Origin: Rugamonas violacea
Lineage (GTDB): Bacteria > Pseudomonadota > Gammaproteobacteria > Burkholderiales > Burkholderiaceae_D
Length of the DNA: 64,000 bases
Assembly: GCF_016461825.1 (NCBI RefSeq)
Contig: NZ_JAEMNU010000022.1
Coordinates: 20,775-84,774 of the forward strand
Direction of reading: 5' to 3'
Made by a program: the position numbers and the translations under genes. Positions 1-64,000 of this stretch are shown piece by piece (the stretch's first letter is position 1; the number at the start of each line of letters is the position of its first letter). The notes beneath the pieces are model-generated. The model was not told the DNA's origin, made no database searches, and was given only the letters and a program-made list of their open reading frames with translations.

Positions 1-63
1 CGACATTCGGACACGAGCTCAAGCAGAACGCCCATCCGGCAGGCAAGATTTGTCCGAATGTCG
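1..63. repeat. 12-bp inverted repeat at the window edge
   Basis: Bases 1-12 (CGACATTCGGAC) are the exact reverse complement of bases 52-63, with a 39-base spacer. The left arm may extend beyond the window. It lies beyond the 3' end of the chemoreceptor gene. Function unknown. Confidence 0.5.
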
Positions 64-83
64 GCACTGACCCCGCTTGCTGA

Positions 84-106
84 CCCGGCTTGCTAGGTAA
101 GCCGGG
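84..106 (-). terminator. Hairpin after the chemoreceptor gene
   Basis: CCCGGCTT (84-91) pairs with AAGCCGGG (99-106) around a 7-base loop, directly after the stop codon at 108-110 of the minus-strand gene. No T-tract follows on the minus strand, so it is a weak or Rho-assisted terminator at best. Confidence 0.45.
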
Positions 107-107
107 C

Positions 108-1661
108 TCAGTGCGCCGCGCTGGAGCGGTAGCCGATGCGGAAGCCGCCCCAGTGGCGGCCGTCGACGTAGATCGGCGCCGACAAATCGTGCATCACCTC
201 GCCCGTGTCCCGCTTGTAGGTCTGCAGCAGGAAGGCTGCGGTGTTGGCGCCGCAACGGGCGCCGGTGCGGTCGTTGAAGATGCGCTTGGTGCGGTTGTTG
301 ACGATGTCGACGGCGTAGGCGCCGGTCAGCGGCTGGGCGAATTTCTTGTTATGGGTGGGGAAATAGCCGTTGTTGTCCACCGCGCCGGCGTAGGCCAGTT
401 GCGGCATGCTCAACAACAAATCCTCCTGCAGATCCGGCAGCACGCGGTCGGTGAAGGCGTCGAAGCTGCTGTTGTGCTTGGGCGGATCGGTGTGCGGAAT
501 CGGCGTGTAGCGGCGGTCGAACAGGGCGTCGCGCGAAATCTTGCCGCTGGCGATGGCCGCCGAGAAGATCCGTCCGACCTCGAGCGCCGCCTGCTGGGCG
601 GCACGGCGGATGTCGTCGTGCGCGGTCTCGACCTCGGACTCGCCCAGCGCCGCCGCGATCAACTCGGCCCGCTCGGCCAGCGCCATCGCCGACTGCGCCG
701 CGCGCGGCAGCTCGACGTCGGTGGCCAGCATGCTGTCGCGGATGCGGCCGATGGCGGCGGCGATGCGCTGGCTGGTCTCGACCTGCTCGCGCGAGGCGCG
801 GGCGATCTGCCCGATCTCCTCCTCGGACTCGCCGGAGGAGCGCTCGATGTTGCCCAGCAAACCATGCACCGTCTCGACGTTGCCGGCGGCGGCGCTGACC
901 TCGGCCGCCAGCGTGCTCATGCCGCTGGCCGCCCGTTCCGACTGCTCGTTGATTTCCCGCACCATCGAAGTGATCTCGTCGGCCGCCTCCTTGGTGCGCA
1001 TGGCCAGCTGGCGCACCTCGCCGGCGACGACGGCGAAGCCACGGCCGTGCTCGCCGGCACGGGCCGCCTCGATGGCGGCGTTCAGCGCCAGCAGGTTGGT
1101 GCGCGCGGAGATGTCGGTGATGGCTTGGGTGAAGCCGCTGATGCGCCGTGCTTTGTCCTGCAGCCCGGCCATCACGCCGGCCGCCGTCTGCGCCTCCTGG
1201 CGCGCGCCGACGATGCGTTGCAGGCCGGCGCTGGCCTCGGCGCGGCCGGCCACGGTTTCGGCGCGCACCTGGGCCGCCACGCCGGCGGCGCGCTCGGCGT
1301 TGGCCGCCATGTTCTCGGTGGTGCGGGCGTTGCGTTCGGAGCCGGCGGCGATGGCGCTGGCGGTCTTGACGTCCTGCTCGATCTTCTTCTTGACCGAGTC
1401 GACGAAGTAGGAGGTCTCGGCGGCGCCGATCATGATGGCGTCGATGCCGTCGCCCACCGTGTGGCCGAACTGGCGCATGCCGGCGTCCTGCCGCTGGGCG
1501 CCGGCCAGGCGGGCGAGCAGGGCGGCGCCCAGCGCCGCCAGCAACGCGTCGGCCAGCGGACTGGCGAAAACCAGATGGGACAAGCCGGCCAGGGCGGCGC
1601 CGCCGGCGGTGGCGCCGGCGATCCAGCCGGCCTGGCGCAAGGTGTGCTGCCGCAATTGCAT
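108..1661 (-). CDS. Methyl-accepting chemotaxis protein with C-terminal sensor-like domain
   Basis: Predicted chemoreceptor of 517 aa. Two hydrophobic segments at about residues 13-31 and 35-53 have almost no periplasmic loop between them. A coiled-coil MCP signalling domain follows, with the conserved hairpin tip [15 protein letters not shown] near residue 187. Unusually, about 130 residues follow the signalling domain (about 387-517, from [13 protein letters not shown] to [19 protein letters not shown]). This tail recurs in many proteobacterial MCPs and looks like a PAS/Cache-type sensor or interaction module, so sensing is probably cytoplasmic. The start at 1661 has GGGAG 8 bases upstream; an open frame continues to 1799 but lacks a ribosome site. 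No che genes are nearby. The ligand is unknown. Confidence 0.88.
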
Positions 1662-1839
1662 GGTGTGAGTCTCCCGGAGGCCGGCTTGATTGCCTGCTAG
1701 CCAGATCTTCGCCTGGTCATCATGCATCATCCAAAACGCGGGGGCGTCTAGTTGCACGTGCTTGTCACTGTCAAATGAAACAGTTCCAAAGTACAACAAT
1801 TCACCGGACGGCTCAATGCTTATTTTGGCCTATTGCCCT

Positions 1840-1900
1840 TACTTACTCATTACTTGCCGACTACTTGCCCACTACTTGCCCACTACTTGCCCACTACTTG
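1840..1900. repeat. 11-bp tandem repeat at the 3' end of the Lrp-type gene
   Basis: About 5.5 copies of an 11-bp unit, TACTTGCCCAC. Units start at 1840 (degenerate), 1851, 1862, 1873 and 1884, with a partial unit at 1895. The array begins at the stop codon of the Lrp gene (1894-1896) and runs into the gap toward the chemoreceptor gene. The unit is not a multiple of three and lies outside coding sequence. Slippage is its likely origin. Confidence 0.85.
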
Positions 1901-2349
1901 ATTGGAAGCTTGGTGGTGTTCTTGACTTCCTCCATCACGGCGTAGGTGTGGGTTTCGCGCACCCCTTTTTGCAGCAGGGTCTTGCCGAGGAACTCGCGGT
2001 AGGCCGCCATGTCCTTGACGCGCGCCTTGACCAGGTAGTCGAAGCCGCCGGCCACCATATGGCATTCCAGCACCTCCGGGATCACCTGCACGCTGTGTTT
2101 GAAGGCGTCGAACACCTCCGGCGTGGTGCGGTCGAGCACCACCTCGATGAACACCAGCAAGGAGACGTCGAGCAACTGCGGGTTGAGCTGGGCCGTGTAG
2201 CCCATGATGTAGCCGGATTCGTGCAGCTTGCGCACCCGCTCCAGGCAGGCCGCCGGCGACAGGTTGACCCGCGCCGCCAGCTCGACGTTGCTGATGCGGC
2301 CGTCACTCTGCAGTTCCATCAGAATTTTCTTACTGATCTTGTCCAGCAT
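1894..2349 (-). CDS. Lrp/AsnC-family regulator, probable activator of putA
   Basis: A 151-aa protein with an N-terminal AsnC-type helix-turn-helix (about residues 4-50, LDKISKKILMELQSDGRISN onward) and a C-terminal ligand-binding/oligomerisation domain (about 65-140, containing VAGGFDYLVK). It is transcribed divergently from putA across a 220-bp gap. Lrp-type regulators next to putA (PutR in alpha-proteobacteria) activate proline dehydrogenase in response to proline. Here PutA lacks its own DNA-binding domain, which fits external control by this protein. The start at 2349 is chosen because GGGGAG lies 7 bases upstream; a frame 15 codons longer lacks a ribosome site. The proline link is inferred from position. 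Confidence 0.88.
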   Translation of the reverse strand: MLDKISKKILMELQSDGRISNVELAARVNLSPAACLERVRKLHESGYIMGYTAQLNPQLLDVSLLVFIEVVLDRTTPEVFDAFKHSVQVIPEVLECHMVAGGFDYLVKARVKDMAAYREFLGKTLLQKGVRETHTYAVMEEVKNTTKLPIK

Positions 2350-2569
2350 ACCCACACTCCCCCACAATATTATTTGGTTAAATTGTCGCACCAAAAACTA
2401 TCTATTGCTAGTCCTCTGTAATACCAGAATTAATCCAGAAGAATCCGCTTTACAATCAAATCATCAGCAGTTCACAGTTTCACGCTCGCCAGCCACCGCA
2501 TGCCGAGCGTGTTTTGCTATGTGGCCGCGACACATTTCCCTGACATTTTTCTTGTAAAAGAGCCACTTC

Positions 2570-5500
2570 ATGCACCCAGCCGTCGCCCCGGTTTCGCCCC
2601 CCGTCCCCTTTGCCGCACTGCAAGCCGAGGTCCTGCGCGACCCCTCGCCGCTGCGCGCCGCCATCACGGCGGTGTACCGCCGCGACGAAGTGGGCGCCGT
2701 GCAATGGTTGCTGGCCCAGGTGCACAACAGCGGCCCCGACACACAATTGCAGGCGCAACAACTGGCGCATAAATTAGTGTCGTCTGTACGCGACAAACGC
2801 ACCCGCGCCTCCGGCGTCGACGCCCTGATGCACGAGTTTTCCCTGTCGTCGGAAGAGGGCGTGGCGCTGATGTGCCTGGCCGAAGCCCTGCTGCGCATCC
2901 CCGACAGCGCCACCGCCGACCGCCTGATCGCCGACAAGATCAGCAAGGGCGACTGGCGCAAGCACCTGGGCGAATCGCCTTCGCTGTTCGTCAACGCCGC
3001 CACCTGGGGCCTGCTGATCACCGGCAAGCTGGTCAGCACCAGCAGCGAAAACGGCCTCGGCTCGGCGCTGAGCAAACTCATCACCAAAGGCGGCGAGCCG
3101 CTGATCCGCAAGGGCGTCGACCTGGCCATGCGCATGCTGGGCAACCAGTTCGTCACCGGCCAGACCATCGGCGAGGCGATCAAGAACGGCCGCGACAACG
3201 AAGCCCGTGGCTACCGCTACTCCTACGACATGCTGGGCGAGGCGGCGCTGACCGAAAGCGACGCCGCCTACTACTACGCCGCCTACGAGACGGCGATCCA
3301 CGCCATCGGCAAGGCCTCGAACGGCCGTGGCATCAAGGAAGGCCCCGGCATCTCGGTCAAACTGTCGGCGCTGCACCCGCGCTACAGCCGCGCCCAGCGC
3401 GCCCGCGTGATGGCCGAGCTGCTGCCGCGCGTGCGCGCGCTGGTGCTGTTGGCCAAGCAATACGACATCGGCCTGAACATCGACGCCGAAGAGGCCGACC
3501 GGCTCGAACTGTCGCTCGACCTGATGGAGGCGATGGCCTTCGACCCGGCGCTGGCCGGCTTCGAGGGCATCGGCTTCGTCGTCCAGGCCTACCAGAAACG
3601 TTGCCCCTTCGTCATCGACTACCTGGTCGACCTGGCCAAGCGCAGCGGCCGCAAGTTCATGGTGCGCCTGGTCAAGGGCGCCTACTGGGACGCCGAGATC
3701 AAGCGCGGCCAGGTCGACGGCATGAGCGGCTACCCGGTCTACACGCGCAAGGTCTACACCGACGTGTCCTACCTGGTCTGCGCGCAAAAGCTGCTGGCCG
3801 CCACCAGCGTGATCTATCCGCAATTCGCCACCCACAACGCGCAAACCCTGGCGACCATCTACACCTGGGCCAAGCGCGACGGCGTCACCGACTACGAATT
3901 CCAATGCCTGCACGGCATGGGCGAGACCCTGTACGACCAGGTGGTCGGCAAGGACAAGCTGGACAAGCCCTGCCGCATCTACGCCCCGGTCGGCTCGCAC
4001 GAAACGCTGCTGGCCTACCTGGTGCGCCGCCTGCTGGAAAACGGCGCCAACTCCTCCTTCGTCAACCAGATCGTCGACGAGAACATCGCCATCGAGACGC
4101 TGATCCAGGACCCGCTGCAGCAAGCCCGCATCCAGGGCGGCCTGCCGCACCCCGGCATCGCCCTGCCGCTGGACATGTTCGGCGCCGAACGCAAGAATTC
4201 GGCCGGCATCGACCTGGCCAACGAGGACGTGCTGCGCGACATTTCCGCCGCGCTGGCCCTGCCGCGCAGCTGGAAGGCCGCGCCGCTGCTGGCCGGCGAA
4301 CTGAGCACCGGCCAAGCGGTGCAGAACGTCGTCAACCCGGCCCAGCACGGCGACATCGTCGGCCAGTTGGTCGAAGCCTCGGCCGCCGACGTGGCCACGG
4401 CGCTGAGCAGCGCCAGCCAGTTCGCCATGGACTGGCAAACCACCGAACCGTCGCTGCGCGCCGCCGCGCTGAACCGCGCCGCCGACCTGTACGAGCAACA
4501 CCAGCTGGAACTGATGGCGTTGGCCATCCGCGAAGCGGGCAAATCGCTGCCCAACGCCATCGCCGAGATCCGCGAAGCGGTCGACTTCCTGCGCTACTAC
4601 GCGGCCCAGGTCGCCGGCGCGCCGAACACGCTGGCGCTCGGCCCGGTCACCTGCATCAGCCCGTGGAACTTCCCGCTGGCCATCTTCACCGGCCAGGTCG
4701 CCGCCGCCCTGGCGGCCGGCAACGTGGTGCTGGCCAAGCCGGCCGAGCAAACCCCGCTGATCGCCCACCGCGCCGTCGAACTGTTGCATGAAGCCGGCGT
4801 GCCGCGCGGCGCGCTGCAATTCCTGCCGGGACGCGGCGAAGTGGTCGGCGCCGGCCTGTGCGACGACGCCCGCGTCAAGGGCGTGATCTTCACCGGCTCG
4901 ACCGAAGTGGCCCAGTTGATCAACCGCACCCTGGCCAAGCGCGCCGCCGCCGAGTCGGCCGAAATTCCGCTGATCGCCGAGACCGGCGGCCAGAACGCCA
5001 TGATCGTCGACTCCTCGGCCCTGCCCGAGCAGGTGGTGCAGGACGCCATCTCGTCCGCCTTCGACAGCGCCGGCCAGCGCTGCTCGGCGCTACGCGTGCT
5101 GTTCCTGCAAGAGGAAATCGCCGACAAGACCATCAAGATGCTCAAGGGCGCGATGCTGGAACTGCGCGTCGGCAGCCCGGACCGCCTGTCCACCGACATC
5201 GGCCCGGTGATCGACGCCGAAGCCCAGGGCAATCTGCTGGCCCACATCGAGCGCATGAAGAAAACCGCACTGAACCACTTCTCGCTCGACCTGTCACAGG
5301 GCGGCGACGCGCCGGTCGGCACCTTCGTGCCGCCGACCGTGCTGGAAATCCGTTCGCTGGAGGAATTGACGCAGGAAGTCTTCGGCCCCGTGCTGCACGT
5401 GATCCGCTACAAACGCGCCGACTTGCCGAAATTGATAGAACAGATCAACGGCAGCGGTTTCGGCCTGACTTTGGGCGTGCATTCGCGCATCGATGAAACC

Positions 5501-6235
5501 ATCGACTTCATCAGCTCGCGCGCCCATGTCGGCAACATCTACGTCAACCGCAACATCGTCGGCGCCGTGGTCGGCGTGCAACCGTTCGGCGGCGAAGGCA
5601 AGTCCGGCACCGGCCCGAAAGCCGGCGGTCCGCTCTACTTGAAGCGCCTGCAACGCGGCATGGCGATACTCGGCGAGCACGAGCGCAAGTCGACGCCGGG
5701 CTTGGACGCGCTGACGGTCTGGGCCAAGATGCACGGCCACGAGCGCATCGTCAATCTGGCGCAACAGTACTGCCGCACCAGCCTGCTGGGCGGCAACACG
5801 GTCTTGCCCGGCCCCACCGGCGAACGCAACACCCTGAGTTTCCATCCGCGCGGCACGGTGGTGTGTGCGGCGGCCAGCGGCGCCGGCCTGTTGAACCAGC
5901 TGGCGGCGGCCCTGGCCACCGGCAACTTCGCCGTCGTGCTGGGCGATTCGGCGGCCGTGTTGCCGAAGGATTTGCCGGCGGCGGTGATGGACCGTGTCCA
6001 AGTGATCGGTCAACTTGACGTTTTCCAAGGCGAATTCCAGATCGCCCTGGTCGAATCGGCCCTGACCAACATTGTTCGACCGCAACTGGCGGCCCGGGAA
6101 GGGGCCTTGGTGGGCTTGATCGACACCAACGAGGACGCCCCCATCCCCCTGTGGCGTTTGGTCGCTGAGCGGGCTCTGTGCGTGAATACGACGGCAGCCG
6201 GCGGCAACGCCAGCCTGATGACCCTGGGCGTGTAA
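2570..6235 (+). CDS. putA: Bifunctional proline dehydrogenase / L-glutamate-gamma-semialdehyde dehydrogenase PutA
   Basis: A 1221-aa enzyme oxidising proline to glutamate in two steps. The FAD-dependent proline dehydrogenase domain covers about residues 170-490 (SVKLSALHPRY near 260, RLVKGAYWDAEIK near 365). The NAD-dependent aldehyde dehydrogenase domain covers about 560-1020 (SPWNFPLAIFTGQ near 696, ETGGQNAMIV near 803, catalytic Cys in GQRCSALR near 837, QPFGGEGKSGTGPKAGGP near 1003). A C-terminal ALDH-fold-like domain fills 1030-1221. The N-terminal ribbon-helix-helix domain of trifunctional PutA (about 1320 aa) is absent, so this form should not autoregulate; the divergent Lrp-type gene is the likely regulator. 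The ribosome site is weak (AGAG). A strong terminator follows at 6290. Confidence 0.96.
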   Translation: MHPAVAPVSPPVPFAALQAEVLRDPSPLRAAITAVYRRDEVGAVQWLLAQVHNSGPDTQLQAQQLAHKLVSSVRDKRTRASGVDALMHEFSLSSEEGVALMCLAEALLRIPDSATADRLIADKISKGDWRKHLGESPSLFVNAATWGLLITGKLVSTSSENGLGSALSKLITKGGEPLIRKGVDLAMRMLGNQFVTGQTIGEAIKNGRDNEARGYRYSYDMLGEAALTESDAAYYYAAYETAIHAIGKASNGRGIKEGPGISVKLSALHPRYSRAQRARVMAELLPRVRALVLLAKQYDIGLNIDAEEADRLELSLDLMEAMAFDPALAGFEGIGFVVQAYQKRCPFVIDYLVDLAKRSGRKFMVRLVKGAYWDAEIKRGQVDGMSGYPVYTRKVYTDVSYLVCAQKLLAATSVIYPQFATHNAQTLATIYTWAKRDGVTDYEFQCLHGMGETLYDQVVGKDKLDKPCRIYAPVGSHETLLAYLVRRLLENGANSSFVNQIVDENIAIETLIQDPLQQARIQGGLPHPGIALPLDMFGAERKNSAGIDLANEDVLRDISAALALPRSWKAAPLLAGELSTGQAVQNVVNPAQHGDIVGQLVEASAADVATALSSASQFAMDWQTTEPSLRAAALNRAADLYEQHQLELMALAIREAGKSLPNAIAEIREAVDFLRYYAAQVAGAPNTLALGPVTCISPWNFPLAIFTGQVAAALAAGNVVLAKPAEQTPLIAHRAVELLHEAGVPRGALQFLPGRGEVVGAGLCDDARVKGVIFTGSTEVAQLINRTLAKRAAAESAEIPLIAETGGQNAMIVDSSALPEQVVQDAISSAFDSAGQRCSALRVLFLQEEIADKTIKMLKGAMLELRVGSPDRLSTDIGPVIDAEAQGNLLAHIERMKKTALNHFSLDLSQGGDAPVGTFVPPTVLEIRSLEELTQEVFGPVLHVIRYKRADLPKLIEQINGSGFGLTLGVHSRIDETIDFISSRAHVGNIYVNRNIVGAVVGVQPFGGEGKSGTGPKAGGPLYLKRLQRGMAILGEHERKSTPGLDALTVWAKMHGHERIVNLAQQYCRTSLLGGNTVLPGPTGERNTLSFHPRGTVVCAAASGAGLLNQLAAALATGNFAVVLGDSAAVLPKDLPAAVMDRVQVIGQLDVFQGEFQIALVESALTNIVRPQLAAREGALVGLIDTNEDAPIPLWRLVAERALCVNTTAAGGNASLMTLGV

Positions 6236-6289
6236 GCAAACCAGCGGTTTTTGGGCCGGACGACGTTCCGGCCCGGCATCGTCTCCTTT

Positions 6290-6329
6290 AGGTTCTTCCC
6301 GGCAGCAATGCCGCGAAGAACCTTTTTTT
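6290..6329 (+). terminator. Rho-independent terminator of putA
   Basis: AGGTTCTTC (6290-6298) pairs with GAAGAACCT (6315-6323), with inner pairing CGGCA/TGCCG and a GCAA loop, followed by seven Ts. A second GC-rich hairpin (GGGCCGGA 6253-6260 / TCCGGCCC 6267-6274) precedes it. The outer stem is shared with the terminator at 21934. Confidence 0.92.
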
Positions 6330-6360
6330 CGTCCTCACGCTGCCGGCGGCGCCAACCACC

Positions 6361-6415
6361 CCAAAGGCAAAGAGCCGGGGTCGGACCCCAGTTTGTGCCC
6401 TCGGGTTTTGCCAGC
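6361..6415. repeat. Dispersed GGGTCGGACCC element, shortened copy
   Basis: Intergenic sequence with flank CCAAAGGCAAAG and core GGGGTCGGACCCC (6377-6389). It belongs to the same family as the elements at 12662, 25457 and 32272 but holds only one core half-palindrome. Nothing else is recognisable between the putA terminator and the next gene. Confidence 0.6.
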
Positions 6416-6440
6416 CGTCGCCAAACCGTAAAGCCCCCCT

Positions 6441-7214
6441 TTACACCGACGCTTTACAAAACGCCTTGATCAGGTCGAAAGCGTAGCGCGAGGCGACCGA
6501 TTTGACGAAACGCATGAAATCGACGGCCGCCGCCTCGTTGGCCTTGTCGGAAATCGTCCGGATCACCGTGAACGGGATGCCCAGCTCAAAACACACTTGC
6601 GCCACGGCGGCGCCTTCCATTTCCACCGCCAGCAAAGCGGGATGGGCTGCTTTCAGCTGCGCGATTTGGGCGCCGCTGCGGATGAACTGGTCGCCGCTGG
6701 CGATCAAACCACGGTGCAATTGCGGCCGATTCAGGCCGAATTCCCGCTTTTCCGCCGCGTCGATGACCTCATCGAGCGTGTTTTGGATGAAATGGCTGGC
6801 CGCGTCGCTGAGTCGATTGCTCAAATCCAGGTCCGATTCGAAGTGCGACAGGCCGGTCAGCGGCACCTGGTAGCGTGGAAACAGCGGACTGGCGTCCATA
6901 TCGTGCTGCAACAAGGAATCGGCGACCACAATGTCGCCCACATTCACCAAGTTGTCCGCGCTGCCGGCGACGCCGGTGAAGACAATGTGGGTAACTCCGA
7001 ACTTTTCCACAAGGATAGAGGCTGTCATGGCAGCCGCAACCTTGCCTATACGCGACAAAACGCACACAGCGTCGATTTCCCACAACTTCCCTGCCGTGTA
7101 GTCCCGCATGCCATGCGTGAGCTTGTAGGGGCTCTGCATGGCCTCTATGAGCCCGTGCTGCTCTTCAGCAAGCGCACTGATCACTCCTAAACGCATCGTT
7201 TTGCTTGAATTCAT
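6441..7214 (-). CDS. mtnN: 5'-methylthioadenosine / S-adenosylhomocysteine nucleosidase
   Basis: A 257-aa cytoplasmic nucleosidase that cleaves MTA and SAH to adenine and a thioribose product, in methionine salvage and the activated methyl cycle, also feeding autoinducer-2 precursor formation. The PNP_UDP fold is clear: N-terminal LGVISALAEEQ, the FTGVAGS substrate loop, the EMEGAA segment with the ribose-contacting Glu, and the catalytic Asp in ISDKANEAA near the C-terminus. Family members are usually about 230-260 aa. ATG at 7214 is taken; a second in-frame ATG six codons later (7196) has no better ribosome site. The gene is convergent with putA and stands alone. The upstream 670 bases hold DnaA-box elements instead of an obvious promoter. 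Confidence 0.93.
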   Translation of the reverse strand: MNSSKTMRLGVISALAEEQHGLIEAMQSPYKLTHGMRDYTAGKLWEIDAVCVLSRIGKVAAAMTASILVEKFGVTHIVFTGVAGSADNLVNVGDIVVADSLLQHDMDASPLFPRYQVPLTGLSHFESDLDLSNRLSDAASHFIQNTLDEVIDAAEKREFGLNRPQLHRGLIASGDQFIRSGAQIAQLKAAHPALLAVEMEGAAVAQVCFELGIPFTVIRTISDKANEAAAVDFMRFVKSVASRYAFDLIKAFCKASV

Positions 7215-7277
7215 CGTCCTGGTTTCGCTTTTTGGGGGTTGTGAGGGCGGTTTTTGTCCACCGCAGGCGTTTGTTTA

Positions 7278-7505
7278 GGGTTTTATATAAAGATATATAT
7301 ATAAATCTGATAGTAGATAGTAAACCACTGCTTTTCTGTGGATAAGTCTGTAAACCGAAGAAAAATCATCGACTTAGCCTGCCGAAAAGTGCTTGCACAA
7401 ACATTGTATCTAGGCAGGATGAGTTCGGGATAAAAAAGTGCTTGTGGACAAAGATCGACTTTTCCCACATCTCATCCTGTGGATATGCAGGCAGTTGTCC
7501 ACAGA
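7278..7505 (+). repeat. DnaA-box element, copy 1 of 3
   Basis: An AT-rich block with alternating TA and TAG triplets (7280-7325) is followed by a perfect inverted DnaA box TGTGGATAA (7337-7345). A second box TGTGGATAT lies exactly 141 bp further (7478-7486), then an opposing box TTGTCCACA (7495-7503) 18 bp after that. Spacing is identical in copies 2 and 3. No protein gene is supportable anywhere in 7215-7880; short open frames there follow the repeat and are not conserved between copies. Between copies 1 and 2 (7506-7703) I see nothing recognisable. Confidence 0.85.
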
Positions 7506-7703
7506 CGAAAGACCAAAAAGCGGCTTTTCAGTGCTGGTTTGACATCTTGGGCGATGTTTTTGCTGTTGCGGGCGTGCAGAGGGGAGGTTTGGCGAACAAT
7601 TCGACGCTTCTGCACAAGCGCAGCTTGCACTTGCCGCTGGCGGTTTTTCAGTAGAGAAGTAAACGAAAAAAAATTCGAACCGCCTTCGGCGTGTTCTTTA
7701 GTT

Positions 7704-7925
7704 GTTTACAAAAGCTTTTATATAAAAATAGTAGTTATAGTAAACGCGCGCTTTGCTGTGGATAACCCTGTTAACAGCTTTAAAATCATCCGTTTACGAC
7801 AAAGATAAGCGCTCGGACAAGGGCTGTACCAGTTCAGGAGCAATTCTGTATAAAATGTCGCCCTTTGGGCAACTTTGTCCTTACTCACAAGTCGTCCTGT
7901 GGATATCCAGCGAGTTATCAACAGG
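7704..7925 (+). repeat. DnaA-box element, copy 2 of 3
   Basis: Same layout as copy 1, starting 420 bp to the right: AT/TAG-rich block (7704-7745), perfect box TGTGGATAA (7757-7765), box TGTGGATAT 141 bp later (7898-7906), opposing box TTATCAACA (7915-7923). Its right end overlaps the last codons of the GGDEF/EAL gene, whose stop is at 7881-7883, so the final 15 or so residues of that protein are encoded by element sequence. Confidence 0.85.
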
Positions 7926-10900
7926 CAGGTACTGATTTCTGATGGTTTTTTCCAGTTCCTCACTCGAAATCGGCCTGGAAAACAGGTAACCCTGGCCAAA
8001 ATCACAACCAACCGACTGCAAGGCCTGCATTTGTTGCGGCGTTTCGATGCCTTCGGCGATCACCTGGATGCCCAACTTGTGCGCCATGGCGATAATTGCC
8101 CCGCATAAGGTGATGCCGTCGGTGCCTTCCGCCAGATTCGAGACGAAACTCGGGTCGATCTTGATGTAGTCGATGTCGAAGCGCTTCAAAAACGCCACCG
8201 AACAGTAGCCAGTGCCGAAATCGTCCAATGACACCTGCATATTGGCTTTGCGGAAAGCCTTGAACTTGTCGGCGATCGCGTTGTCCGGGTCGAGCAACAG
8301 GTCTTCCGTCACCTCGATGATGATGTTGTGGGCTTGCAAGTCCAACTCGGCCAGAAAATTCAGCCATTCCTGGTAGTTGCTGCCGTCGTCGCGGAACTGC
8401 CAGGCCGATTTGTTCACGCAAATCTGGAATTCCGGCAGGGCCATTTGCTGCAGCCGCTTGGCCTCGCGCGCCGCCTGGCGGAACACCCAGTCGCCGATGC
8501 CGACAATGCTGCCGGTGTGTTCGGCGATGGCGATGAATTCATGCGGGCTCATCAGCCCGCGCAACGGATGTTGCCAGCGCACCAGCGCCTCGGCCTTGCA
8601 GATGCGGCCGCTGGCCAGCTCGATGATGGGCTGGAAGACGATGCGCAACTCGTCGCGGCCGACCGCTTCGCGCATTTCGTTGCCCAGCGCCATGCGCACG
8701 CGGGTCGCCTCCTGCATGAAGGGGGCGAAATAGTTGAAGCGGTTGCGGCCCTGCTGCTTGGCGGCATACATCGCCTGGTCGGCGTTTTTGATCAACGTTT
8801 CGGCGCTGTCGCCGTCGTCGGGGTAGAGCGTGATGCCGATGCTCGACGAAATATGCGCGATATCCTCGTTCAAGGTGAACGGCGCGGCCATTCTTTTCAG
8901 GATTTCCTGGGCGATCCGCACCACATCGCTGGAATTGTGCAGCTCGCTGAGGATCACGGTGAACTCGTCACCGCCCAGCCTGGCCACGATGTCGGTGCCG
9001 CGCACGCACTGGCCGAGCCGGCCTGCCACTTCCTTGAGCAACAAGTCACCCTTGTCATGGCCCAGGGTGTCGTTGATCTCCTTGAAATGGTCGAGATCGA
9101 TGAACACCAGCGCCATCGGCAAGTGCGAGCGGTCGGTTTTCTTCATTTCCAGCCGCAAATGTTCATGGAACATGCGGCGGTTCGGCAAACCGGTCAGCGC
9201 GTCGAAGTTGGCCTGCTTCCAGATCAACTCCTCCGAGGCCTTTTTCTTCGTGATGTCGGTGAACAGGGCGACCAGGCGGAACACCTGGCCCTGCTCGTCG
9301 AACACGGTGTTGAAGCGCAGCGACACCAAATAGTGCTCGCCGTTCTTGTGTTGGTGCCAGATTTCGCCGGCCCAGTGACCGGTGCGGCCGATCGATTGGC
9401 GGACCTGGGTGAAAAAGCTCAAATCCTGCCGGCCGGAGGTCAGTTCGTAGGCGCGCCGGCCCAGCACCTCCTGCTCGGCGTAGCCGCTGATCTGTGAAAA
9501 CGCCGGATTGACCGACAGGATGCGGCCTTCGGCGTCGGTCACCAACATGCCCTCGGCGCTGTTTTGGTACATCAGCGCCGCCAGCTTCATCGATTCTTCG
9601 TTCTTTTTGCGCTCGGTGATGTCCTCCACCATCAAAAACAGACCGCGCACGCTACCGTCCGGCTGCGCATCCGGCACATAGGTGACGCCGTCCCAACGTT
9701 CGACGCCGGCTTGGCGCACCAGGCGCTCGAAATAGACGAATTTCCCGTCCAATACTTCGCGCAGATGTTGTTCTGCCTGCTTGAAAATCTCCGGGCTGAC
9801 GACATCCACGACGCTGCGCCCGGGGCTGCTCTGGTAGGGGATGTCGAACACCGTGTCGAACTTGCGGTTGGTGAATTCGTAGTGCAAGTCCTTGTCGATA
9901 TAGGCGATCATCACCGGCATATTGTCGGCGACCAGGCGCAGGCGTTGTTCGCTGATCGAGAGTTTTTGCTCGGTTTCATGGCTCGACACGTACAACAAGC
10001 GGTAGCGCAACTCGCGCTCCTCCAATTTGGCGTAGGAACGCAGGGCGAAATGGCCGCCGGCCACCATCAATAGCAGCAGCAACAGCAAACCAGCGCCGGC
10101 GATCACGACGTTTTTACTCACCAGCCGCGTCGACTCCGCATCGGAACTGCCGACAACGACGATCAAGGGTAGACCATCGAGCACGCGGAAGCTGAAAATG
10201 CGCGAGCTCTTGTCTATCGTGCTGACGGTTTGATAGCTCCCCAGTTTTCCCTTGGCGATGTTGGCGAACAAGGCCGTGTGGCTCAGGTCGAAATTAAACG
10301 ATTCGTCGAAGTTCGGCGCGCGGGCGATGACTCTGCCGCTGCTGTGCACCAGGGCGATCGACACATCCGGGCTGAAGCGGGATTTTTCGAAGACCTTGCC
10401 GAAAAAAGTGGCATTCAGCGGTGCCACGATCACACCCAGCAGTTCGCCGTCGGCACCGTCGACGCGACGGCTAAGGAAAAACACCTTTTCCTTGATGACC
10501 TTGCCAATCGCCGGACCGCCGACGAATAAGCCGGGCGAATTTCCAGGTTGTATATGCGCCTGGAAATAGTCGCGATCGGCGTAGTTCGTGCCGGTTATCG
10601 ACAACTGGTTCGAGGACGCCACGCCCTGGCCATTGGCGTCGATGAAACTGATCCAGAAATCGCGCCGGAAGCTGGACGTGCGCGGCGACAGTAGCGTCGT
10701 CATGGTGGTGGGCGAACTACTTTGTTTGGGCGGCAGCATTTTGATCGCGTTCGAATACCCCTGCAGGGACAAATCGACGAACTGGATGGTGTTCAGCACA
10801 TGGGCTTCCATGGCTTGGACAAAATTCTGGGTTTGTTGGCGTACGGCTTGGTCGCGTTCGACGAAGGCGGCGCGTAATTGCATGCTGACCACGGCGATTG

Positions 10901-11006
10901 CCAACAGTGCCATCAACAACAAGCCGGCGATCAAGCGGCGGCGGAAGCGCAGATACGCTTTGGAACGCGGGAAGTGCTCCAGCGAAAAGTAGTCCGTGGC
11001 GTTCAT
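7881..11006 (-). CDS. Membrane sensor diguanylate cyclase/phosphodiesterase (Cache-PAS-PAS-GGDEF-EAL)
   Basis: A 1041-aa inner-membrane c-di-GMP enzyme. TM1 at about residues 25-47, an extracytoplasmic Cache-like sensor (about 48-290) and TM2 at about 292-315 (leucine-rich) are followed by two PAS domains (about 350-480 and 482-600). The GGDEF domain has an intact RLGGDEFTV active site near 677. The EAL domain has an intact KAEALVRW motif near 805. Both catalytic signatures are complete, so either activity is possible. The C-terminus (last 15 or so residues) derives from the adjoining DnaA-box repeat. A TATACT -10-like hexamer lies on the minus strand at 11151-11156. No good ribosome site precedes the ATG. 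DnaA-box elements flank the gene on both sides. The signal sensed is unknown. Confidence 0.93.
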   Translation of the reverse strand: MNATDYFSLEHFPRSKAYLRFRRRLIAGLLLMALLAIAVVSMQLRAAFVERDQAVRQQTQNFVQAMEAHVLNTIQFVDLSLQGYSNAIKMLPPKQSSSPTTMTTLLSPRTSSFRRDFWISFIDANGQGVASSNQLSITGTNYADRDYFQAHIQPGNSPGLFVGGPAIGKVIKEKVFFLSRRVDGADGELLGVIVAPLNATFFGKVFEKSRFSPDVSIALVHSSGRVIARAPNFDESFNFDLSHTALFANIAKGKLGSYQTVSTIDKSSRIFSFRVLDGLPLIVVVGSSDAESTRLVSKNVVIAGAGLLLLLLLMVAGGHFALRSYAKLEERELRYRLLYVSSHETEQKLSISEQRLRLVADNMPVMIAYIDKDLHYEFTNRKFDTVFDIPYQSSPGRSVVDVVSPEIFKQAEQHLREVLDGKFVYFERLVRQAGVERWDGVTYVPDAQPDGSVRGLFLMVEDITERKKNEESMKLAALMYQNSAEGMLVTDAEGRILSVNPAFSQISGYAEQEVLGRRAYELTSGRQDLSFFTQVRQSIGRTGHWAGEIWHQHKNGEHYLVSLRFNTVFDEQGQVFRLVALFTDITKKKASEELIWKQANFDALTGLPNRRMFHEHLRLEMKKTDRSHLPMALVFIDLDHFKEINDTLGHDKGDLLLKEVAGRLGQCVRGTDIVARLGGDEFTVILSELHNSSDVVRIAQEILKRMAAPFTLNEDIAHISSSIGITLYPDDGDSAETLIKNADQAMYAAKQQGRNRFNYFAPFMQEATRVRMALGNEMREAVGRDELRIVFQPIIELASGRICKAEALVRWQHPLRGLMSPHEFIAIAEHTGSIVGIGDWVFRQAAREAKRLQQMALPEFQICVNKSAWQFRDDGSNYQEWLNFLAELDLQAHNIIIEVTEDLLLDPDNAIADKFKAFRKANMQVSLDDFGTGYCSVAFLKRFDIDYIKIDPSFVSNLAEGTDGITLCGAIIAMAHKLGIQVIAEGIETPQQMQALQSVGCDFGQGYLFSRPISSEELEKTIRNQYLPVDNSLDIHRTTCE

Positions 11007-11266
11007 GCTTGCGTTGCCCGGCGATAAACCGGCAAAACGACAGTCGCCATCGCGGCGAGCGGTACTCGTCGGCAGGCAGGGCGTCGAGGTTTGCGCTGGA
11101 TGGGCAAAATGACTCCGTTTTGGGCTGGCTAGGCGATTTCAGTATAGGGGCAAGCTATGGTCGCGAAAAATGATTTCTGCTCTCAGGCAAGGAATTTGGC
11201 CGGCTTGTGGTTTTGCCGTCGGTTCGGCGGGCGATTCGGGGTTTCGGTTCCTTTCGCGTTGGCTTT
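11007..11266. other. Intergenic upstream region of the GGDEF/EAL gene
   Basis: This forms the left part of a 557-base gene-free stretch (11007-11563). Apart from a minus-strand TATACT (11151-11156) that could be the -10 of the GGDEF/EAL gene, with no convincing -35, I see nothing in it. The right part is DnaA-box element copy 3. Confidence 0.4.
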
Positions 11267-11495
11267 GGTTTACTGTAAAGATATAGATATAAAAATAGTA
11301 GTAGTTGTTAACGTGGACACCTTTCTGTGGATAAGTCCTGATTTTGAATTAGAATCAAGCGTTTGCGCGATGCATAAGCGGGCGCGTAAACGCTGTATGA
11401 GCTGGGAACTGTTTTGGGATAAAAAATGGCTCCCGAAAAATTTTTTGTTTACTCACATTCCGTGCCTGTGGATATCCATAGAGTTATCCACAAGG
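11267..11495 (+). repeat. DnaA-box element, copy 3 of 3 (best-preserved boxes)
   Basis: AT-rich block with a TAGTAGTAG run (11267-11312), perfect box TGTGGATAA (11326-11334), box TGTGGATAT (11467-11475) again 141 bp later, and a perfect opposing box TTATCCACA (11484-11492) 18 bp on. It lies 3569 bp from copy 2 in the same orientation, so copies 2 and 3 bracket the GGDEF/EAL gene as direct repeats. A TTTACTCACA segment just left of the second box also recurs in copy 2. Confidence 0.87.
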
Positions 11496-11563
11496 GAAAT
11501 CCCCTTTTTTGCTTAAATTGAAGGCAAAATCCGGCGGAGCACGCAGTTTTCGGAGGGTAATTG

Positions 11564-12601
11564 ATGGTTTTACAAACACTTTTTCCACATCCGATCATTC
11601 AAGGTCCGACCGCCGGCGGGCAGAACACACCGGCCCAAATCGCCGCCGTCAGCAACGCCGGCGCGCTCGGATCGCTGGCTTGTTCGTTGCTCACGCCGGA
11701 GACGATCCGCAGCCAGGTCGAGCAGATCCGCAGCCTGACGCAACGGCCTTTCGCGCTGAACTTCTTCGTCCAGACCACGCCGCAACCCGATCCTGCCGAG
11801 CTGGAGCAGGCGCGCCAGTTGTTGCGGCCGGTGCTCGACCTGCTGGGCTGGGACGAGCTGCCGTTGCCGGCCAAATGGTGCGAGGATTTCTCCGCCCAGT
11901 TTGAAACGCTGATCGCGCTGCGTCCCGCCGTCGCCAGTTTCACCTTCAACATCCTCAGCGCCGACCAAGTCGCGCGGCTGCGCGCCGCCGGCATCGTCGT
12001 CATCGGCACCATCACCACGGTGGCCGAGGCGCTGGCCTGGCAAACCGTCGGCGCCGATGCCGTGATCGCCTCCGGCGTCGAGTCGGGCGGCCATCGGGGC
12101 ACCTTCCTCGGCCGCCAGGAAGACGCCACCTTGTCCACTTTCGATTTGTTGGCGGCGGTGGTCGCGGCGGTGACGATTCCCGTGGTTTCCGCCGGCGGCA
12201 TCATGGACGGCGCCGACATCAAGCGGGCGCTGGACCTGGGCGCCAGCGCGGTGCAGATGGGCACCGCTTTCCTGGTGGTCGACGAGTCGGCGATCGCGCC
12301 GGCCTACAAGGCGCGCCTGTTGGCGGCCGGCAGCCAGCCGACCCGGCTGACGCGCAGTTTTTCCGGCCGCTACGCACGCGGGCTGGAGAATCGTTTCATG
12401 ACCCTGATGGCGCCCGTCGAAGCGCGGGTGCCGGCCTATCCGATCCAGAACGCGCTGACCGGCGCCATCCGCGCCGAGGCCGGCAAGCGCGGCGACACCG
12501 AATTGATGTCGTTGTGGTGCGGCACCGGCGTGGCGCGGGCCCGGCCGATGCCGGCCGCGCAACTGGTGGCGACCTTGCTGGCGGAAATCGCGGCGGCCTG
12601 A
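11564..12601 (+). CDS. Nitronate monooxygenase (2-nitropropane dioxygenase family)
   Basis: A 345-aa FMN-dependent TIM-barrel enzyme that oxidises alkyl nitronates, such as propionate-3-nitronate, to carbonyl compounds and nitrite. Visible family features are the N-terminal HPIIQGPTAGGQNTP segment, the barrel motif ASGVESGGHRG with the conserved catalytic-region His, and the phosphate-binding stretch SAGGIMDGADIKRAL followed by LGASAVQMGTAFL. The length matches the family. ATG 11564 has GGAGGG seven bases upstream; the TTG three bases before it is less likely. It begins 69 bp after DnaA-box element 3 and is not obviously co-transcribed with the next gene, from which dispersed repeats separate it. 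The substrate is not determinable here. Confidence 0.88.
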   Translation: MVLQTLFPHPIIQGPTAGGQNTPAQIAAVSNAGALGSLACSLLTPETIRSQVEQIRSLTQRPFALNFFVQTTPQPDPAELEQARQLLRPVLDLLGWDELPLPAKWCEDFSAQFETLIALRPAVASFTFNILSADQVARLRAAGIVVIGTITTVAEALAWQTVGADAVIASGVESGGHRGTFLGRQEDATLSTFDLLAAVVAAVTIPVVSAGGIMDGADIKRALDLGASAVQMGTAFLVVDESAIAPAYKARLLAAGSQPTRLTRSFSGRYARGLENRFMTLMAPVEARVPAYPIQNALTGAIRAEAGKRGDTELMSLWCGTGVARARPMPAAQLVATLLAEIAAA

Positions 12602-12604
12602 GGG

Positions 12605-12670
12605 ACAAGTTAAGTACGCCGACCGGCTCAAGTAAGCACGCCAAAAGACTCAAATGAGCATGCCCAAAGG
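12605..12670. repeat. Three degenerate 22-bp tandem units
   Basis: Units 12605-12626, 12627-12648 and 12649-12670 share the pattern CTCAAxTxAGCAxGCCxAAxG. The last unit runs into the left flank of the palindromic element at 12662. Non-coding. Confidence 0.6.
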
Positions 12671-12742
12671 TGCCAGCAAACCCACAGGCGGATTCTAGGG
12701 TCGGACCCCTCGGGGTCCGACCCTGGCAGTTTGCCTTTGGGT
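12662..12742. repeat. Dispersed GGGTCGGACCC palindromic element, full copy
   Basis: Core arms AGGGTCGGACCCC (12697-12709) and its exact reverse complement (12712-12724) are separated by two bases. Outer flanks CCCAAAGG (12663-12670) and CCTTTGGG (12734-12741) are also inverted. Nested palindromy and the intergenic position resemble REP/BIME-type elements. Between it and the GMC gene no other feature is seen. Confidence 0.8.
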
Positions 12743-12886
12743 GGTTTTGGAGCCGCCGGCGCCGTGACTCGGCGGCTGCTTTGCGGTCCGCTTGGCGCCG
12801 CTGGCCGGCGCACGTCCGTCGCAAAATTGATGAGTTCGCTTTAAGCAGCACAGATTGCTGGCGCATATTTCCCTGGAGGAGCAGTC

Positions 12887-14512
12887 TTGGAATCAGCTGG
12901 ACAGTACGACTACATCATCGTGGGGGCGGGCACGGCGGGATGCGTGTTGGCCAACCGGCTCAGCCGCGACAAGCATGCCAACGTGCTGTTGATCGAGGCG
13001 GGCGGCAAGGACGACTATGTGTGGATCCACATCCCGGTCGGCTATCTGCACTGCATCGACAATCCGCGCACCGACTGGATGTTCCGCACCGAGGCCGACG
13101 CCGGCCTGGGCGGGCGCAGCCTGCTATATCCGCGCGGCAAGGTGCTGGGCGGCAGCTCGTCCATCAACGGCATGATCTACATGCGCGGCCAGGCCGGCGA
13201 CTACGATCAGTGGGCCGAACTGTGCGGCGACGCCGGTTGGCGCTGGGACCAGGTCTTGCCGCTATTCAAACTGAGCGAGGATTACCACGGCGGCGCCAGC
13301 GCCGAACACGGCGCCGGCGGCGAATGGCGTGTGGAAAAACAACGTTTGTCGTGGAAAATTCTCGACGCCTTCCGCGACGCCGCCGCCGAAACGGGCATCG
13401 CCAAGATCGACGATTTCAACCGTGGCGACAACGCCGGCTGCGCCTATTTCGAGGTCAACCAGAAACGCGGCATCCGCTGGAACACCGCCAAAGCCTTCTT
13501 GAAGCCGGCGTCGGCCCGGCCGAATCTGACCATCATGACCGGCTGCCATGTGGAAAAGTTGCTGATCGAAACAGGCGAGCAAGGCGCCGTCTGCCGTGGC
13601 GTGGTGTTCACCGGCGGCGGCACCACCTACCGCGCCGACGCCGCCCGCGAAACCTTGCTGACCGCCGGCGCCGTCGGCTCGCCGCAGATTTTGCAGCTGT
13701 CCGGGATCGGTCCGGCGGCGCTGCTGCGCCAGCACGGCATCACCCCGCTGGCCGAGCTGGACGGGGTGGGCGCCAATCTGCAGGACCACTTGCAATTGCG
13801 CATGGTGTTCAAGGTCAGCGGCGCCAAGACCCTCAACATCATGGCCGGCAATTGGTATGGCAAGATGAAGATCGGCCTCGAATACGCGCTGCGGCAAAGC
13901 GGGCCGATGTCGATGGCGCCGTCGCAACTGGGCGCCTTCGCCCGCTCCGACCCCGGCCAGGCCACGCCCAATCTGCAATACCACGTGCAGCCGCTGTCGC
14001 TGGAGAAGTTCGGCGAGCCGCTGCATGCCTTTCCGGCCTTCACCGCCAGCGTCTGCAATCTGCGGCCGACCTCGCGCGGCCATGTGCGGATCGGCTCGGC
14101 CGATTCCTATGCGGCGCCGAAGATTTCGCCGATGTATTTGAGCACGCCGGAGGACCGTCACGTCGCCGCCGCCGCGCTGGCCTTGACTCGTCGCATCGTC
14201 GCCGCGCCCGCGCTGCGCCAATATGTGCCGGAGGAATTCAAGCCTGGCCTGGCCTACCAGAGCGAGGCGGAGCTGGCGCAGGCGGCGGCGGCCATCGGCA
14301 CGACCATCTTCCACCCGGTCGGCACCTGCCGGATGGGCCGCGCCGGCGACGCCGGCGCCGTCGTCGACAGCCAGTTGCGGGTGTTCGGCGTGGCCGGACT
14401 GCGTGTGGTGGACGCTTCGGTGATGCCGACTATCACCTCCGGCAACACCAATTCGCCGACCATCATGATCGCGGAAAAGGCCGCGCAAATGGTGCATTCG
14501 GCATGGAAATGA
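12887..14512 (+). CDS. GMC-family FAD oxidoreductase (choline/alcohol dehydrogenase-like)
   Basis: A 541-aa flavoprotein of the glucose-methanol-choline family, which oxidises alcohols to aldehydes. The FAD-binding Rossmann motif is at the N-terminus (VGAGTAGCVLANRL), the GMC signature GKVLGGSSSING lies near residue 84, and the catalytic region has HPVGTCRMG near 475 and GNTNSPTIMIAEKAAQM near 518. There is no signal peptide, so it is cytoplasmic or membrane-associated. The start is TTG at 12887, because GGAGGA lies six bases upstream and no in-frame ATG occurs before the FAD motif. Close relatives are annotated as choline dehydrogenase, but nothing here fixes the substrate. It ends 156 bp before the ABC transporter operon, which has its own promoter. 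Confidence 0.9.
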   Translation: MESAGQYDYIIVGAGTAGCVLANRLSRDKHANVLLIEAGGKDDYVWIHIPVGYLHCIDNPRTDWMFRTEADAGLGGRSLLYPRGKVLGGSSSINGMIYMRGQAGDYDQWAELCGDAGWRWDQVLPLFKLSEDYHGGASAEHGAGGEWRVEKQRLSWKILDAFRDAAAETGIAKIDDFNRGDNAGCAYFEVNQKRGIRWNTAKAFLKPASARPNLTIMTGCHVEKLLIETGEQGAVCRGVVFTGGGTTYRADAARETLLTAGAVGSPQILQLSGIGPAALLRQHGITPLAELDGVGANLQDHLQLRMVFKVSGAKTLNIMAGNWYGKMKIGLEYALRQSGPMSMAPSQLGAFARSDPGQATPNLQYHVQPLSLEKFGEPLHAFPAFTASVCNLRPTSRGHVRIGSADSYAAPKISPMYLSTPEDRHVAAAALALTRRIVAAPALRQYVPEEFKPGLAYQSEAELAQAAAAIGTTIFHPVGTCRMGRAGDAGAVVDSQLRVFGVAGLRVVDASVMPTITSGNTNSPTIMIAEKAAQMVHSAWK

Positions 14513-14595
14513 CATTATTGAAATGTCGCTATTTCTACAATGGATGACGTTTAGTTGGTAGGCATAGATCAAAAGATCATGGTAGTTATACTGTA

Positions 14596-14624
14596 TTGTT
14601 AGCGAAATTATTAGTGTGTATTAT
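14596..14624 (+). promoter_or_regulatory. Predicted sigma-70 promoter of the ABC transporter operon
   Basis: -35 TTGTTA (14596-14601), 17-base spacer, -10 TATTAT (14619-14624), in an AT-rich gap. Transcription would begin about 14631, 38 bases before the first gene, which has an AGGAGA ribosome site. Confidence 0.7.
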
Positions 14625-14668
14625 CTGAAAAAAATTTGATAGTTTGCAAAGAATAACTAGGAGACACG

Positions 14669-15439
14669 ATGTCCAGCGTTATCTTGGAAACAAGAAATTT
14701 GACCAAGGAGTTCAAGGGCTTCACTGCGGTCAACGGAGTGAGTCTACAAGTCCAGCGCGGCCACATCCATGCGCTCATTGGTCCCAATGGAGCCGGTAAA
14801 ACCACCTGCTTCAACCTCCTCACCAAGTTCCTGGTGCCGACCTCGGGCCAGATCCTTTTCAACGGCAACGACATCACGGCGGCCAAGCCGGCCCAGATCG
14901 CCCGCATGGGGGTGATCCGCTCGTTCCAGATCTCCGCCGTGTTTCCCCATCTGACGGTGTTGCAGAATGTACGCATCGGTCTGCAACGCCAGCTCGGCAC
15001 CAGTTTCAATTTTTGGCAAAGCGAGCGTTCCTTGTCGCAGTTGAACGGCCGTGCCATGGAATTGCTGGCCGAGGTCGACCTGACCGAGTTCGCCGACACC
15101 GTCACCGTCGACATGCCCTACGGCCGCAAGCGCGCGCTGGAGATCGCCACCACCCTGGCCATGGAGCCCGAGCTGATGTTGCTCGACGAGCCGACCCAGG
15201 GCATGGGCCATGAGGACGTGCACCGCGTCACCGAGCTGATCAAGAAAGTCTCGGTCGGCCGCACCATCCTGATGGTCGAACACAATATGAAGGTGGTGTC
15301 TGGCATCTGCGACAAGATTTCCGTCCTGCAGCGCGGCGCCATGCTGGCCGAGGGCAGTTACGCCGAGGTCTCCAGCAACGCCCAGGTGATGGAAGCCTAT
15401 ATGGGCAGCGAAGCGGCGGTTCTGGAAGGGGCGCACTGA
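14669..15439 (+). CDS. Branched-chain amino acid-type ABC transporter, ATP-binding protein (LivG-like)
   Basis: A 256-aa ATPase of the HAAT import family. Walker A is GPNGAGKTT near residue 36; the Walker B region reads LMLLDEPTQGM, and the H-loop lies in MVEHNM. It is the first gene of a five-gene set encoding two ATPases, a binding protein and two permeases. Its stop overlaps the next start by one base (TGATG). The signature motif is unusual: where LivG normally has LSYGQQR the sequence reads MPYGRKRALEIA. This form is seen in a subgroup of HAAT ATPases. The substrate cannot be read from the ATPase. Confidence 0.92.
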   Translation: MSSVILETRNLTKEFKGFTAVNGVSLQVQRGHIHALIGPNGAGKTTCFNLLTKFLVPTSGQILFNGNDITAAKPAQIARMGVIRSFQISAVFPHLTVLQNVRIGLQRQLGTSFNFWQSERSLSQLNGRAMELLAEVDLTEFADTVTVDMPYGRKRALEIATTLAMEPELMLLDEPTQGMGHEDVHRVTELIKKVSVGRTILMVEHNMKVVSGICDKISVLQRGAMLAEGSYAEVSSNAQVMEAYMGSEAAVLEGAH

Positions 15440-16161
15440 TGACCAAGGCAGCGGCGGCTAACGCGCTCGAAATTTCCAAGCTGCACACCTGGTACGGCGA
15501 ATCGCATATCTTGCACGACGTTAATTTGTCGGTGAAGCAGGGCGAGGTGGTCACCCTGCTGGGCCGCAACGGCGCCGGCCGCACCACCACGCTGCGCGCC
15601 ATCATGGGCCTGACGGGCGCGCGCAAGGGCTCGATCAAGGTCAACGGCATCGAGGCGATCGGCCTGCCGACCCACCAGATCGCCCACCTCGGCATCGGTT
15701 ATTGCCCGGAGGAGCGCGGCATCTTCTCGTCCTTGTCGACCGAGGAGAACCTGCTGCTGCCGCCGCAACTGGCCACCGGCGAGAAGGGCATGTCGATCGA
15801 GGAGATCTACGCCATGTTCCCCAACCTGGAGGAACGCAAGCACAGCCAGGGCACCCGCCTGTCCGGCGGCGAGCAGCAGATGCTGGCGGTGGCGCGCATC
15901 CTGCGCACCGGCGCCCGCCTGTTGTTGCTCGACGAGATCTCCGAGGGCCTGGCGCCGGTCATCGTGCAGGGCCTGGCGCGGATGATCAACACGCTCAAGT
16001 CCAAGGGTTACACCATCGTCATGGTCGAGCAGAACTTCCGCTTCGCCGCGCCGTTGGCCGACCGCTTCTACGTGATGGAGCACGGCCAGATCGTCGAGAC
16101 CTTCAGCGCTTCCGAATTGACCGCCAAGATGCCGCTTTTGACCGAGCTGCTCGGCGTGTAG
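15439..16161 (+). CDS. Branched-chain amino acid-type ABC transporter, ATP-binding protein (LivF-like) with Arg in Walker A
   Basis: A 240-aa partner ATPase. The C-loop LSGGEQQMLAVARI, Walker B LLLLDEISEGLAP and H-loop VEQNF are normal. The Walker A reads GRNGAGRTTT: the phosphate-binding Lys is replaced by Arg48 (codon CGC, 15580-15582). Because every other motif is intact and the frame is clean, this is more likely a tolerated subfamily variant than decay. ATP hydrolysis may then depend mainly on the LivG-like partner. It is translationally coupled to the preceding gene through a TGATG overlap. Confidence 0.92.
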   Translation: MTKAAAANALEISKLHTWYGESHILHDVNLSVKQGEVVTLLGRNGAGRTTTLRAIMGLTGARKGSIKVNGIEAIGLPTHQIAHLGIGYCPEERGIFSSLSTEENLLLPPQLATGEKGMSIEEIYAMFPNLEERKHSQGTRLSGGEQQMLAVARILRTGARLLLLDEISEGLAPVIVQGLARMINTLKSKGYTIVMVEQNFRFAAPLADRFYVMEHGQIVETFSASELTAKMPLLTELLGV

Positions 16162-16242
16162 TACCGGCTGTCCGCGGCTTCGCAGCACCGTTTCGCAGCA
16201 CCGTTTCTATATCGACAAAACCAATCCACAAACGGAGACAAT

Positions 16243-17451
16243 ATGAAAATCAAAGCTATCGCCATCGCCGCCAGCGCCCTGTGCGCCATGGGCCTGTCCT
16301 GCGCCGCCCAGGCCCAGGTGTCGGGCGACACCATCAAGATCGGCTTCATCACCGACATGTCCGGCCTGTATTCGGACATCGACGGCCAGGGTGGCGCCGA
16401 GGCGATCAAGATGGCGATCGCCGACGCCGGCGTGGTCATCGCCGGCAAGAAGGTCGAGTTCGTCTCCGCCGACCACCAGAACAAGGCCGACATCGCCGCC
16501 TCCAAGGCGCGCGAGTGGTTCGACCAGCAGGGCGTCGACCTGCTGATCGGCGGCACCAACTCCGGCGCCAACCTGGCCATGGCCAAGGTGGCGGCCGAGA
16601 AGAAAAAAGTCTTCATCTCGATCGGCGCCGGCTCAGCCCGCCTGACCAACGAGGAGTGCACCCCCTACACCGTGCACTACGCCTACGACACGGTGGCGTT
16701 GGCGCGCGGCACCGGCGGCGCCATCGTCAAGCAAGGCGGCAAGAACTGGTATTTCCTGACCGCCGATTACGCCTTCGGCCAGTCGCTGGAAAAAGACACG
16801 GCCGAGGTCGTCAAGTCGGCCGGCGGCAAGGTCATGGGCAGCGTCAAGCATCCGCTGTCGGCCTCCGACTTCTCCTCCTTCCTGTTGCAGGCGCAGTCGT
16901 CGAACGCGCAGATCCTCGGCCTGGCCAACGCCGGCGGCGACGCCATCAACTCGATCAAGGCGGCCAACGAGTTCGGCATCACCAAGAAGATGAAACTGGC
17001 CGGCCTGCTGATGTTCATCAACGACGTCCACTCGCTGGGCTTGAACCTGACCCAGGGCATGTACCTGACCGACGGCTGGTACTGGGATCTGAACGCCGAC
17101 ACCCGCGCCTGGTCCAAGCGCTACTTCGAGAAGATGAAGAAAGAGCCGTCGATGCTGCAGGCGGCCGACTACTCGGCGGCCTCGAACTACCTGAAGGCGG
17201 TCAAGGCCACCGGCGGCGACGACTCGGACAAGGTGATGGCCTACCTGAAGGCGAACAAGATCAACGACATGTTCACCAAGGGCGGCGTGATCCGTCCGGA
17301 CGGCCGCATGGTGCACGACATGTACCTGATGGAAGTGAAGAAGCAGTCGGAATCGAAATACCCTTGGGACTACTACAAGGTCGCCGCCATCGTGCCGGGT
17401 GACCAGGCCTACGTGACCAAGGCGGAAACCAAGTGCGCGCTGTGGAAGTAA
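16243..17451 (+). CDS. ABC transporter substrate-binding protein (LivJ/LivK-like)
   Basis: A 402-aa periplasmic binding protein. Residues 1-25 form a Sec signal peptide (MKIKAIAIAASALCAMGLSC, then AAQAQ with a cleavage site after AQA). The mature part begins DTIKIGFITDMSGLYSDIDG, typical of type I periplasmic binding proteins. The family usually binds branched-chain amino acids, but related proteins bind amides, urea, aromatic acids or short carboxylates. A GGAG ribosome site precedes the ATG. It sits between the ATPases and the permeases, with a GC-rich hairpin just after it that could favour higher expression of this gene. The oligomer hydrolase after the operon makes 3-hydroxybutyrate or its oligomers a candidate ligand (inference). 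Confidence 0.92.
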   Translation: MKIKAIAIAASALCAMGLSCAAQAQVSGDTIKIGFITDMSGLYSDIDGQGGAEAIKMAIADAGVVIAGKKVEFVSADHQNKADIAASKAREWFDQQGVDLLIGGTNSGANLAMAKVAAEKKKVFISIGAGSARLTNEECTPYTVHYAYDTVALARGTGGAIVKQGGKNWYFLTADYAFGQSLEKDTAEVVKSAGGKVMGSVKHPLSASDFSSFLLQAQSSNAQILGLANAGGDAINSIKAANEFGITKKMKLAGLLMFINDVHSLGLNLTQGMYLTDGWYWDLNADTRAWSKRYFEKMKKEPSMLQAADYSAASNYLKAVKATGGDDSDKVMAYLKANKINDMFTKGGVIRPDGRMVHDMYLMEVKKQSESKYPWDYYKVAAIVPGDQAYVTKAETKCALWK

Positions 17452-17467
17452 GCCGGCCTTGAAGTGG

Positions 17468-17494
17468 GGCGGGCGGCGCAAGCGGCCGCCCGCC
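17468..17494 (+). promoter_or_regulatory. GC-rich hairpin between binding-protein and permease genes
   Basis: GGCGGGCGG (17468-17476) pairs with CCGCCCGCC (17486-17494) around a 9-base loop, without a T-tract. Such hairpins often protect upstream mRNA or attenuate downstream expression in ABC operons. Confidence 0.5.
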
Positions 17495-17645
17495 CGCTGC
17501 GCCCGGCCGAGGCCGGCGCCAGCGTTTATCCGACAGCACCGCGCGTCCGCGCGCCGCCACCCGTGGTTCGACGGCGCGGCGCCGCGGCCGCCATTTCCCG
17601 TCCATCCTTCGCCGCTGCCACGGTGATTCTTTATATTGTGAAGCC

Positions 17646-18530
17646 ATGGAAATCTTCGGCGTTCCCTTGCAAGCGATGATGAGCCAGCTGCTGCTGGGCC
17701 TCGTCAACGGTTCCTTCTACGCGATGTTGTCGCTCGGCCTGGCGGTCATCTTCGGCCTGCTCAACGTCATCAACTTCTCCCACGGCGCCATGTACATGAT
17801 GGGCGCCTTCGTCGCCTGGATGGGCCTGAGTTACTTCAACCTCAACTACTGGGTCATGCTGGTGGCGGCGCCGCTGGTGGTGGGCGCGCTCGGCGTGCTG
17901 ATCGAAAAGACCATGCTGCGCTGGCTCTACAAGCTGGACCACCTGTACGGCCTGCTGCTGACCTTCGGCATCACCCTGCTGACCGAGGGCGTGTTCCGCT
18001 CCTTCTACGGCGTCTCCGGCCAACCGTTCTCGACGCCGGAGCTGCTGAGCGGCTCCACCGACCTCGGCTTCATGATGTTGCCCAACTACCGCGCCTGGGT
18101 GGTGTTCGCCTCGCTGGTGGTCTGCCTGGCCACCTGGTTCGTCATCGAGAAGACCAAGCTCGGCTCCTACCTGCGCGCCGGCACCGAAAACCCCAAGCTG
18201 GTCGAAGCCTTCGGCGTCAACGTGCCGCTGATGGTCACGCTGACCTACGGCTTCGGCGTCGCTTTGGCGGGCTTTGCCGGGGTGCTGGCGGCCCCGATCA
18301 TCCAGGTGACACCCCTGATGGGCTCGAACCTGATTATTGTCGTGTTCGCCGTTGTGGTGATCGGCGGCATGGGCTCGATCATGGGTTCCATCCTCACCGG
18401 CCTGGGCCTGGGCGTCATCGAGGGCCTGACCCGCGTGTTCTACCCCGAGGGGTCGGCCGTGGTGGTGTTCGTGGTGATGGTCATCGTGCTGCTGTTGCGT
18501 CCCGCCGGCCTGTTCGGCAAAGAAAAATAG
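17646..18530 (+). CDS. Branched-chain amino acid-type ABC transporter permease (LivH-like)
   Basis: A 294-aa integral membrane protein with about eight hydrophobic segments and the family hallmarks LLGLVNGSFYAMLSLGLAVI at the N-terminus and GTENPKLVEAFGVNVP in the loop that contacts the ATPase. It ends with an LLRPAGLFGKEK tail typical of LivH. The ribosome site is weak (GTGAAG). A 194-bp gap with a GC-rich hairpin separates it from the binding protein, while the next permease follows after only 10 bp. Confidence 0.93.
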   Translation: MEIFGVPLQAMMSQLLLGLVNGSFYAMLSLGLAVIFGLLNVINFSHGAMYMMGAFVAWMGLSYFNLNYWVMLVAAPLVVGALGVLIEKTMLRWLYKLDHLYGLLLTFGITLLTEGVFRSFYGVSGQPFSTPELLSGSTDLGFMMLPNYRAWVVFASLVVCLATWFVIEKTKLGSYLRAGTENPKLVEAFGVNVPLMVTLTYGFGVALAGFAGVLAAPIIQVTPLMGSNLIIVVFAVVVIGGMGSIMGSILTGLGLGVIEGLTRVFYPEGSAVVVFVVMVIVLLLRPAGLFGKEK

Positions 18531-18540
18531 GAGCTCGTCC

Positions 18541-19524
18541 ATGAATAAAAATATCGGCTACACGATCGCCCTAGCGCTGGCCCTGGCGGCGCCCTTCTTC
18601 GGCTACCCGGTGTTCCTGATGAAGCTGTTGTGCTTCGCCCTGTTCGCCTGCGCCTTCAACCTGCTGATCGGCTTCACCGGCCTGCTGTCCTTCGGCCACG
18701 CCGCCTTCTTCGGCAGCGCCGGCTATGTCGCCGGCAACATGCTCAAGCAGCACGGCTGGCCCTTCGAGCTGGGCCTGCTGGCCGGCGTCGTCGCCGCCGC
18801 GCTGATCGGCCTGGTGATGGGCGCGCTGGCGATCCGCCGCCAAGGCATCTACTTTTCGATGATCACCCTGGCGCTGGCCCAGGTGGTGTCCTACTTCGCC
18901 TTGCGCGCCGGCGAGCTGACCGGCGGCGAGGACGGCCTGCAGGGCGTTCCACGTGGAAAACTGCTCGGCATGCTCGACCTGGCCAACGACACCGTGCTGT
19001 ACTACGTGGTGCTGGCCATCGCCGTGGCCGGCTTCATGCTGATCGTGCGCACCGTGCATTCGCCGTTCGGCCAGGTGCTCAAGGCGATCAAGGAGAACGA
19101 GCCGCGCGCCATCTCGCTGGGCTACGACGTCGACCGCTACAAGCTGATGGCCTTCGTCCTGTCGGCCGCGCTGGCCGGCCTGGCCGGCGCCACCAAGACC
19201 GTGGTGCTGGGCTTCGAGACGCTGACCGACGTGCACTGGACCATGTCCGGCTTGGTGATCCTGATGACCCTGGTGGGCGGCATGGGCACCCTGGCCGGTC
19301 CCATCCTCGGCGCGGTGATCATCATCGCGCTGGAGAACAAGCTGGGCGACCTGGGCACCTTCCTCGCCAGCCACACCGGCATCGAATGGTTCAACACGCT
19401 GGGCGAGGCGGTCAGCATGGTGACCGGGCTGATCTTCATCGCCTGCGTGCTGTTGTTCCGCCGCGGCATCGTCGGCGAGGTGGTCGCCCGCTTCGCCGGC
19501 AAAGCCGGCGGCAAGCCGGCGTAA
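18541..19524 (+). CDS. Branched-chain amino acid-type ABC transporter permease (LivM-like)
   Basis: A 327-aa permease that pairs with the LivH-like protein. It has about nine to ten hydrophobic segments, the conserved NLLIGFTGLLSFGHAAFFG stretch and the ATPase-contact loop KAIKENEPRAISLGYDV. A GGAG ribosome site lies just ahead of the ATG. A parS-like 16-mer is embedded at 18945-18960. A GC-rich hairpin with four Ts after the stop separates this operon from the hydrolase gene. Confidence 0.93.
   Translation: MNKNIGYTIALALALAAPFFGYPVFLMKLLCFALFACAFNLLIGFTGLLSFGHAAFFGSAGYVAGNMLKQHGWPFELGLLAGVVAAALIGLVMGALAIRRQGIYFSMITLALAQVVSYFALRAGELTGGEDGLQGVPRGKLLGMLDLANDTVLYYVVLAIAVAGFMLIVRTVHSPFGQVLKAIKENEPRAISLGYDVDRYKLMAFVLSAALAGLAGATKTVVLGFETLTDVHWTMSGLVILMTLVGGMGTLAGPILGAVIIIALENKLGDLGTFLASHTGIEWFNTLGEAVSMVTGLIFIACVLLFRRGIVGEVVARFAGKAGGKPA
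18945..18960. promoter_or_regulatory. parS-like site inside the LivM-like gene
   Basis: CGTTCCACGTGGAAAA matches the parS form TGTTCCACGTGGAACA at 14 of 16 positions, with the central palindrome intact. It is a candidate additional ParB site 17 kb from parAB. Confidence 0.5.
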
Positions 19525-19534
19525 TCTGCCACGG

Positions 19535-19564
19535 CGCCGGACCTGCTGTCCGGCGTTTTCATTT
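19535..19564 (+). terminator. Terminator or attenuator after the ABC transporter operon
   Basis: CGCCGGAC (19535-19542) pairs with GTCCGGCG (19547-19554, allowing one base of loop adjustment) around a short CTGCT loop, followed by TTTTCATTTT. Confidence 0.65.
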
Positions 19565-19755
19565 TCAGCGCGTTTTCAACGCATTTTCAAATTGTCGGTC
19601 GGACCCGCCCGGCCTTGCGCCGTGGCGGGACCGGCACGTCCGCCGTCCCGGCGGACCAGCGCAAGACTGGAGGTCGAGGCCGGCAAGGCGCCGCGCGCAG
19701 TGTGGATGCAGCTATTTCGATGCACCTATTTTTGAACCACGGAAAAGAGGATGAC

Positions 19756-21882
19756 ATGAAGAATAAGACGAGCAATCAGAGCAAACACGGCGGCGTAGTC
19801 CGCCGCGCGCGCCGCACGCTGGCGCTGGCCGGCGCCGGGCTGGCGCTGGCCTCCTGCGGCGGCGGCAAGACCATCCCGGACGAACTGAACACCCTGCCCA
19901 CCTACCTCGGCCCGATCACCAGCACCAGCTACGACGGCGCCGGCGACGACCTGCTGACCGCCGGCCTGGGCAAAACCGGCCTGGCCGCCAGCAGCGCGCC
20001 GCTCTACGCCGATCCGCTCAAACCGAGCGCCGCCGAGCTGCGCCGCAACGCCATCTACTCCAACTACCGGGCCGTGCTCGACATCGCCGCCAACAGCGGC
20101 TACGGCACGCTGTACGGCCCCAACGTCGACGCCAAGGGCAACGTCGGCACCGGCGAGGGCAAGATCGCCGGCAGCGAGCACCTGGCCTACAGCGACGACG
20201 GCAGCGCCAGCCAGAACGTCACGCTGATGGTGCAGGTGCCGGCCGGCTTCGACCCGGCCAATCCCTGCATCGTCACCGGCACCTCGAGCGGCTCGCGCGG
20301 CATCTACGGCGCCATCGGCAGCTCCGGCGAATGGGGCCTGAAGAACAACTGCGCCGTCGCCTACGCCGACAAGGGCAGCGGCATCGGCCTGTACACCTTC
20401 GACGACGACAGCGTCAACCTGCAGAACGGCGTGCGCGCCACCCGCACGGCGGCCGGCAAGAACGCCCACTTCGCGCCGGCGCTGACGGACGCCCAGCGCA
20501 GCGCGCTGAACGCCGACCTGACCGGCCGCTTCGCCTTCAAGCACGCCCACTCGCAGCAGAACCCGGAGAAGGATTGGGGCAGGAACACCCTGCAGGCGAT
20601 CGAGTTCGCCTACTACGTGTTGAACGAGAAGTACGGCACCCTGGCCAGCGACGGCAAGAGCCACATCGTGCGCTTCAAGCCGGCCAACACCATCACCATC
20701 GCCTCGAGCATCTCCAACGGCGGCGGCTCGGCCTTGCTGGCCGCCGAGCAGGACAGCAAGGGCCTGATCAGCGGCGTTGCCGTGACCGAGCCGCAGATCC
20801 AGCCCAAGACCGCCAGCGGCTACACGGTGCGCCAGGGCGGGGCGGCGGTCGGCGCCCAGGGCAAGCAGTTGTACGACTACTTCACCTACGCCGCGCTGTA
20901 CCAGCCCTGCGTCGCCGCGAGCGCCGCCAACCCCGGCCGCTGCGCCGCGCTGGTGGCCAAGGGACTGCTCGGCGGCGCCGATCTGCCGGCGCAGCAGGCC
21001 GACGCCAAGGCCCGCTTGCGCGCCTACGGCTGGCAGGCCGACAGCGACCCGCTGCAGGCCGCCCACGCCGGCACCAACATCCTGGTGGCGGTGACCTACG
21101 CCAACGCCTACGGCAAGTTCTCCGTGGCCGACAAGATCTGCGGCTTCGCCTTCGGCACCACCGACGTCAGCGGCCTGCCGATCGCCATGCCGGCCGCCAC
21201 CAAGGCCAACAGCTTCGCCACGCAGAACGGCATCCTCGGCGGCGTGATCTACGAGAACTCCTTCCTCGTCGGCGGCGTGCGCGATCCGCGCGGCTACGTC
21301 TTCGGCGTTTCGCCCAGCAGTGGCCTGGCCGACCAGTCGCTCGACGCCTTCCTCTGCCTGCGTTCGCTGGCCACCGGCGTCGACACGGTGAGCGGCCTGC
21401 CGCTCAGCGGCGACCTGGCGGCGCAGAGCGTGCGGGTGCGCGCCGGCATGGCCGAGGTGGCCGCCACCGGCAATCTGCGCGGCAAGCCGGCGATCATCGT
21501 GCACGGCCGCAGCGACACCTTGATCGTCCCCAACCACGCCTCGCGCGCCTACCTGGGCCTGAACGCGCTGGCCGAGGGCGCGGCCAGCAAGCTGCGCTAC
21601 ATCGAAGTCATCAACGCCAACCACTTCGACTCCTTCACCAACGCCCAACCGACCTTGATCGTGCCGCTCCACGTGTATCTGAACCGCGCGCTCGACGCCC
21701 TCTACGCCAACCTGAAGAACCCGGGCACGGCGTCGCTGCCGCCGTCGCAGGTGGTGCGCACGCTGACGCGGGCCGACGCGACGACGCCGATCACCATCGT
21801 CAACGTGCCGGCGATCGCCACGGCGCCGCCGCCGGCCAACGCGATCGTGGTCAGCGGCACCACGGTGGACGTGCCGAACTAG
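19756..21882 (+). CDS. D-(-)-3-hydroxybutyrate oligomer hydrolase, lipoprotein
   Basis: A 708-aa hydrolase predicted to split soluble 3-hydroxybutyrate dimers and oligomers into monomer, completing PHB breakdown. An N-terminal signal peptide carries a lipobox (LASC) followed by GGGK, so the protein should be a lipoprotein, most likely in the outer membrane or periplasm. The nucleophile motif GTSSGS lies near residue 175, and the C-terminal segment VHGRSDTLIVPNHASRAY holds the likely catalytic Asp, with INANHFDSF holding the likely His. ATG 19756 is preceded by AAGAGG; a longer frame back to 19615 lacks a ribosome site. Its position after a HAAT importer suggests uptake of the product. An extracellular PHB depolymerase is encoded at 54.1 kb. 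Confidence 0.87.
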   Translation: MKNKTSNQSKHGGVVRRARRTLALAGAGLALASCGGGKTIPDELNTLPTYLGPITSTSYDGAGDDLLTAGLGKTGLAASSAPLYADPLKPSAAELRRNAIYSNYRAVLDIAANSGYGTLYGPNVDAKGNVGTGEGKIAGSEHLAYSDDGSASQNVTLMVQVPAGFDPANPCIVTGTSSGSRGIYGAIGSSGEWGLKNNCAVAYADKGSGIGLYTFDDDSVNLQNGVRATRTAAGKNAHFAPALTDAQRSALNADLTGRFAFKHAHSQQNPEKDWGRNTLQAIEFAYYVLNEKYGTLASDGKSHIVRFKPANTITIASSISNGGGSALLAAEQDSKGLISGVAVTEPQIQPKTASGYTVRQGGAAVGAQGKQLYDYFTYAALYQPCVAASAANPGRCAALVAKGLLGGADLPAQQADAKARLRAYGWQADSDPLQAAHAGTNILVAVTYANAYGKFSVADKICGFAFGTTDVSGLPIAMPAATKANSFATQNGILGGVIYENSFLVGGVRDPRGYVFGVSPSSGLADQSLDAFLCLRSLATGVDTVSGLPLSGDLAAQSVRVRAGMAEVAATGNLRGKPAIIVHGRSDTLIVPNHASRAYLGLNALAEGAASKLRYIEVINANHFDSFTNAQPTLIVPLHVYLNRALDALYANLKNPGTASLPPSQVVRTLTRADATTPITIVNVPAIATAPPPANAIVVSGTTVDVPN

Positions 21883-21933
21883 GGTTTGCTGTGTGAGCAG
21901 GATGGCCGCCGCTGGGGCAGGGCGGTGCTGCAG

Positions 21934-21971
21934 AAGGTTCTTCCGGGACAGCCGCGAAGAACCTTTTTTTT
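21934..21971 (+). terminator. Rho-independent terminator of the oligomer hydrolase gene
   Basis: AAGGTTCTTC (21934-21943) pairs with GAAGAACCTT (21956-21965) around a 12-base loop, followed by eight Ts. The outer stem is identical to that of the putA terminator. On the minus strand it ends just beyond the LysR gene stop and could serve both genes. Confidence 0.92.
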
Positions 21972-21974
21972 CGT

Positions 21975-22895
21975 CTAGCGCGGGCCGTGGAAGGGATCGT
22001 CGAGCAGCCTGAAACGCTCGGCCAGGAAGTCGAGCAGCAGCCGCGTCGCCGGCAACATGCCGCGCCTGGTCGGCAGCACCGCGTGGATCACCTCCGTCTT
22101 TGGCGCCCAGCCCGGCAACACCTCGACCAATTGGCGCTGCGCCAAATCGAAATGCACCTGCGCGCTGGGCAGTTGCACCACGCCGACGCCCCGCAGGGCG
22201 GCCAGGCGCAGCATCGGCAGGTCGTTGACCACCAGGCTGGGGCGGTGCGCCACGGTGTGGCTGCCGCCATCCTCATGGAGCAGGGTCCAGCTGTAGTCGC
22301 GCATCACCCGGCCATGGTGGGCGCTGGGAAAGCGCGCCAGGTCCTCCGGCGATTCGGGCGCGCCGAAACGCTTGAGCAGCTCGGGGCTGGCCACCAGGCG
22401 CTGCACCCGCTGCGACAGCTCGCGGGTGATCAGATCCGAGTCCTGGAACGGCGGCACGCGCACCCGCAGCGCGATGTCGACCCCTTCGGCCACCACGTCG
22501 ACGCTGCGGTTGCTGGCCTCCAGATGGATCTCGACGCGCGGGTACTCGGCCATGAATTGCGTCACCATCAAGCCGACGCACTCTTTCAGCAAGGCGATCG
22601 GACAGGTCAGACGCAGCAGGCCGGCCGGCTCGCTGCTGGACATGATGACGCACTGTTCGGCGGCGTGGGCCGCCGCCAGCATGGCGCGGCAGTGCGTGTA
22701 GTAGTTCTGGCCGACTTCGGTGGCCTTGAAGCTGCGCGTGTTGCGCACGATCAGGCGCACGCCCAGGCGCGCCTCCAACTGCGCGATGCGCCGGCTCAGG
22801 TTGGACTTGGGGATGCCCAGTGCGCGGGCGGTGGGGTTGAAGCCGCCATGGTCGATCACAAGAACGAAGTATTGCAAATCGTTGAGGTCGAGCAT
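21975..22895 (-). CDS. LysR-family transcriptional regulator
   Basis: A 306-aa LysR regulator. The N-terminal winged helix-turn-helix spans about residues 3-62 (LNDLQYFVLVIDHGGFNPTA onward), and the periplasmic-binding-like effector domain about 90-295. It resembles the CrgA/DmlR-type subgroup that often controls adjacent divergent redox operons. It is divergent from the SnoaL-to-ABM gene cluster (23111-29994) across a 215-bp gap, so it is the likely regulator of that cluster and of itself. I could not single out a convincing T-N11-A operator in the gap. Effector unknown. Confidence 0.92.
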   Translation of the reverse strand: MLDLNDLQYFVLVIDHGGFNPTARALGIPKSNLSRRIAQLEARLGVRLIVRNTRSFKATEVGQNYYTHCRAMLAAAHAAEQCVIMSSSEPAGLLRLTCPIALLKECVGLMVTQFMAEYPRVEIHLEASNRSVDVVAEGVDIALRVRVPPFQDSDLITRELSQRVQRLVASPELLKRFGAPESPEDLARFPSAHHGRVMRDYSWTLLHEDGGSHTVAHRPSLVVNDLPMLRLAALRGVGVVQLPSAQVHFDLAQRQLVEVLPGWAPKTEVIHAVLPTRRGMLPATRLLLDFLAERFRLLDDPFHGPR

Positions 22896-23110
22896 GTGTT
22901 GGCAACTTTATAGAAAAGGGTCGGACTATAGCACGGCCAAAGCGGCCGGTGCTTGTCCCATGGGTGGGAAGGTGAGGACCGTTTCCACCGGCTACTGCGG
23001 CGGGGAGGGCGCACCTACACTGCGTCGTCTTTCGAACTTTTGGACGCCGCGATGCAGCGCATCGTGGCGCCACGGCATCCGCCTTACCACCCAACGCCAG
23101 GAGTATTACC

Positions 23111-23599
23111 TTGATCGCAGCCGCCCCACTTTCCACCATCGACCGCTTCGAGATCTTCGAGCAGCTCCACCTGCACCAGCGTTATATCGACAACGATGCG
23201 AGCCGCGCCTCGGCCGAGCTGTACGCCTCGCTGTACTGGCCCGAGGCGAACTTCACCGTCATCGACATCCGCCAGAACGTGTTCACCGGCCCGGCCGGCA
23301 TGAAGCAGCTCTACGACTATGCGCACAGCGTCTTCCCGATGAGCCGCATGCGCCATTCCCTGGGCACCTTCGTGATCCAGGGCGCCGGCGAAGCCGCCAG
23401 CGTCGAGTGGAACTGGGTCGTCACCTGGCGCGAGGGCGGCGAAGGCTTCCTCTCGACCGGCAGCTACTTCGACAAGTTCGAAAAACGCGACGGCGTCTGG
23501 AAATGTGTCGAGCGCACCTCCCGCGTCGACCCGAACTGGCCGGCCGCCCTGTTCCAACCCTGGGTCGACCGCCAGGACCAGACCTTCAAAGCCTCCTGA
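23111..23599 (+). CDS. SnoaL-like / nuclear transport factor 2 family protein
   Basis: A 162-aa protein with a single cone-shaped SnoaL/NTF2 fold. Conserved features include the N-terminal IDRFEIFEQLHLHQRYIDND helix, PEANFTVID, and a C-terminal YFDKFEKRDGVWKCVER strand pair typical of this fold. Members act as small hydratases, isomerases or ligand carriers, so the exact activity is open. The start is TTG (23111), supported by AGGAG seven bases upstream. First gene of the LysR-linked cluster; the next gene follows after 9 bp, implying one transcript. Confidence 0.8.
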   Translation: MIAAAPLSTIDRFEIFEQLHLHQRYIDNDASRASAELYASLYWPEANFTVIDIRQNVFTGPAGMKQLYDYAHSVFPMSRMRHSLGTFVIQGAGEAASVEWNWVVTWREGGEGFLSTGSYFDKFEKRDGVWKCVERTSRVDPNWPAALFQPWVDRQDQTFKAS

Positions 23600-23608
23600 G
23601 CTGCCGAC

Positions 23609-24622
23609 ATGAGCCACCAACACGAACCCGGCGAGGCGCTGCTGGACGAGCTGCTCGCTGCCCTGCAAGCGACCTTCGGCCGCCACCCCGGCCAGCGCGC
23701 CACGCACGCCAAGGGCTTGGTGGCGAGCGGCAGCTTCACCGCCTCGGCCGCCGCCGGGCGGCTTTCCCGCGCCGCGCATTTCCAGGGCCAGGCGGTTCCC
23801 GTCACGCTGCGCCTTAGTAATTTCAGCGGCATCCCGCAGACGCCGGATAGCGATCCGAGCGCCAGCCCGCACGGCCTGGGCTTACGCTTCCATGCCGGAG
23901 CCGGAGCCGGAGCCGGAGCCGGGTCTGAGTCTGAGTCCGGCGGCGGCGCCGAGACCGACATCGTGGCGCATTCCTTCGACGGTTTTCCGGTCGCCACGGC
24001 GGAGGCTTTCCTGGCTTTCCTGCAAGGCATCGCGGCCTCGCTCGCCGAGCCGTCGCCCGATCCGGCGCCGCTGGAACGCTTTCTCGCCGGCCATGCCACA
24101 GCGCGCCATTATCTGGCGGCGGCCAAACCCGCGCCGAGGAGTTACGCCTCCATCGCCTACTTCGGCGTCAACGCCTTCCGCCTGGTCGCCGCCGATGGCA
24201 CGCTGAGCACGGGACGCTACCGGATCGATCCCATGCCGGCGCAGGACCCCGTGCCCGCCGCTGAACTGGCGGCGCTGGGCGACGACTATCTGGCCGAGGA
24301 GTTGGCCGAGCGGCTGACCCGGGGGCCGGTATCCATGCGGCTGGTGTTTCAGCTGGCCGGCGTCGGCGACGACAGCGCCGACGGCTCGCTGGCCTGGCCG
24401 CACACGGGGCCGGATGCGCGCGAGGAAGTCGTCCTCGGCGAGCTGCGCATCGAGGCGCTGGCCGCCGACCAGGCACAGGCCGCACGCGGTCTGGCGCTGG
24501 ACCCGGGCCGCCTGATCGACGGCCTGATGCTGTCCGACGATCCGATGGTCCCGCTGCGCAGCGCCGTCTACCGCCTGGCCGCGAGCCGCCGCGCCTTCCC
24601 ACCCACCAATCCACCCAAGTAA
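23609..24622 (+). CDS. Catalase-family heme peroxidase (SrpA-like)
   Basis: A 337-aa protein of the small catalase-like group. It keeps the distal His region (THAKG), the RLSNFSG motif, and a proximal heme-ligand Tyr in RSAVYRLAASRR. It is shorter than true catalases (about 480 aa), as usual for the catalase-related peroxidases. Residues near 95-110 are a low-complexity Gly-Ala/Ser-Glu insertion encoded by hexanucleotide repeats, just after the conserved GLRFHAG strand. No signal peptide is visible. Within this cluster it may remove peroxide made by the GMC oxidoreductase (inference). Confidence 0.83.
   Translation: MSHQHEPGEALLDELLAALQATFGRHPGQRATHAKGLVASGSFTASAAAGRLSRAAHFQGQAVPVTLRLSNFSGIPQTPDSDPSASPHGLGLRFHAGAGAGAGAGSESESGGGAETDIVAHSFDGFPVATAEAFLAFLQGIAASLAEPSPDPAPLERFLAGHATARHYLAAAKPAPRSYASIAYFGVNAFRLVAADGTLSTGRYRIDPMPAQDPVPAAELAALGDDYLAEELAERLTRGPVSMRLVFQLAGVGDDSADGSLAWPHTGPDAREEVVLGELRIEALAADQAQAARGLALDPGRLIDGLMLSDDPMVPLRSAVYRLAASRRAFPPTNPPK
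23894..23935. repeat. Hexanucleotide microsatellite in the catalase-like gene
   Basis: Four exact GCCGGA units (23894-23917), a fifth variant unit, then repeated TCTGAG units. The repeat is in frame and encodes alternating Gly-Ala then Ser-Glu. Unit changes would alter loop length without a frameshift. Confidence 0.8.
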
Positions 24623-24647
24623 CCCATTCACATTGAAGAGAACACCC

Positions 24648-25400
24648 ATGCTGCGTAAATCCATCGTCACGACCCTGCTGGCCGCCTCCGCCCTTGGCGC
24701 GCAAGCCCAGACCACCACCACGCCACCGACCTCGGTGGTGCTGGTACACGGCGCCTTCACCGACGGCTCCGATTGGGCGCAACTGATCCCGCTGCTGCAA
24801 GCCAAGGGCCTGCATGTGCAGGCGGTGCAGAACAGCCTGGAATCGCTGGCCGGCGACGCCGCCGCCACCCGTCGCGCCATCGAGGCGGCGCCGGGCAAGG
24901 TGGTTCTGGTCGGCCATTCCTGGGGCGGCAGCGTCATCACCGAGGCCGGCAACCACAGCAAAGTAACGGCCCTGGTGTATGTGGCGGCCTTCGCACCGGC
25001 GGCCGGCCAGAGCACCGGCGAATTGGGCAAGGACTACCCGCCCTCGCCGGGCGAACGCTCCTTCGTCAAGGACCAGGACGATTACCTCTCGCTGACGGCG
25101 CAAGGCGTCAGCCAGAACTTCGCCCAGGACCTGCCGGCAGCGGTGACCCAGGTGATGGCCGCCAGCCAAGGGGCGATCCAAGCCCGCGCGTTTGGCGAGC
25201 GCATCAGCGTCGCCGCCTGGAGCAGCAAGCCTTCCTGGTACATCGTCAGCGAGCAGGACCGCATGATTCCACCGGCACTGCAGCGCGCGCTGGCCGGCCG
25301 GATCAAGGCCAAGACCACCAGCCTGCAAACCAGCCACGTGCCGCATCGCTCGCGCCCGGCCGAAGTGGCCCAGGTGATTCTGGAAGCGGCCGGCCTGTAA
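24648..25400 (+). CDS. Exported alpha/beta hydrolase
   Basis: A 250-aa alpha/beta hydrolase with a Sec signal peptide (MLRKSIVTTLLAASALGAQA). The oxyanion region VLVHGAFTDGSDW, the nucleophile elbow GHSWGGS and a C-terminal TSHVPHRSRP segment with the expected catalytic His are all present. It resembles the EstC/salicylate-esterase-like group. ATG 24648 has GAAGAG upstream; a TTG at 24633 is less likely. It follows the catalase-like gene after 25 bp, in the same transcript. Substrate unknown; periplasmic location is predicted. Confidence 0.86.
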   Translation: MLRKSIVTTLLAASALGAQAQTTTTPPTSVVLVHGAFTDGSDWAQLIPLLQAKGLHVQAVQNSLESLAGDAAATRRAIEAAPGKVVLVGHSWGGSVITEAGNHSKVTALVYVAAFAPAAGQSTGELGKDYPPSPGERSFVKDQDDYLSLTAQGVSQNFAQDLPAAVTQVMAASQGAIQARAFGERISVAAWSSKPSWYIVSEQDRMIPPALQRALAGRIKAKTTSLQTSHVPHRSRPAEVAQVILEAAGL

Positions 25401-25456
25401 GTCGGCCGGGCCAAGAAGAGCCAGCGGCGCGCATCCAGACCCAGCGGCGTACAACT

Positions 25457-25484
25457 AGGGTCAGACCCCGAGGGGTCTGACCCT
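25457..25484. repeat. Dispersed palindromic element, GGGTCAGACCC variant
   Basis: AGGGTCAGACCCC (25457-25469) and its exact reverse complement (25472-25484) are separated by two bases. It is the same design as the elements at 12662 and 32272 with one compensated core change (CGG to CAG on the left arm, CCG to CTG on the right). It lies inside the redox cluster, in the 240-bp gap before wrbA. Confidence 0.75.
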
Positions 25485-25485
25485 G

Positions 25486-25553
25486 GCTCTCCGCTGTTGG
25501 GTGCCTGGAGTAGCCGCCTGCTCTCCGCTGTTGGGCGCCTGGAGTAGCCGCCG
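25486..25553. repeat. Two 34-bp direct repeats
   Basis: Units 25486-25519 and 25520-25553 differ at only two positions (GCTCTCCGCTGTTGGG, then YGCCTGGAGTAGCCGCC). They abut the palindromic element on its right side. Non-coding. Confidence 0.85.
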
Positions 25554-25640
25554 GCAGCATGCATTCGTCAGAACTATCCCCCATACATCCCGGCGTCCCC
25601 CCTCGCGGCGGGTGCGCCCTTTCTCAACAGGAGTTCCCCT

Positions 25641-26240
25641 ATGGCCAAGATTTTGGTCCTTTACTACTCGTCCTACGGACATATCGAACAGATGGCGCAG
25701 GCCATCGCCGAAGGCGCCTGCGCCGCCGGCGCCAGCGTGGACGTGAAGCGCGTGCCGGAGACCGTGCCGGTGGAGGTGGCGCAGCGCGGCAACTTCAAGC
25801 TCGACCAGTCCGCCCCGGTGGCCACCCCGGCCGAGCTGGAACACTACGACGCCATCATCATCGGCACCCCGACGCGGTATGGCCGCCTGGCTTCCCAGAT
25901 GGCGGCCTTCCTCGACCAGACCGGCGGCCTGTGGGCGCGCGGCGCGCTGACCGGCAAGGTCGGCGCCGCCTTCACCTCCACCGGCAGCCAGCATGGCGGC
26001 CACGAGCAGACCGTCTTCTCCGTCATCACCAACCTGCTGCACTTCGGCATGGTGATCGTCGGCATGCCCTACAGCCATACCGGGCAGATGAGCACCGACG
26101 AGATCGTCGGCGGCTCGCCCTACGGCGCCGGCACGGTGGCCGGCGGCGACGGCTCGCGCCAGCCCAGCGCCATCGACCTGGCCGGCGCCCGCCACCAGGG
26201 CGAACTCGTCGCCAAGACCGCCGCCAAGCTGTTCGGCTAA
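25641..26240 (+). CDS. wrbA: NAD(P)H:quinone oxidoreductase, WrbA type
   Basis: A 199-aa flavodoxin-like enzyme of the WrbA/type IV quinone reductase family, which reduces quinones by two electrons with NAD(P)H and FMN. The FMN phosphate loop is [12 protein letters not shown] at the N-terminus. [20 protein letters not shown] and the [14 protein letters not shown] segment are WrbA hallmarks. Length matches the family. AGGAG lies upstream of the ATG. It stands 240 bp after the hydrolase gene, with repeats in between, and 24 bp before the second GMC gene. Confidence 0.94.
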
Positions 26241-26264
26241 TTCCCTCTTACTTTCATCACACCC

Positions 26265-27977
26265 ATGACTTCGATCCCTTCCGCCCCTCCCACCATGCCC
26301 GAACGCAGAGACGTATTGACCGGCGCCCTCGCCGTCGCCGCCGCGCTGGCAGCTCCCGCCGTTGCTGCCGGCGCCGCGACCACCGCAACCACCGCAACCA
26401 CCGCAACCACCGCAACCACCGCAACCACCGCAACCACCGCGACCGCCGCGACCACCACAACGCCGCGCAAGGCGCTGCCGCCGGACCAGACCGTCGACGT
26501 GCTGGTGGTCGGCGGCGGCTCGGCCGGCGCCGTGCTGGCCGCCCGCCTGAGCGAGCGCGCCGAGCGCAGCGTGCTGCTGCTGGAAGCCGGCGCGGCCTAC
26601 GCGGCCTGGGACTACCCGGCCGTGGTCAGCGGCAGCGACCGCCTGGGTGGCGACCAGGACCACGAATGGGGCTACAAGACCGAGCCCGGCTTCATCGGCC
26701 ACCCGGTGGGCGCCTTGCGCGGCAAGGTGCTGGGCGGTAGCTCGGCCATCAACGGCGCCGTGGCCATCCGCGGCCGCGCCAGCGATTTCAAGAACTGGAA
26801 CCTGCCGGGCTGGTCCTATGCCGACCTGCTGCCATCCTTCAAGCGGCTGGAAGACAGCGACGGCGGCGCCACCGACCTGCACGGCCAAGGCGGCCCGCTG
26901 CCGGTGCGCCAGCTCACGCGCGCCGATACCACGCCGATGCAGCAAGCCTTTGTCGACGCCGCCCGCGCCGCCGGTTATGCGGCCGTGGACGATTTCGACG
27001 GCGCCGACCCGCACGGCGTCGGTCCCTACCGCATGAACGTCGTCAACGGCGTGCGGGTCAACACCGGCATGGCCTATCTGAACAACGGCGTGCGCGCCCG
27101 CGCCAATCTGCGCGTGCAGGGCGGGGCGCTGGTCGACCAGGTGCTGTTCGAGGGCAGCAAGGCGGTCGGCGTACGCCTGGCCGGCGGCCAGGTCATCAAG
27201 GCCAAACAAGTGGTGCTCAGCGCCGGCACCTACGGCAGCGCGGCCATCCTGCTGCGCTCCGGCGTGGGGCCGGCCAAGGACTTGGCGGCGCTGGGCATTC
27301 CCCTGCTGGCCGACCTGCCCGTCGGCCAACGCTTGAAGGACCACCCCTTCTACTACAACGCCTACGCCGCCAAACCCGAGGCCATCGGCGCGCAGTCGCC
27401 CGCCATCGGCGCCAAGCTGTGGACCCGCAGCAGCTTGGCCAAGCCGGGCGAGCTGGATCTGCACATCACCGCCACCCATCTGTTCCCGCATGAACTGAGC
27501 CCGACCAAGGTCGGCTTTGTGCTGGCGGTGGCCTTGACCCTGCCGCAGTCGGTGGGCAAGTTCAGCCTGCGCTCGCGCGACCCGCTGGCGGCACCCGTCA
27601 TCGACCTGAACTTCCTCGCCGAGGCGGGCGACCGCGCCCGTCTGCTGGAAGGGGTCAAGCTGGCACGCCAGCTGGGCCGGACGGCGCCGCTGGCGGCCAT
27701 GGTGCACAGCGAGCTGGCGCCGGGCGCCGCCGCCCAGGACGACAGCGCCATCGAGCGCTCCATGCTCGACACGCTAGACACCTACCACCACCCGACCTCC
27801 ACCGTGCCGCTGGGCCGCGACGGCGACCCGCATGCCGTGCTGGACCTGGAATGCCGGGTGCGCGGCCTGCAGGGCCTGCGCGTGGTCGATGCCTCGATCT
27901 TCCCGGACACCGTCTCGGTGGCCACCAACCTCACCACCATCGCGCTGGCCGAACACGCCGCCGCCCGTTTTTTCTGA
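26265..27977 (+). CDS. GMC-family FAD oxidoreductase with probable Tat signal and Ala-Thr-Thr repeat
   Basis: A 570-aa GMC oxidoreductase. The N-terminus carries ERRDVLTG followed by an Ala-rich hydrophobic stretch, resembling a twin-arginine signal, so a periplasmic location is plausible. Next comes a run of Ala-Thr-Thr triplets (about residues 38-66) encoded by nine 9-bp repeats. The FAD motif VVGGGSAGAVLAARL begins near residue 78, GKVLGGSSAINGAVAIRG near 155, and the C-terminal catalytic part includes TYHHPTSTVPLG and VATNLTTIALAEHAA. Only weak ribosome signals precede ATG 26265; ATG 26295 is an alternative that keeps the RR motif. Likely role: oxidation of an alcohol whose aldehyde is taken by the next gene product (inference). 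Confidence 0.88.
   Translation: MTSIPSAPPTMPERRDVLTGALAVAAALAAPAVAAGAATTATTATTATTATTATTATTATAATTTTPRKALPPDQTVDVLVVGGGSAGAVLAARLSERAERSVLLLEAGAAYAAWDYPAVVSGSDRLGGDQDHEWGYKTEPGFIGHPVGALRGKVLGGSSAINGAVAIRGRASDFKNWNLPGWSYADLLPSFKRLEDSDGGATDLHGQGGPLPVRQLTRADTTPMQQAFVDAARAAGYAAVDDFDGADPHGVGPYRMNVVNGVRVNTGMAYLNNGVRARANLRVQGGALVDQVLFEGSKAVGVRLAGGQVIKAKQVVLSAGTYGSAAILLRSGVGPAKDLAALGIPLLADLPVGQRLKDHPFYYNAYAAKPEAIGAQSPAIGAKLWTRSSLAKPGELDLHITATHLFPHELSPTKVGFVLAVALTLPQSVGKFSLRSRDPLAAPVIDLNFLAEAGDRARLLEGVKLARQLGRTAPLAAMVHSELAPGAAAQDDSAIERSMLDTLDTYHHPTSTVPLGRDGDPHAVLDLECRVRGLQGLRVVDASIFPDTVSVATNLTTIALAEHAAARFF
26376..26456. repeat. Nine 9-bp tandem repeats in the GMC gene
   Basis: Unit GCAACCACC, with variants in units 1, 8 and 9, encoding Ala-Thr-Thr. 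The repeat is in frame, between the predicted Tat signal and the FAD domain, so copy-number changes would only alter linker length. Confidence 0.9.
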
Positions 27978-27994
27978 CCCACTTTCAAACTATC

Positions 27995-29452
27995 ATGATG
28001 AAATCACAAGACACCAAACTCGCCCTGCACTGGATCGACGGCGAATGGCTGGACTCCGACCAGATCGGCGACTCTTTCAACCCGGCCACCGGCGAGCTGA
28101 TCGGCCGTTACGCCGACGGCGGCGCGGCCGAGGCGGGGCTGGCCATCGCCGCCGCCCGGCGCGCCTTCGAGCAGGGTGAATGGGCCGAGAACGCGCAGCT
28201 GCGCGCCCGCGCGCTGGATGAGCTGGCGGCCTCCTTCGAGCGCCACCGCGAGGCGCTGATCGAGCTGCTGGCGCTGGAGAACGGCAAGATCAAAGGGGAA
28301 GCCGGCTTCGAGGTCGACATGGCGCCGTCCAAGCTGCGCTTTGCCGCCGCCCTGGCCCGCACCGAGCTGGGCCGCAGCGGCACGCCGCGCCCGAACGCGG
28401 TCTCGCTGCTGCTGCGCGAGCCGGTCGGCGTGGCCGGCATCATGGTCCCCTGGAACTCGCCGGTGATCCTGATGGTGCGTTCGCTGGCGCCGGCGCTGGC
28501 CGCCGGCACCACCGTCGTGGTCAAGATGCCCAGCCAGACCGCCCAGGTCAACGCCCTGCTGGCCCGCATCATGGCCGAGGCGCCGTCGCTGCCGCGCGGC
28601 GTCATCAACCTGTTCACCGAAGCCGGTGCCGAGGGCGCCAAGCTGATGGTGGCCTCGCCCGACGTGCCGGTCATCAGCTTCACCGGCTCGACCCGCACCG
28701 GTCAGGCGATTTCGGCGGTGGGCGCGCGTCAGCTCAAGCGTTTTGGCCTGGAGCTGGGCGGCAAGACGCCACACCTGCTGTTCGACGACGCCGATCTGGA
28801 CGAGGCGCTGCCGGTGATCGAGAAGTCGCTGACCGTGTTCGGCGGCCAGTTCTGCATGACCGGCTCGCGCCTGCTGGTACACAGCGGCATCGCCGCGCGG
28901 GTGCGCGAACTGCTGGCGGCCCGCTTGGCGGCGGTGCGGGTCGGTCCGGCGGCCGACCCGGACAGCGACATGGGACCGTTGATCGACAAGGCCAACGTGG
29001 CGCGGGTCGACGCGCTGGTGAACCAGGCCATCGCCGCCGGCGCCAAGGTGCTGCTGCGCGGCGGACCGGTGGGCGAGGGCGCGCTGGCGGCCGGCGCCTT
29101 CTACCGCCCGACGCTGCTGGAGGTGAGCGACGCCAAGCTGCCCATCGTGCAGGAAGAAACCTTCGGCCCGGTGATGACGCTGCAGGTCTTCGACACCGAG
29201 CAGCAGGCGCTGGACCTGGCCAACGACAGCGAGTACGGTCTGGCGGCGGCTGTCTGGACCCGCGACACGAAACGCGCGCTGCGCGTGGCCCGCAAGATCA
29301 AGGCCGGCACGGTCTGGATCAACGACTGGGCCCAGGTCTTCGACCAGTTCGAAGAGGGCGGTTACAAGCAGTCGGGCGCGGGCCGCCTGAACGGCGTGTC
29401 GTCGATCGACGATTTCCTCGAATGCAAACACATCGCCTTCACCAATCTATGA
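27995..29452 (+). CDS. NAD(P)-dependent aldehyde dehydrogenase
   Basis: A 485-aa aldehyde dehydrogenase. MVPWNSPVILMVRSLAPALAAG marks the substrate tunnel and cofactor region, FTGSTRTG the nicotinamide loop, LELGGKTPHL the general-base Glu, GGQFCMTGSRLL the catalytic Cys, and EETFGPVMTLQVF the C-terminal signature. Length is typical. Two consecutive ATGs (27995, 27998) mark the start; the ribosome site is poor, but the stop of the GMC gene is only 18 bp upstream, so translational coupling is likely. Its stop overlaps the next ATG (ATGA). With the GMC enzyme it could form a two-step alcohol to acid route. Substrate unknown. Confidence 0.93.
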   Translation: MMKSQDTKLALHWIDGEWLDSDQIGDSFNPATGELIGRYADGGAAEAGLAIAAARRAFEQGEWAENAQLRARALDELAASFERHREALIELLALENGKIKGEAGFEVDMAPSKLRFAAALARTELGRSGTPRPNAVSLLLREPVGVAGIMVPWNSPVILMVRSLAPALAAGTTVVVKMPSQTAQVNALLARIMAEAPSLPRGVINLFTEAGAEGAKLMVASPDVPVISFTGSTRTGQAISAVGARQLKRFGLELGGKTPHLLFDDADLDEALPVIEKSLTVFGGQFCMTGSRLLVHSGIAARVRELLAARLAAVRVGPAADPDSDMGPLIDKANVARVDALVNQAIAAGAKVLLRGGPVGEGALAAGAFYRPTLLEVSDAKLPIVQEETFGPVMTLQVFDTEQQALDLANDSEYGLAAAVWTRDTKRALRVARKIKAGTVWINDWAQVFDQFEEGGYKQSGAGRLNGVSSIDDFLECKHIAFTNL

Positions 29453-29994
29453 GCAGCGGCGTAGCGGACCAGGCCGCGCTGCTGGTGCGGCACGCGGTGC
29501 GGCCCGCCGCTAGGGCGCGGTACGAGGACTGGATCGCCGCCGTGACCCTGGAATGCCAGCGCTTCGCCGGCTTCCAGGGCGTGGCCGTGATCCGGCCGGA
29601 AGGCCGCGACCTGGCCTATACGCTGCTGGTGCATTTCGACAGCCACACCCAGTTGCAGGCCTGGGTCGGCTCGGTGCAACGCCGCCGCCTGGTCGAGCAG
29701 CTACGGCCCCTGCTGCTGCGGGCCGAGCGCCTGCGCGCCGGCATGGGCCTGTGGTTTGCGCCGGCCTTGGCCGGCGCGCGCCAGGCCAAGCCTTTCAAGC
29801 AGTTCCTGCTGACCTTTTCGGCCATCTACCCCTTGAGCCAGCTCGTGCCGGCGCTGCTGCGCAAGCTGACCGAGGGCTGGAGCCTGCCGGCCGGACTGCT
29901 TCAGCTGTGCGGCTCCGCCTTGTTGGTGTGGCTGATGGTGTATGTGGTGATGCCGCGCTATGTGCGCGCGGTGTCCGGCTGGCTGATGCGTTGA
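29449..29994 (+). CDS. ABM-domain protein with two membrane segments
   Basis: A 181-aa protein. Residues about 10-95 resemble the antibiotic-biosynthesis-monooxygenase (ABM) ferredoxin-like fold, including ECQRFAGFQGVAVIRPEGRD and LLVHFDSHTQLQAWVGS. The C-terminal part holds two hydrophobic segments (about 120-140 and 150-172), as in membrane-anchored ABM proteins of COG3224. The start ATG overlaps the ALDH stop by four bases, so it is co-translated and is the last gene of the cluster. The monooxygenase role is known only for some ABM members and is unproven here. Confidence 0.8.
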   Translation: MSSGVADQAALLVRHAVRPAARARYEDWIAAVTLECQRFAGFQGVAVIRPEGRDLAYTLLVHFDSHTQLQAWVGSVQRRRLVEQLRPLLLRAERLRAGMGLWFAPALAGARQAKPFKQFLLTFSAIYPLSQLVPALLRKLTEGWSLPAGLLQLCGSALLVWLMVYVVMPRYVRAVSGWLMR

Positions 29995-30034
29995 GCGGCG
30001 CCCGGCGTTCCCGCCGGCGCGGCGCCATGCCAAC

Positions 30035-31231
30035 TTACAGCGCGGCGGCGTAGATGGCGCGGGCGTCGGCGCGCGTCACCTCGCGCGGGTTGTTGCCCAG
30101 CAAACGGGTCTGCAGCATGGCCTCGTCGGCCAGCCGCTCCAGGTCGCTCTCCTTGATGCCGACCTGCAACAGCGTGCGCTCTATCCCCGTCAAAATGGCG
30201 ATTTGTTGCATTGCAACAGTCAAGGCCTCGGCCCTGGCCTCGACACTGCCGCTGGCTTGCGGCACCACGATGGCGGCCAGCTCGGCGTACAGCGGCGCCG
30301 CCGCCGGCGCGTTGAAGCGCAACACATGTGGCAGCACCAAGGAATTCGACAGTCCGTGCGCGACGTGGAAGATGCCGCCGATCGGATAGGCCAGCGCGTG
30401 CACCGCCGCCACCGGCGCGTTGGCGAAGGCCTGGCCGGCCAGCATCGCGCCGAGCAGCATGGCCTGGCGCGCCGCCAGGTCGGCGCCGTTTTCGCAGGCA
30501 CGCAGCAGGTTGGCCGACAACAGCTCCAGCGCCTGGCGCGCCAGCATGTCCGACAAGGGATTTTTTTTGTGACGGCTGGTGTAGGCCTCGATGGCATGCA
30601 CCATGGCGTCGATGCCGGTGGCGGCGGTGATCCGGGCCGGCAGGCCCAAGGTCAGCTCGGCGTCGAGGATGGCCAAGTCGGCGTACAACTGCGGCGCGAC
30701 CACGCCCATCTTGCTGGTGGCGCCGGTGGTGACGATGGCGATGTTGGTGACCTCGGAGCCGGTGCCGGCGGTGGTGGGGATCTGCACCAGCGGCAGGCGG
30801 CCGGCGCCGCCCTTGCCATCGCCGCCGGCCTTGCCGCGCACATTGCCGATGCCGTAGATGTCGGCCAGTTGCTGGCCGCCACCGGCCAGCACGGCGATCA
30901 GCTTGGCGACGTCCATCGAGCTGCCGCCACCGAGGCCGATGACGATGTCGGCCTCGTGCCGGCGCGCCGTCGCCACCGCCTCCAACACCACATGCTCGGG
31001 TGGATCGGCCACCACGTCGGTGTACAGATGCACCTGGATGCCGGCGGCCAGCAGGCTGTCGCGCGGCCCGTTGACGAGGCCGGTGGCGAGGAAACCGGGG
31101 TCGGTCACCAGCAGTGCCTGGCGCGCGGTGGGGAAGTGCTGCTGCACATACTGGCCCAGCCGGCACGCCGCGCCGGCCTCCGAAACGATGTGGGCGACGG
31201 TGCTGAAGGCGAAGGCTGGCGAGCTGGTCAT
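30035..31231 (-). CDS. Iron-containing alcohol dehydrogenase
   Basis: A 398-aa group III (Fe-type) alcohol dehydrogenase. The NAD-binding GGGSSMDVAK lies near residue 98. The two family signatures follow: AATGIDAMVHAIEAYTS with metal ligands, and VAHGLSNSLVLPHVLRFN with further ligand His residues. The ATG at 31231 is taken because the frame to 31372 adds an unrelated, Cys- and Pro-rich stretch. No Shine-Dalgarno sequence is visible. It converges on the ABM gene with only 40 bp between them and may act on alcohols handled by the neighbouring cluster (inference). Confidence 0.92.
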   Translation of the reverse strand: MTSSPAFAFSTVAHIVSEAGAACRLGQYVQQHFPTARQALLVTDPGFLATGLVNGPRDSLLAAGIQVHLYTDVVADPPEHVVLEAVATARRHEADIVIGLGGGSSMDVAKLIAVLAGGGQQLADIYGIGNVRGKAGGDGKGGAGRLPLVQIPTTAGTGSEVTNIAIVTTGATSKMGVVAPQLYADLAILDAELTLGLPARITAATGIDAMVHAIEAYTSRHKKNPLSDMLARQALELLSANLLRACENGADLAARQAMLLGAMLAGQAFANAPVAAVHALAYPIGGIFHVAHGLSNSLVLPHVLRFNAPAAAPLYAELAAIVVPQASGSVEARAEALTVAMQQIAILTGIERTLLQVGIKESDLERLADEAMLQTRLLGNNPREVTRADARAIYAAAL

Positions 31232-31284
31232 GGGGGGATCCGCGTAGTCGAGCTGATGTGAATGTGGCTTGAAGGTGACGAGAA

Positions 31285-31300
31285 TGTTCCACGTGAAGCT
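31285..31300. promoter_or_regulatory. Partial parS-like site
   Basis: TGTTCCACGTGAAGCT keeps the left half and centre of parS but deviates over the last positions. It lies between the Fe-ADH and TSUP genes, 0.9 kb from the first strong parS. Confidence 0.4.
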
Positions 31301-31409
31301 TACACCAAGCGCCTGCCTTATGCGCAATCGGCATGGATTGCACGGGCAGGGCGCTTCCTTTCTTTCGTACAATGTCAGCCTTGTTTCCCTTTGTTAAGGC
31401 TGTCGCGGT

Positions 31410-32180
31410 ATGGTGGATTATCTGGTGTTGGGCGTGGCCGCCTTCGGCGCGGGTCTGGTCGATGCGGTGGTGGGGGGAGGGGGACTGATCCAGATCCCGG
31501 CCCTGTTCTCGGTGTTCCCGACTATGGCCCCGGCCACTTTGATCGGCACCAACAAGCTGGCCAGCATCTTCGGCACCGGCGTGGCGGCGGTCAGCTATGC
31601 GCGCCGGGTGCGCATCGCCTGGTCGACCGCCGCACCGGCCGCCGTCGCCGCCTTGCTGTTCGCCTTCCTCGGCGCCTTCGTGGTGACCCGCGTTTCGCCC
31701 GATTTCATGCGCAGCTTGTTGCCGCTGGTGCTGATTGCCGTGGCCGCCTATACCTTCGCCAAGAAGGACTTCGGCAGCGTCCACGCGCCCATGCACAGCG
31801 GCCGCCGCGAACAGATGCTGGCGTTGCTGATTGGTTCCGCCATCGGCTTCTACGACGGCTTCTTCGGGCCGGGCACCGGCAGCTTCCTGGTCTTCCTGTT
31901 CGTCCGCGTGTTCGGCTTCGATTTTCTCGGCGCCTCGGCGGTGGCCAAGGTGGTCAACGTCGCCTGCAACTTCTCCGCGCTGCTGTGGTTCGGCTACAGC
32001 GGCCACCTGGTCTGGCAGTTGGGCTTGACGATGGCGGTCTGCCAGATCGCCGGTTCGGTGATCGGCTCGCGGCTGGCGATCAAGCACGGCAGCGGTTTTG
32101 TCCGCAAGCTGTTCCTGCTGGTGGTCGGCGTGTTGATCGTCAAGACCGGCTACGACGCCGTGATGCGCTGGCAAACTTAG
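31410..32180 (+). CDS. TSUP-family membrane permease (TauE/SafE, YfcA-like)
   Basis: A 256-aa inner-membrane protein of the sulfite/sulfonate-exporter superfamily with about seven to eight hydrophobic segments. The repeated family motif is seen twice: GAGLVDAVVGGGGLIQIPAL near the N-terminus and GFYDGFFGPGTGSFLVF in the middle. GTNKLASIFGTG follows the first. The length is usual for YfcA-type members. An AAGG lies about ten bases upstream of the ATG. Substrates of YfcA-type proteins are poorly known; sulfur compounds or organic anions are typical. A parS site and a strong terminator follow. Confidence 0.9.
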   Translation: MVDYLVLGVAAFGAGLVDAVVGGGGLIQIPALFSVFPTMAPATLIGTNKLASIFGTGVAAVSYARRVRIAWSTAAPAAVAALLFAFLGAFVVTRVSPDFMRSLLPLVLIAVAAYTFAKKDFGSVHAPMHSGRREQMLALLIGSAIGFYDGFFGPGTGSFLVFLFVRVFGFDFLGASAVAKVVNVACNFSALLWFGYSGHLVWQLGLTMAVCQIAGSVIGSRLAIKHGSGFVRKLFLLVVGVLIVKTGYDAVMRWQT

Positions 32181-32191
32181 AACGCTGTCAC

Positions 32192-32207
32192 TGTTTCACG
32201 TGGAACA
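32192..32207. promoter_or_regulatory. parS site 1
   Basis: TGTTTCACGTGGAACA. Each half matches a known natural half-site of parS (TGTTTCACGTGAAACA / TGTTCCACGTGGAACA), with one position asymmetric. It is the binding site for the ParB encoded at 36063, between the TSUP stop and its terminator. Confidence 0.92.
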
Positions 32208-32214
32208 AAGCAGG

Positions 32215-32244
32215 GGCGCCGGGTCAAACCGGCGCCTTTTTTTT
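32215..32244 (+). terminator. Rho-independent terminator of the TSUP gene
   Basis: GGCGCCGG (32215-32222) pairs with CCGGCGCC (32229-32236) around loop GTCAAA, followed by eight Ts. Confidence 0.93.
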
Positions 32245-32271
32245 GCCGACGCCGGCGGCAATATTGGGCAC

Positions 32272-32333
32272 CCAAAGGCAAAGTGCCGGGGTCGGACCCG
32301 TCGGGTCCGACCCCAGATTTGCGCCTCAGGGGT
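32272..32333. repeat. Dispersed GGGTCGGACCC palindromic element
   Basis: Core arms GGGGTCGGACCC (32288-32299) and the exact reverse complement (32303-32314) with a 3-base spacer. The left flank CCAAAGGCAAAGTGCC matches the flank of the copy at 6361. It lies between the two parS sites. Confidence 0.8.
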
Positions 32334-32376
32334 GGGCGTGCGTCCCCTGCGCCCCACCATTTCCACCATTTACCAA

Positions 32377-32392
32377 TGTTTCACGTGGAACA
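32377..32392. promoter_or_regulatory. parS site 2
   Basis: TGTTTCACGTGGAACA, identical to site 1 and 185 bp from it, about 110 bp upstream of mnmG. Confidence 0.92.
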
Positions 32393-32462
32393 GTGGAGGG
32401 CGTGGAACCGCGCCTGCTGGTGAAAATTTGAGCAGAAAAAAGTCGGGGCAGCAAAAAGACTC

Positions 32463-32468
32463 TATAAT
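32463..32468 (+). promoter_or_regulatory. -10 element of the mnmG promoter
   Basis: A perfect TATAAT 36 bases before the mnmG ATG. No good -35 is found at 16-18 bases, so the promoter is probably weak or activator-dependent, and parS2-bound ParB sits about 70 bp upstream. Confidence 0.5.
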
Positions 32469-32503
32469 CTGACCTTAATCCCTTCGCATTTACCCATTCC
32501 ATC

Positions 32504-34435
32504 ATGCTATTTCCTACTGAATTCGACGTTATCGTGGTCGGCGGCGGTCACGCCGGCACCGAGGCGGCCCTCGCTTCCGCCCGCATGGGCCAGAAGACTC
32601 TGTTGCTGACGCATAACATAGAGACCCTGGGCCAGATGTCGTGCAACCCCTCCATCGGCGGTATCGGCAAAGGCCACCTGGTCAAGGAAGTCGACGCCAT
32701 GGGCGGCGCCATGGCGATCGCCACCGACGAATCCGGCATCCAGTTCCGCATCCTCAACTCGTCCAAGGGACCGGCCGTGCGCGCCACCCGCGCCCAGGCC
32801 GACCGCATCCTGTACAAGCAGGCCATCCGCTCGCGGCTGGAGAACCAGCCCAACCTGTGGCTGTTCCAGCAGGCCGTCGACGACCTGATGGTGGAGGGCG
32901 ACCGCGTGGTCGGCGCCGTCACCCAGATCGGCATCAAGTTCCTCGCCCGCGCCGTCGTGCTGACGGCCGGCACCTTCCTCGACGGGAAGATCCACGTCGG
33001 CCTGAACAACTACTCGGCCGGCCGCGCCGGCGACCCGCCGGCCATCTCGCTGTCGGCCCGCCTGAAGGAACTCAAGCTGCCGCAGGGCCGCCTGAAGACC
33101 GGCACGCCGCCGCGCATCGACGGCCGCAGCATCGACTTTTCGCAGATGAGCGAACAGCCGGGCGACCTCGATCCGGTGCCGGTGTTCTCCGTCATGGGCA
33201 ACGCCGCCATGCACCCGCGGCAAATGCCGTGCTGGGTCACCCACACCAACACCCAGACCCACGACATCATCCGCGCCGGCCTGGATCGCAGCCCGATGTA
33301 CACCGGCGTCATCGAAGGTGTCGGCCCGCGTTACTGCCCGTCGATCGAGGACAAGATCCACCGCTTCGCGTCCAAGGAATCGCACCAGATCTTCCTCGAA
33401 CCGGAAGGCTTGACGACCAACGAATTCTATCCAAACGGCATCTCCACCAGCCTGCCGTTCGACGTGCAGATCGCCCTGGTGCGTTCGATGAAGGGGATGG
33501 AAAACGCCCACATCCTGCGGCCCGGCTACGCCATCGAATACGATTATTTCGACCCGCGCGGCCTGAAGGCCTCGCTGGAAACCAAGGCCGTGCAGGGCTT
33601 GTACTTCGCCGGCCAGATCAACGGCACCACCGGTTACGAAGAGGCGGCGGCGCAGGGCATGCTGGCCGGCCTCAACGCCGCGCTGCAAACCTCGGGCCGC
33701 GAGGCTTGGACGCCGGCCCGCTCCGAGGCCTACCTCGGCGTGCTGGTCGACGACCTGGTCACCCAGGGCGTGCAAGAGCCGTACCGCATGTTCACCAGCC
33801 GCGCCGAGTACCGTCTCAGCCTGCGCGAGGACAACGCCGACATGCGCCTGACCGAGATCGGCCGCCAGCTCGGCTGCGTCGGCGACGCCCAGTGGGAAGC
33901 CTTCCAGACCAAGCGCGAAGCGGTCGAACTGGAGCTGCAGCGCCTGCGTTCCACGTGGGTCAATCCGCGCATTCTGGCTGCCGCCGAATCGGAACGGGTG
34001 ATCGGCCAGGCGATCGAACGCGAGTACTCGCTGGCCGATCTGCTGCGCCGTCCGAACGTCGAATACGAGACCCTGATGAGCATGTGCGGCGTCGACGGCC
34101 AGGTGCTCGGCGGCCCCGGCGTGGCCGATGTCGCGGTGCAGGAACAGGTCGAAATCCAGCTGAAATACGCCGGCTATATCGACCGCCAGACCAAGGAAGT
34201 GGAGCGCCACGAGCACTACGAAAACCTCAAACTGCCGGAAGCTTTCAACTATCTGGACATCACCGCCCTATCGGTCGAGGTGCGCCAGAAGCTGCACGCG
34301 CAGCGTCCGGAAACCCTGGGCCAGGCTTCGCGTATCTCCGGCGTGACCCCGGCGGCGATCTCGCTGCTGCTGGTGCATTTGAAAAAAGTCGGCTTTGGCG
34401 GGTTCTTGAATCAAAAGGATGAGGTTGTTCAATGA
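32504..34435 (+). CDS. mnmG: tRNA uridine-5-carboxymethylaminomethyl modification enzyme MnmG (GidA)
   Basis: A 643-aa FAD enzyme that, with MnmE, installs the carboxymethylaminomethyl group at wobble U34 of several tRNAs. The N-terminal FAD motif is [39 protein letters not shown] and [21 protein letters not shown] are family signatures, and the C-terminal MnmE-contact helices include [18 protein letters not shown]. Length is standard (about 630-650 aa). No Shine-Dalgarno sequence is evident before the ATG. Its stop overlaps the rsmG start by four bases. A parS-like 16-mer is embedded at 33947-33962. Conserved oriC-proximal order in many bacteria. Confidence 0.97.
33947..33962. promoter_or_regulatory. 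parS-like site inside mnmG
   Basis: CGTTCCACGTGGGTCA matches TGTTCCACGTGGAACA at 13 of 16 positions with the central ten bases intact. Candidate weak ParB site. Confidence 0.4.
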
Positions 34436-35085
34436 AGCAGTTTGACCGGGCCACTCTGGCGCAAGTACTGAAAAATGGCATCAAAGAGTTGCATTTGGAG
34501 TTGAGCGAGGCGCAGGAAGAGCAGCTGCTGGACTACCTGGCGCTGCTGTTCAAGTGGAACTCGGTGTACAACCTGACCTCGCTGCGCGACCCGATGCAGA
34601 TGGTGACCCTCCACCTGCTCGATTCGCTGGCGGCGGTGCCGGCCTTTAAAGGTGCGACGAATGTGCTGGACGTCGGCGCCGGCGGCGGCCTGCCGGGCAT
34701 GGTGCTGGCGATCGCCCGGCCGGACATGAAAGTGTCGATGATCGACACGGTGCACAAGAAGACCGCGTTTTTGACCCAGGTGAAGGCCGAACTGGGCCTA
34801 GCCAACGCCACGGTGTACACCATGCGGGTCGAGCAGCTGCAGGTCAAGCAGCAGTTCGACGTGATCACCTCGCGCGCCTTCGCCGACCTGTCCGACTTCG
34901 TCAACTGGTCGGGCCATCTGCTGGCCGAGGGCGGCCAGTTCATCGCCTTGAAAGGGGTGGCGCCGCCGGACGAACGCGAGCGGCTGCCGAGCGACTGGAA
35001 AGTGGTGGATTTGCAGCCTTTGCGGGTGCCCGGGCTGGACGCCGAGCGCCACCTGGTTTTCATCAGGAAGAATTCGAGTAACTGA
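34432..35085 (+). CDS. rsmG: 16S rRNA (guanine527-N7)-methyltransferase RsmG
   Basis: A 217-aa SAM-dependent methyltransferase that modifies G527 of 16S rRNA; loss gives low-level streptomycin resistance in several bacteria. The SAM-binding motif [16 protein letters not shown] is near residue 76, followed by the conserved [10 protein letters not shown] and ITSRAFADL segments. Translationally coupled to mnmG by ATGA overlap. The gap after it, to parA, is an unusual AT-rich repeat region. Confidence 0.96.
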
Positions 35086-35087
35086 GT

Positions 35088-35180
35088 AAACAATATAAAC
35101 GGTATAAATTGTTTATTCGATATAAATTGTATAAATCGTTTATACCGTATTAATAGTATAAATAATATTAATCGTATCGT
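35088..35180. repeat. AT-rich repeat and inverted-repeat region upstream of parA
   Basis: A strongly AT-rich island in a GC-rich genome. ACGGTATAAA (35099-35108) and its reverse complement TTTATACCGT (35139-35148) enclose two copies of TATAAATTGT (35103-35112 and 35121-35130) 18 bp apart. Further TATTAATAGTATAAATAATATTAATCG-like sequence follows. It lies 60-150 bp before parA and could contain the parAB promoter and an autoregulatory operator. Confidence 0.7.
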
Positions 35181-35237
35181 CGTACCGGCCGCGCAGGCCG
35201 CCGCACAGATACCGCACTTTTCACAACAAGAACATAC

Positions 35238-36008
35238 ATGGCCAAAATTTTTTGTGTAGCAAATCAAAAGGGCGGCGTAGGCAAGACCACCACCAGTGTC
35301 AACCTCGCCGCCGGACTGGCCAAACTGAACCAGCGCGTGCTGCTGGTGGACCTGGACCCGCAGGGCAACGCCACGATGGGCGCCGGCATCAACAAGGCCG
35401 GCCTGAAGGCCTCGACCTATGAGGTGATGCTGGGCGAGTGCGACGTCGCCACGGCGCGCCAGCGCTCCGAGGCCGGCCGCTTCGACGTGCTGCCCTCGAA
35501 CCGCGAGCTGGCCGGCGCCGAGGTCGAGATGGTTTCGCTGGAAAACCGCGAGCGCCGCCTGAAGGACGCGCTGGCCCTGATCGACGGCGAGTACGAGTTC
35601 ATCCTGATCGACTGCCCGCCGGCCTTGTCGATGCTGACCTTGAACGGCTTGTGCGCCGCGCACGGCGTGATCATCCCGATGCAGTGCGAGTACTACGCGC
35701 TGGAGGGTTTGTCCGACCTAGTCAACACCATCAAGAAGGTGCACGCCAATCTGAACCCGGACCTGAAGATCATCGGCCTGCTGCGGGTGATGTTCGATCC
35801 GCGCATGACGCTGTCGCAGCAGGTCTCGGCCCAGCTCGAACAGCACTTCGGCGACAAGGTGTTCAACACCATCATCCCGCGCAATGTGCGCTTGGCCGAG
35901 GCGCCGTCGTATGGACTGCCCGGCGTCACCTTCGACCCGGCGTCGAAGGGCGCCCAGGCCTACATCGCCTTCGGCGCGGAGATGGTCGAGCGCATCAAGA
36001 AGATGTGA
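35238..36008 (+). CDS. parA: Chromosome partitioning ATPase ParA
   Basis: A 256-aa chromosomal (Soj-type) ParA. The deviant Walker A NQKGGVGKTTTSVNLAAGLA begins at residue 9, followed by LVDLDPQGNATMG and the Walker B region LIDCPPALSMLTLNGL. It is short, without the N-terminal DNA-binding domain of plasmid P1-type ParA, as expected for chromosomal loci. It works with ParB and the nearby parS sites to segregate the origin region. The ribosome site is weak (AAGAAC). parB follows after 54 bp. Confidence 0.97.
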   Translation: MAKIFCVANQKGGVGKTTTSVNLAAGLAKLNQRVLLVDLDPQGNATMGAGINKAGLKASTYEVMLGECDVATARQRSEAGRFDVLPSNRELAGAEVEMVSLENRERRLKDALALIDGEYEFILIDCPPALSMLTLNGLCAAHGVIIPMQCEYYALEGLSDLVNTIKKVHANLNPDLKIIGLLRVMFDPRMTLSQQVSAQLEQHFGDKVFNTIIPRNVRLAEAPSYGLPGVTFDPASKGAQAYIAFGAEMVERIKKM

Positions 36009-36062
36009 GCGGCGCCGCCCGACACCCAAATACTGCAACACTGACGCAACACTTAGGACAGC

Positions 36063-36947
36063 ATGGCAACCAAAAAACTTAAAGGCCTGGGTCGCGGCCT
36101 CGACGCGCTGCTCGGCGGCGACGGCGACCTGAACAATCCGGCGCTCGGCACCCCGTCCGAACTGCCGGTGTCGCAGATGCAGGCCGGCAAATACCAGCCG
36201 CGCACCCGCATGGACGAGGGCGGCTTGCAGGAGCTGGCCGCCTCGATCAAGAGCCAGGGCATCATGCAACCGATCCTGGTGCGCCCGATCGGCACCGACA
36301 CGCTGACCGGCGCCGTCAAGTACGAGATCATCGCCGGCGAGCGCCGCTTCCGCGCCGCCCAGCTGGCCGGCCTGGAAAACCTGCCGGTGCTGGTGCGCGA
36401 TGTCGACGACCAGGCCGCCGCCGCGATGGCGCTGATCGAGAACATCCAGCGCGAGGACCTCAACCCGCTGGAGGAGGCGCAGGGCATCCACCGCCTGATC
36501 ACCGACTTCAGCTTCACCCACGAGCAGGCCGCCAACGCGGTCGGCCGCTCGCGCAGCGCCGTGTCGAACCTGCTGCGCCTGATGAATCTGGCCGGCGCGG
36601 TGCAAACCATGCTGATGGCCGGCGACATCGACATGGGCCACGCCCGCGCCTTGCTGGCGGTCGACGCCGCCAGCCAGATCAACCTGGCCAACACCGTGGT
36701 CGCCAAGCGCCTGTCGGTGCGCGAGACGGAAAAGCTGGTGCAGCGGACCATGGAGGAGTTGAACAATCCAGTTGCCGCAAAGCAAAAGGAAAAATCCGGC
36801 GACATCGTCCGTCTGGAAGAGGAGTTGTCCGATTCCCTGGCCACGCCGGTGGTGTTCAAGATGGGCAGCAAGGGCCGTGGTCAAATGATCATCGACTTCG
36901 CCGACCTCGACATCCTCGACGGCGTGCTGGCCCGGCTGCGCGCCTGA
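36063..36947 (+). CDS. parB: Chromosome partitioning protein ParB
   Basis: A 294-aa ParB/Spo0J. N-terminal KKLKGLGRGLDALLGGDG is the ParA-stimulating tail. The CTPase/ParB box holds PGxYQPRT-like QAGKYQPRTRMDE and the GERRFRAAQLAGL signature near residue 95. The central helix-turn-helix (about 150-180, FTHEQAANAVGRSRSAVSNL) reads parS, and a C-terminal dimerisation domain covers about 235-294. ParB presumably binds the parS sites at 32192 and 32377. A 415-bp gene-free stretch separates it from atpI. Confidence 0.97.
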   Translation: MATKKLKGLGRGLDALLGGDGDLNNPALGTPSELPVSQMQAGKYQPRTRMDEGGLQELAASIKSQGIMQPILVRPIGTDTLTGAVKYEIIAGERRFRAAQLAGLENLPVLVRDVDDQAAAAMALIENIQREDLNPLEEAQGIHRLITDFSFTHEQAANAVGRSRSAVSNLLRLMNLAGAVQTMLMAGDIDMGHARALLAVDAASQINLANTVVAKRLSVRETEKLVQRTMEELNNPVAAKQKEKSGDIVRLEEELSDSLATPVVFKMGSKGRGQMIIDFADLDILDGVLARLRA

Positions 36948-37289
36948 ACAGGGCGGCGACCGGAAGTCGGCCGCCGCCCGGCCGGCGCCGCCGCGCGCCG
37001 GCCGCCCGGTGTTGCCATCATGCAATCACGGCCGGGCTTGCCATTGTGCCAAGCCCGGCCGCCCACTTGCCAGCACATTGCCATCCCGGCAAGCCGTGTG
37101 ATATATGCGCGGCGTGATAAGCCCGGCCCCGCCGACAGCCCCGCGTAAGTAGTACTGCGTATCATCGCCGCATGCCCCGGCGCATTTGTCGAAAAATCCA
37201 CCCTGCCACAAAATGGTGCAAGTCATGGGGATCGGGTCCTAACAGCGTGTCATTCGCGCAGCATTTGCTCTGCTGCGGTGCAGCAATGT
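36948..37289. other. Gene-free stretch between parB and the atp promoter
   Basis: It contains one striking hairpin, GGCCGGGCTTG (37030-37040) paired with CAAGCCCGGCC (37050-37060) around a 9-base loop, without a T-tract, perhaps a Rho-assisted terminator for parB. No convincing gene is present. The ATG at 37278 that opens the atpI frame lies upstream of the promoter and cannot be the start of the main transcript. Confidence 0.55.
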
Positions 37290-37319
37290 TTGACTGGAGC
37301 CACTAAACGCACTTATAAT
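37290..37319 (+). promoter_or_regulatory. Near-consensus sigma-70 promoter of the atp operon
   Basis: -35 TTGACT (37290-37295), 18-base spacer, -10 TATAAT (37314-37319). Transcription is expected to start about 37326. This places the atpI start at GTG 37362. Confidence 0.85.
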
Positions 37320-37361
37320 CCCGTGTCTTTGGGTATATCGGCTTTTCTGGGAACTTGGCAA

Positions 37362-37730
37362 GTGAGTGATAAAACACAAAGTATCGCCCAGCCAGTCTTT
37401 CGAGTCGTCGCCCTCCAGTTCGCCATCGTCACTGGATTTGCATTGCTTGCGTGGAATATCGGCGATGCGAATAAAGCCTGGTCAGCCGCCTACGGCGGAG
37501 CGATCGCAGTCATCGGGAGTCTGATGTACGCGATCGTTGTCGCGGGCGGAACAAATGACGCCAAAAAAGCCTTCCGGACGCATGTGCGCGCCGAAATGCT
37601 AAAAATATTTATCACGGTAGTGCTGTTCGTGTTGGCACTAGCGCTGTTTCAGTCGGCCGCATGGTTATGGCTGATCTTGGGTTTCGCGGTGGCAACCTTG
37701 GCATATTGGTTCTCACTGCTCGCAGTTTAA
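37362..37730 (+). CDS. atpI: ATP synthase protein I (AtpI)
   Basis: A 122-aa small membrane protein that aids assembly of the Fo c-ring or ion supply to the ATP synthase. Four hydrophobic segments are seen: FRVVALQFAIVTGFALLAW, AAYGGAIAVIGSLMYAIVVAGG, IFITVVLFVLALALF and WLWLILGFAVATLAYWFSL. The conserved loop around RTHVRAEMLKIF sits between segments two and three. The frame is open upstream to an ATG at 37278, but the promoter at 37290-37319 excludes that start. GTG 37362 is the first plausible start in the transcript. First gene of the atp operon; atpB follows after 21 bp. Confidence 0.88.
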   Translation: MSDKTQSIAQPVFRVVALQFAIVTGFALLAWNIGDANKAWSAAYGGAIAVIGSLMYAIVVAGGTNDAKKAFRTHVRAEMLKIFITVVLFVLALALFQSAAWLWLILGFAVATLAYWFSLLAV

Positions 37731-38555
<825 letters not shown>

Positions 38556-38606
38556 GCAACATTGGTTTTACTTTTTTAGTATCTGTAGTCTTTTTTAAAA
38601 TCTTAG

Positions 38607-38897
<291 letters not shown>

Positions 38898-38939
38898 TTC
38901 GCTCCCTTCTAGGAGAAACTTTTAGTTAGGAGCAAAGGT

Positions 38940-39410
38940 ATGGACATCAATATGTCTCTCATCGGTCAGATGATCACCTTCGCGGTGTTGGTCTGGGTTT
39001 CGATGAAGTTCGTATTTCCATCGCTGAATTCGGCGTTGGATGAGCGTGCCAAGCGTATCGCTGACGGTCTGGCTGCGGCCGACCAGGGCCAGGCCGCGAT
39101 GGTTGTTGCTGAAAAGCGCGCCGCCGAGGCACTGACCGGTGCGCGCGAAGAAGCTTCGCAACGTGTTGCCGACGCTGAAAAGCGCGCGCAACTGGTCGCT
39201 GAAGAAATCAAAGCAAATGCACAAGCCGAAGCCGACCGCATCATTGCGCAAGCCAAGGCGGACGCCGATCAGCAAGTGGCCAAGGCTCGCGAAGAACTGC
39301 GCGCTCAGGTGGCTGACCTGGCTGTGAAGGGCGCCGAGCAAATTCTGAAGCGCGAAGTTACCGCAGCGGCCCACGCCGACCTGCTGTCGCGCCTCGCTGT
39401 CGAGCTGTAA
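38940..39410 (+). CDS. atpF: ATP synthase Fo subunit b
   Basis: A 156-aa peripheral-stalk subunit. One N-terminal transmembrane helix (about residues 8-27, [20 protein letters not shown]) precedes a long, charged, Ala-rich coiled coil that reaches up to the F1 head. Only one b-type gene is present, so a homodimer is expected. AtpH starts 2 bp after its stop. Confidence 0.96.
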
Positions 39411-39412
39411 TC

Positions 39413-39958
39413 ATGGCAGAAAACGCAACCGTCGCCCGTCCCTACGCGGAAGCTTTGTTCCGCGTAGCCCAAGCAGGTAAGGAATCGTTCAACCTCGCGG
39501 CGTGGTCCGAACTGGTGTCAGAATTGGCCCAGATCGGTAGCCACCCCGAGGTGCAAGCGTTCGCACGCAATCCGAAGGCCTCGGAATCCGACGTCGCCGC
39601 CGCCATTCTGGCGCTGGTCAAGTCGCCGCTCAACGCGGAAGCCAAAAACTTCCTGGCGATGCTGATCGAAAACGGTCGCATCAGCCTGCTGCCGGAAATC
39701 GGCGCCCAATTCCACGCCCTGAAAAACAGTGTGGAAGGCGCCGCCGACGCAGACATCTCGAGCGCGTTCGAACTGAGCGCGGCCCAAGTGGCCGAGCTGG
39801 TCGCTACGCTGGAAAAGAAATTCAGCCGCAAGTTGAAGCCGGCCGTGAGCGTCGATCCCACGTTGATCGGCGGCGTGCGCGTGGTGGTTGGCGATGAGGT
39901 GCTCGACACCTCGGTCCGCGCCAAGCTGCAGCAAATGCGTGCCGCTCTGGTCGCCTAA
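39413..39958 (+). CDS. atpH: ATP synthase F1 subunit delta
   Basis: A 181-aa subunit linking the b stalk to the top of the F1 head. N-terminal [16 protein letters not shown] is the family signature, and the C-terminal part has the conserved [21 protein letters not shown]. Coupled to atpF with a 2-bp gap. The following 84 bp before atpA hold an AGGAG ribosome site and no other evident signal. Confidence 0.96.
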
Positions 39959-40042
39959 GTCCCCGTCGGACTTCGGCCACCGCCTGCTTAGAACAGATTC
40001 TTCCCCTCGCGCAAGCTGAGAGAAACACTTTTAGGAGTTAGT

Positions 40043-41584
<1,542 letters not shown>

Positions 41585-41663
41585 GCGGCTGGCGTACCAG
41601 CGACACGGCGGTCCCGGCGGCAACGCGGCGGACCGCCACCACGCGCAGAAGGAGTAAGGACTC

Positions 41664-42539
41664 ATGGCAGTAGGCAAAGAGATACGTGGCAAGATCAAGA
41701 GCGTAGAGAATACGAAGAAGATCACCAAGGCGATGGAAATGGTCGCCGCATCCAAAATGCGCAAGGCGCAGGACCGGATGCGCGCCGCCCGTCCCTACAG
41801 TGACAAGATTCGGAACATCGCCGCCAATCTGGCAAGCGCCAATCCGGAATACACCCACCCGTTCCTGGCCGAAGAGGCCAGCAACGCGGCCAAGGCCGTT
41901 GGTTTCATCGTGGTCACGACCGACAAGGGTCTGTGCGGCGGTTTGAACACCAACGTGCTGCGGATGGTGACGGCCAAGTCGCGCGAGCTGGAAGCGGCGG
42001 GCAACAAGGTGCAAGCGGTTGCCATCGGTAACAAAGGTTTGGGATTCTTAAACCGCGTCGGCGTTCCCGTCGTCGCGCACGTAACGCAGATCGGCGACAC
42101 GCCGCACCTGGAAAAACTCATCGGACCGGTCAAGGTCATGCTCGAGAAGTTCCAGAACGGCGAGATCGACGCAGTCTATCTGTGCTACACCAAGTTCATC
42201 AACACGATGAAGCAGGAGCCGATGGTGGAGCAGTTGCTGCCGCTGCCGGCCGCCAAGAAGCAGGCCGACAAGGGTAATCACAGCTGGGATTACATCTACG
42301 AGCCGGATGCCGCTTCCGTCATCGATGAACTGTTGGAGCGCTATATCGAAGCGCTGGTGTACCAGGCTGTGGCGGAAAACCTGGCGTCCGAGCAATCGGC
42401 GCGCATGGTCGCGATGAAGGCGGCAAGCGACAACGCCGGGAGTGTGATCGGCGAACTCAAGCTGATCTACAACAAGACCCGCCAAGCTGCGATTACCAAA
42501 GAACTCTCCGAAATCGTCGCCGGTGCGGCTGCGGTTTAA
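41664..42539 (+). CDS. atpG: ATP synthase F1 subunit gamma
   Basis: A 291-aa central rotor shaft. N-terminal [29 protein letters not shown] and the C-terminal helix ([19 protein letters not shown] and onward) form the coiled coil inside the alpha3-beta3 head; DKGLCGGLN is the conserved Rossmann-domain motif. A 79-bp GC-rich spacer separates it from atpA, with AGAAGGAG as ribosome site. Confidence 0.97.
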
Positions 42540-43970
<1,431 letters not shown>

Positions 43971-44030
43971 TCGTTGAGTTTGGCGCGGCCCCGCCTGCTG
44001 GCGGGGCCGCTCAAAACCGATAGGACACAC

Positions 44031-44453
44031 ATGGCAAATACTATTCACGTTGACGTGGTTTCCGCCGAGGAGTTGATCTTCTCCGGCGAGGCCGAATTCG
44101 TCGCGTTGCCGGGCGAGCAGGGCGAGCTGGGGATCTATCCCAAGCACACCCCGCTGATCACCCGCATCCGTCCGGGCGCGGTGCGCATCCAGATTCCAGG
44201 TCAAGCGGAAGAAGAGTTTGTCTTCGTCGCCGGCGGCCTGCTGGAAGTGCAGCCGCACGCCGTGACCGTGCTGGCCGACACCGCGATTCGCGGCAAGGAT
44301 CTGGACGAGGCCAAGGCGACCGCCGCGAAAAAACGCGCGGAAGAGAACCTGGCCAACAACAGCTCGGGCATCGACTACGCCAAGGCGCAAGCCGAACTGG
44401 CGGCGGCGATCGGCCAACTGGCCGCCATCGCCAAGCTGCGCGCGAAGCACTAA
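44031..44453 (+). CDS. atpC: ATP synthase F1 subunit epsilon
   Basis: A 140-aa subunit with an N-terminal beta-sandwich ([34 protein letters not shown]) and a C-terminal helical hairpin (about residues 90-138) that can inhibit ATP hydrolysis. The start ATG 44031 has AGGA upstream; a longer frame to 43974 lies in the atpD-atpC spacer and lacks family sequence. Last gene of the operon, followed by a strong terminator. Confidence 0.96.
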
Positions 44454-44484
44454 GCAAGACCGGGCAGGACAGCAGCAATGCGGA

Positions 44485-44510
44485 AAAGGCAGCCTCGGCT
44501 GCCTTTTTTT
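44485..44510 (+). terminator. Rho-independent terminator of the atp operon
   Basis: AAAGGCAGC pairs with GCTGCCTTT around a 4-base CTCG loop (44485-44506), with a T-run to 44510. Confidence 0.95.
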
Positions 44511-44538
44511 ACGTCCGCCGGTTTGCCATCGGACGGTG

Positions 44539-44871
44539 TCATTTCGCCGCCGCCGCAGCAGCAGCCACGGCCAGCAGCGCGGCGGGATTACTGCGGGCAA
44601 TGGCGAGCAGGGTAAGGGCGGCGCCGCTCGGTTGCTTGCGGCCTTGTTCCCATGCCAGCAGGGTGCGCACCGACACGCCCAGCAATGCGGCGAACTGGGA
44701 CTGCGACAGGCCGGTGTTCTTTCGCGCCTGCAGGACGGGCGAGTAGACGACTTGTAGCAATCCCGCCTTCATTTCTGTCGCCGCCTGCAACAATTCGGAC
44801 GCCAGGTCGCGCGTCTCTTCGACGGCTTCCAGCTCGGCATCGCTCAGCGGTAGTTTGCTACTGGTAGGCAC
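44539..44871 (-). CDS. XRE-family antitoxin (NadS/HigA-like)
   Basis: A 110-aa DNA-binding protein with a Cro/C1-type helix-turn-helix at about residues 50-95 (ARKNTGLSQSQFAALLGVSV, then WEQGRKQPSGAAL). The C-terminus ends in an Ala-rich run. It is the downstream partner of a RelE-type toxin gene and starts inside the toxin's 3' end (14-bp overlap), the toxin-first order of HigBA-like modules. It should neutralise the toxin and repress the shared promoter. The gene ends 29 bp from the atp terminator. Confidence 0.88.
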   Translation of the reverse strand: MPTSSKLPLSDAELEAVEETRDLASELLQAATEMKAGLLQVVYSPVLQARKNTGLSQSQFAALLGVSVRTLLAWEQGRKQPSGAALTLLAIARSNPAALLAVAAAAAAAK

Positions 44872-45166
44872 GGCGGATCTCCTTGAGTTGGGCGCCCGTA
44901 AGATTCCCTACTTTCGACTTTGCATACAGTGTGAGCAGGACTAATTCACCGGCGGCATTTCGGGTGAAATAGATGACCCTGACGCCACCCGCCTTGCCAG
45001 AGCCAGCCCGGCTCCAGCGCACTTTTCGAATGCCGCCCGAGCCTGGAATGACATCGCCGGCCAGTGGATGCGCCGCAATGAACGCCGCGAACGCACCGCG
45101 TTCTTCCTCGGTCCAATACAAGGGCCAGAGCCGTTGAAACAACGCAGTTTCGACCACGGTAAGCAT
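44858..45166 (-). CDS. RelE/ParE-superfamily toxin
   Basis: A 102-aa toxin of the RelE/HigB-like fold. The core GSGGIRKVRWSRAGSGKAGGVRVIYF and the following LVLLTLYAKSKVGNLT strand are typical of the group paired with NadS-type antitoxins, which act as mRNA interferases on the ribosome. The N-terminal VVETALFQRLWPLYWTEEE is also characteristic. It is the first gene of the pair and overlaps the antitoxin start. The promoter should lie in 45167-45290; no clear elements were singled out. Confidence 0.86.
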   Translation of the reverse strand: MLTVVETALFQRLWPLYWTEEERGAFAAFIAAHPLAGDVIPGSGGIRKVRWSRAGSGKAGGVRVIYFTRNAAGELVLLTLYAKSKVGNLTGAQLKEIRRAYQ

Positions 45167-45286
45167 GATCCGACCATACTCTCGAAGAGTATAGGCAGAA
45201 AAGCGGGGAGATCAAAGCTTCGCCGATGTCGGGCTTATTCGAGGCCGGCAGCGCGCTGGATTTGTCGCGCCGCCGGTCCTTTCTGC

Positions 45287-45616
45287 TTAATCGCGTCCCT
45301 GCAAGGTGCGCTTGCGCGGCGCCCGCGTGATCGCCTTCCACTTGGCCCGCTCGGCGCTGCGTTCGAGCGGGGTCTGCTCGACCAGGCGGGCCTGGCGCAG
45401 CAGCTTGTGGTAGTTGCGCAGGCGGTCGGCGTCGACGCTGCCGCGCACGGCGCAGCCGGGCTCGCCGTCGTGGCGGCAGTCGCGGAACTGGCAGCGCGCG
45501 GCCAGCGCGGCGATGTCGTCGAAGCCGGCCGCCAGGGTGTGCTCGTCGGCGTCCGGCTGCCAGCGCAACTGTTGCAGGCGCCCCGCGACGTCGACGCCGA
45601 TGTCGGCCTTGCTCAT
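45287..45616 (-). pseudogene. Remnant of rsgA (ribosome small-subunit GTPase A), C-terminal part
   Basis: The 109 codons encode what looks like the C-terminal zinc domain of RsgA: FDDIAALAARCQFRDCRHDG followed by EPGCAV, then a NYHKLLRQARLVEQ helix and the ERAKWKAITRA tail. Zinc ligands Cys, Cys, His and Cys are all visible. Just upstream, MSKADIG resembles the G4 guanine-specificity segment (TKAD) but is joined almost directly to the C-terminal domain, so the rest of the GTPase domain (G1-G3 and circularly permuted parts) is missing. RsgA is normally about 300-360 aa. I read this as an internally and 5'-deleted remnant between the toxin gene and the AraC gene; a short expressed protein cannot be ruled out. 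Confidence 0.7.
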
Positions 45617-45629
45617 CACCACGCGCAGG

Positions 45630-46454
45630 TCAACGATTGTTTGCCGCCTGGCAGCTGCGGCGGTAGTCGGCCGGTGGCTTGCCGACCAGCTTTTCGAAGT
45701 CGGAGGTGAAGTGGGCCTGGTCGAAATAGCCCAGCGCCTGCGCCAGCCCGGCCAAGTCGGGCTCGTCGCCCTTGGCCAGGCGGTCGGCGGCGTCCTGCAG
45801 GCGGTTGCGGCGGATCGCCCACTTCGGGCTGACGCCGACATAGTCCATGAACAATTGCTGCAGACTGCGCAGGCCGAGGCCGGCCTGCTCGGCCAGCTGT
45901 TCGGCGCGGGTGATGTCCGGCCGCTCGCGCAGCAGGGCCAGGATGGCGTCGATGCGCTCGACCTTGGCGTCGGGCGGCGGCAGGGCGCGGCGCAGCACGG
46001 CGCTGGCGGCGGCGAGCATGCTGGCGTCGTCGACCGCGTCGAGCACGGCGCGTTCGTCGGCCGCGCCGTCGCCGCCGAACAGGGGCGCCAGCGGCATGGT
46101 GCGGTCGGTCAAGGTCTTCAGCTTGTCGCCGAGGAAGCCGCGAAAGCCGCCCGGGCGGAAGCGCAGGCCCAGCACCCGGCCGCTGCCCTGCAGGGTGTAG
46201 TCGAAGGCGCCGGTGACAACGCCGAACACGGCGGTGCGCTCGCGGTCGAACACCAGGTTGACGCAGGGATGGGGCAGCGTGCGTTGCACATGCGTGAAGC
46301 CCGCGGGCAGACGCCATTCGACCAGCCAGAAAAAGTCGAGGAAGGGGGCCAAGTCGGCCTCCGGCAGATAGCGTTCCAGGCGGAAGGCTTGTTGCGCGGC
46401 GGCAGGGTTGACCACGCCCTTCGGGCTGTCGGTCAGCGGTTGCAAGGTGCTCAT
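45630..46454 (-). CDS. AraC-family transcriptional regulator
   Basis: A 274-aa regulator. The N-terminal half (about residues 20-150) carries the PEADLAPFLDFFWLVEWRLP region of the AraC group with a DUF6597-like sensor; the C-terminal AraC helix-turn-helix pair covers about 165-265 (LAEQAGLGLRSLQQLFMDYV, then QALGYFDQAHFTSDFEKLVG). It is divergent from a glutathione S-transferase gene across 109 bp containing two nested palindromes and may control it. Inducer unknown. Confidence 0.9.
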   Translation of the reverse strand: MSTLQPLTDSPKGVVNPAAAQQAFRLERYLPEADLAPFLDFFWLVEWRLPAGFTHVQRTLPHPCVNLVFDRERTAVFGVVTGAFDYTLQGSGRVLGLRFRPGGFRGFLGDKLKTLTDRTMPLAPLFGGDGAADERAVLDAVDDASMLAAASAVLRRALPPPDAKVERIDAILALLRERPDITRAEQLAEQAGLGLRSLQQLFMDYVGVSPKWAIRRNRLQDAADRLAKGDEPDLAGLAQALGYFDQAHFTSDFEKLVGKPPADYRRSCQAANNR

Positions 46455-46455
46455 G

Positions 46456-46518
46456 ATGATGGCGGGCGCGGCACTGGATATTTGTGCCGCCTTCGTGTTT
46501 TTACAAGACCGCCATCAT
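46456..46518. promoter_or_regulatory. Nested palindromes between AraC regulator and GST genes
   Basis: Outer arms ATGATGGCGG (46456-46465) and CCGCCATCAT (46509-46518); inner arms GCGGCAC (46468-46474) and GTGCCGC (46484-46490). They fill most of the divergent gap and are candidate operators; the outer left arm starts 2 bp ahead of the AraC ATG. Confidence 0.5.
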
Positions 46519-46563
46519 AGCAAGAGTTAGTATGATCGCCTTGATAACACAACGGAGACCAGC

Positions 46564-47193
46564 ATGACAAACGCCCTGACCCTGTTCCACACTCCCTACT
46601 CGCGTTCCAGCGGCAGCCTGGCCCTGCTGGAGGAGCTGCATGCCGAATACCAGTTGCATTTGCTGAACCAGAAGAAGGGCGAGCAGCGCCAGCCCGAGTA
46701 TCTGGCGGTCAACCCGATGGGCAAGGTGCCGGCCGTGCTGCATGGCGAGGCGCTGGTGACCGAGCAGGTCGCCATCTTCCTCTACCTGGCCGACCTGTAT
46801 CCGCAGGCCAAGCTGGCGCCGGCCATCGGCGACCCGCTGCGCGGCCCGTATCTGCGCTGGATGGCCTTCTACGGTTCCTGCTTCGAGCCGGCAGTGTGCG
46901 ACTTTTCGCTCCAGCGCGAGCCGGCGCCCGCCTCCGCTTGCCCCTACGGCGACTACCAGACCACGCTCGACACGTTGACCGCGCAACTGGCCAAGGGACC
47001 GTATCTGCTGGGCGACACCTTCAGCGCCGTCGACGTGCTGTGGGCCACCTCGTTGTCCTGGATCGTCGCCTACAAGATGGTGCCGGATCTGCCGGTGATC
47101 ACCGCCTACATCGAGCGCGTCAACCAGCGCCCGGCGATGCAGAAGGCGGCCGCCAAGGACGCCGAGCTGTACGCCGCGCAGTCGTCGACGTAG
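46564..47193 (+). CDS. Glutathione S-transferase family protein
   Basis: A 209-aa GST. The thioredoxin-fold N-terminal domain covers about 1-80 (LFHTPYSRSSGSLALLEEL with the likely catalytic Ser/Tyr region, and the glutathione-contact NPMGKVPAVLHGEALVTEQ), and an all-helical C-terminal domain about 88-205 (LLGDTFSAVDVLWATSL). It probably conjugates or reduces electrophiles in the cytoplasm. Preceded by CGGAGA. Divergent from the AraC regulator; convergent with fic. Confidence 0.92.
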   Translation: MTNALTLFHTPYSRSSGSLALLEELHAEYQLHLLNQKKGEQRQPEYLAVNPMGKVPAVLHGEALVTEQVAIFLYLADLYPQAKLAPAIGDPLRGPYLRWMAFYGSCFEPAVCDFSLQREPAPASACPYGDYQTTLDTLTAQLAKGPYLLGDTFSAVDVLWATSLSWIVAYKMVPDLPVITAYIERVNQRPAMQKAAAKDAELYAAQSST

Positions 47194-47277
47194 CCGTAGG
47201 TGCAACAGTAAAGCAGGCGGCTGGCCTCAAAGCTTACGTTATTGGCGAAATGACTTTCCCCATCATGACGGACACCT

Positions 47278-47302
47278 CCGATAGGTACGATGTCCCTATC
47301 GG
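47278..47302. terminator. Hairpin between the convergent GST and Fic genes
   Basis: CCGATAGG (47278-47285) pairs with CCTATCGG (47295-47302) around a 9-base loop, touching the stop codon of the Fic gene. No T-tract on either side, so its strength as a terminator is uncertain. Confidence 0.5.
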
Positions 47303-48460
47303 CTAGGCTGGCGTGTCGGCAGCCTCCGCCCGCAGGCCCCAGTCCGGAATGTTTGGGTAGTATCTGGTCGAACGGCCATTGCCTGCGCGTAGCAATAAAC
47401 CCCAGTCCTCCAGCTCGCTCAAGTCGCGCGACGCGGTCGCCCGCGAGGCGCCGGTGAGGCTTTCATACTTCTTGGTACTCATGCCGCCCTCAAAGCCGCC
47501 GGGACCGGCATCGAGTATGACGTTGATTACCTTGCGTTGACGCGGCGAAAGCTCCTGCTCGCCATGCGCCCGCCAGAAGCGGCCCTTCGCCATCGCTTCA
47601 TCGATGATGAGCGCGGCCTGCTCGCAGGCGACACGGACTTGTTTGACAAACCAGGCGACCCAGGCCGTCACATCCAAGCCGCCGCGCTGCGCCCGCTCCA
47701 GTTCGCTGTAATAGTCGTCGCGTCTGGCCAGCAGGCCTTGCGAGATGCGCATCAGCCGGCTGGTCTCGCCGCTGTCCCGCGCCAGCAGCAGATCGACGAT
47801 GACGCGGCCGACGCGGCCGTTGCCATCCTCGAAAGGGTGTACGGTCTCGAACCACAGATGGGCAAGCGCCGCCCGTACCAGGCTGTCGCCACGGCCGTCG
47901 TGGTTGAACCAGTCCAGCCAAGCCGCCATCTCGGCCGGCACCATGGCGGAGGGCGGCGCCTCGTAGTGCAGCTTTTCATGGCCGATGCGGCCGCTGACGA
48001 TTTGCATCGGCTCGGCGTGTTCCCGATACGCGCCAACACGGATCTTGTTGATGCCGGAATATCCAGTTGGAAATAGCGCGGCCTGCCAGCCGTGCAAACG
48101 CTCATGGCTGAGCGGCACTGCGGCGCGATTGACGGCGTCATCCATGATATCGAGCAAGCCATCGATATGTCGCGGGACGCTCGCTCCCGATTGGCCGGCA
48201 ACACCCAGGCGCCGGGCGACGGACGAGCGCACCGCCAACAAGCTCAAATGTTCGCCTTCGATGGCGGCCGTCGCCACCGCTTCCTGACTCCAGGCTTCGG
48301 CCGCGAGCGTTCGGCGTTGCTCGAAACCGATGGCGCTCAGCTTGCCTTCGATGACACCTTGGGCACGCCGGGCGAGCGCGACTTCCCCACCTACCACGGC
48401 GCCATCGTAGTGCATGCGGGGCCAGTCCGGCTGCTGCCAGATGAAGTGCGGGGCGTCCAT
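47303..48460 (-). CDS. Fic-family protein (AMPylase type) with C-terminal winged helix
   Basis: A 385-aa Fic protein. An N-terminal DUF4172-type segment (FIWQQPDWPRMHYD) is followed by an inhibitory helix with the TxxxEG pattern (TAAIEGE, near residue 78), marking a self-inhibited class II Fic. The catalytic motif HPFEDGNGRVGR is complete, so transfer of AMP or a related nucleotide to a hydroxyl on a protein target is expected. About residues 310-375 form a winged helix (YESLTGASRATASRDLSELE). ATG 48460 is preferred; a GTG 13 codons upstream overlaps the likely -10 (TATATT, 48490-48495, minus strand) and the palindrome. Target unknown. Confidence 0.9.
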   Translation of the reverse strand: MDAPHFIWQQPDWPRMHYDGAVVGGEVALARRAQGVIEGKLSAIGFEQRRTLAAEAWSQEAVATAAIEGEHLSLLAVRSSVARRLGVAGQSGASVPRHIDGLLDIMDDAVNRAAVPLSHERLHGWQAALFPTGYSGINKIRVGAYREHAEPMQIVSGRIGHEKLHYEAPPSAMVPAEMAAWLDWFNHDGRGDSLVRAALAHLWFETVHPFEDGNGRVGRVIVDLLLARDSGETSRLMRISQGLLARRDDYYSELERAQRGGLDVTAWVAWFVKQVRVACEQAALIIDEAMAKGRFWRAHGEQELSPRQRKVINVILDAGPGGFEGGMSTKKYESLTGASRATASRDLSELEDWGLLLRAGNGRSTRYYPNIPDWGLRAEAADTPA

Positions 48461-48498
48461 CGATTGTTCTTGAAGGGGGAGATGAGGCGAATATAGCA

Positions 48499-48529
48499 CA
48501 TAATCGACTCATATTTTGAGTCGATTATG
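48499..48529. promoter_or_regulatory. 13-bp-arm perfect palindrome at the Fic promoter
   Basis: CATAATCGACTCA (48499-48511), 5-base spacer, TGAGTCGATTATG (48517-48529). It lies just upstream of the minus-strand TATATT hexamer (48490-48495) and 39 bp from the Fic ATG. It is a strong operator candidate, possibly for the Fic protein's own winged helix. Confidence 0.75.
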
Positions 48530-48610
48530 TCGACTAAACACCTCAAGGTTTGAGGCGTTTAGACTTTTCAACCCCGGCCAACCCCGGCCGACAGCGGCCG
48601 ACCTGCGCGC

Positions 48611-49945
<1,335 letters not shown>

Positions 49946-49946
49946 C

Positions 49947-51473
49947 TCATTCTCCATGATTGACGATCGCGTGCATGATCTTTTCCTGCGTCGCCTCGGC
50001 CGCGTCCATTTCGGCCGCGAAACGGCCCTCGTTCATCACATAGATCCGGTCGCACATGCCGAGCAGTTCGGGCAGTTCGGACGAGATCATGATGATGCTT
50101 TTGCCCTCGGCCACCAGGGCGTTGATGATGCTGTAGATTTCGTACTTGGCGCCGACGTCGATGCCCCGGCTCGGCTCGTCCAAAATCAACACGTCCGGCG
50201 CCGAGAACAGCCACTTGGCCAGCACCACCTTCTGCTGGTTGCCGCCGGACAGGTGCAGGGTTTTCTGCCGCACGCCCGAACAGCGGATGCGCAGGCGCTG
50301 GCGGTAGCCATCGGCCACCTTGTATTCGCGGGCCCGGTCGATCACCTGGCGGGCGGCGATGCCGGCCAGGTTGGCCAGGCTGATGTTGCTCTGGATATCC
50401 TCCTCGAGCAGCAGGCCGAGCGCCTTGCGGTCCTCCGTCACATAGGCCAGGCCGTGGCCGATCGCCTTGCTGACGCTGCTGACGTCGATTTCCTCGCCGT
50501 TCTTGTACACGCTGCCGCTGATGCGCCGGCCGTAGGAGCGGCCGAAGATGCTCATCGCCAGCTCGGTGCGGCCGGCGCCCATCAGGCCGGCGATGCCGAC
50601 CACCTCGCCGCGGCGCGCGTGCAGGTTGACCCGCTTGACCACGGCGCGCTCGCTCTGTTCGGGATGGAACACCTGCCAGTCGCGCACCTCGAAGACGGTG
50701 GCGCCCGGCCGCCGTGGCCGGGACGGGTAGCGCTCGGCCATCTGCCGCCCCACCATGTGCTCGATGATGCGGCCCTCGCTGATGGTGCCGACGCGGCAGT
50801 CGTAGCTGTGCACGGTGTTGCCGTCGCGCAGCACGGTGATGGCGTCGGCGACGCGCGAGATCTCGTTGAGTTTGTGCGAGATCAGGATCGCCGCGATGCC
50901 CTGGCGCTGCAAGTCCAGCAGCAGGGTCAGCAGGGCATCGCTGTCGCTCTCGTTGAGGCTGGCGGTGGGCTCGTCGAGGATCAGCAGCTTGACCTGCTTG
51001 CACAGCGCCTTGGCGATCTCGACCAGTTGCTGCTGGCCGACGCCGAGCTGGTTGACCGGCGTCTCGGGCGACACGGCCAGGCCGACGCGGCGCAGCAGCT
51101 CGACGCTGCGGCGGCGCATTTGCTCGCGGTCGATCACGCCGAAGCGGGTCGGCTCGTTGCCCAGGAACAGGTTCTCGGCCACCGACAGCAGCGGCACCAG
51201 GGCCAGCTCCTGGTGGATGATGATGATGCCCAGGCGCTCGCTGTCGCGGATGTCGCGGAACTCGCGCGGCCGGCCGAGGAACTCGATGTCGCCGCTGTAG
51301 CTGCCGTAGGGATACACGCCGCTGAGCACCTTCATCAGGGTCGACTTGCCGGCGCCGTTCTCGCCGACGATGGCGTGGATCTCGCCGGCGCGCACCGTCA
51401 GGTCGACGTGGTCGAGGGCGACCACGCCGGGGAAGGTCTTGCGGATGCCCCGCATCTGCAAAATCGCCTCCAT
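49947..51473 (-). CDS. mmsA: Multiple-monosaccharide ABC transporter ATP-binding protein MmsA (GguA-like)
   Basis: A 508-aa double ATPase of the sugar importer class. The N-terminal domain has Walker A GENGAGKST and LGVGQQQLVEIAKAL; the C-terminal domain has GLMGAGRTELAMSIFG in place of a canonical Walker A, as usual in this class, and LSGGNQQKVVLAKWL. Walker B reads LLILDEPTASL and LILDEPSRGID. It powers uptake of aldoses such as xylose, arabinose, glucose or galactose together with ChvE and MmsB. It starts one base after the chvE stop, implying coupling. Confidence 0.95.
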   Translation of the reverse strand: MEAILQMRGIRKTFPGVVALDHVDLTVRAGEIHAIVGENGAGKSTLMKVLSGVYPYGSYSGDIEFLGRPREFRDIRDSERLGIIIIHQELALVPLLSVAENLFLGNEPTRFGVIDREQMRRRSVELLRRVGLAVSPETPVNQLGVGQQQLVEIAKALCKQVKLLILDEPTASLNESDSDALLTLLLDLQRQGIAAILISHKLNEISRVADAITVLRDGNTVHSYDCRVGTISEGRIIEHMVGRQMAERYPSRPRRPGATVFEVRDWQVFHPEQSERAVVKRVNLHARRGEVVGIAGLMGAGRTELAMSIFGRSYGRRISGSVYKNGEEIDVSSVSKAIGHGLAYVTEDRKALGLLLEEDIQSNISLANLAGIAARQVIDRAREYKVADGYRQRLRIRCSGVRQKTLHLSGGNQQKVVLAKWLFSAPDVLILDEPSRGIDVGAKYEIYSIINALVAEGKSIIMISSELPELLGMCDRIYVMNEGRFAAEMDAAEATQEKIMHAIVNHGE

Positions 51474-51474
51474 G

Positions 51475-52545
51475 TCAGCGGATCTGCGCGTCGGTGTAGT
51501 AGCCGCTGTTGGTGATCAGCACCTCTTTCCAGTTCGACTTGTCGACCGTCACCGGTTTGAGCAGGTAGGACGGCACCACCTTGACGCCGTTGTTGTAGGT
51601 CTTGCTGTCGTTCACCTCGGGCGTCTTGCCGCTCATGATGGCGTCGACCATGTTGACGGTGACCTTGGCCAGTTCGCGGGTGTCCTTGAACACGGTGGCG
51701 CGTTGCTCGCCGCGCAGGATCGACTTGACCGAGGGAATCTCGGCGTCCTGGCCGGTGACCACCGGCATCGGCTGCGCCGGCGTGCCGTAGCCCACGCCCT
51801 TCAGCGAGGACAGGATGCCGATGCTCAGGCCGTCATACGGCGACAGCACGGCGTCGACCCGCTCCTTGCCGTAGTAGGCGCTGAGCAGATTGTCCATGCG
51901 CGCCTGGGCGACGGCGCCGTCCCAGCGCAGGGTGGCGACCTTTTCCATGCCCAATTGCTTGCTGCGCACCACCAGCTTGCCCTGGTCCATATACGGCTTG
52001 AGCACCGACAGGGCGCCGTTGTAGAAGAAGTGGGCGTTGTTGTCGTCGGCCGAGCCGCCGAACAGCTCGACGTTGAACGGGCCTTTGGCGTGTTTCAGGT
52101 CGAGCGCCTTCTCGATGTAGGCGGCCTGCTGCACGCCGACCTGGAAGTTGTCGAAGGTGGCGTAGTAGTCGACGTTCTTCGAGCCACGGATCAGGCGGTC
52201 ATAGGCGATCACCTTGATGCCCTTGTCGGCCGCCTTCTGCAGCACGCCGGACAGGGTGGTGCCGTCGATGGCGGCGATCACCAGCACCTTGGCGCCCTTG
52301 GTGATCATGTTCTCCAGCTGGGCCAGCTGGTTGGGGATGTCGTCGTCGGCGTATTGCAGGTCGGTCTTGTAGCCGCGCTCCTTGAACACCTTGACCATGT
52401 TGTCGCCGTCGGCGATCCAGCGCGACGAGGTTTTGGTCGGCATCGAGATGCCGATCGGCCCCTTGGTTTGCGCGCCGGCCAGGGGGGCGGCGAGGGTGGC
52501 GGCGCCCAGCAGGGCGCCGGCGAGCAGAAGCTTGATTCGTGTCAT
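51475..52545 (-). CDS. chvE: Sugar-binding periplasmic protein ChvE
   Basis: A 356-aa periplasmic binding protein. Signal peptide about 1-26 ([20 protein letters not shown], then PLAGAQ). The mature part reads [20 protein letters not shown], close to ChvE of Agrobacterium, which binds several aldoses and in that organism also assists virulence sensing. First gene of its operon: GGAG ribosome site, a minus-strand TATGAT (52584-52589) as likely -10, and an 8-bp-arm palindrome further upstream. Sugar range cannot be fixed by reading alone. Confidence 0.94.
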
Positions 52546-52629
52546 TGTGGGTCTCCGTATTGTTTTATTGGGCTGCAGAGACGATCATAGGTATTCCATA
52601 AACTTAATCTAATAACTTTTTTCTTGGAA

Positions 52630-52651
52630 GTGATATCCGTTTTGATATCAC
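52630..52651. promoter_or_regulatory. Palindrome upstream of chvE
   Basis: GTGATATC (52630-52637), 6-base spacer, GATATCAC (52644-52651). About 85 bp upstream of chvE and 108 bp upstream of ppk2. Candidate site for a sugar-responsive regulator not encoded in the window. Confidence 0.5.
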
Positions 52652-52758
52652 CTGCCGTCTTTAGGGCGTGCGCGGCATTGGCGGCGCCACCAATTGGGCG
52701 CCAAAGTTATCGCTTTTGGAAAAGAATTCATTACTTGTATATCACTGGAAAGGCCACG

Positions 52759-53595
52759 ATGACAGTTCGGGAACAATTTCGAGTCGGCAAGGAGCTCAAG
52801 CTGCGCGAGCAGGACGCCGGCGCCAACCGCCTGTCGAGCCGCGCCGATGACGCCGGGCTGGGCAAGGCCGAGGCCAAGGCGCAGGACCGCGCCAGGACCG
52901 CCGGCCTGATCGCCCGCATCGCCGAGCTGCAGGTGATGTTGTACGCGCAGCGCCAACAAAAAGTTTTGCTGTTGTTGCAGGGAATGGACACTTCGGGCAA
53001 GGACGGCACCGTGCGCGCCATGTTCAGCCAGATCAGTCCGATGGGCATCCGCGCCGTCGGCTTCAAGGCGCCGACCGACATCGAGCTGGCCCACGACTAT
53101 CTGTGGCGGGTGCATCAGCAGGTGCCGGTCAAGGGCGAGGTGGCGATTTTCAACCGCAGCCACTACGAGGATGTGCTGATCACCAAGGTGCAGGGCATGA
53201 TCGACAGCAAGGAGTGCAAGCGCCGTTACGCGCAGATCTGCGACTTCGAACGCATGCTCAGCGAGACGGGCACGACCATCATCAAGGTGTTCCTGCACAT
53301 TTCCAAGGACGAGCAGCGCGAGCGCCTGCAGGAGCGCCTGGCCGACCCGGACAAGCAATGGAAGTTCGACCCGAACGACGTGGTCCAGCGGCAGAAGTGG
53401 GACGACTACCAGCGCGCCTACGAGCTGGCGCTGGTCGCCACCGATTGCGACCATGCGCCCTGGTACGTGGTGCCGGCCGACTCCAAGACCCAGCGCGACC
53501 TGGTGGTCGCCTCGCTGTTGCTGGAAACGCTGGAGGGTATGAAGCTGGGCTTCCCGCCGGCCGACCCGAAATTGACGGCGACGCTGATCGAATAG
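52759..53595 (+). CDS. Polyphosphate kinase 2 family protein (PPK2)
   Basis: A 278-aa kinase that moves phosphate between polyphosphate and nucleotides. The Walker A GMDTSGKDGTVRAMF is near residue 78, the Walker B-like region FNRSHYEDVLITKV near 130, and the lid module around RLQERLADPDKQWKFDPND near 195. Length and pattern suggest a class I, II or III PPK2; the nucleotide preference (ADP or AMP) is not decided. ATG 52759 has AAAGG nine bases upstream; an open frame runs back to 52624 but lacks a ribosome site. Divergent from chvE. Confidence 0.92.
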   Translation: MTVREQFRVGKELKLREQDAGANRLSSRADDAGLGKAEAKAQDRARTAGLIARIAELQVMLYAQRQQKVLLLLQGMDTSGKDGTVRAMFSQISPMGIRAVGFKAPTDIELAHDYLWRVHQQVPVKGEVAIFNRSHYEDVLITKVQGMIDSKECKRRYAQICDFERMLSETGTTIIKVFLHISKDEQRERLQERLADPDKQWKFDPNDVVQRQKWDDYQRAYELALVATDCDHAPWYVVPADSKTQRDLVVASLLLETLEGMKLGFPPADPKLTATLIE

Positions 53596-53643
53596 CCGCG
53601 CGGTGGGACAGGGCGGCGCGGCGGGGCGGCGCGGCGGCGCGGC

Positions 53644-54075
53644 TCAGACCGGTTTCACGCCCATTTCGGCGCAGAACTCGGCATAGCCGCCGGGGTCCTT
53701 GTGTTTCAGCCGGCGCATGTACTCGGCCACCTCCGGTGCGCCGGGCAGGGTGTCGCTGGCCGTCAGCCGTATCATGTTTTTCTTGATTTCCTTGAGTCCC
53801 TCGATCGCCACCGCCGCGTCTTTCAGCCGATCCCGCGCCTCCTTGCCCTTGTCGGTGGCCGGCGGGTGACGCTCGGCGAGGTCGAGCAGCAGTTCGGACA
53901 GCCAACCGAGTTGCCGGCCGTAGGACGCCTGGTTGAACACCTGCAGTTCCAGATCGCCGTCGCCGGCCTTGGCGGGGATGGCGTCGAACCACGATTTGAG
54001 CCCGATTTCCTGGGCCACGCTGCCGCTCCAGGGAAGATGGATTTGTGGTGCCCAACTCCATTGCGTCGGTTGCAT
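53644..54075 (-). CDS. Hypothetical protein
   Basis: A 143-aa protein not recognised. It begins MQPTQWSWAPQIHLPWSGSV, is mostly helical by composition, has a charged middle (DKGKEARDRLKDAAVAIEGL), and shows no signal peptide, membrane segment or cysteine-rich motif. An ATG with GAGGAGTAGCTT upstream supports the start. It sits between ppk2 (convergent) and the PHB depolymerase gene (65 bp upstream, same strand) and may share a transcript with it. Codon use matches neighbours. No function is proposed. Confidence 0.65.
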   Translation of the reverse strand: MQPTQWSWAPQIHLPWSGSVAQEIGLKSWFDAIPAKAGDGDLELQVFNQASYGRQLGWLSELLLDLAERHPPATDKGKEARDRLKDAAVAIEGLKEIKKNMIRLTASDTLPGAPEVAEYMRRLKHKDPGGYAEFCAEMGVKPV

Positions 54076-54139
54076 AAGCTACTCCTCTGTGTGGTGGGGG
54101 AAACCGGCCGCCGCCGCGCGCCGGCCGTCCCACCGGCGT

Positions 54140-55396
54140 TCAGGGGCAGCTGCCGATCACGTAGAAGTTCGGTCCAGTGCGCTTTAGTGTAGTGCGAATG
54201 TAAATATTGTCCAAGCCCATACTCTGGTTCGAGCCGTTGGCCAGCGCCGTGAAGAACTTGTCGTGGGCCCGGCCGGCGCGGACGTGGTCGAAGTTGCTCG
54301 CCGTCACGCAGTCGCCCTCGGGCGGCGGCGGTGGCGGCGGCGCGCCGGTCAGCCGGTCGACCATCAGCTTGATCGCCGCCATCTGCCGGCCACCCTTTTG
54401 GGCGTACTTGGCGTCGTCGTAGTTGAACCAGTCCCAGCAGGCGTTCGGGTTGGCCAGCGGGTTGATCGGCGCCGTTTGCGGATACAGCAGCACGATGCGG
54501 TTGCTGTCGGCCCAGCGGTTGTAGCCGGTGTTCTTGACGTATTTGTCGCCGATGTTGGTCGGGTCCTGCAGGCAGCCGTGCAGCACCACGTGCAGCCGGC
54601 AACCCTGGCCGGCGTTGTTGTCGCAGCCGGGCGGCAGGTAGAGGAAACCGCTGGCGGCCATGCCGTGGCTGGTCGGGTCGGCCAGGAAGGCGGTCTGGTC
54701 GAACTCGATGAACTTGCCGGCCGGCGTGGCGCCGCCGCGCGGATTCAGGCCGCCGTAGATCCATTGCAGCAGGGCGCCGGCGGCGTCGAAGGCGCAGTTG
54801 TTGATATAGGGCGAACCCAGTTTGTCGCAACTGTTGCCGAAGTCGTCGGTGGGCATCGCGTGCTGGGCCGCCAGATCCTTCTTGTACGATATATTCGCGC
54901 TATTAATGTAGTGGAGGTAATAGGTTTCCAGGTCGCTCATCACGGCCTGGGGCACTAGGGTGTCGGCGCTGCCGGACAGCATCCAGATGCGTTGGTGGGC
55001 CAACCCGGCGACGGCATCGATCGTCTTGTCGGCGGCGTTCTGGTCGGTGATGGCGACGAGCTCGCTCACCTTGGTGCCGCCCGGCTTGACCTGGCACAGG
55101 AAGGGGCTGCCGGTGCAGCTGCAGACGGTGGTGGCGGTGTTGAGGTTGCCCCGCGCGCAGTAGTAGGGGCCGCCGGCGATCACGCCGACACCGTCGACGC
55201 TGGCCGAGAACGCCACGCCGTATTGCACCGCCATGTAGCCGCCCGAGGACAGGCCCGACACCGACACCTGGCCGGCCTTCATGGCGGGCAGGGCGACCAC
55301 CTGCTGCGCCCGGGCCGGCGCGGTGGCGGCCAGCAGCGTGAGCGCGGCCAGCAGCGCGAGCGTGCGGGTCAGGAATATTCGACAATGCAATGGCAT
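54140..55396 (-). CDS. Extracellular short-chain-length PHA (PHB) depolymerase, type 2 catalytic domain
   Basis: A 418-aa secreted esterase. Signal peptide about 1-30 (ends ATAPARA). The lipase box GLSSG with the nucleophile Ser at about residue 51 lies close to the N-terminus, as in type 2 PHB depolymerases. SGSADTLVPQAV carries the likely Asp and HVVLHGCLQ lies near the oxyanion region. A poly-Pro linker (PPPPPPPEGD near 360) leads to a short C-terminal domain (CVTASNFDHVRAGRAHDKFF onward), plausibly for substrate binding. GGGGAG lies upstream of the ATG. With the oligomer hydrolase at 19.8 kb it suggests growth on external PHB. Confidence 0.9.
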   Translation of the reverse strand: MPLHCRIFLTRTLALLAALTLLAATAPARAQQVVALPAMKAGQVSVSGLSSGGYMAVQYGVAFSASVDGVGVIAGGPYYCARGNLNTATTVCSCTGSPFLCQVKPGGTKVSELVAITDQNAADKTIDAVAGLAHQRIWMLSGSADTLVPQAVMSDLETYYLHYINSANISYKKDLAAQHAMPTDDFGNSCDKLGSPYINNCAFDAAGALLQWIYGGLNPRGGATPAGKFIEFDQTAFLADPTSHGMAASGFLYLPPGCDNNAGQGCRLHVVLHGCLQDPTNIGDKYVKNTGYNRWADSNRIVLLYPQTAPINPLANPNACWDWFNYDDAKYAQKGGRQMAAIKLMVDRLTGAPPPPPPPEGDCVTASNFDHVRAGRAHDKFFTALANGSNQSMGLDNIYIRTTLKRTGPNFYVIGSCP

Positions 55397-55596
55397 GGCA
55401 GCTCCCCGTCGGCGATATTTGAGCTGTCATTCTGCGGTAGCTCAGCGACAAGTGTTTAATCTGGCTCAATCGGAACCGGCTTCGCCGCCGTCCACATGAC
55501 GGCGCGCCGCGGCACAGTGGCACAGCGGCACAGTGACAACGCGCGCGCCGGCTTTGGCTTAGAATGGTTTTCCTATCCATTTTTCGGCCGCCCACC

Positions 55597-56199
55597 ATGA
55601 CCAATAATTTCGCCAAGCTTAGCCTTGTTTCCGCGCTGACCATGCTGGGCGCCGCGCCCGCCCTGGCGCAGACGGCCGCCGCGCCCGCCGCGCCGGCCGC
55701 CGCCGCCTCGGCCGGTAGCTGCCCGGCCATCCTCAAGCACAGCTTCAACCGTCTGCAGGACGAGGCGCCGCAGGACCTGTGCCAGTATGCCGGCAAGGTC
55801 ATCCTGGTGGTCAACACGGCAAGTTATTGCGGCTTCACCAACCAGTACGAGGGGTTGGAGGCGATGTACGCCAAGTACGGCAGCAAGGGCCTGGTGGTGC
55901 TGGGCTTCCCGTCGAACGACTTCGGCAAGCAGGAGCCGGGCAACGGCAAGGAGATCGCCGATTTTTGCTACAACACCTACGGCGTGAAATTCCCGATGTT
56001 CACCAAGTCGGTGGTGTCCGGACCGAATCCGAACCCGCTCTACGTCAGCCTGATCAAGAGCACCGGCAAGACGCCGGCGTGGAACTTCCACAAATACCTG
56101 ATCGACCGCAACGGCAAGGTGTTGGAGAGCTTCCCGAGCAAGGTCACGCCGAGCGACAAGCAACTGGTCGGCGCGGTCGAAAAAGCGTTGGCGATGTAA
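55597..56199 (+). CDS. Exported glutathione peroxidase family protein
   Basis: A 200-aa thiol peroxidase. A signal peptide (MTNNFAKLSLVSALTMLGAA, then PALAQ) and an Ala/Pro linker precede the catalytic domain. NTASYCGFTNQYEGLE carries the peroxidatic Cys (Cys in place of selenocysteine), FPSNDFGKQEPG the conserved Gln segment, and WNFHKYLIDRNGKV the Trp/Asn tetrad part. ATG 55597 is preferred as it starts a good signal peptide. It should reduce hydroperoxides in the periplasm, probably with thioredoxin-like donors. Divergent from the depolymerase gene. Confidence 0.92.
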   Translation: MTNNFAKLSLVSALTMLGAAPALAQTAAAPAAPAAAASAGSCPAILKHSFNRLQDEAPQDLCQYAGKVILVVNTASYCGFTNQYEGLEAMYAKYGSKGLVVLGFPSNDFGKQEPGNGKEIADFCYNTYGVKFPMFTKSVVSGPNPNPLYVSLIKSTGKTPAWNFHKYLIDRNGKVLESFPSKVTPSDKQLVGAVEKALAM

Positions 56200-56210
56200 G
56201 GTCCGCGCCG

Positions 56211-56261
56211 CCATACCGCCGCCCCCGCCATACCGCCGCCCCCGCCATACCGCCGCTCCCG
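56211..56261. repeat. Three 17-bp tandem repeats
   Basis: CCATACCGCCGCCCCCG at 56211-56227 and 56228-56244, and with one change at 56245-56261, beginning 12 bp after the glutathione peroxidase stop. Confidence 0.93.
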
Positions 56262-56293
56262 CCGCGCCGGCGGGAGAGCGGCCCCACCCGCCA

Positions 56294-56329
56294 TCCCGTC
56301 CCCCGTCCCCCGTCCCCCGTCCCCCGTCC
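56294..56329. repeat. Heptanucleotide tandem repeat
   Basis: About five copies of a 7-bp unit, CCCGTCC, in the same intergenic gap as the 17-bp array. No other feature is seen in 56330-56440. Confidence 0.85.
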
Positions 56330-56447
56330 GCCATCCCCTGGCGCTGCTGCGGCGGCCCCCTTGCGCCGCCAACAATCGTCCCCTGCCGGACGGTATGGAA
56401 ACAACAATAGTCTTGAATAGTTTATATTTTCCCGGATGCAAGTGAGA

Positions 56448-56453
56448 TATAAT
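56448..56453 (+). promoter_or_regulatory. -10 element before the DUF6916/tail-collar cluster
   Basis: TATAAT in an AT-rich patch. It overlaps the ATG at 56452, excluding that codon as start of the main transcript and favouring ATG 56479. No good -35 is seen. Confidence 0.5.
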
Positions 56454-56478
56454 GCCGGAAACTATTATCAGAAAAGCC

Positions 56479-56766
56479 ATGCCTTCTTCGCCCCCAGCCC
56501 TCACCCAAACCTATTTTGCGGCATTGCTGAACCAGCGTTTCCAGTTGGCCGGCCATGACGGCGTCGAACTGGAACTGATCGCCGTCGAAGCGCGAACCGC
56601 CAGCCTGGCGGGCGGCGCGGCGTTTTCCTTGCTGTTCAGCGGCCCGCAACCACCGTTGCCGCAGCAGATCTTCACGCTGCGCTCCGCCGCCGGCAGCGTG
56701 GACATCTTCCTGGTGCCGCTGGCCAGCGTCGGCGCGGCCGTCCACTACGAAGCGGTGTTCAATTGA
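56479..56766 (+). CDS. DUF6916-like protein
   Basis: A 95-aa protein resembling the DUF6916 family, found beside tail-collar proteins. The recognisable pattern is FSLLFSGPQPPLPQQIFTL followed by GSVDIFLVPLAS and a C-terminal YEAVFN. The same pattern is seen in the C-terminal half of the protein at 58890. ATG 56479 is chosen because the TATAAT at 56448-56453 overlaps the earlier ATG. Function unknown; association with collar-domain proteins suggests a part of a shared extracellular or tail-like assembly (inference). Confidence 0.7.
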   Translation: MPSSPPALTQTYFAALLNQRFQLAGHDGVELELIAVEARTASLAGGAAFSLLFSGPQPPLPQQIFTLRSAAGSVDIFLVPLASVGAAVHYEAVFN

Positions 56767-56803
56767 GCGCCCGCCGCCATTCCACAATTTCAAGGAGCCA
56801 AGC

Positions 56804-57313
56804 ATGGGCAGTCCATACCTAGGCGAGATCCGCATCATGTCTAGCACCGTCGTGCCGAAAGGCTGGGCGCGCTGCGAAGGTCAAATAATGCCGATCAACC
56901 AGAATCAGGCGCTGTTTTCACTGATGGGCACCAGGTACGGCGGCGACGGCCGGGTGACCTTCGCCTTGCCCGATCTGCGCGGCCGCGTACCCATCCATAT
57001 GGGGCTGGGCCATGTACAGGGGGAGAGGGGCGGTGCGGCGGAGCATACGCTGAGCAGCAGCGAGCTGCCGGGCCACAACCACCGTTTGAGTATGAGTTCG
57101 GCGCTGGCCAACAGCGGCGCGCCAAGCGGTGCGCTGCCCGGCAGGAAGGGCCGGCTCGGGCGCGACCTGTTCGCCGCCGCCAGCAACACGGTCGCGCTCA
57201 ACAGCCAGGCCGTGGCGCCGGTCGGCGACTCGCAGGCGCATCAGAACATGCAGCCCAGCCTGGTGCTGAATTTCTGCATCGCGCTGCAGGGCATCTTCCC
57301 TTCCAGAAACTAG
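56804..57313 (+). CDS. Phage tail-collar domain protein, Mdp type (copy 1)
   Basis: A 169-aa protein of the tail-collar (microcystin-dependent-protein, Mdp) family. MGSPYLGEIRIMSSTVVPKG and WARCEGQIMPINQNQALFSL form the N-terminal collar domain, followed by GTRYGGDGRVTFALPDLRGR and the conserved end QPSLVLNFCIALQGIFPSRN. AGGAG precedes the ATG. First of three tandem paralogues on one strand with short gaps (13 and 24 bp). Such genes occur outside phages in many proteobacteria; the cellular role is unclear. Confidence 0.9.
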   Translation: MGSPYLGEIRIMSSTVVPKGWARCEGQIMPINQNQALFSLMGTRYGGDGRVTFALPDLRGRVPIHMGLGHVQGERGGAAEHTLSSSELPGHNHRLSMSSALANSGAPSGALPGRKGRLGRDLFAAASNTVALNSQAVAPVGDSQAHQNMQPSLVLNFCIALQGIFPSRN

Positions 57314-57326
57314 ACCAGGAGTCGCC

Positions 57327-57833
57327 ATGGCACAACCATACATCGGTGAAATTCGCATGTTCGCAGGAAATTACGCCCCGGCGGGCTGGATGTTCTGCGA
57401 CGGCTCCATCCTGCCGATCTCGGAGAACGACGCCTTGTTCAATCTGATCGGCACCACCTACGGCGGCGACGGCCAGAGCACCTTCGCCCTGCCCGATCTG
57501 CGCGGCAGGTTGCCTGTCGCTGCGGGCAGCGGCAGGCAGCTGGGCGAATCCCTCGGCAGCGAGCAAGTCACACTCACCACCCAGCAGATACCGGCGCATA
57601 CGCACGCGCTGCTGGCCTCGGGCGAGCGCGCCACGCCGAGCGCCGGCGCCGCCACCGGCCTGCTGGCCAACACCGGCGGCAGTGCCGTCTACGCCCATCC
57701 CGCCGCCCCGGCGCCGATGCGCAGCGGGGCGATCAGTTCCGCCGGCGGCAGCCAGCCGCACGACAATATGGCGCCTTATCTGTGCGTCAGCTTCATCATT
57801 TCGCTGTTTGGCATGTTTCCCTCGTCGTCTTAA
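57327..57833 (+). CDS. Phage tail-collar domain protein, Mdp type (copy 2)
   Basis: A 168-aa paralogue: MAQPYIGEIRMFAGNYAPAG at the start, GTTYGGDGQSTFALPDLRGR in the middle, MAPYLCVSFIISLFGMFPSS at the end. AGGAG ribosome site. The central variable region (about 75-140) differs entirely from copies 1 and 3, as expected if ends and collar are structural and the middle is exposed. Confidence 0.9.
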   Translation: MAQPYIGEIRMFAGNYAPAGWMFCDGSILPISENDALFNLIGTTYGGDGQSTFALPDLRGRLPVAAGSGRQLGESLGSEQVTLTTQQIPAHTHALLASGERATPSAGAATGLLANTGGSAVYAHPAAPAPMRSGAISSAGGSQPHDNMAPYLCVSFIISLFGMFPSSS

Positions 57834-57857
57834 CCTCATTGAACGGAAGCAGTAGTC

Positions 57858-58382
57858 ATGTCCGATCCATTTCTCGCAGAAATTCGCATTTTTTCCTTCG
57901 ATTTCGCCCCCACAGGTTGGGCGATATGTGATGGCGCGCTGCTCTCCCTCCGCCAGAACACGGCGCTGTTTGCGCTGCTGGGCACGAACTACGGCGGCGA
58001 CGGCAAGAACACCTTCGGGCTGCCCGACCTGCGCGGCCGCGCGCCAATGTTCTGGGGCCAGGGGCCGGGCTTGTCCGACTACTACCCCGGCCAAAACGGC
58101 GGCAGCGAGACGGTCACGCTGGACGCCAGCCACATGCCGGCCCACGCGCACCAATTGCAGCACGCCGGCGCCGCCGCCGCCTACGCCGCGCCGGGCGATT
58201 CGGTGCTGCTGGCCGATGCCGCTCCGGCGCAGATCTACAGCGCCGCCACCGGTGCCGACGTGGTCGCGCCGGCGCTCGCGCTGAACCCGGCCGGCGGTTC
58301 CATGCCACACAACAATATGCAACCCTACCTGACGCTGAATTTCTGCATCTGCTTGCAGGGCACTTTCCCGCCGCGGAGTTGA
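57858..58382 (+). CDS. Phage tail-collar domain protein, Mdp type (copy 3)
   Basis: A 174-aa paralogue: MSDPFLAEIRIFSFDFAPTG, GTNYGGDGKNTFGLPDLRGR and MQPYLTLNFCICLQGTFPPR. GGAAG lies upstream of the ATG. The stop overlaps the ribosome-site region of the acetyltransferase gene (2-bp gap), implying coupling. The cluster shows no other phage gene, so it is not a prophage part. Confidence 0.9.
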   Translation: MSDPFLAEIRIFSFDFAPTGWAICDGALLSLRQNTALFALLGTNYGGDGKNTFGLPDLRGRAPMFWGQGPGLSDYYPGQNGGSETVTLDASHMPAHAHQLQHAGAAAAYAAPGDSVLLADAAPAQIYSAATGADVVAPALALNPAGGSMPHNNMQPYLTLNFCICLQGTFPPRS

Positions 58383-58384
58383 GC

Positions 58385-58870
58385 ATGCTGCATTTGCGTC
58401 CGGTCGGCGAGCAGGACCAGGCTTTCCTGTTGCGCGTCTACGCCAGCACGCGCGCCGACGAGATCGCCCAGACCGGCTGGAGCGAGGCGCAGGCCGAGGC
58501 CTTCGTGCGCATGCAGTTCGCCGCCCAGCAGCAGCACTACCGTAGCCACGAGGCCGACGCCGATTTCGCCATCATCGACATCGACGGCGTGCCGGCGGGG
58601 CGGCTGTACGTGGCGCGCCGGCCCGAGCGCATCCATGTGATCGACATCGCCATCCTGCCGCCGTGGCGCGGCCGCGGCCACGCCACGGCCTTGTTGCGGC
58701 AACTGCTGGCCGAGGGCGAGCGTGCCGCCTTGCCGGTCAGCATCCATGTCGAGATCCACAATCGGGCCCAGCGCTTGTATGCGCGGCTGGGCTTCCAGGA
58801 AGTCAGTAGCGCCGGTCTGTACCGGCTGATGGAGTGGCGCGCCGGCGCCGCGCCGACGCCGCAACCATAA
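58385..58870 (+). CDS. GNAT-family N-acetyltransferase
   Basis: A 161-aa acetyltransferase. The acetyl-CoA pyrophosphate-binding motif is seen in AILPPWRGRGHATALLRQLL near residue 95, preceded by the beta-4 strand HVIDIAIL, and followed by RAQRLYARLGFQEV. ATG 58385 has GGAG six bases upstream. It sits between the collar genes and the Tat-type DUF6916 gene in one transcript, so it may modify one of these proteins (inference); GNATs in this neighbourhood are common in relatives. Confidence 0.9.
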   Translation: MLHLRPVGEQDQAFLLRVYASTRADEIAQTGWSEAQAEAFVRMQFAAQQQHYRSHEADADFAIIDIDGVPAGRLYVARRPERIHVIDIAILPPWRGRGHATALLRQLLAEGERAALPVSIHVEIHNRAQRLYARLGFQEVSSAGLYRLMEWRAGAAPTPQP

Positions 58871-58889
58871 CGTAGGACGGAGAACCAAC

Positions 58890-59414
58890 ATGATGAAACG
58901 GCGTGAACTTTTGAAAAAAATCGGCGGCAGCTCGCTGGCCCTGGCCGGACTGGGACTGGCGGCCGCGCCGTCGCGCGCCGGCGCGGCCGATGCCGACGGC
59001 GGCGCCGGCTCGGCCGGCTTCGTCTGGAGCCAAGCGGCGGCGAGCGCCCTGGTCGGCCAACCGTTCTGGCTCAACCACCCGGAATTTGGCGCCGTCAGCC
59101 TGACCTTGGAGGCGGTGCGCGGCGTCGCCCCGAGCGTCGGCGCTGCCCCGGCGACTCCGGCGACTCCGGCGACCCCGGTGGGTGCGGCCGCCGCGCCGGC
59201 CGTGGTCATGCGGACCGCGCCGCCGGCCAGCGCCGCCGTGCCGCGCACCGAGCAGTTCTCCCTGTATTTCGTCGGCCCCCGTGGCGCCCAGGCGACGCAG
59301 GGCAACTACGACCTCGACCACCAGCAGATCGGCCGCTTCACGCTGCTGTTGCTGCCGGGCGAACCGCGTCCGGGCGCCACCGTCTATCGCGCCGACTTCA
59401 GTCTGCTGCTGTAA
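58890..59414 (+). CDS. DUF6916-like protein with probable Tat signal
   Basis: A 174-aa protein. The start MMKRRELLKKIGGSSLALAG is a twin-arginine-like signal (KRRELLKK) followed by an AGLGLAAAPSRAGAA cleavage region. Middle: a low-complexity Ala/Pro/Thr stretch (about residues 85-115, ATPATPATP). C-terminal about 120-174 repeats the DUF6916-like pattern: QFSLYFVGPRGAQATQGNYD, then GRFTLLLLPGEPRPG and VYRADFSLLL. CGGAG upstream of the ATG. It forms a pair with the cytoplasmic-looking copy at 56479. Function unknown. Confidence 0.72.
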   Translation: MMKRRELLKKIGGSSLALAGLGLAAAPSRAGAADADGGAGSAGFVWSQAAASALVGQPFWLNHPEFGAVSLTLEAVRGVAPSVGAAPATPATPATPVGAAAAPAVVMRTAPPASAAVPRTEQFSLYFVGPRGAQATQGNYDLDHQQIGRFTLLLLPGEPRPGATVYRADFSLLL

Positions 59415-59479
59415 GCCCGCCGCGCCGATTTTCCCCGACTAGATTTTTACCCGCTACCCCCACTCCGCCCGGACCCACT

Positions 59480-62400
59480 ATGCACAAACATGCCTCAGCC
59501 AATCGTTTCTATCGTCTCGTCTGGAGCCATGTGCATGCCTGTTGGGTCGCCGTGGCGGAGGGCGCGCGCGGTCGCGGCAAGGGCGGTTCCAGCGCGCGCG
59601 CGGCGCGCCGCCTGGGGCTGGCGATGCTCGCCGGCGGGCTGGGCGGTGCGGCCGGCGCGGCGGCGCCACCGCCGCCCAACGCGCTGCCCGGCGGCGCCCA
59701 GCTGGTGGCCGGCCAGTCCAGTATCGCCAGCCACGGCGCGCAGATGACGGTGACGCAGCAATCGGCCCAGGCCATCATCAACTGGCAGCGCTTCGACATC
59801 GGCGCCGACGCCGCCGTGCGCTTCGACCAGCCGTCCGCCTCGGCCGTCGCGCTGAACCGCGTGATCGGCAGCGACCCGTCGCAAATCTACGGCAAGCTGT
59901 CGTCGAACGGCAGCGTGTTCCTGATCAATCCCCAGGGCGTGCTGTTCGGCGCCGGCGCGCAGGTCAACGTCGGCGCCCTGGCGGCGTCCTCGCTGGGCCT
60001 GGCCGACAGCGCCTTCCTCGCCGGCAGATATGAATTCAGCGGCGCCGGCACGGCCGGCGCGGTGCGCAACGCCGGCAGCATCGCCGCCGCCACCGGCGGC
60101 TATGTCGCGCTGATCGGCCCCTCGGTGGCCAACAGCGGCAGCATCAGCGCGCCGCAGGGCAGCGTGGCGCTGGCGGCCGGCGAGCAGGTCGGCGTCGACC
60201 TGCGCGGCGACGGCCTGGTCAGCGTGCGCGTCACGCGCGGCGCCCTCAAGGCGCTGGCCGACAACGCCGGCCTGATCGTCGCCGACGGCGGCCAGGTGGT
60301 GCTGACGGCGGCCGCCGCCGACGCGCTGACCCGCTCAAGCGTCAACAACAGCGGCGTGGTGCAGGCGCGCGGCCTGCTGGCCGACGGCGGCAGCATCCGC
60401 CTGGTCGGCGACGGCGAGGTGTACGCCGGCGCGCTCGACGTCTCCAGCGCCCACGGCGCCGGCGGCAGCATCGGCGTCGGCGGCGCCAGCGTCTCGCTCG
60501 ACGGCCGCCTCAACGCCGACGGCGCGCGCGGCGGCGCCATCCAGGTCGACGCCACTGGCAACCTGTCGGTGGCGGCCGGCGCCAGCGCCGCCGGACTGGC
60601 CGGCGACGGCGGCGCCATCGCCTACCGGGCCGGCGCCATGCTGGTGGAAAACGTCAACGCCAGCAGCAGCGTCAACGGCAGCGCCGGCGGCGGCGGCACC
60701 GTGCTGGCGGCCGGCGCCGGCGTGTTGTCGTCGGGCCGCCACAGCGCGCAGGGCGCGACCGGCGCCGGCGGCCGCATCGATGTCTCCGGCGCCGACGTGC
60801 GCCTGCTCGGCGCCCAGCTGGACGCCTCGGGCCAGACCCGGGGCGGCCTGGTGCGCGTCGGCGGCGCCTTCCAGGGCGGCGCCGCGCGCGCCGACGCGCC
60901 CGACGCGGCGCGCTTCGTCACGCGGTGGGGCGCCACCGCCGCCATCGCCAACGCCAACGCCACCTTCATCGGCGGCGGCAGCACGATCGACGTGTCGGCG
61001 CGCGGCGCGGCCGCGCAGGGCGGCACCGCCGTGGTCTGGTCGCAGCAGCAGACCACCATGCTGGGCGCGCTCAAGGCCGGCGGCGGCGGCGCCGGCGGCA
61101 CGGTGGAGATCTCCTCGAAAAACGATTTGCGCTACGTCGACCTGGAGCAGATCGTCGCCGGCCGTGGCGGCCAATTGCTGCTGGACCCGAAAAACCTCAC
61201 CATCGGCAACACCGCCAGCAGCTGGACCTACCAGGCCATCCTCGGCAACGGCTACGGCAACGTGACCGGCGCCAGCGCCGTGGTCGACCCGCGCGCCGGC
61301 GAGGGTTATGGCGCCAGCGTCGCCCTCAACGCGGCCGGCGACGTGCTGGCCGTGGGCGCGCCCTACAACGCCGGCGCCGCCGGCACGGCCAGCGCCACCG
61401 GCGCGGTGCGCCTGTACGGCTTCAGCGGCGCCAACTATGCCAACGTGGTGCTGCGCTCCACGCTGGGCCTGGGCTACGGCGGCGCCGGCAATCTGAACAT
61501 CGCGCTCGACCCGAACGCCCAGTTTGGCAGCAGCGTGGCGCTGAACGCCGACGCCAGCCGGCTGGCGGTGGGCGCGCTCGGCGCCAACGGCGGCCTCGGC
61601 CAGGTCAGACTGTTCACCTTGGGCGCCACGCCGGTCGGCTACGCCGTCATCAACGGCGGCAGCGGCAACCAGAGCCGGGCCGCCGCTTTCGGTTCGGCGG
61701 TGGCGCTCAACGCCGACGGCAGCAAGCTGGCGGTCGGTGCCCTGGCCGACCAAGGCTACGACAACCACGCCAACAGCGGCGCGGTGTATCTGTACACCGC
61801 CGCGAACGCCGCGCCGGTCTTCAGCCGGGTGCTCAGCAGCAGTAGCAACAGCGGCAGCTCCATCTACAACACGGGCTTGGCCGCCGACGCGCAGTACGGC
61901 ACGGCGGTGGCGCTCAACGCGGCCGGCGACAAGCTGGCCGTCGGCGCGGTCGGCGTCGACGACGGCAAGGGCGCCGTCTACCTGTACACCAATCCCTTCG
62001 CCGGCATCGCCAAGGTCGCGACCCTGGGCTTGGGCTACAGCGGCGCCAACAATTTGAACTTGCCGCTGATGGACGGCGCGATGTTCGGCTCCTCGGTGGC
62101 GCTGAACGCCAGCGGCAGCGTGCTGGCGGTCGGCGCCGCGTCCGACGGCGCGTATGGCGCCACCGAGCTGGGCGGCGGCAGCGTGCGCATCATCAATTTC
62201 GGCGCCGACTTCGCCGCGCCGAGGCTGGGCGCCACGCTGGGCGGCGGTTACACCGGCGCCAACGACGTCAATCTCACCCTCTCTCCTTGGGAAAGCTTCG
62301 GCTACGCGCTGGCGCTGAACGCGGCCGGCGACCGGCTGGCCGTCGGCGCGCCTTACGCCGACGGCGGCAGCGGCAGCGTCGCGGGCAGCGGCAATGTGCG

Positions 62401-64000
62401 CATCTTCAACATGGGCAGCCAGGCCGTCGGCAACATCCCCTATTCCTACGGCGGGCTGGGCAGCAGCGCCCTGATCGACGCCGCCGCGCTGGCCACGGCG
62501 CTGAAGGCCGGCACCTCGATCACGCTGCAGGCGAGCAACGACATCACCCTGTTGGCCGGCAATCCGCTCGACGCCGGCGCCGGCAGCGCCGGCGCCTCGC
62601 TGAGCCTGTCGGCCGGCCGCAGCATCGCGCTGAACTCGGCCGTCACCTTGGCGGCCGGCGGCTCGCTGACCCTGACCGCCAACGACAGCCTCGCCCACGG
62701 CGTCATCGACAACTACCGCGACGCCGGCGCCGCCGGCATCACGCTGGCGGCGGGCGCCGACGTGACGGCCGCCAACGTCGCCATCACCATCGGCAACGAC
62801 ACCGCCAAGACCAACAGCGGCACCGGCAGCATCGGCATCAACAGCAGCGTCAGCGGCACCACCGTGTCGGTCAAGAACCTGGGCGCCAACGGCGGCGGCG
62901 GCGACGTGCTGCTGGGCGCCAGCGGCGTCCTGCGCGGCGGCGGCAGCGGCACGACGATCGAAGTGGTCGCCACGGCCAATTTTAAAAACGGCAATACCTC
63001 GGACGCGGCGACGCACGGCCTGAACGCCGGCGCTGGACGCTATCTGGTCTACACCGGCAGCCCCGCCCAGACGGTCGGCCGCGTCACCGGCTACGCCAAG
63101 CACTACGCCCAGTCCTACACCGGCAGCACGCCGGCCTACGCGGCCAGCGGCAACTGGTTCCTCTACTCGGCCACGCCGACGCTGACCGTCAACGCCGCCG
63201 CCGCCGGCAAGACCTACGACGGCCTCAGCACGGCGCCGACGCTGGGCTACAACGTCGGCGGCCTGATCGACGGCGACACCGCCGCCATCCTGAGCGGCGC
63301 GTTGGCGGTCAACGGTCTGTCGAAGAACGCCGGCAGCTACGCCATCGACCTCGGCACGCTGGCCAACTCGCTGGGCTATGTGGTGAACTACGTCGGCAAC
63401 AACCTGGTGGTGGCGCCGCGCGCGCTGACGGCCAGCGTCACCGGCGTCGCCAAGGTCTACGACGGCCTGAGCAACGCCGGCGTGAACTATGCCGACAACC
63501 GCCTGCCGGGCGATACGCTGACCCTGAGCGGCAGCGCCAGCTTCGTCGACAAGAACGCCGGCGTCGCCAAGGCCATCGACGTCAGCGGCATCGCGCTGAG
63601 CGGCCCCGACGCCGGCAACTATACGCTGAGCAACGGCGGCGCCCGCGCCAGCGCCGACATCACCCCGCGCGCGCTGACGGTGGCCGCCGCCAGCGCCGGC
63701 AAAACCTACGACGGCCTGAAAGACGCCGTGGTGACGCTGAGCGACGACCACGTCGGCAACGACAGACTGACGCTGAGCAGCGCCGCCGGCAGCTATGCCG
63801 ACAAGGACGTGGGCGTCAACAAGACCGTCAGCGTCGCCGGCATCGTGCTGGGCGGCGCCGACGCCGCCAACTACACCTTGAGCGCAACCACGGCCACCAC
63901 CCAGGCCGGCATCGCGCCGCGCACGCTGACGGCCAGCCTGTCGGCCGGCGACAAAATCTACGACGGCCGCACCGCCGCCAGCGCCACGCTGGGCGCCGAC
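59480..64000 (+). CDS. Two-partner-secretion exoprotein (filamentous-hemagglutinin type) with FG-GAP and YDG repeats, truncated by the window
   Basis: The first 1507 codons, open to the last base. The N-terminus MHKHASANRFYRLVWSHVHA then WVAVAEGARGRGKG is an extended signal peptide region (ESPR) of type V secretion, followed by a hydrophobic core (about 43-62). The TPS/hemagglutination-activity domain covers about 70-320 (INWQRFDIGADAAVRF, VFLINPQGVLFGAGAQVNVG). Six FG-GAP-like units with the pattern FGxxVALNAxGxxLAVGA lie at about 610-960, suggesting a beta-propeller. Four YDG-type repeats start near residues 1247, 1326, 1409 and 1492, about 80 residues apart. No Shine-Dalgarno is visible. 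A TpsB partner is not in the window. Confidence 0.9.
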   Translation, partial: MHKHASANRFYRLVWSHVHACWVAVAEGARGRGKGGSSARAARRLGLAMLAGGLGGAAGAAAPPPPNALPGGAQLVAGQSSIASHGAQMTVTQQSAQAIINWQRFDIGADAAVRFDQPSASAVALNRVIGSDPSQIYGKLSSNGSVFLINPQGVLFGAGAQVNVGALAASSLGLADSAFLAGRYEFSGAGTAGAVRNAGSIAAATGGYVALIGPSVANSGSISAPQGSVALAAGEQVGVDLRGDGLVSVRVTRGALKALADNAGLIVADGGQVVLTAAAADALTRSSVNNSGVVQARGLLADGGSIRLVGDGEVYAGALDVSSAHGAGGSIGVGGASVSLDGRLNADGARGGAIQVDATGNLSVAAGASAAGLAGDGGAIAYRAGAMLVENVNASSSVNGSAGGGGTVLAAGAGVLSSGRHSAQGATGAGGRIDVSGADVRLLGAQLDASGQTRGGLVRVGGAFQGGAARADAPDAARFVTRWGATAAIANANATFIGGGSTIDVSARGAAAQGGTAVVWSQQQTTMLGALKAGGGGAGGTVEISSKNDLRYVDLEQIVAGRGGQLLLDPKNLTIGNTASSWTYQAILGNGYGNVTGASAVVDPRAGEGYGASVALNAAGDVLAVGAPYNAGAAGTASATGAVRLYGFSGANYANVVLRSTLGLGYGGAGNLNIALDPNAQFGSSVALNADASRLAVGALGANGGLGQVRLFTLGATPVGYAVINGGSGNQSRAAAFGSAVALNADGSKLAVGALADQGYDNHANSGAVYLYTAANAAPVFSRVLSSSSNSGSSIYNTGLAADAQYGTAVALNAAGDKLAVGAVGVDDGKGAVYLYTNPFAGIAKVATLGLGYSGANNLNLPLMDGAMFGSSVALNASGSVLAVGAASDGAYGATELGGGSVRIINFGADFAAPRLGATLGGGYTGANDVNLTLSPWESFGYALALNAAGDRLAVGAPYADGGSGSVAGSGNVRIFNMGSQAVGNIPYSYGGLGSSALIDAAALATALKAGTSITLQASNDITLLAGNPLDAGAGSAGASLSLSAGRSIALNSAVTLAAGGSLTLTANDSLAHGVIDNYRDAGAAGITLAAGADVTAANVAITIGNDTAKTNSGTGSIGINSSVSGTTVSVKNLGANGGGGDVLLGASGVLRGGGSGTTIEVVATANFKNGNTSDAATHGLNAGAGRYLVYTGSPAQTVGRVTGYAKHYAQSYTGSTPAYAASGNWFLYSATPTLTVNAAAAGKTYDGLSTAPTLGYNVGGLIDGDTAAILSGALAVNGLSKNAGSYAIDLGTLANSLGYVVNYVGNNLVVAPRALTASVTGVAKVYDGLSNAGVNYADNRLPGDTLTLSGSASFVDKNAGVAKAIDVSGIALSGPDAGNYTLSNGGARASADITPRALTVAAASAGKTYDGLKDAVVTLSDDHVGNDRLTLSSAAGSYADKDVGVNKTVSVAGIVLGGADAANYTLSATTATTQAGIAPRTLTASLSAGDKIYDGRTAASATLGAD

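What the first reader, a model, noticed from the sequence alone, without database searches (positions are those of the whole stretch)
7278..11495. Three copies of a DnaA-box element with identical box spacing
Copies at 7278, 7704 and 11267 share an AT-rich TAG-containing block, a perfect inverted DnaA box, a second box exactly 141 bp later and an opposing box 18 bp beyond that. Intervening sequence has diverged, yet both spacings are unchanged in all three, which points to constraint on geometry. An AT-rich block next to ordered DnaA boxes is the layout of a replication origin or of a DnaA-titrating/reactivating locus (datA- or DARS-like). No dnaA or dnaN is adjacent. parAB and parS 20-25 kb away, and rightward orientation of mnmG, parAB and atp, fit an origin nearby.
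Basis: partly seen in the sequence, partly recalled or inferred. Interest (0 to 1): 0.9.

Follow-up and report, generated by a model that had tools for sequence, protein, structure and literature searches.

The report
Three-module bacterial chromosome replication origin
This stretch is very probably the place where this bacterium starts copying its chromosome, and unlike the textbook single origin it is built from three complete copies of the same start module, a design kept by many related species.

Summary
Observation confirmed. Searches of the own draft genome found no further copy.

The nearest named kin are Rugamonas/Duganella (Oxalobacteraceae). Complete units occur in 59 of 67 fetched named loci, two or three in 58. 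Units defined by boxes alone nearly all carry trios (135 of 136). In a scan with free spacing, 194 of 196 paired units had spacings of 140-143 and 17. Position-matched units are more alike between genera (median 72%) than units within one genome (60%): the copies are old and separately kept.

The locus fits oriC. In two closed relatives GC skew changes sign at or about 50 kb from the units, not at dnaA. In 16 (nearly) closed genomes the units lie opposite a dif-like site in 14, dnaA in 1; dnaA is 275-568 kb away.

Best reading: a multi-module oriC whose units can each be unwound. How many fire is untested. The window's own contig gives no skew support, and a corrected skew fit prefers a point 29-64 kb left of the units. 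New variant of a known kind.

The parts
7278..7505 (+). origin unit 1: AT-rich/unwinding stretch, trio, B1, IHF-like, B2, B3
   Evidence: 98% identical to unit 1 of Rugamonas rubra (L058), 76-79% to unit 1 of L091 and L224
7280..7324 (.). AT-rich block of unit 1 (least stable 45 bp of the window)
7311..7325 (+). DnaA-trio run of unit 1 (TAGTAGATAGTAAAC)
   Evidence: trio rule from passages of PMC8287927
7337..7345 (-). DnaA box B1 of unit 1, perfect
7364..7376 (+). IHF-like site AATCATCGACTTA (one mismatch to the recalled consensus WATCARNNNNTTR)
   Evidence: block aaaATCA...gtTTacg conserved over 163 aligned units
7443..7451 (-). extra DnaA box TTGTCCACA, 106 bp after B1
7478..7486 (-). DnaA box B2 of unit 1 (ATATCCACA)
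7495..7503 (+). DnaA box B3 of unit 1, opposing (TTGTCCACA)
7697..7925 (+). origin unit 2 (AT-rich block 7697-7741, trio 7729-7745 with one TTA, B1 7757-7765, IHF-like 7784-7796, B2 7898-7906, B3 7915-7923)
7881..11006 (-). PAS-GGDEF-EAL c-di-GMP gene lying between units 2 and 3; its last codons contain B2 and B3 of unit 2
11267..11494 (+). origin unit 3 (AT-rich block 11267-11311, trio 11296-11312, B1 11326-11334, IHF-like 11353-11365, B2 11467-11475, B3 11484-11492)
6441..7214 (-). left flank: 5'-methylthioadenosine/S-adenosylhomocysteine nucleosidase gene
11561..12601 (+). right flank: nitronate monooxygenase gene (used to fetch relatives)
32192..32392 (+). two parS-like sites, followed by mnmG-rsmG-parA-parB-atp

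Best explanation
The locus is the chromosomal replication origin (oriC), made of three complete tandem modules on one strand. In each, DnaA would load at B1 and B2/B3, IHF would bend the DNA between them, and a DnaA filament would run from B1 onto the DnaA-trios and open the adjoining AT-rich stretch (E. coli/B. subtilis logic). Because the units lie within about 4 kb, opening of any one would replicate the others, so the cell would still have one origin with several start sites. Shown: anatomy, conserved geometry, separate retention of units, skew and dif position in relatives. Inferred: DnaA and IHF binding, unwinding of each unit, redundancy or graded firing.
For: Three matches of the triad pattern, none in 100 shuffles; trio run next to B1 and unstable AT-rich block in each unit. 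Of 136 units found by boxes alone, 135 have a trio run of three or more; the exception is the window's unit 2 (counts by position; for the window). Free-spacing scan of 93 sources: 220 trio+box starts, 196 with a B2/B3 pair, 194 of these at 140-143 and 17 (distinct sequences only: 215, 191, 189); 1 trio+box start in 1.2 Mb of control stretches; no source with paired units on both strands. Same-position units are 61-80% (median 72%) alike between Rugamonas and Janthinobacterium-like sources, units within a genome 54-66% (median 60%) (tree). Skew sign change at 354-374 kb in G353 (units 363 kb, dnaA at 1) and at 2.395-2.399 Mb in G008 (units 2.449-2.451, dnaA 2.04). Units opposite a dif-like site (>=0.95 of half the chromosome) in 14 of 16 genomes, dnaA in 1 of 16. 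dnaA loci: one perfect box each in the own genome and 12 of 12 relatives; no trio+box start in the 12, one (one-mismatch box, at the dnaN side, not upstream of dnaA) in the own 20 kb.
Against: Gene-corrected skew fits best 29-64 kb left of the units (2385-2405 kb in G008, 305-335 kb in G353), the units being 10.1 and 4.3 lnL units worse and dnaA 32.8 and 7.0 worse; I set the terminus by hand in these fits. Own contig: cumulative skew minimum near 108 kb, not at the units at 28-32 kb. Two of 16 genomes deviate: G554 (0.754) and G068 (0.929, dnaA nearer); 13 of the 16 are of one genus. Three long Oxalobacteraceae loci (L111, L112, L113) show no complete unit near nitronate monooxygenase. B3 is less often perfect in first (39 of 80) and middle (20 of 33) than in last units (71 of 80), so units may not be equal. 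No DnaA binding or replication data exist here.
Confidence: 0.72

Rival explanations
1. The locus is oriC, but only one unit (probably the last, unit 3) is the start site; the others are accessory DnaA/IHF-binding clusters that help or restrain it, as in split origins.
For: The last unit has the best-kept B3 (71 of 80 perfect); Duganella/Rugamonas loci with two units keep the last one and one that groups with unit 2; bipartite origins with one unwinding element are known (passages of PMC4285127).
Against: Units found by boxes alone keep trio runs whatever their position (first 59 of 59, middle 16 of 17, last 59 of 59 with runs of three or more; mean runs 4.4, 4.8, 3.2) and AT-rich blocks (0.71, 0.67, 0.69), which accessory clusters would not need.
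Confidence: 0.35
2. DnaA-titrating or DnaA-reactivating loci (datA- or DARS-like), with the true origin elsewhere.
For: DnaA boxes plus an IHF-like site; the corrected skew fit lies 29-64 kb away.
Against: Trios and unstable AT-rich blocks in every unit, location opposite the dif-like site, and no cluster of four or more boxes in the sampled stretches at the fitted switch (2375-2395 and 2399-2419 kb of G008, 300-320 kb of G353; some bases there were not sampled).
Confidence: 0.06
3. The origin is at hemE-priA or at dnaA and the units are relics.
For: hemE-adjacent DnaA boxes with IHF-like sites exist in G353 and G008, and a hemE-adjacent oriC has been predicted in Ralstonia pickettii (PMC4403523 section 4). 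One sampled stretch left of hemE in G008 (2185 kb) has weakly positive skew.
Against: Skew is negative on both sides of dnaA in G008 and G353 and of hemE in G353, and makes no lasting change at hemE in G008; the dif antipode is about 190-265 kb from the hemE cluster but 9-12 kb from the units in G008 and G353; no trio+box start in the sampled hemE stretches or in 12 relatives' dnaA loci; relics would not keep geometry in 194 of 196 paired units.
Confidence: 0.04
4. Mobile or regulatory repeats (promoter elements of the flanking genes).
For: Units lie beside three genes.
Against: No match at E<=0.001 in 72,556 plasmid records (unit 1) or 50,697 phage records (unit 3); same strand and neighbourhood across genera although the gene between the last two units is present or absent.
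Confidence: 0.02

Closest known systems
BUS-type bacterial oriC (DnaA box, spacer, DnaA-trios; Bacillus subtilis and predicted in most origins; PMC8287927, abstract and passages seen)
   Same: Box, spacer of 11-13 bp and TAG trios in each unit
   Different: Three complete modules instead of one, and far from dnaA
Escherichia coli oriC
   Same: AT-rich element, then perfect box, IHF-like site, further boxes and an inverted far box within about 240 bp; on the mnmG side of the chromosome; apart from dnaA (E. coli layout recalled)
   Different: One module; no TAG trio run of this clarity; box spacing differs (recalled)
Bipartite oriC (B. subtilis, Helicobacter pylori; PMC4285127, passages seen)
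   Same: Box clusters separated by a gene
   Different: There one subregion harbours the unwinding element and the spacer is usually dnaA; here each cluster has one, and the spacer, where present, is a c-di-GMP gene
Putative double origins (PMC4403523: Acidaminococcus, R. pickettii, Ochrobactrum, Dehalobacter; passages and section 4 seen)
   Same: More than one origin-like cluster on a chromosome
   Different: Those are separate loci or dnaA-region duplications; here tandem modules of one geometry, conserved in many species
datA and DARS of E. coli
   Same: DnaA boxes plus IHF site (recalled)
   Different: Those lack trios and an unwinding element (recalled)

Membership tests
DnaA-dependent oriC (BUS type) | DnaA box followed within 16 bp by at least three trios with a middle A | tested here: met
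   Window units 1 and 3 pass the scan; unit 2 has TAG-TAG-TTA-TAG-TAA and fails its run rule by one trio; 135 of 136 box-defined units pass. The scan also allowed G in the middle, so it is looser than the published rule
DnaA-dependent oriC (BUS type) | AT-rich, unstable duplex next to the trios | tested here: met
   ranks 1, 3 and 5 of the window
DnaA-dependent oriC (BUS type) | GC-skew minimum at the locus | tested here: inconclusive
   Raw sign change at the units in G353 and 50-54 kb away in G008; corrected fits 29-64 kb away; own contig does not show it
DnaA-dependent oriC (BUS type) | Roughly opposite dif | tested here: met
   14 of 16 genomes at >=0.95 of half the chromosome; 7 of 23 searched genomes had no dif-like hit; dif motif recalled from E. 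coli, matched with 2-3 mismatches
DnaA-dependent oriC (BUS type) | Adjacent to dnaA (common, not obligatory) | tested here: not met
   Other contig in own genome; 275-568 kb in 16 relatives; about 7 kb in the single-unit genus code g14
DnaA-dependent oriC (BUS type) | DnaA binding, unwinding, autonomous replication | not testable with these tools
   bench work needed
Bipartite oriC | Two box clusters, only one with an unwinding element | tested here: not met
   all three window units have an unstable AT-rich block beside a trio run; relatives likewise by trio and AT content
datA/DARS | Box cluster that regulates DnaA and does not itself initiate | not testable with these tools
   position and trios speak against it

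The most novel reading that the evidence does not exclude
A natural bacterial chromosome whose origin carries two or three independently competent start modules, kept as separate functional copies through the divergence of several genera, with the modules partly specialised (longer trio runs in the earlier units, better-kept B3 box in the last unit) and in some genera split by a c-di-GMP gene.
Probability: 0.5. Interest if true: 0.88.

Novelty: new variant of a known kind. Interest (0 to 1): 0.77.

Why it matters
[quoted passage not shown] A family-wide set of natural two- and three-module origins makes it directly testable whether several orisomes can coexist, how once-per-cycle firing is kept, and why copies are retained. 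It also means that in the closed records seen here that begin at dnaA (for example G353, G425, G521, G554, G560 and G310) base 1 is probably not the origin.

Tried and rejected
Skew on the window's own contig: noisy, minimum near 108 kb, no support. Raw skew in the window: not informative. KOPS-like motif strand bias in G008 (motif recalled): few sites, not used. Plasmid and phage searches: nothing. dif search: 7 of 23 genomes without a hit (G560, G373, G312 and the four g14 genomes), so not; five of the 16 genomes counted have two or three contigs (G554, G602, G570, G068, G310), and I treated contig C1 as circular.

Literature: genera or family name with oriC, DnaA-box or origin terms; multiple or duplicated origins. 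None of the titles listed concerns an origin in this family, but lists were capped (20 of 88, 20 of 138, 15 of 45), only titles and abstract starts were seen, and subscription papers are mostly not held. So 'not in print' is not shown.

Eight of the 67 named loci gave no complete unit and were left out of unit counts: L098 and L121 (short MAG contigs), L111, L112, L113 (Noviherbaspirillum, Herminiimonas), L118 (Comamonas), L122, L123 (Providencia). In two g15 genomes the units lie about 9-10 kb from a nitronate monooxygenase relative in one case (L227), so units outside the fetched flanks are possible for L111-L113. The unit tree used 94 of 163 units; 16 of its 91 inner branches are drawn open. 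Five of 220 starts are repeats of the same sequence. Readings as a titration locus, a relic and a mobile repeat were considered and set aside as told above. In g14 genome G431 a second half-unit lies 1.35 kb from the unit, without B1 or trio at the expected place.

Full report
What is there. The window (64 kb, 65% GC, contig C89:20775-84774 of a 6.93-Mb, 173-contig assembly) carries three copies of a unit of about 230 bp. Reading rightwards each has an AT-rich block, a run of TAG/TAA triplets ending in AAC, a spacer of 11-13 bp, a perfect DnaA box on the minus strand (B1), an IHF-like site (consensus recalled), a second minus-strand box (B2, ATATCCACA) 141 bp after B1, and a plus-strand box (B3) 17 bp after B2. 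The pattern matches three times and in none of 100 shuffles. The AT-rich blocks are the 1st, 3rd and 5th least stable 45-bp stretches of the window. A search of the own genome with unit 1 finds these three and otherwise five short hits with E above 1.

What the TAG block is. 5'-TAG-3' read on this strand is 3'-GAT-5', the DnaA-trio motif; the published search rule is a box, a spacer of at most 16 bp and at least three trios, with a spacer peak at 10-13 bp (PMC8287927, abstract and passages seen). Units 1 and 3 satisfy it; unit 2 has one TTA in the run. So each copy has the parts of a basal unwinding system plus an IHF-like site and an inverted far box, similar in order and size to E. coli oriC (E. 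coli layout recalled).

Conservation. The nitronate monooxygenase next to unit 3 brought 67 named loci. Fifty-nine carry complete units on the strand of that gene: 42 with two, 16 with three, 1 with one; the window has three. Of these 136 units, found by boxes alone, 135 have a run of three or more trios. An alignment of 163 units from 72 sources shows conserved trio, B1, IHF-like block, a CACA block, B2 and B3 with diverged sequence between. A scan that did not fix the spacing (93 sources) found 220 trio+B1 starts, 196 with a B2/B3 pair, 194 of these at 140-143 and 17; the other two were 139/17 and 106/18; 24 had no pair at one mismatch per box. Counting each sequence once gives 215, 191 and 189. 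The same start rule gave 1 hit in 1.2 Mb of other DNA from two relatives. Paired units were never on both strands of one source.

Spread. The right half of the unit (B2-N8-B3, one mismatch) was found in 8 of 300 genomes of the order (own genome included; two of the eight outside the family) and in 218 of 392 of the family; the pattern read backwards gave none in the rows shown. By my hand tally, at least three hits on one strand occur in 39 of 40 genomes of genus code g139 and 45 of 55 of g11, and at least two in 54 of 55 of g1; in G638 (g139) the third hit lies on another contig. These are half units, not checked for B1 and trio except where fetched.

Age of the copies. Between five Rugamonas-like sources (window included) and four Janthinobacterium-like ones, units of the same position are 61-80% identical (median 72%, 60 comparisons); units of different position within a genome 54-66% (median 60%, 27 comparisons). 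In a tree of 94 units, position labels are strongly clustered (20 changes against 56.4 in shuffles), and units 1 and 2 of Rugamonas and Janthinobacterium each group by position. But the third units do not form one clade (6 changes, at least 3 forced by starred branches); Massilia-like genomes seem to have duplicated units separately, and the two last units of G373 and the first two of G068 pair with each other. Genus code g14 has a single complete unit in the three genomes in the tree set or context set.

Is it the origin? In G008 (one 6.53-Mb contig) sampled GC skew is negative in 18 of 20 stretches from 5.88 Mb through zero to 2.395 Mb and positive in 20 of 21 from 2.399 to 5.57 Mb; units are at 2.449-2.451 Mb, dnaA at 2.040 Mb. 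In G353 the skew is negative in the stretches from 6.15 Mb through zero to 354 kb, about zero at 354-374 kb and positive in the six stretches from 374 kb to 1.5 Mb (two stretches at 5.8 and 6.0 Mb are slightly positive); units are at 363 kb, dnaA at 1. A gene-orientation-corrected fit, with gene calls of my own and the terminus set by hand, puts the switch 29-64 kb left of the units, with the units 10.1 (G008) and 4.3 (G353) and dnaA 32.8 and 7.0 lnL units below the best. Gene-level noise is correlated, so I read this as support for the neighbourhood, not the exact site. Independently, 16 of 23 closed or nearly closed genomes hold one dif-like site; the units are at a median 0.987 of half the chromosome from it, dnaA at 0.882; units are nearer the antipode in 15 of 16 and at >=0.95 in 14 of 16. 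Exceptions are G554 and G068. Thirteen of the 16 are from one genus, so they are not independent. The own contig does not resolve it: its cumulative minimum is near 108 kb.

dnaA and synteny. The own dnaA lies in dnaA-dnaN-gyrB order, with one perfect box just upstream. In the dnaA loci of 12 relatives there is likewise one perfect box and no trio+box start; in the own 20 kb there is one such start, with a one-mismatch box, between dnaA and dnaN. In g14 the complete unit is about 7 kb from dnaA, flanked by genes that also flank the units in the window but inverted around it. So dnaA and the origin appear to have parted in the lineage with several units.

The gene between. A PAS-GGDEF-EAL gene or a relative (best tblastn segment only) lies between the last two units in 34 of 58 multi-unit named loci; in the other 24 those units are 120-457 bp apart (my count). 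In the window its last codons contain B2 and B3 of unit 2. The origin has therefore tolerated the gain or loss of a 2-3 kb gene.

Mechanism. I propose that DnaA bound at B1 and B2/B3, with IHF bending between, extends onto the trios and opens the AT-rich block; any unit could start, the rest being copied passively soon after. That earlier units keep longer trio runs while the last keeps the best B3 may mean partial specialisation. None of this has been tested at the bench.

Standing. It works like, and by most features tested is, a BUS-type oriC; what is new is the number of complete modules and their separate maintenance. The titles listed (some lists capped) include no paper on an origin in this family.

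Noticed in passing
L011:13905-14457 (C89, about 14 kb left of the units, outside the window): Cluster of DnaA-box-like sites beside a glmU-like gene, without a visible trio; box clusters also lie 13-14 kb left of the units in G353 (349 kb) and G008 (2435.8 kb). Candidate datA/DARS-like or accessory locus.
   Followed up: partly
L242:7000-7900 and L152:5500-6700 (G353 107 kb, G008 2245.8 kb): DnaA boxes with IHF-like sites beside hemE (between priA- and hemE-like genes in G353), alike in both genomes; recalls the hemE-adjacent putative oriC of Ralstonia pickettii, but the skew makes no lasting change there.
   Followed up: partly
window 6986-7011: Box pair TTACCCACA(-)/TTTTCCACA(+) with the same 17-bp spacing as B2/B3, inside the nucleosidase gene; the same pair shows in L060, L061, L062 and L117.
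   Followed up: no
L035 and L042 (G002 C22:151632, G009 C31:185240): A lone B2/B3-like stretch 82-86 kb from the units in two relatives; no complete unit found in the 20 kb around it.
   Followed up: no
window 7881-11006: c-di-GMP gene embedded between origin units, its 3' end overlapping unit 2; in L068, L077, L082, L084 and L116 the best match covers only the part before the EAL domain.
   Followed up: partly
L225, L229 (G068, G373): Neighbouring units that pair with each other in the tree, suggesting later duplication or conversion in those lineages.
   Followed up: no
L230:9286-9312 (G431): Second half-unit (B2/B3-like) 1.35 kb from the complete unit in a g14 genome, without B1 or trio at the expected place.
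   Followed up: no
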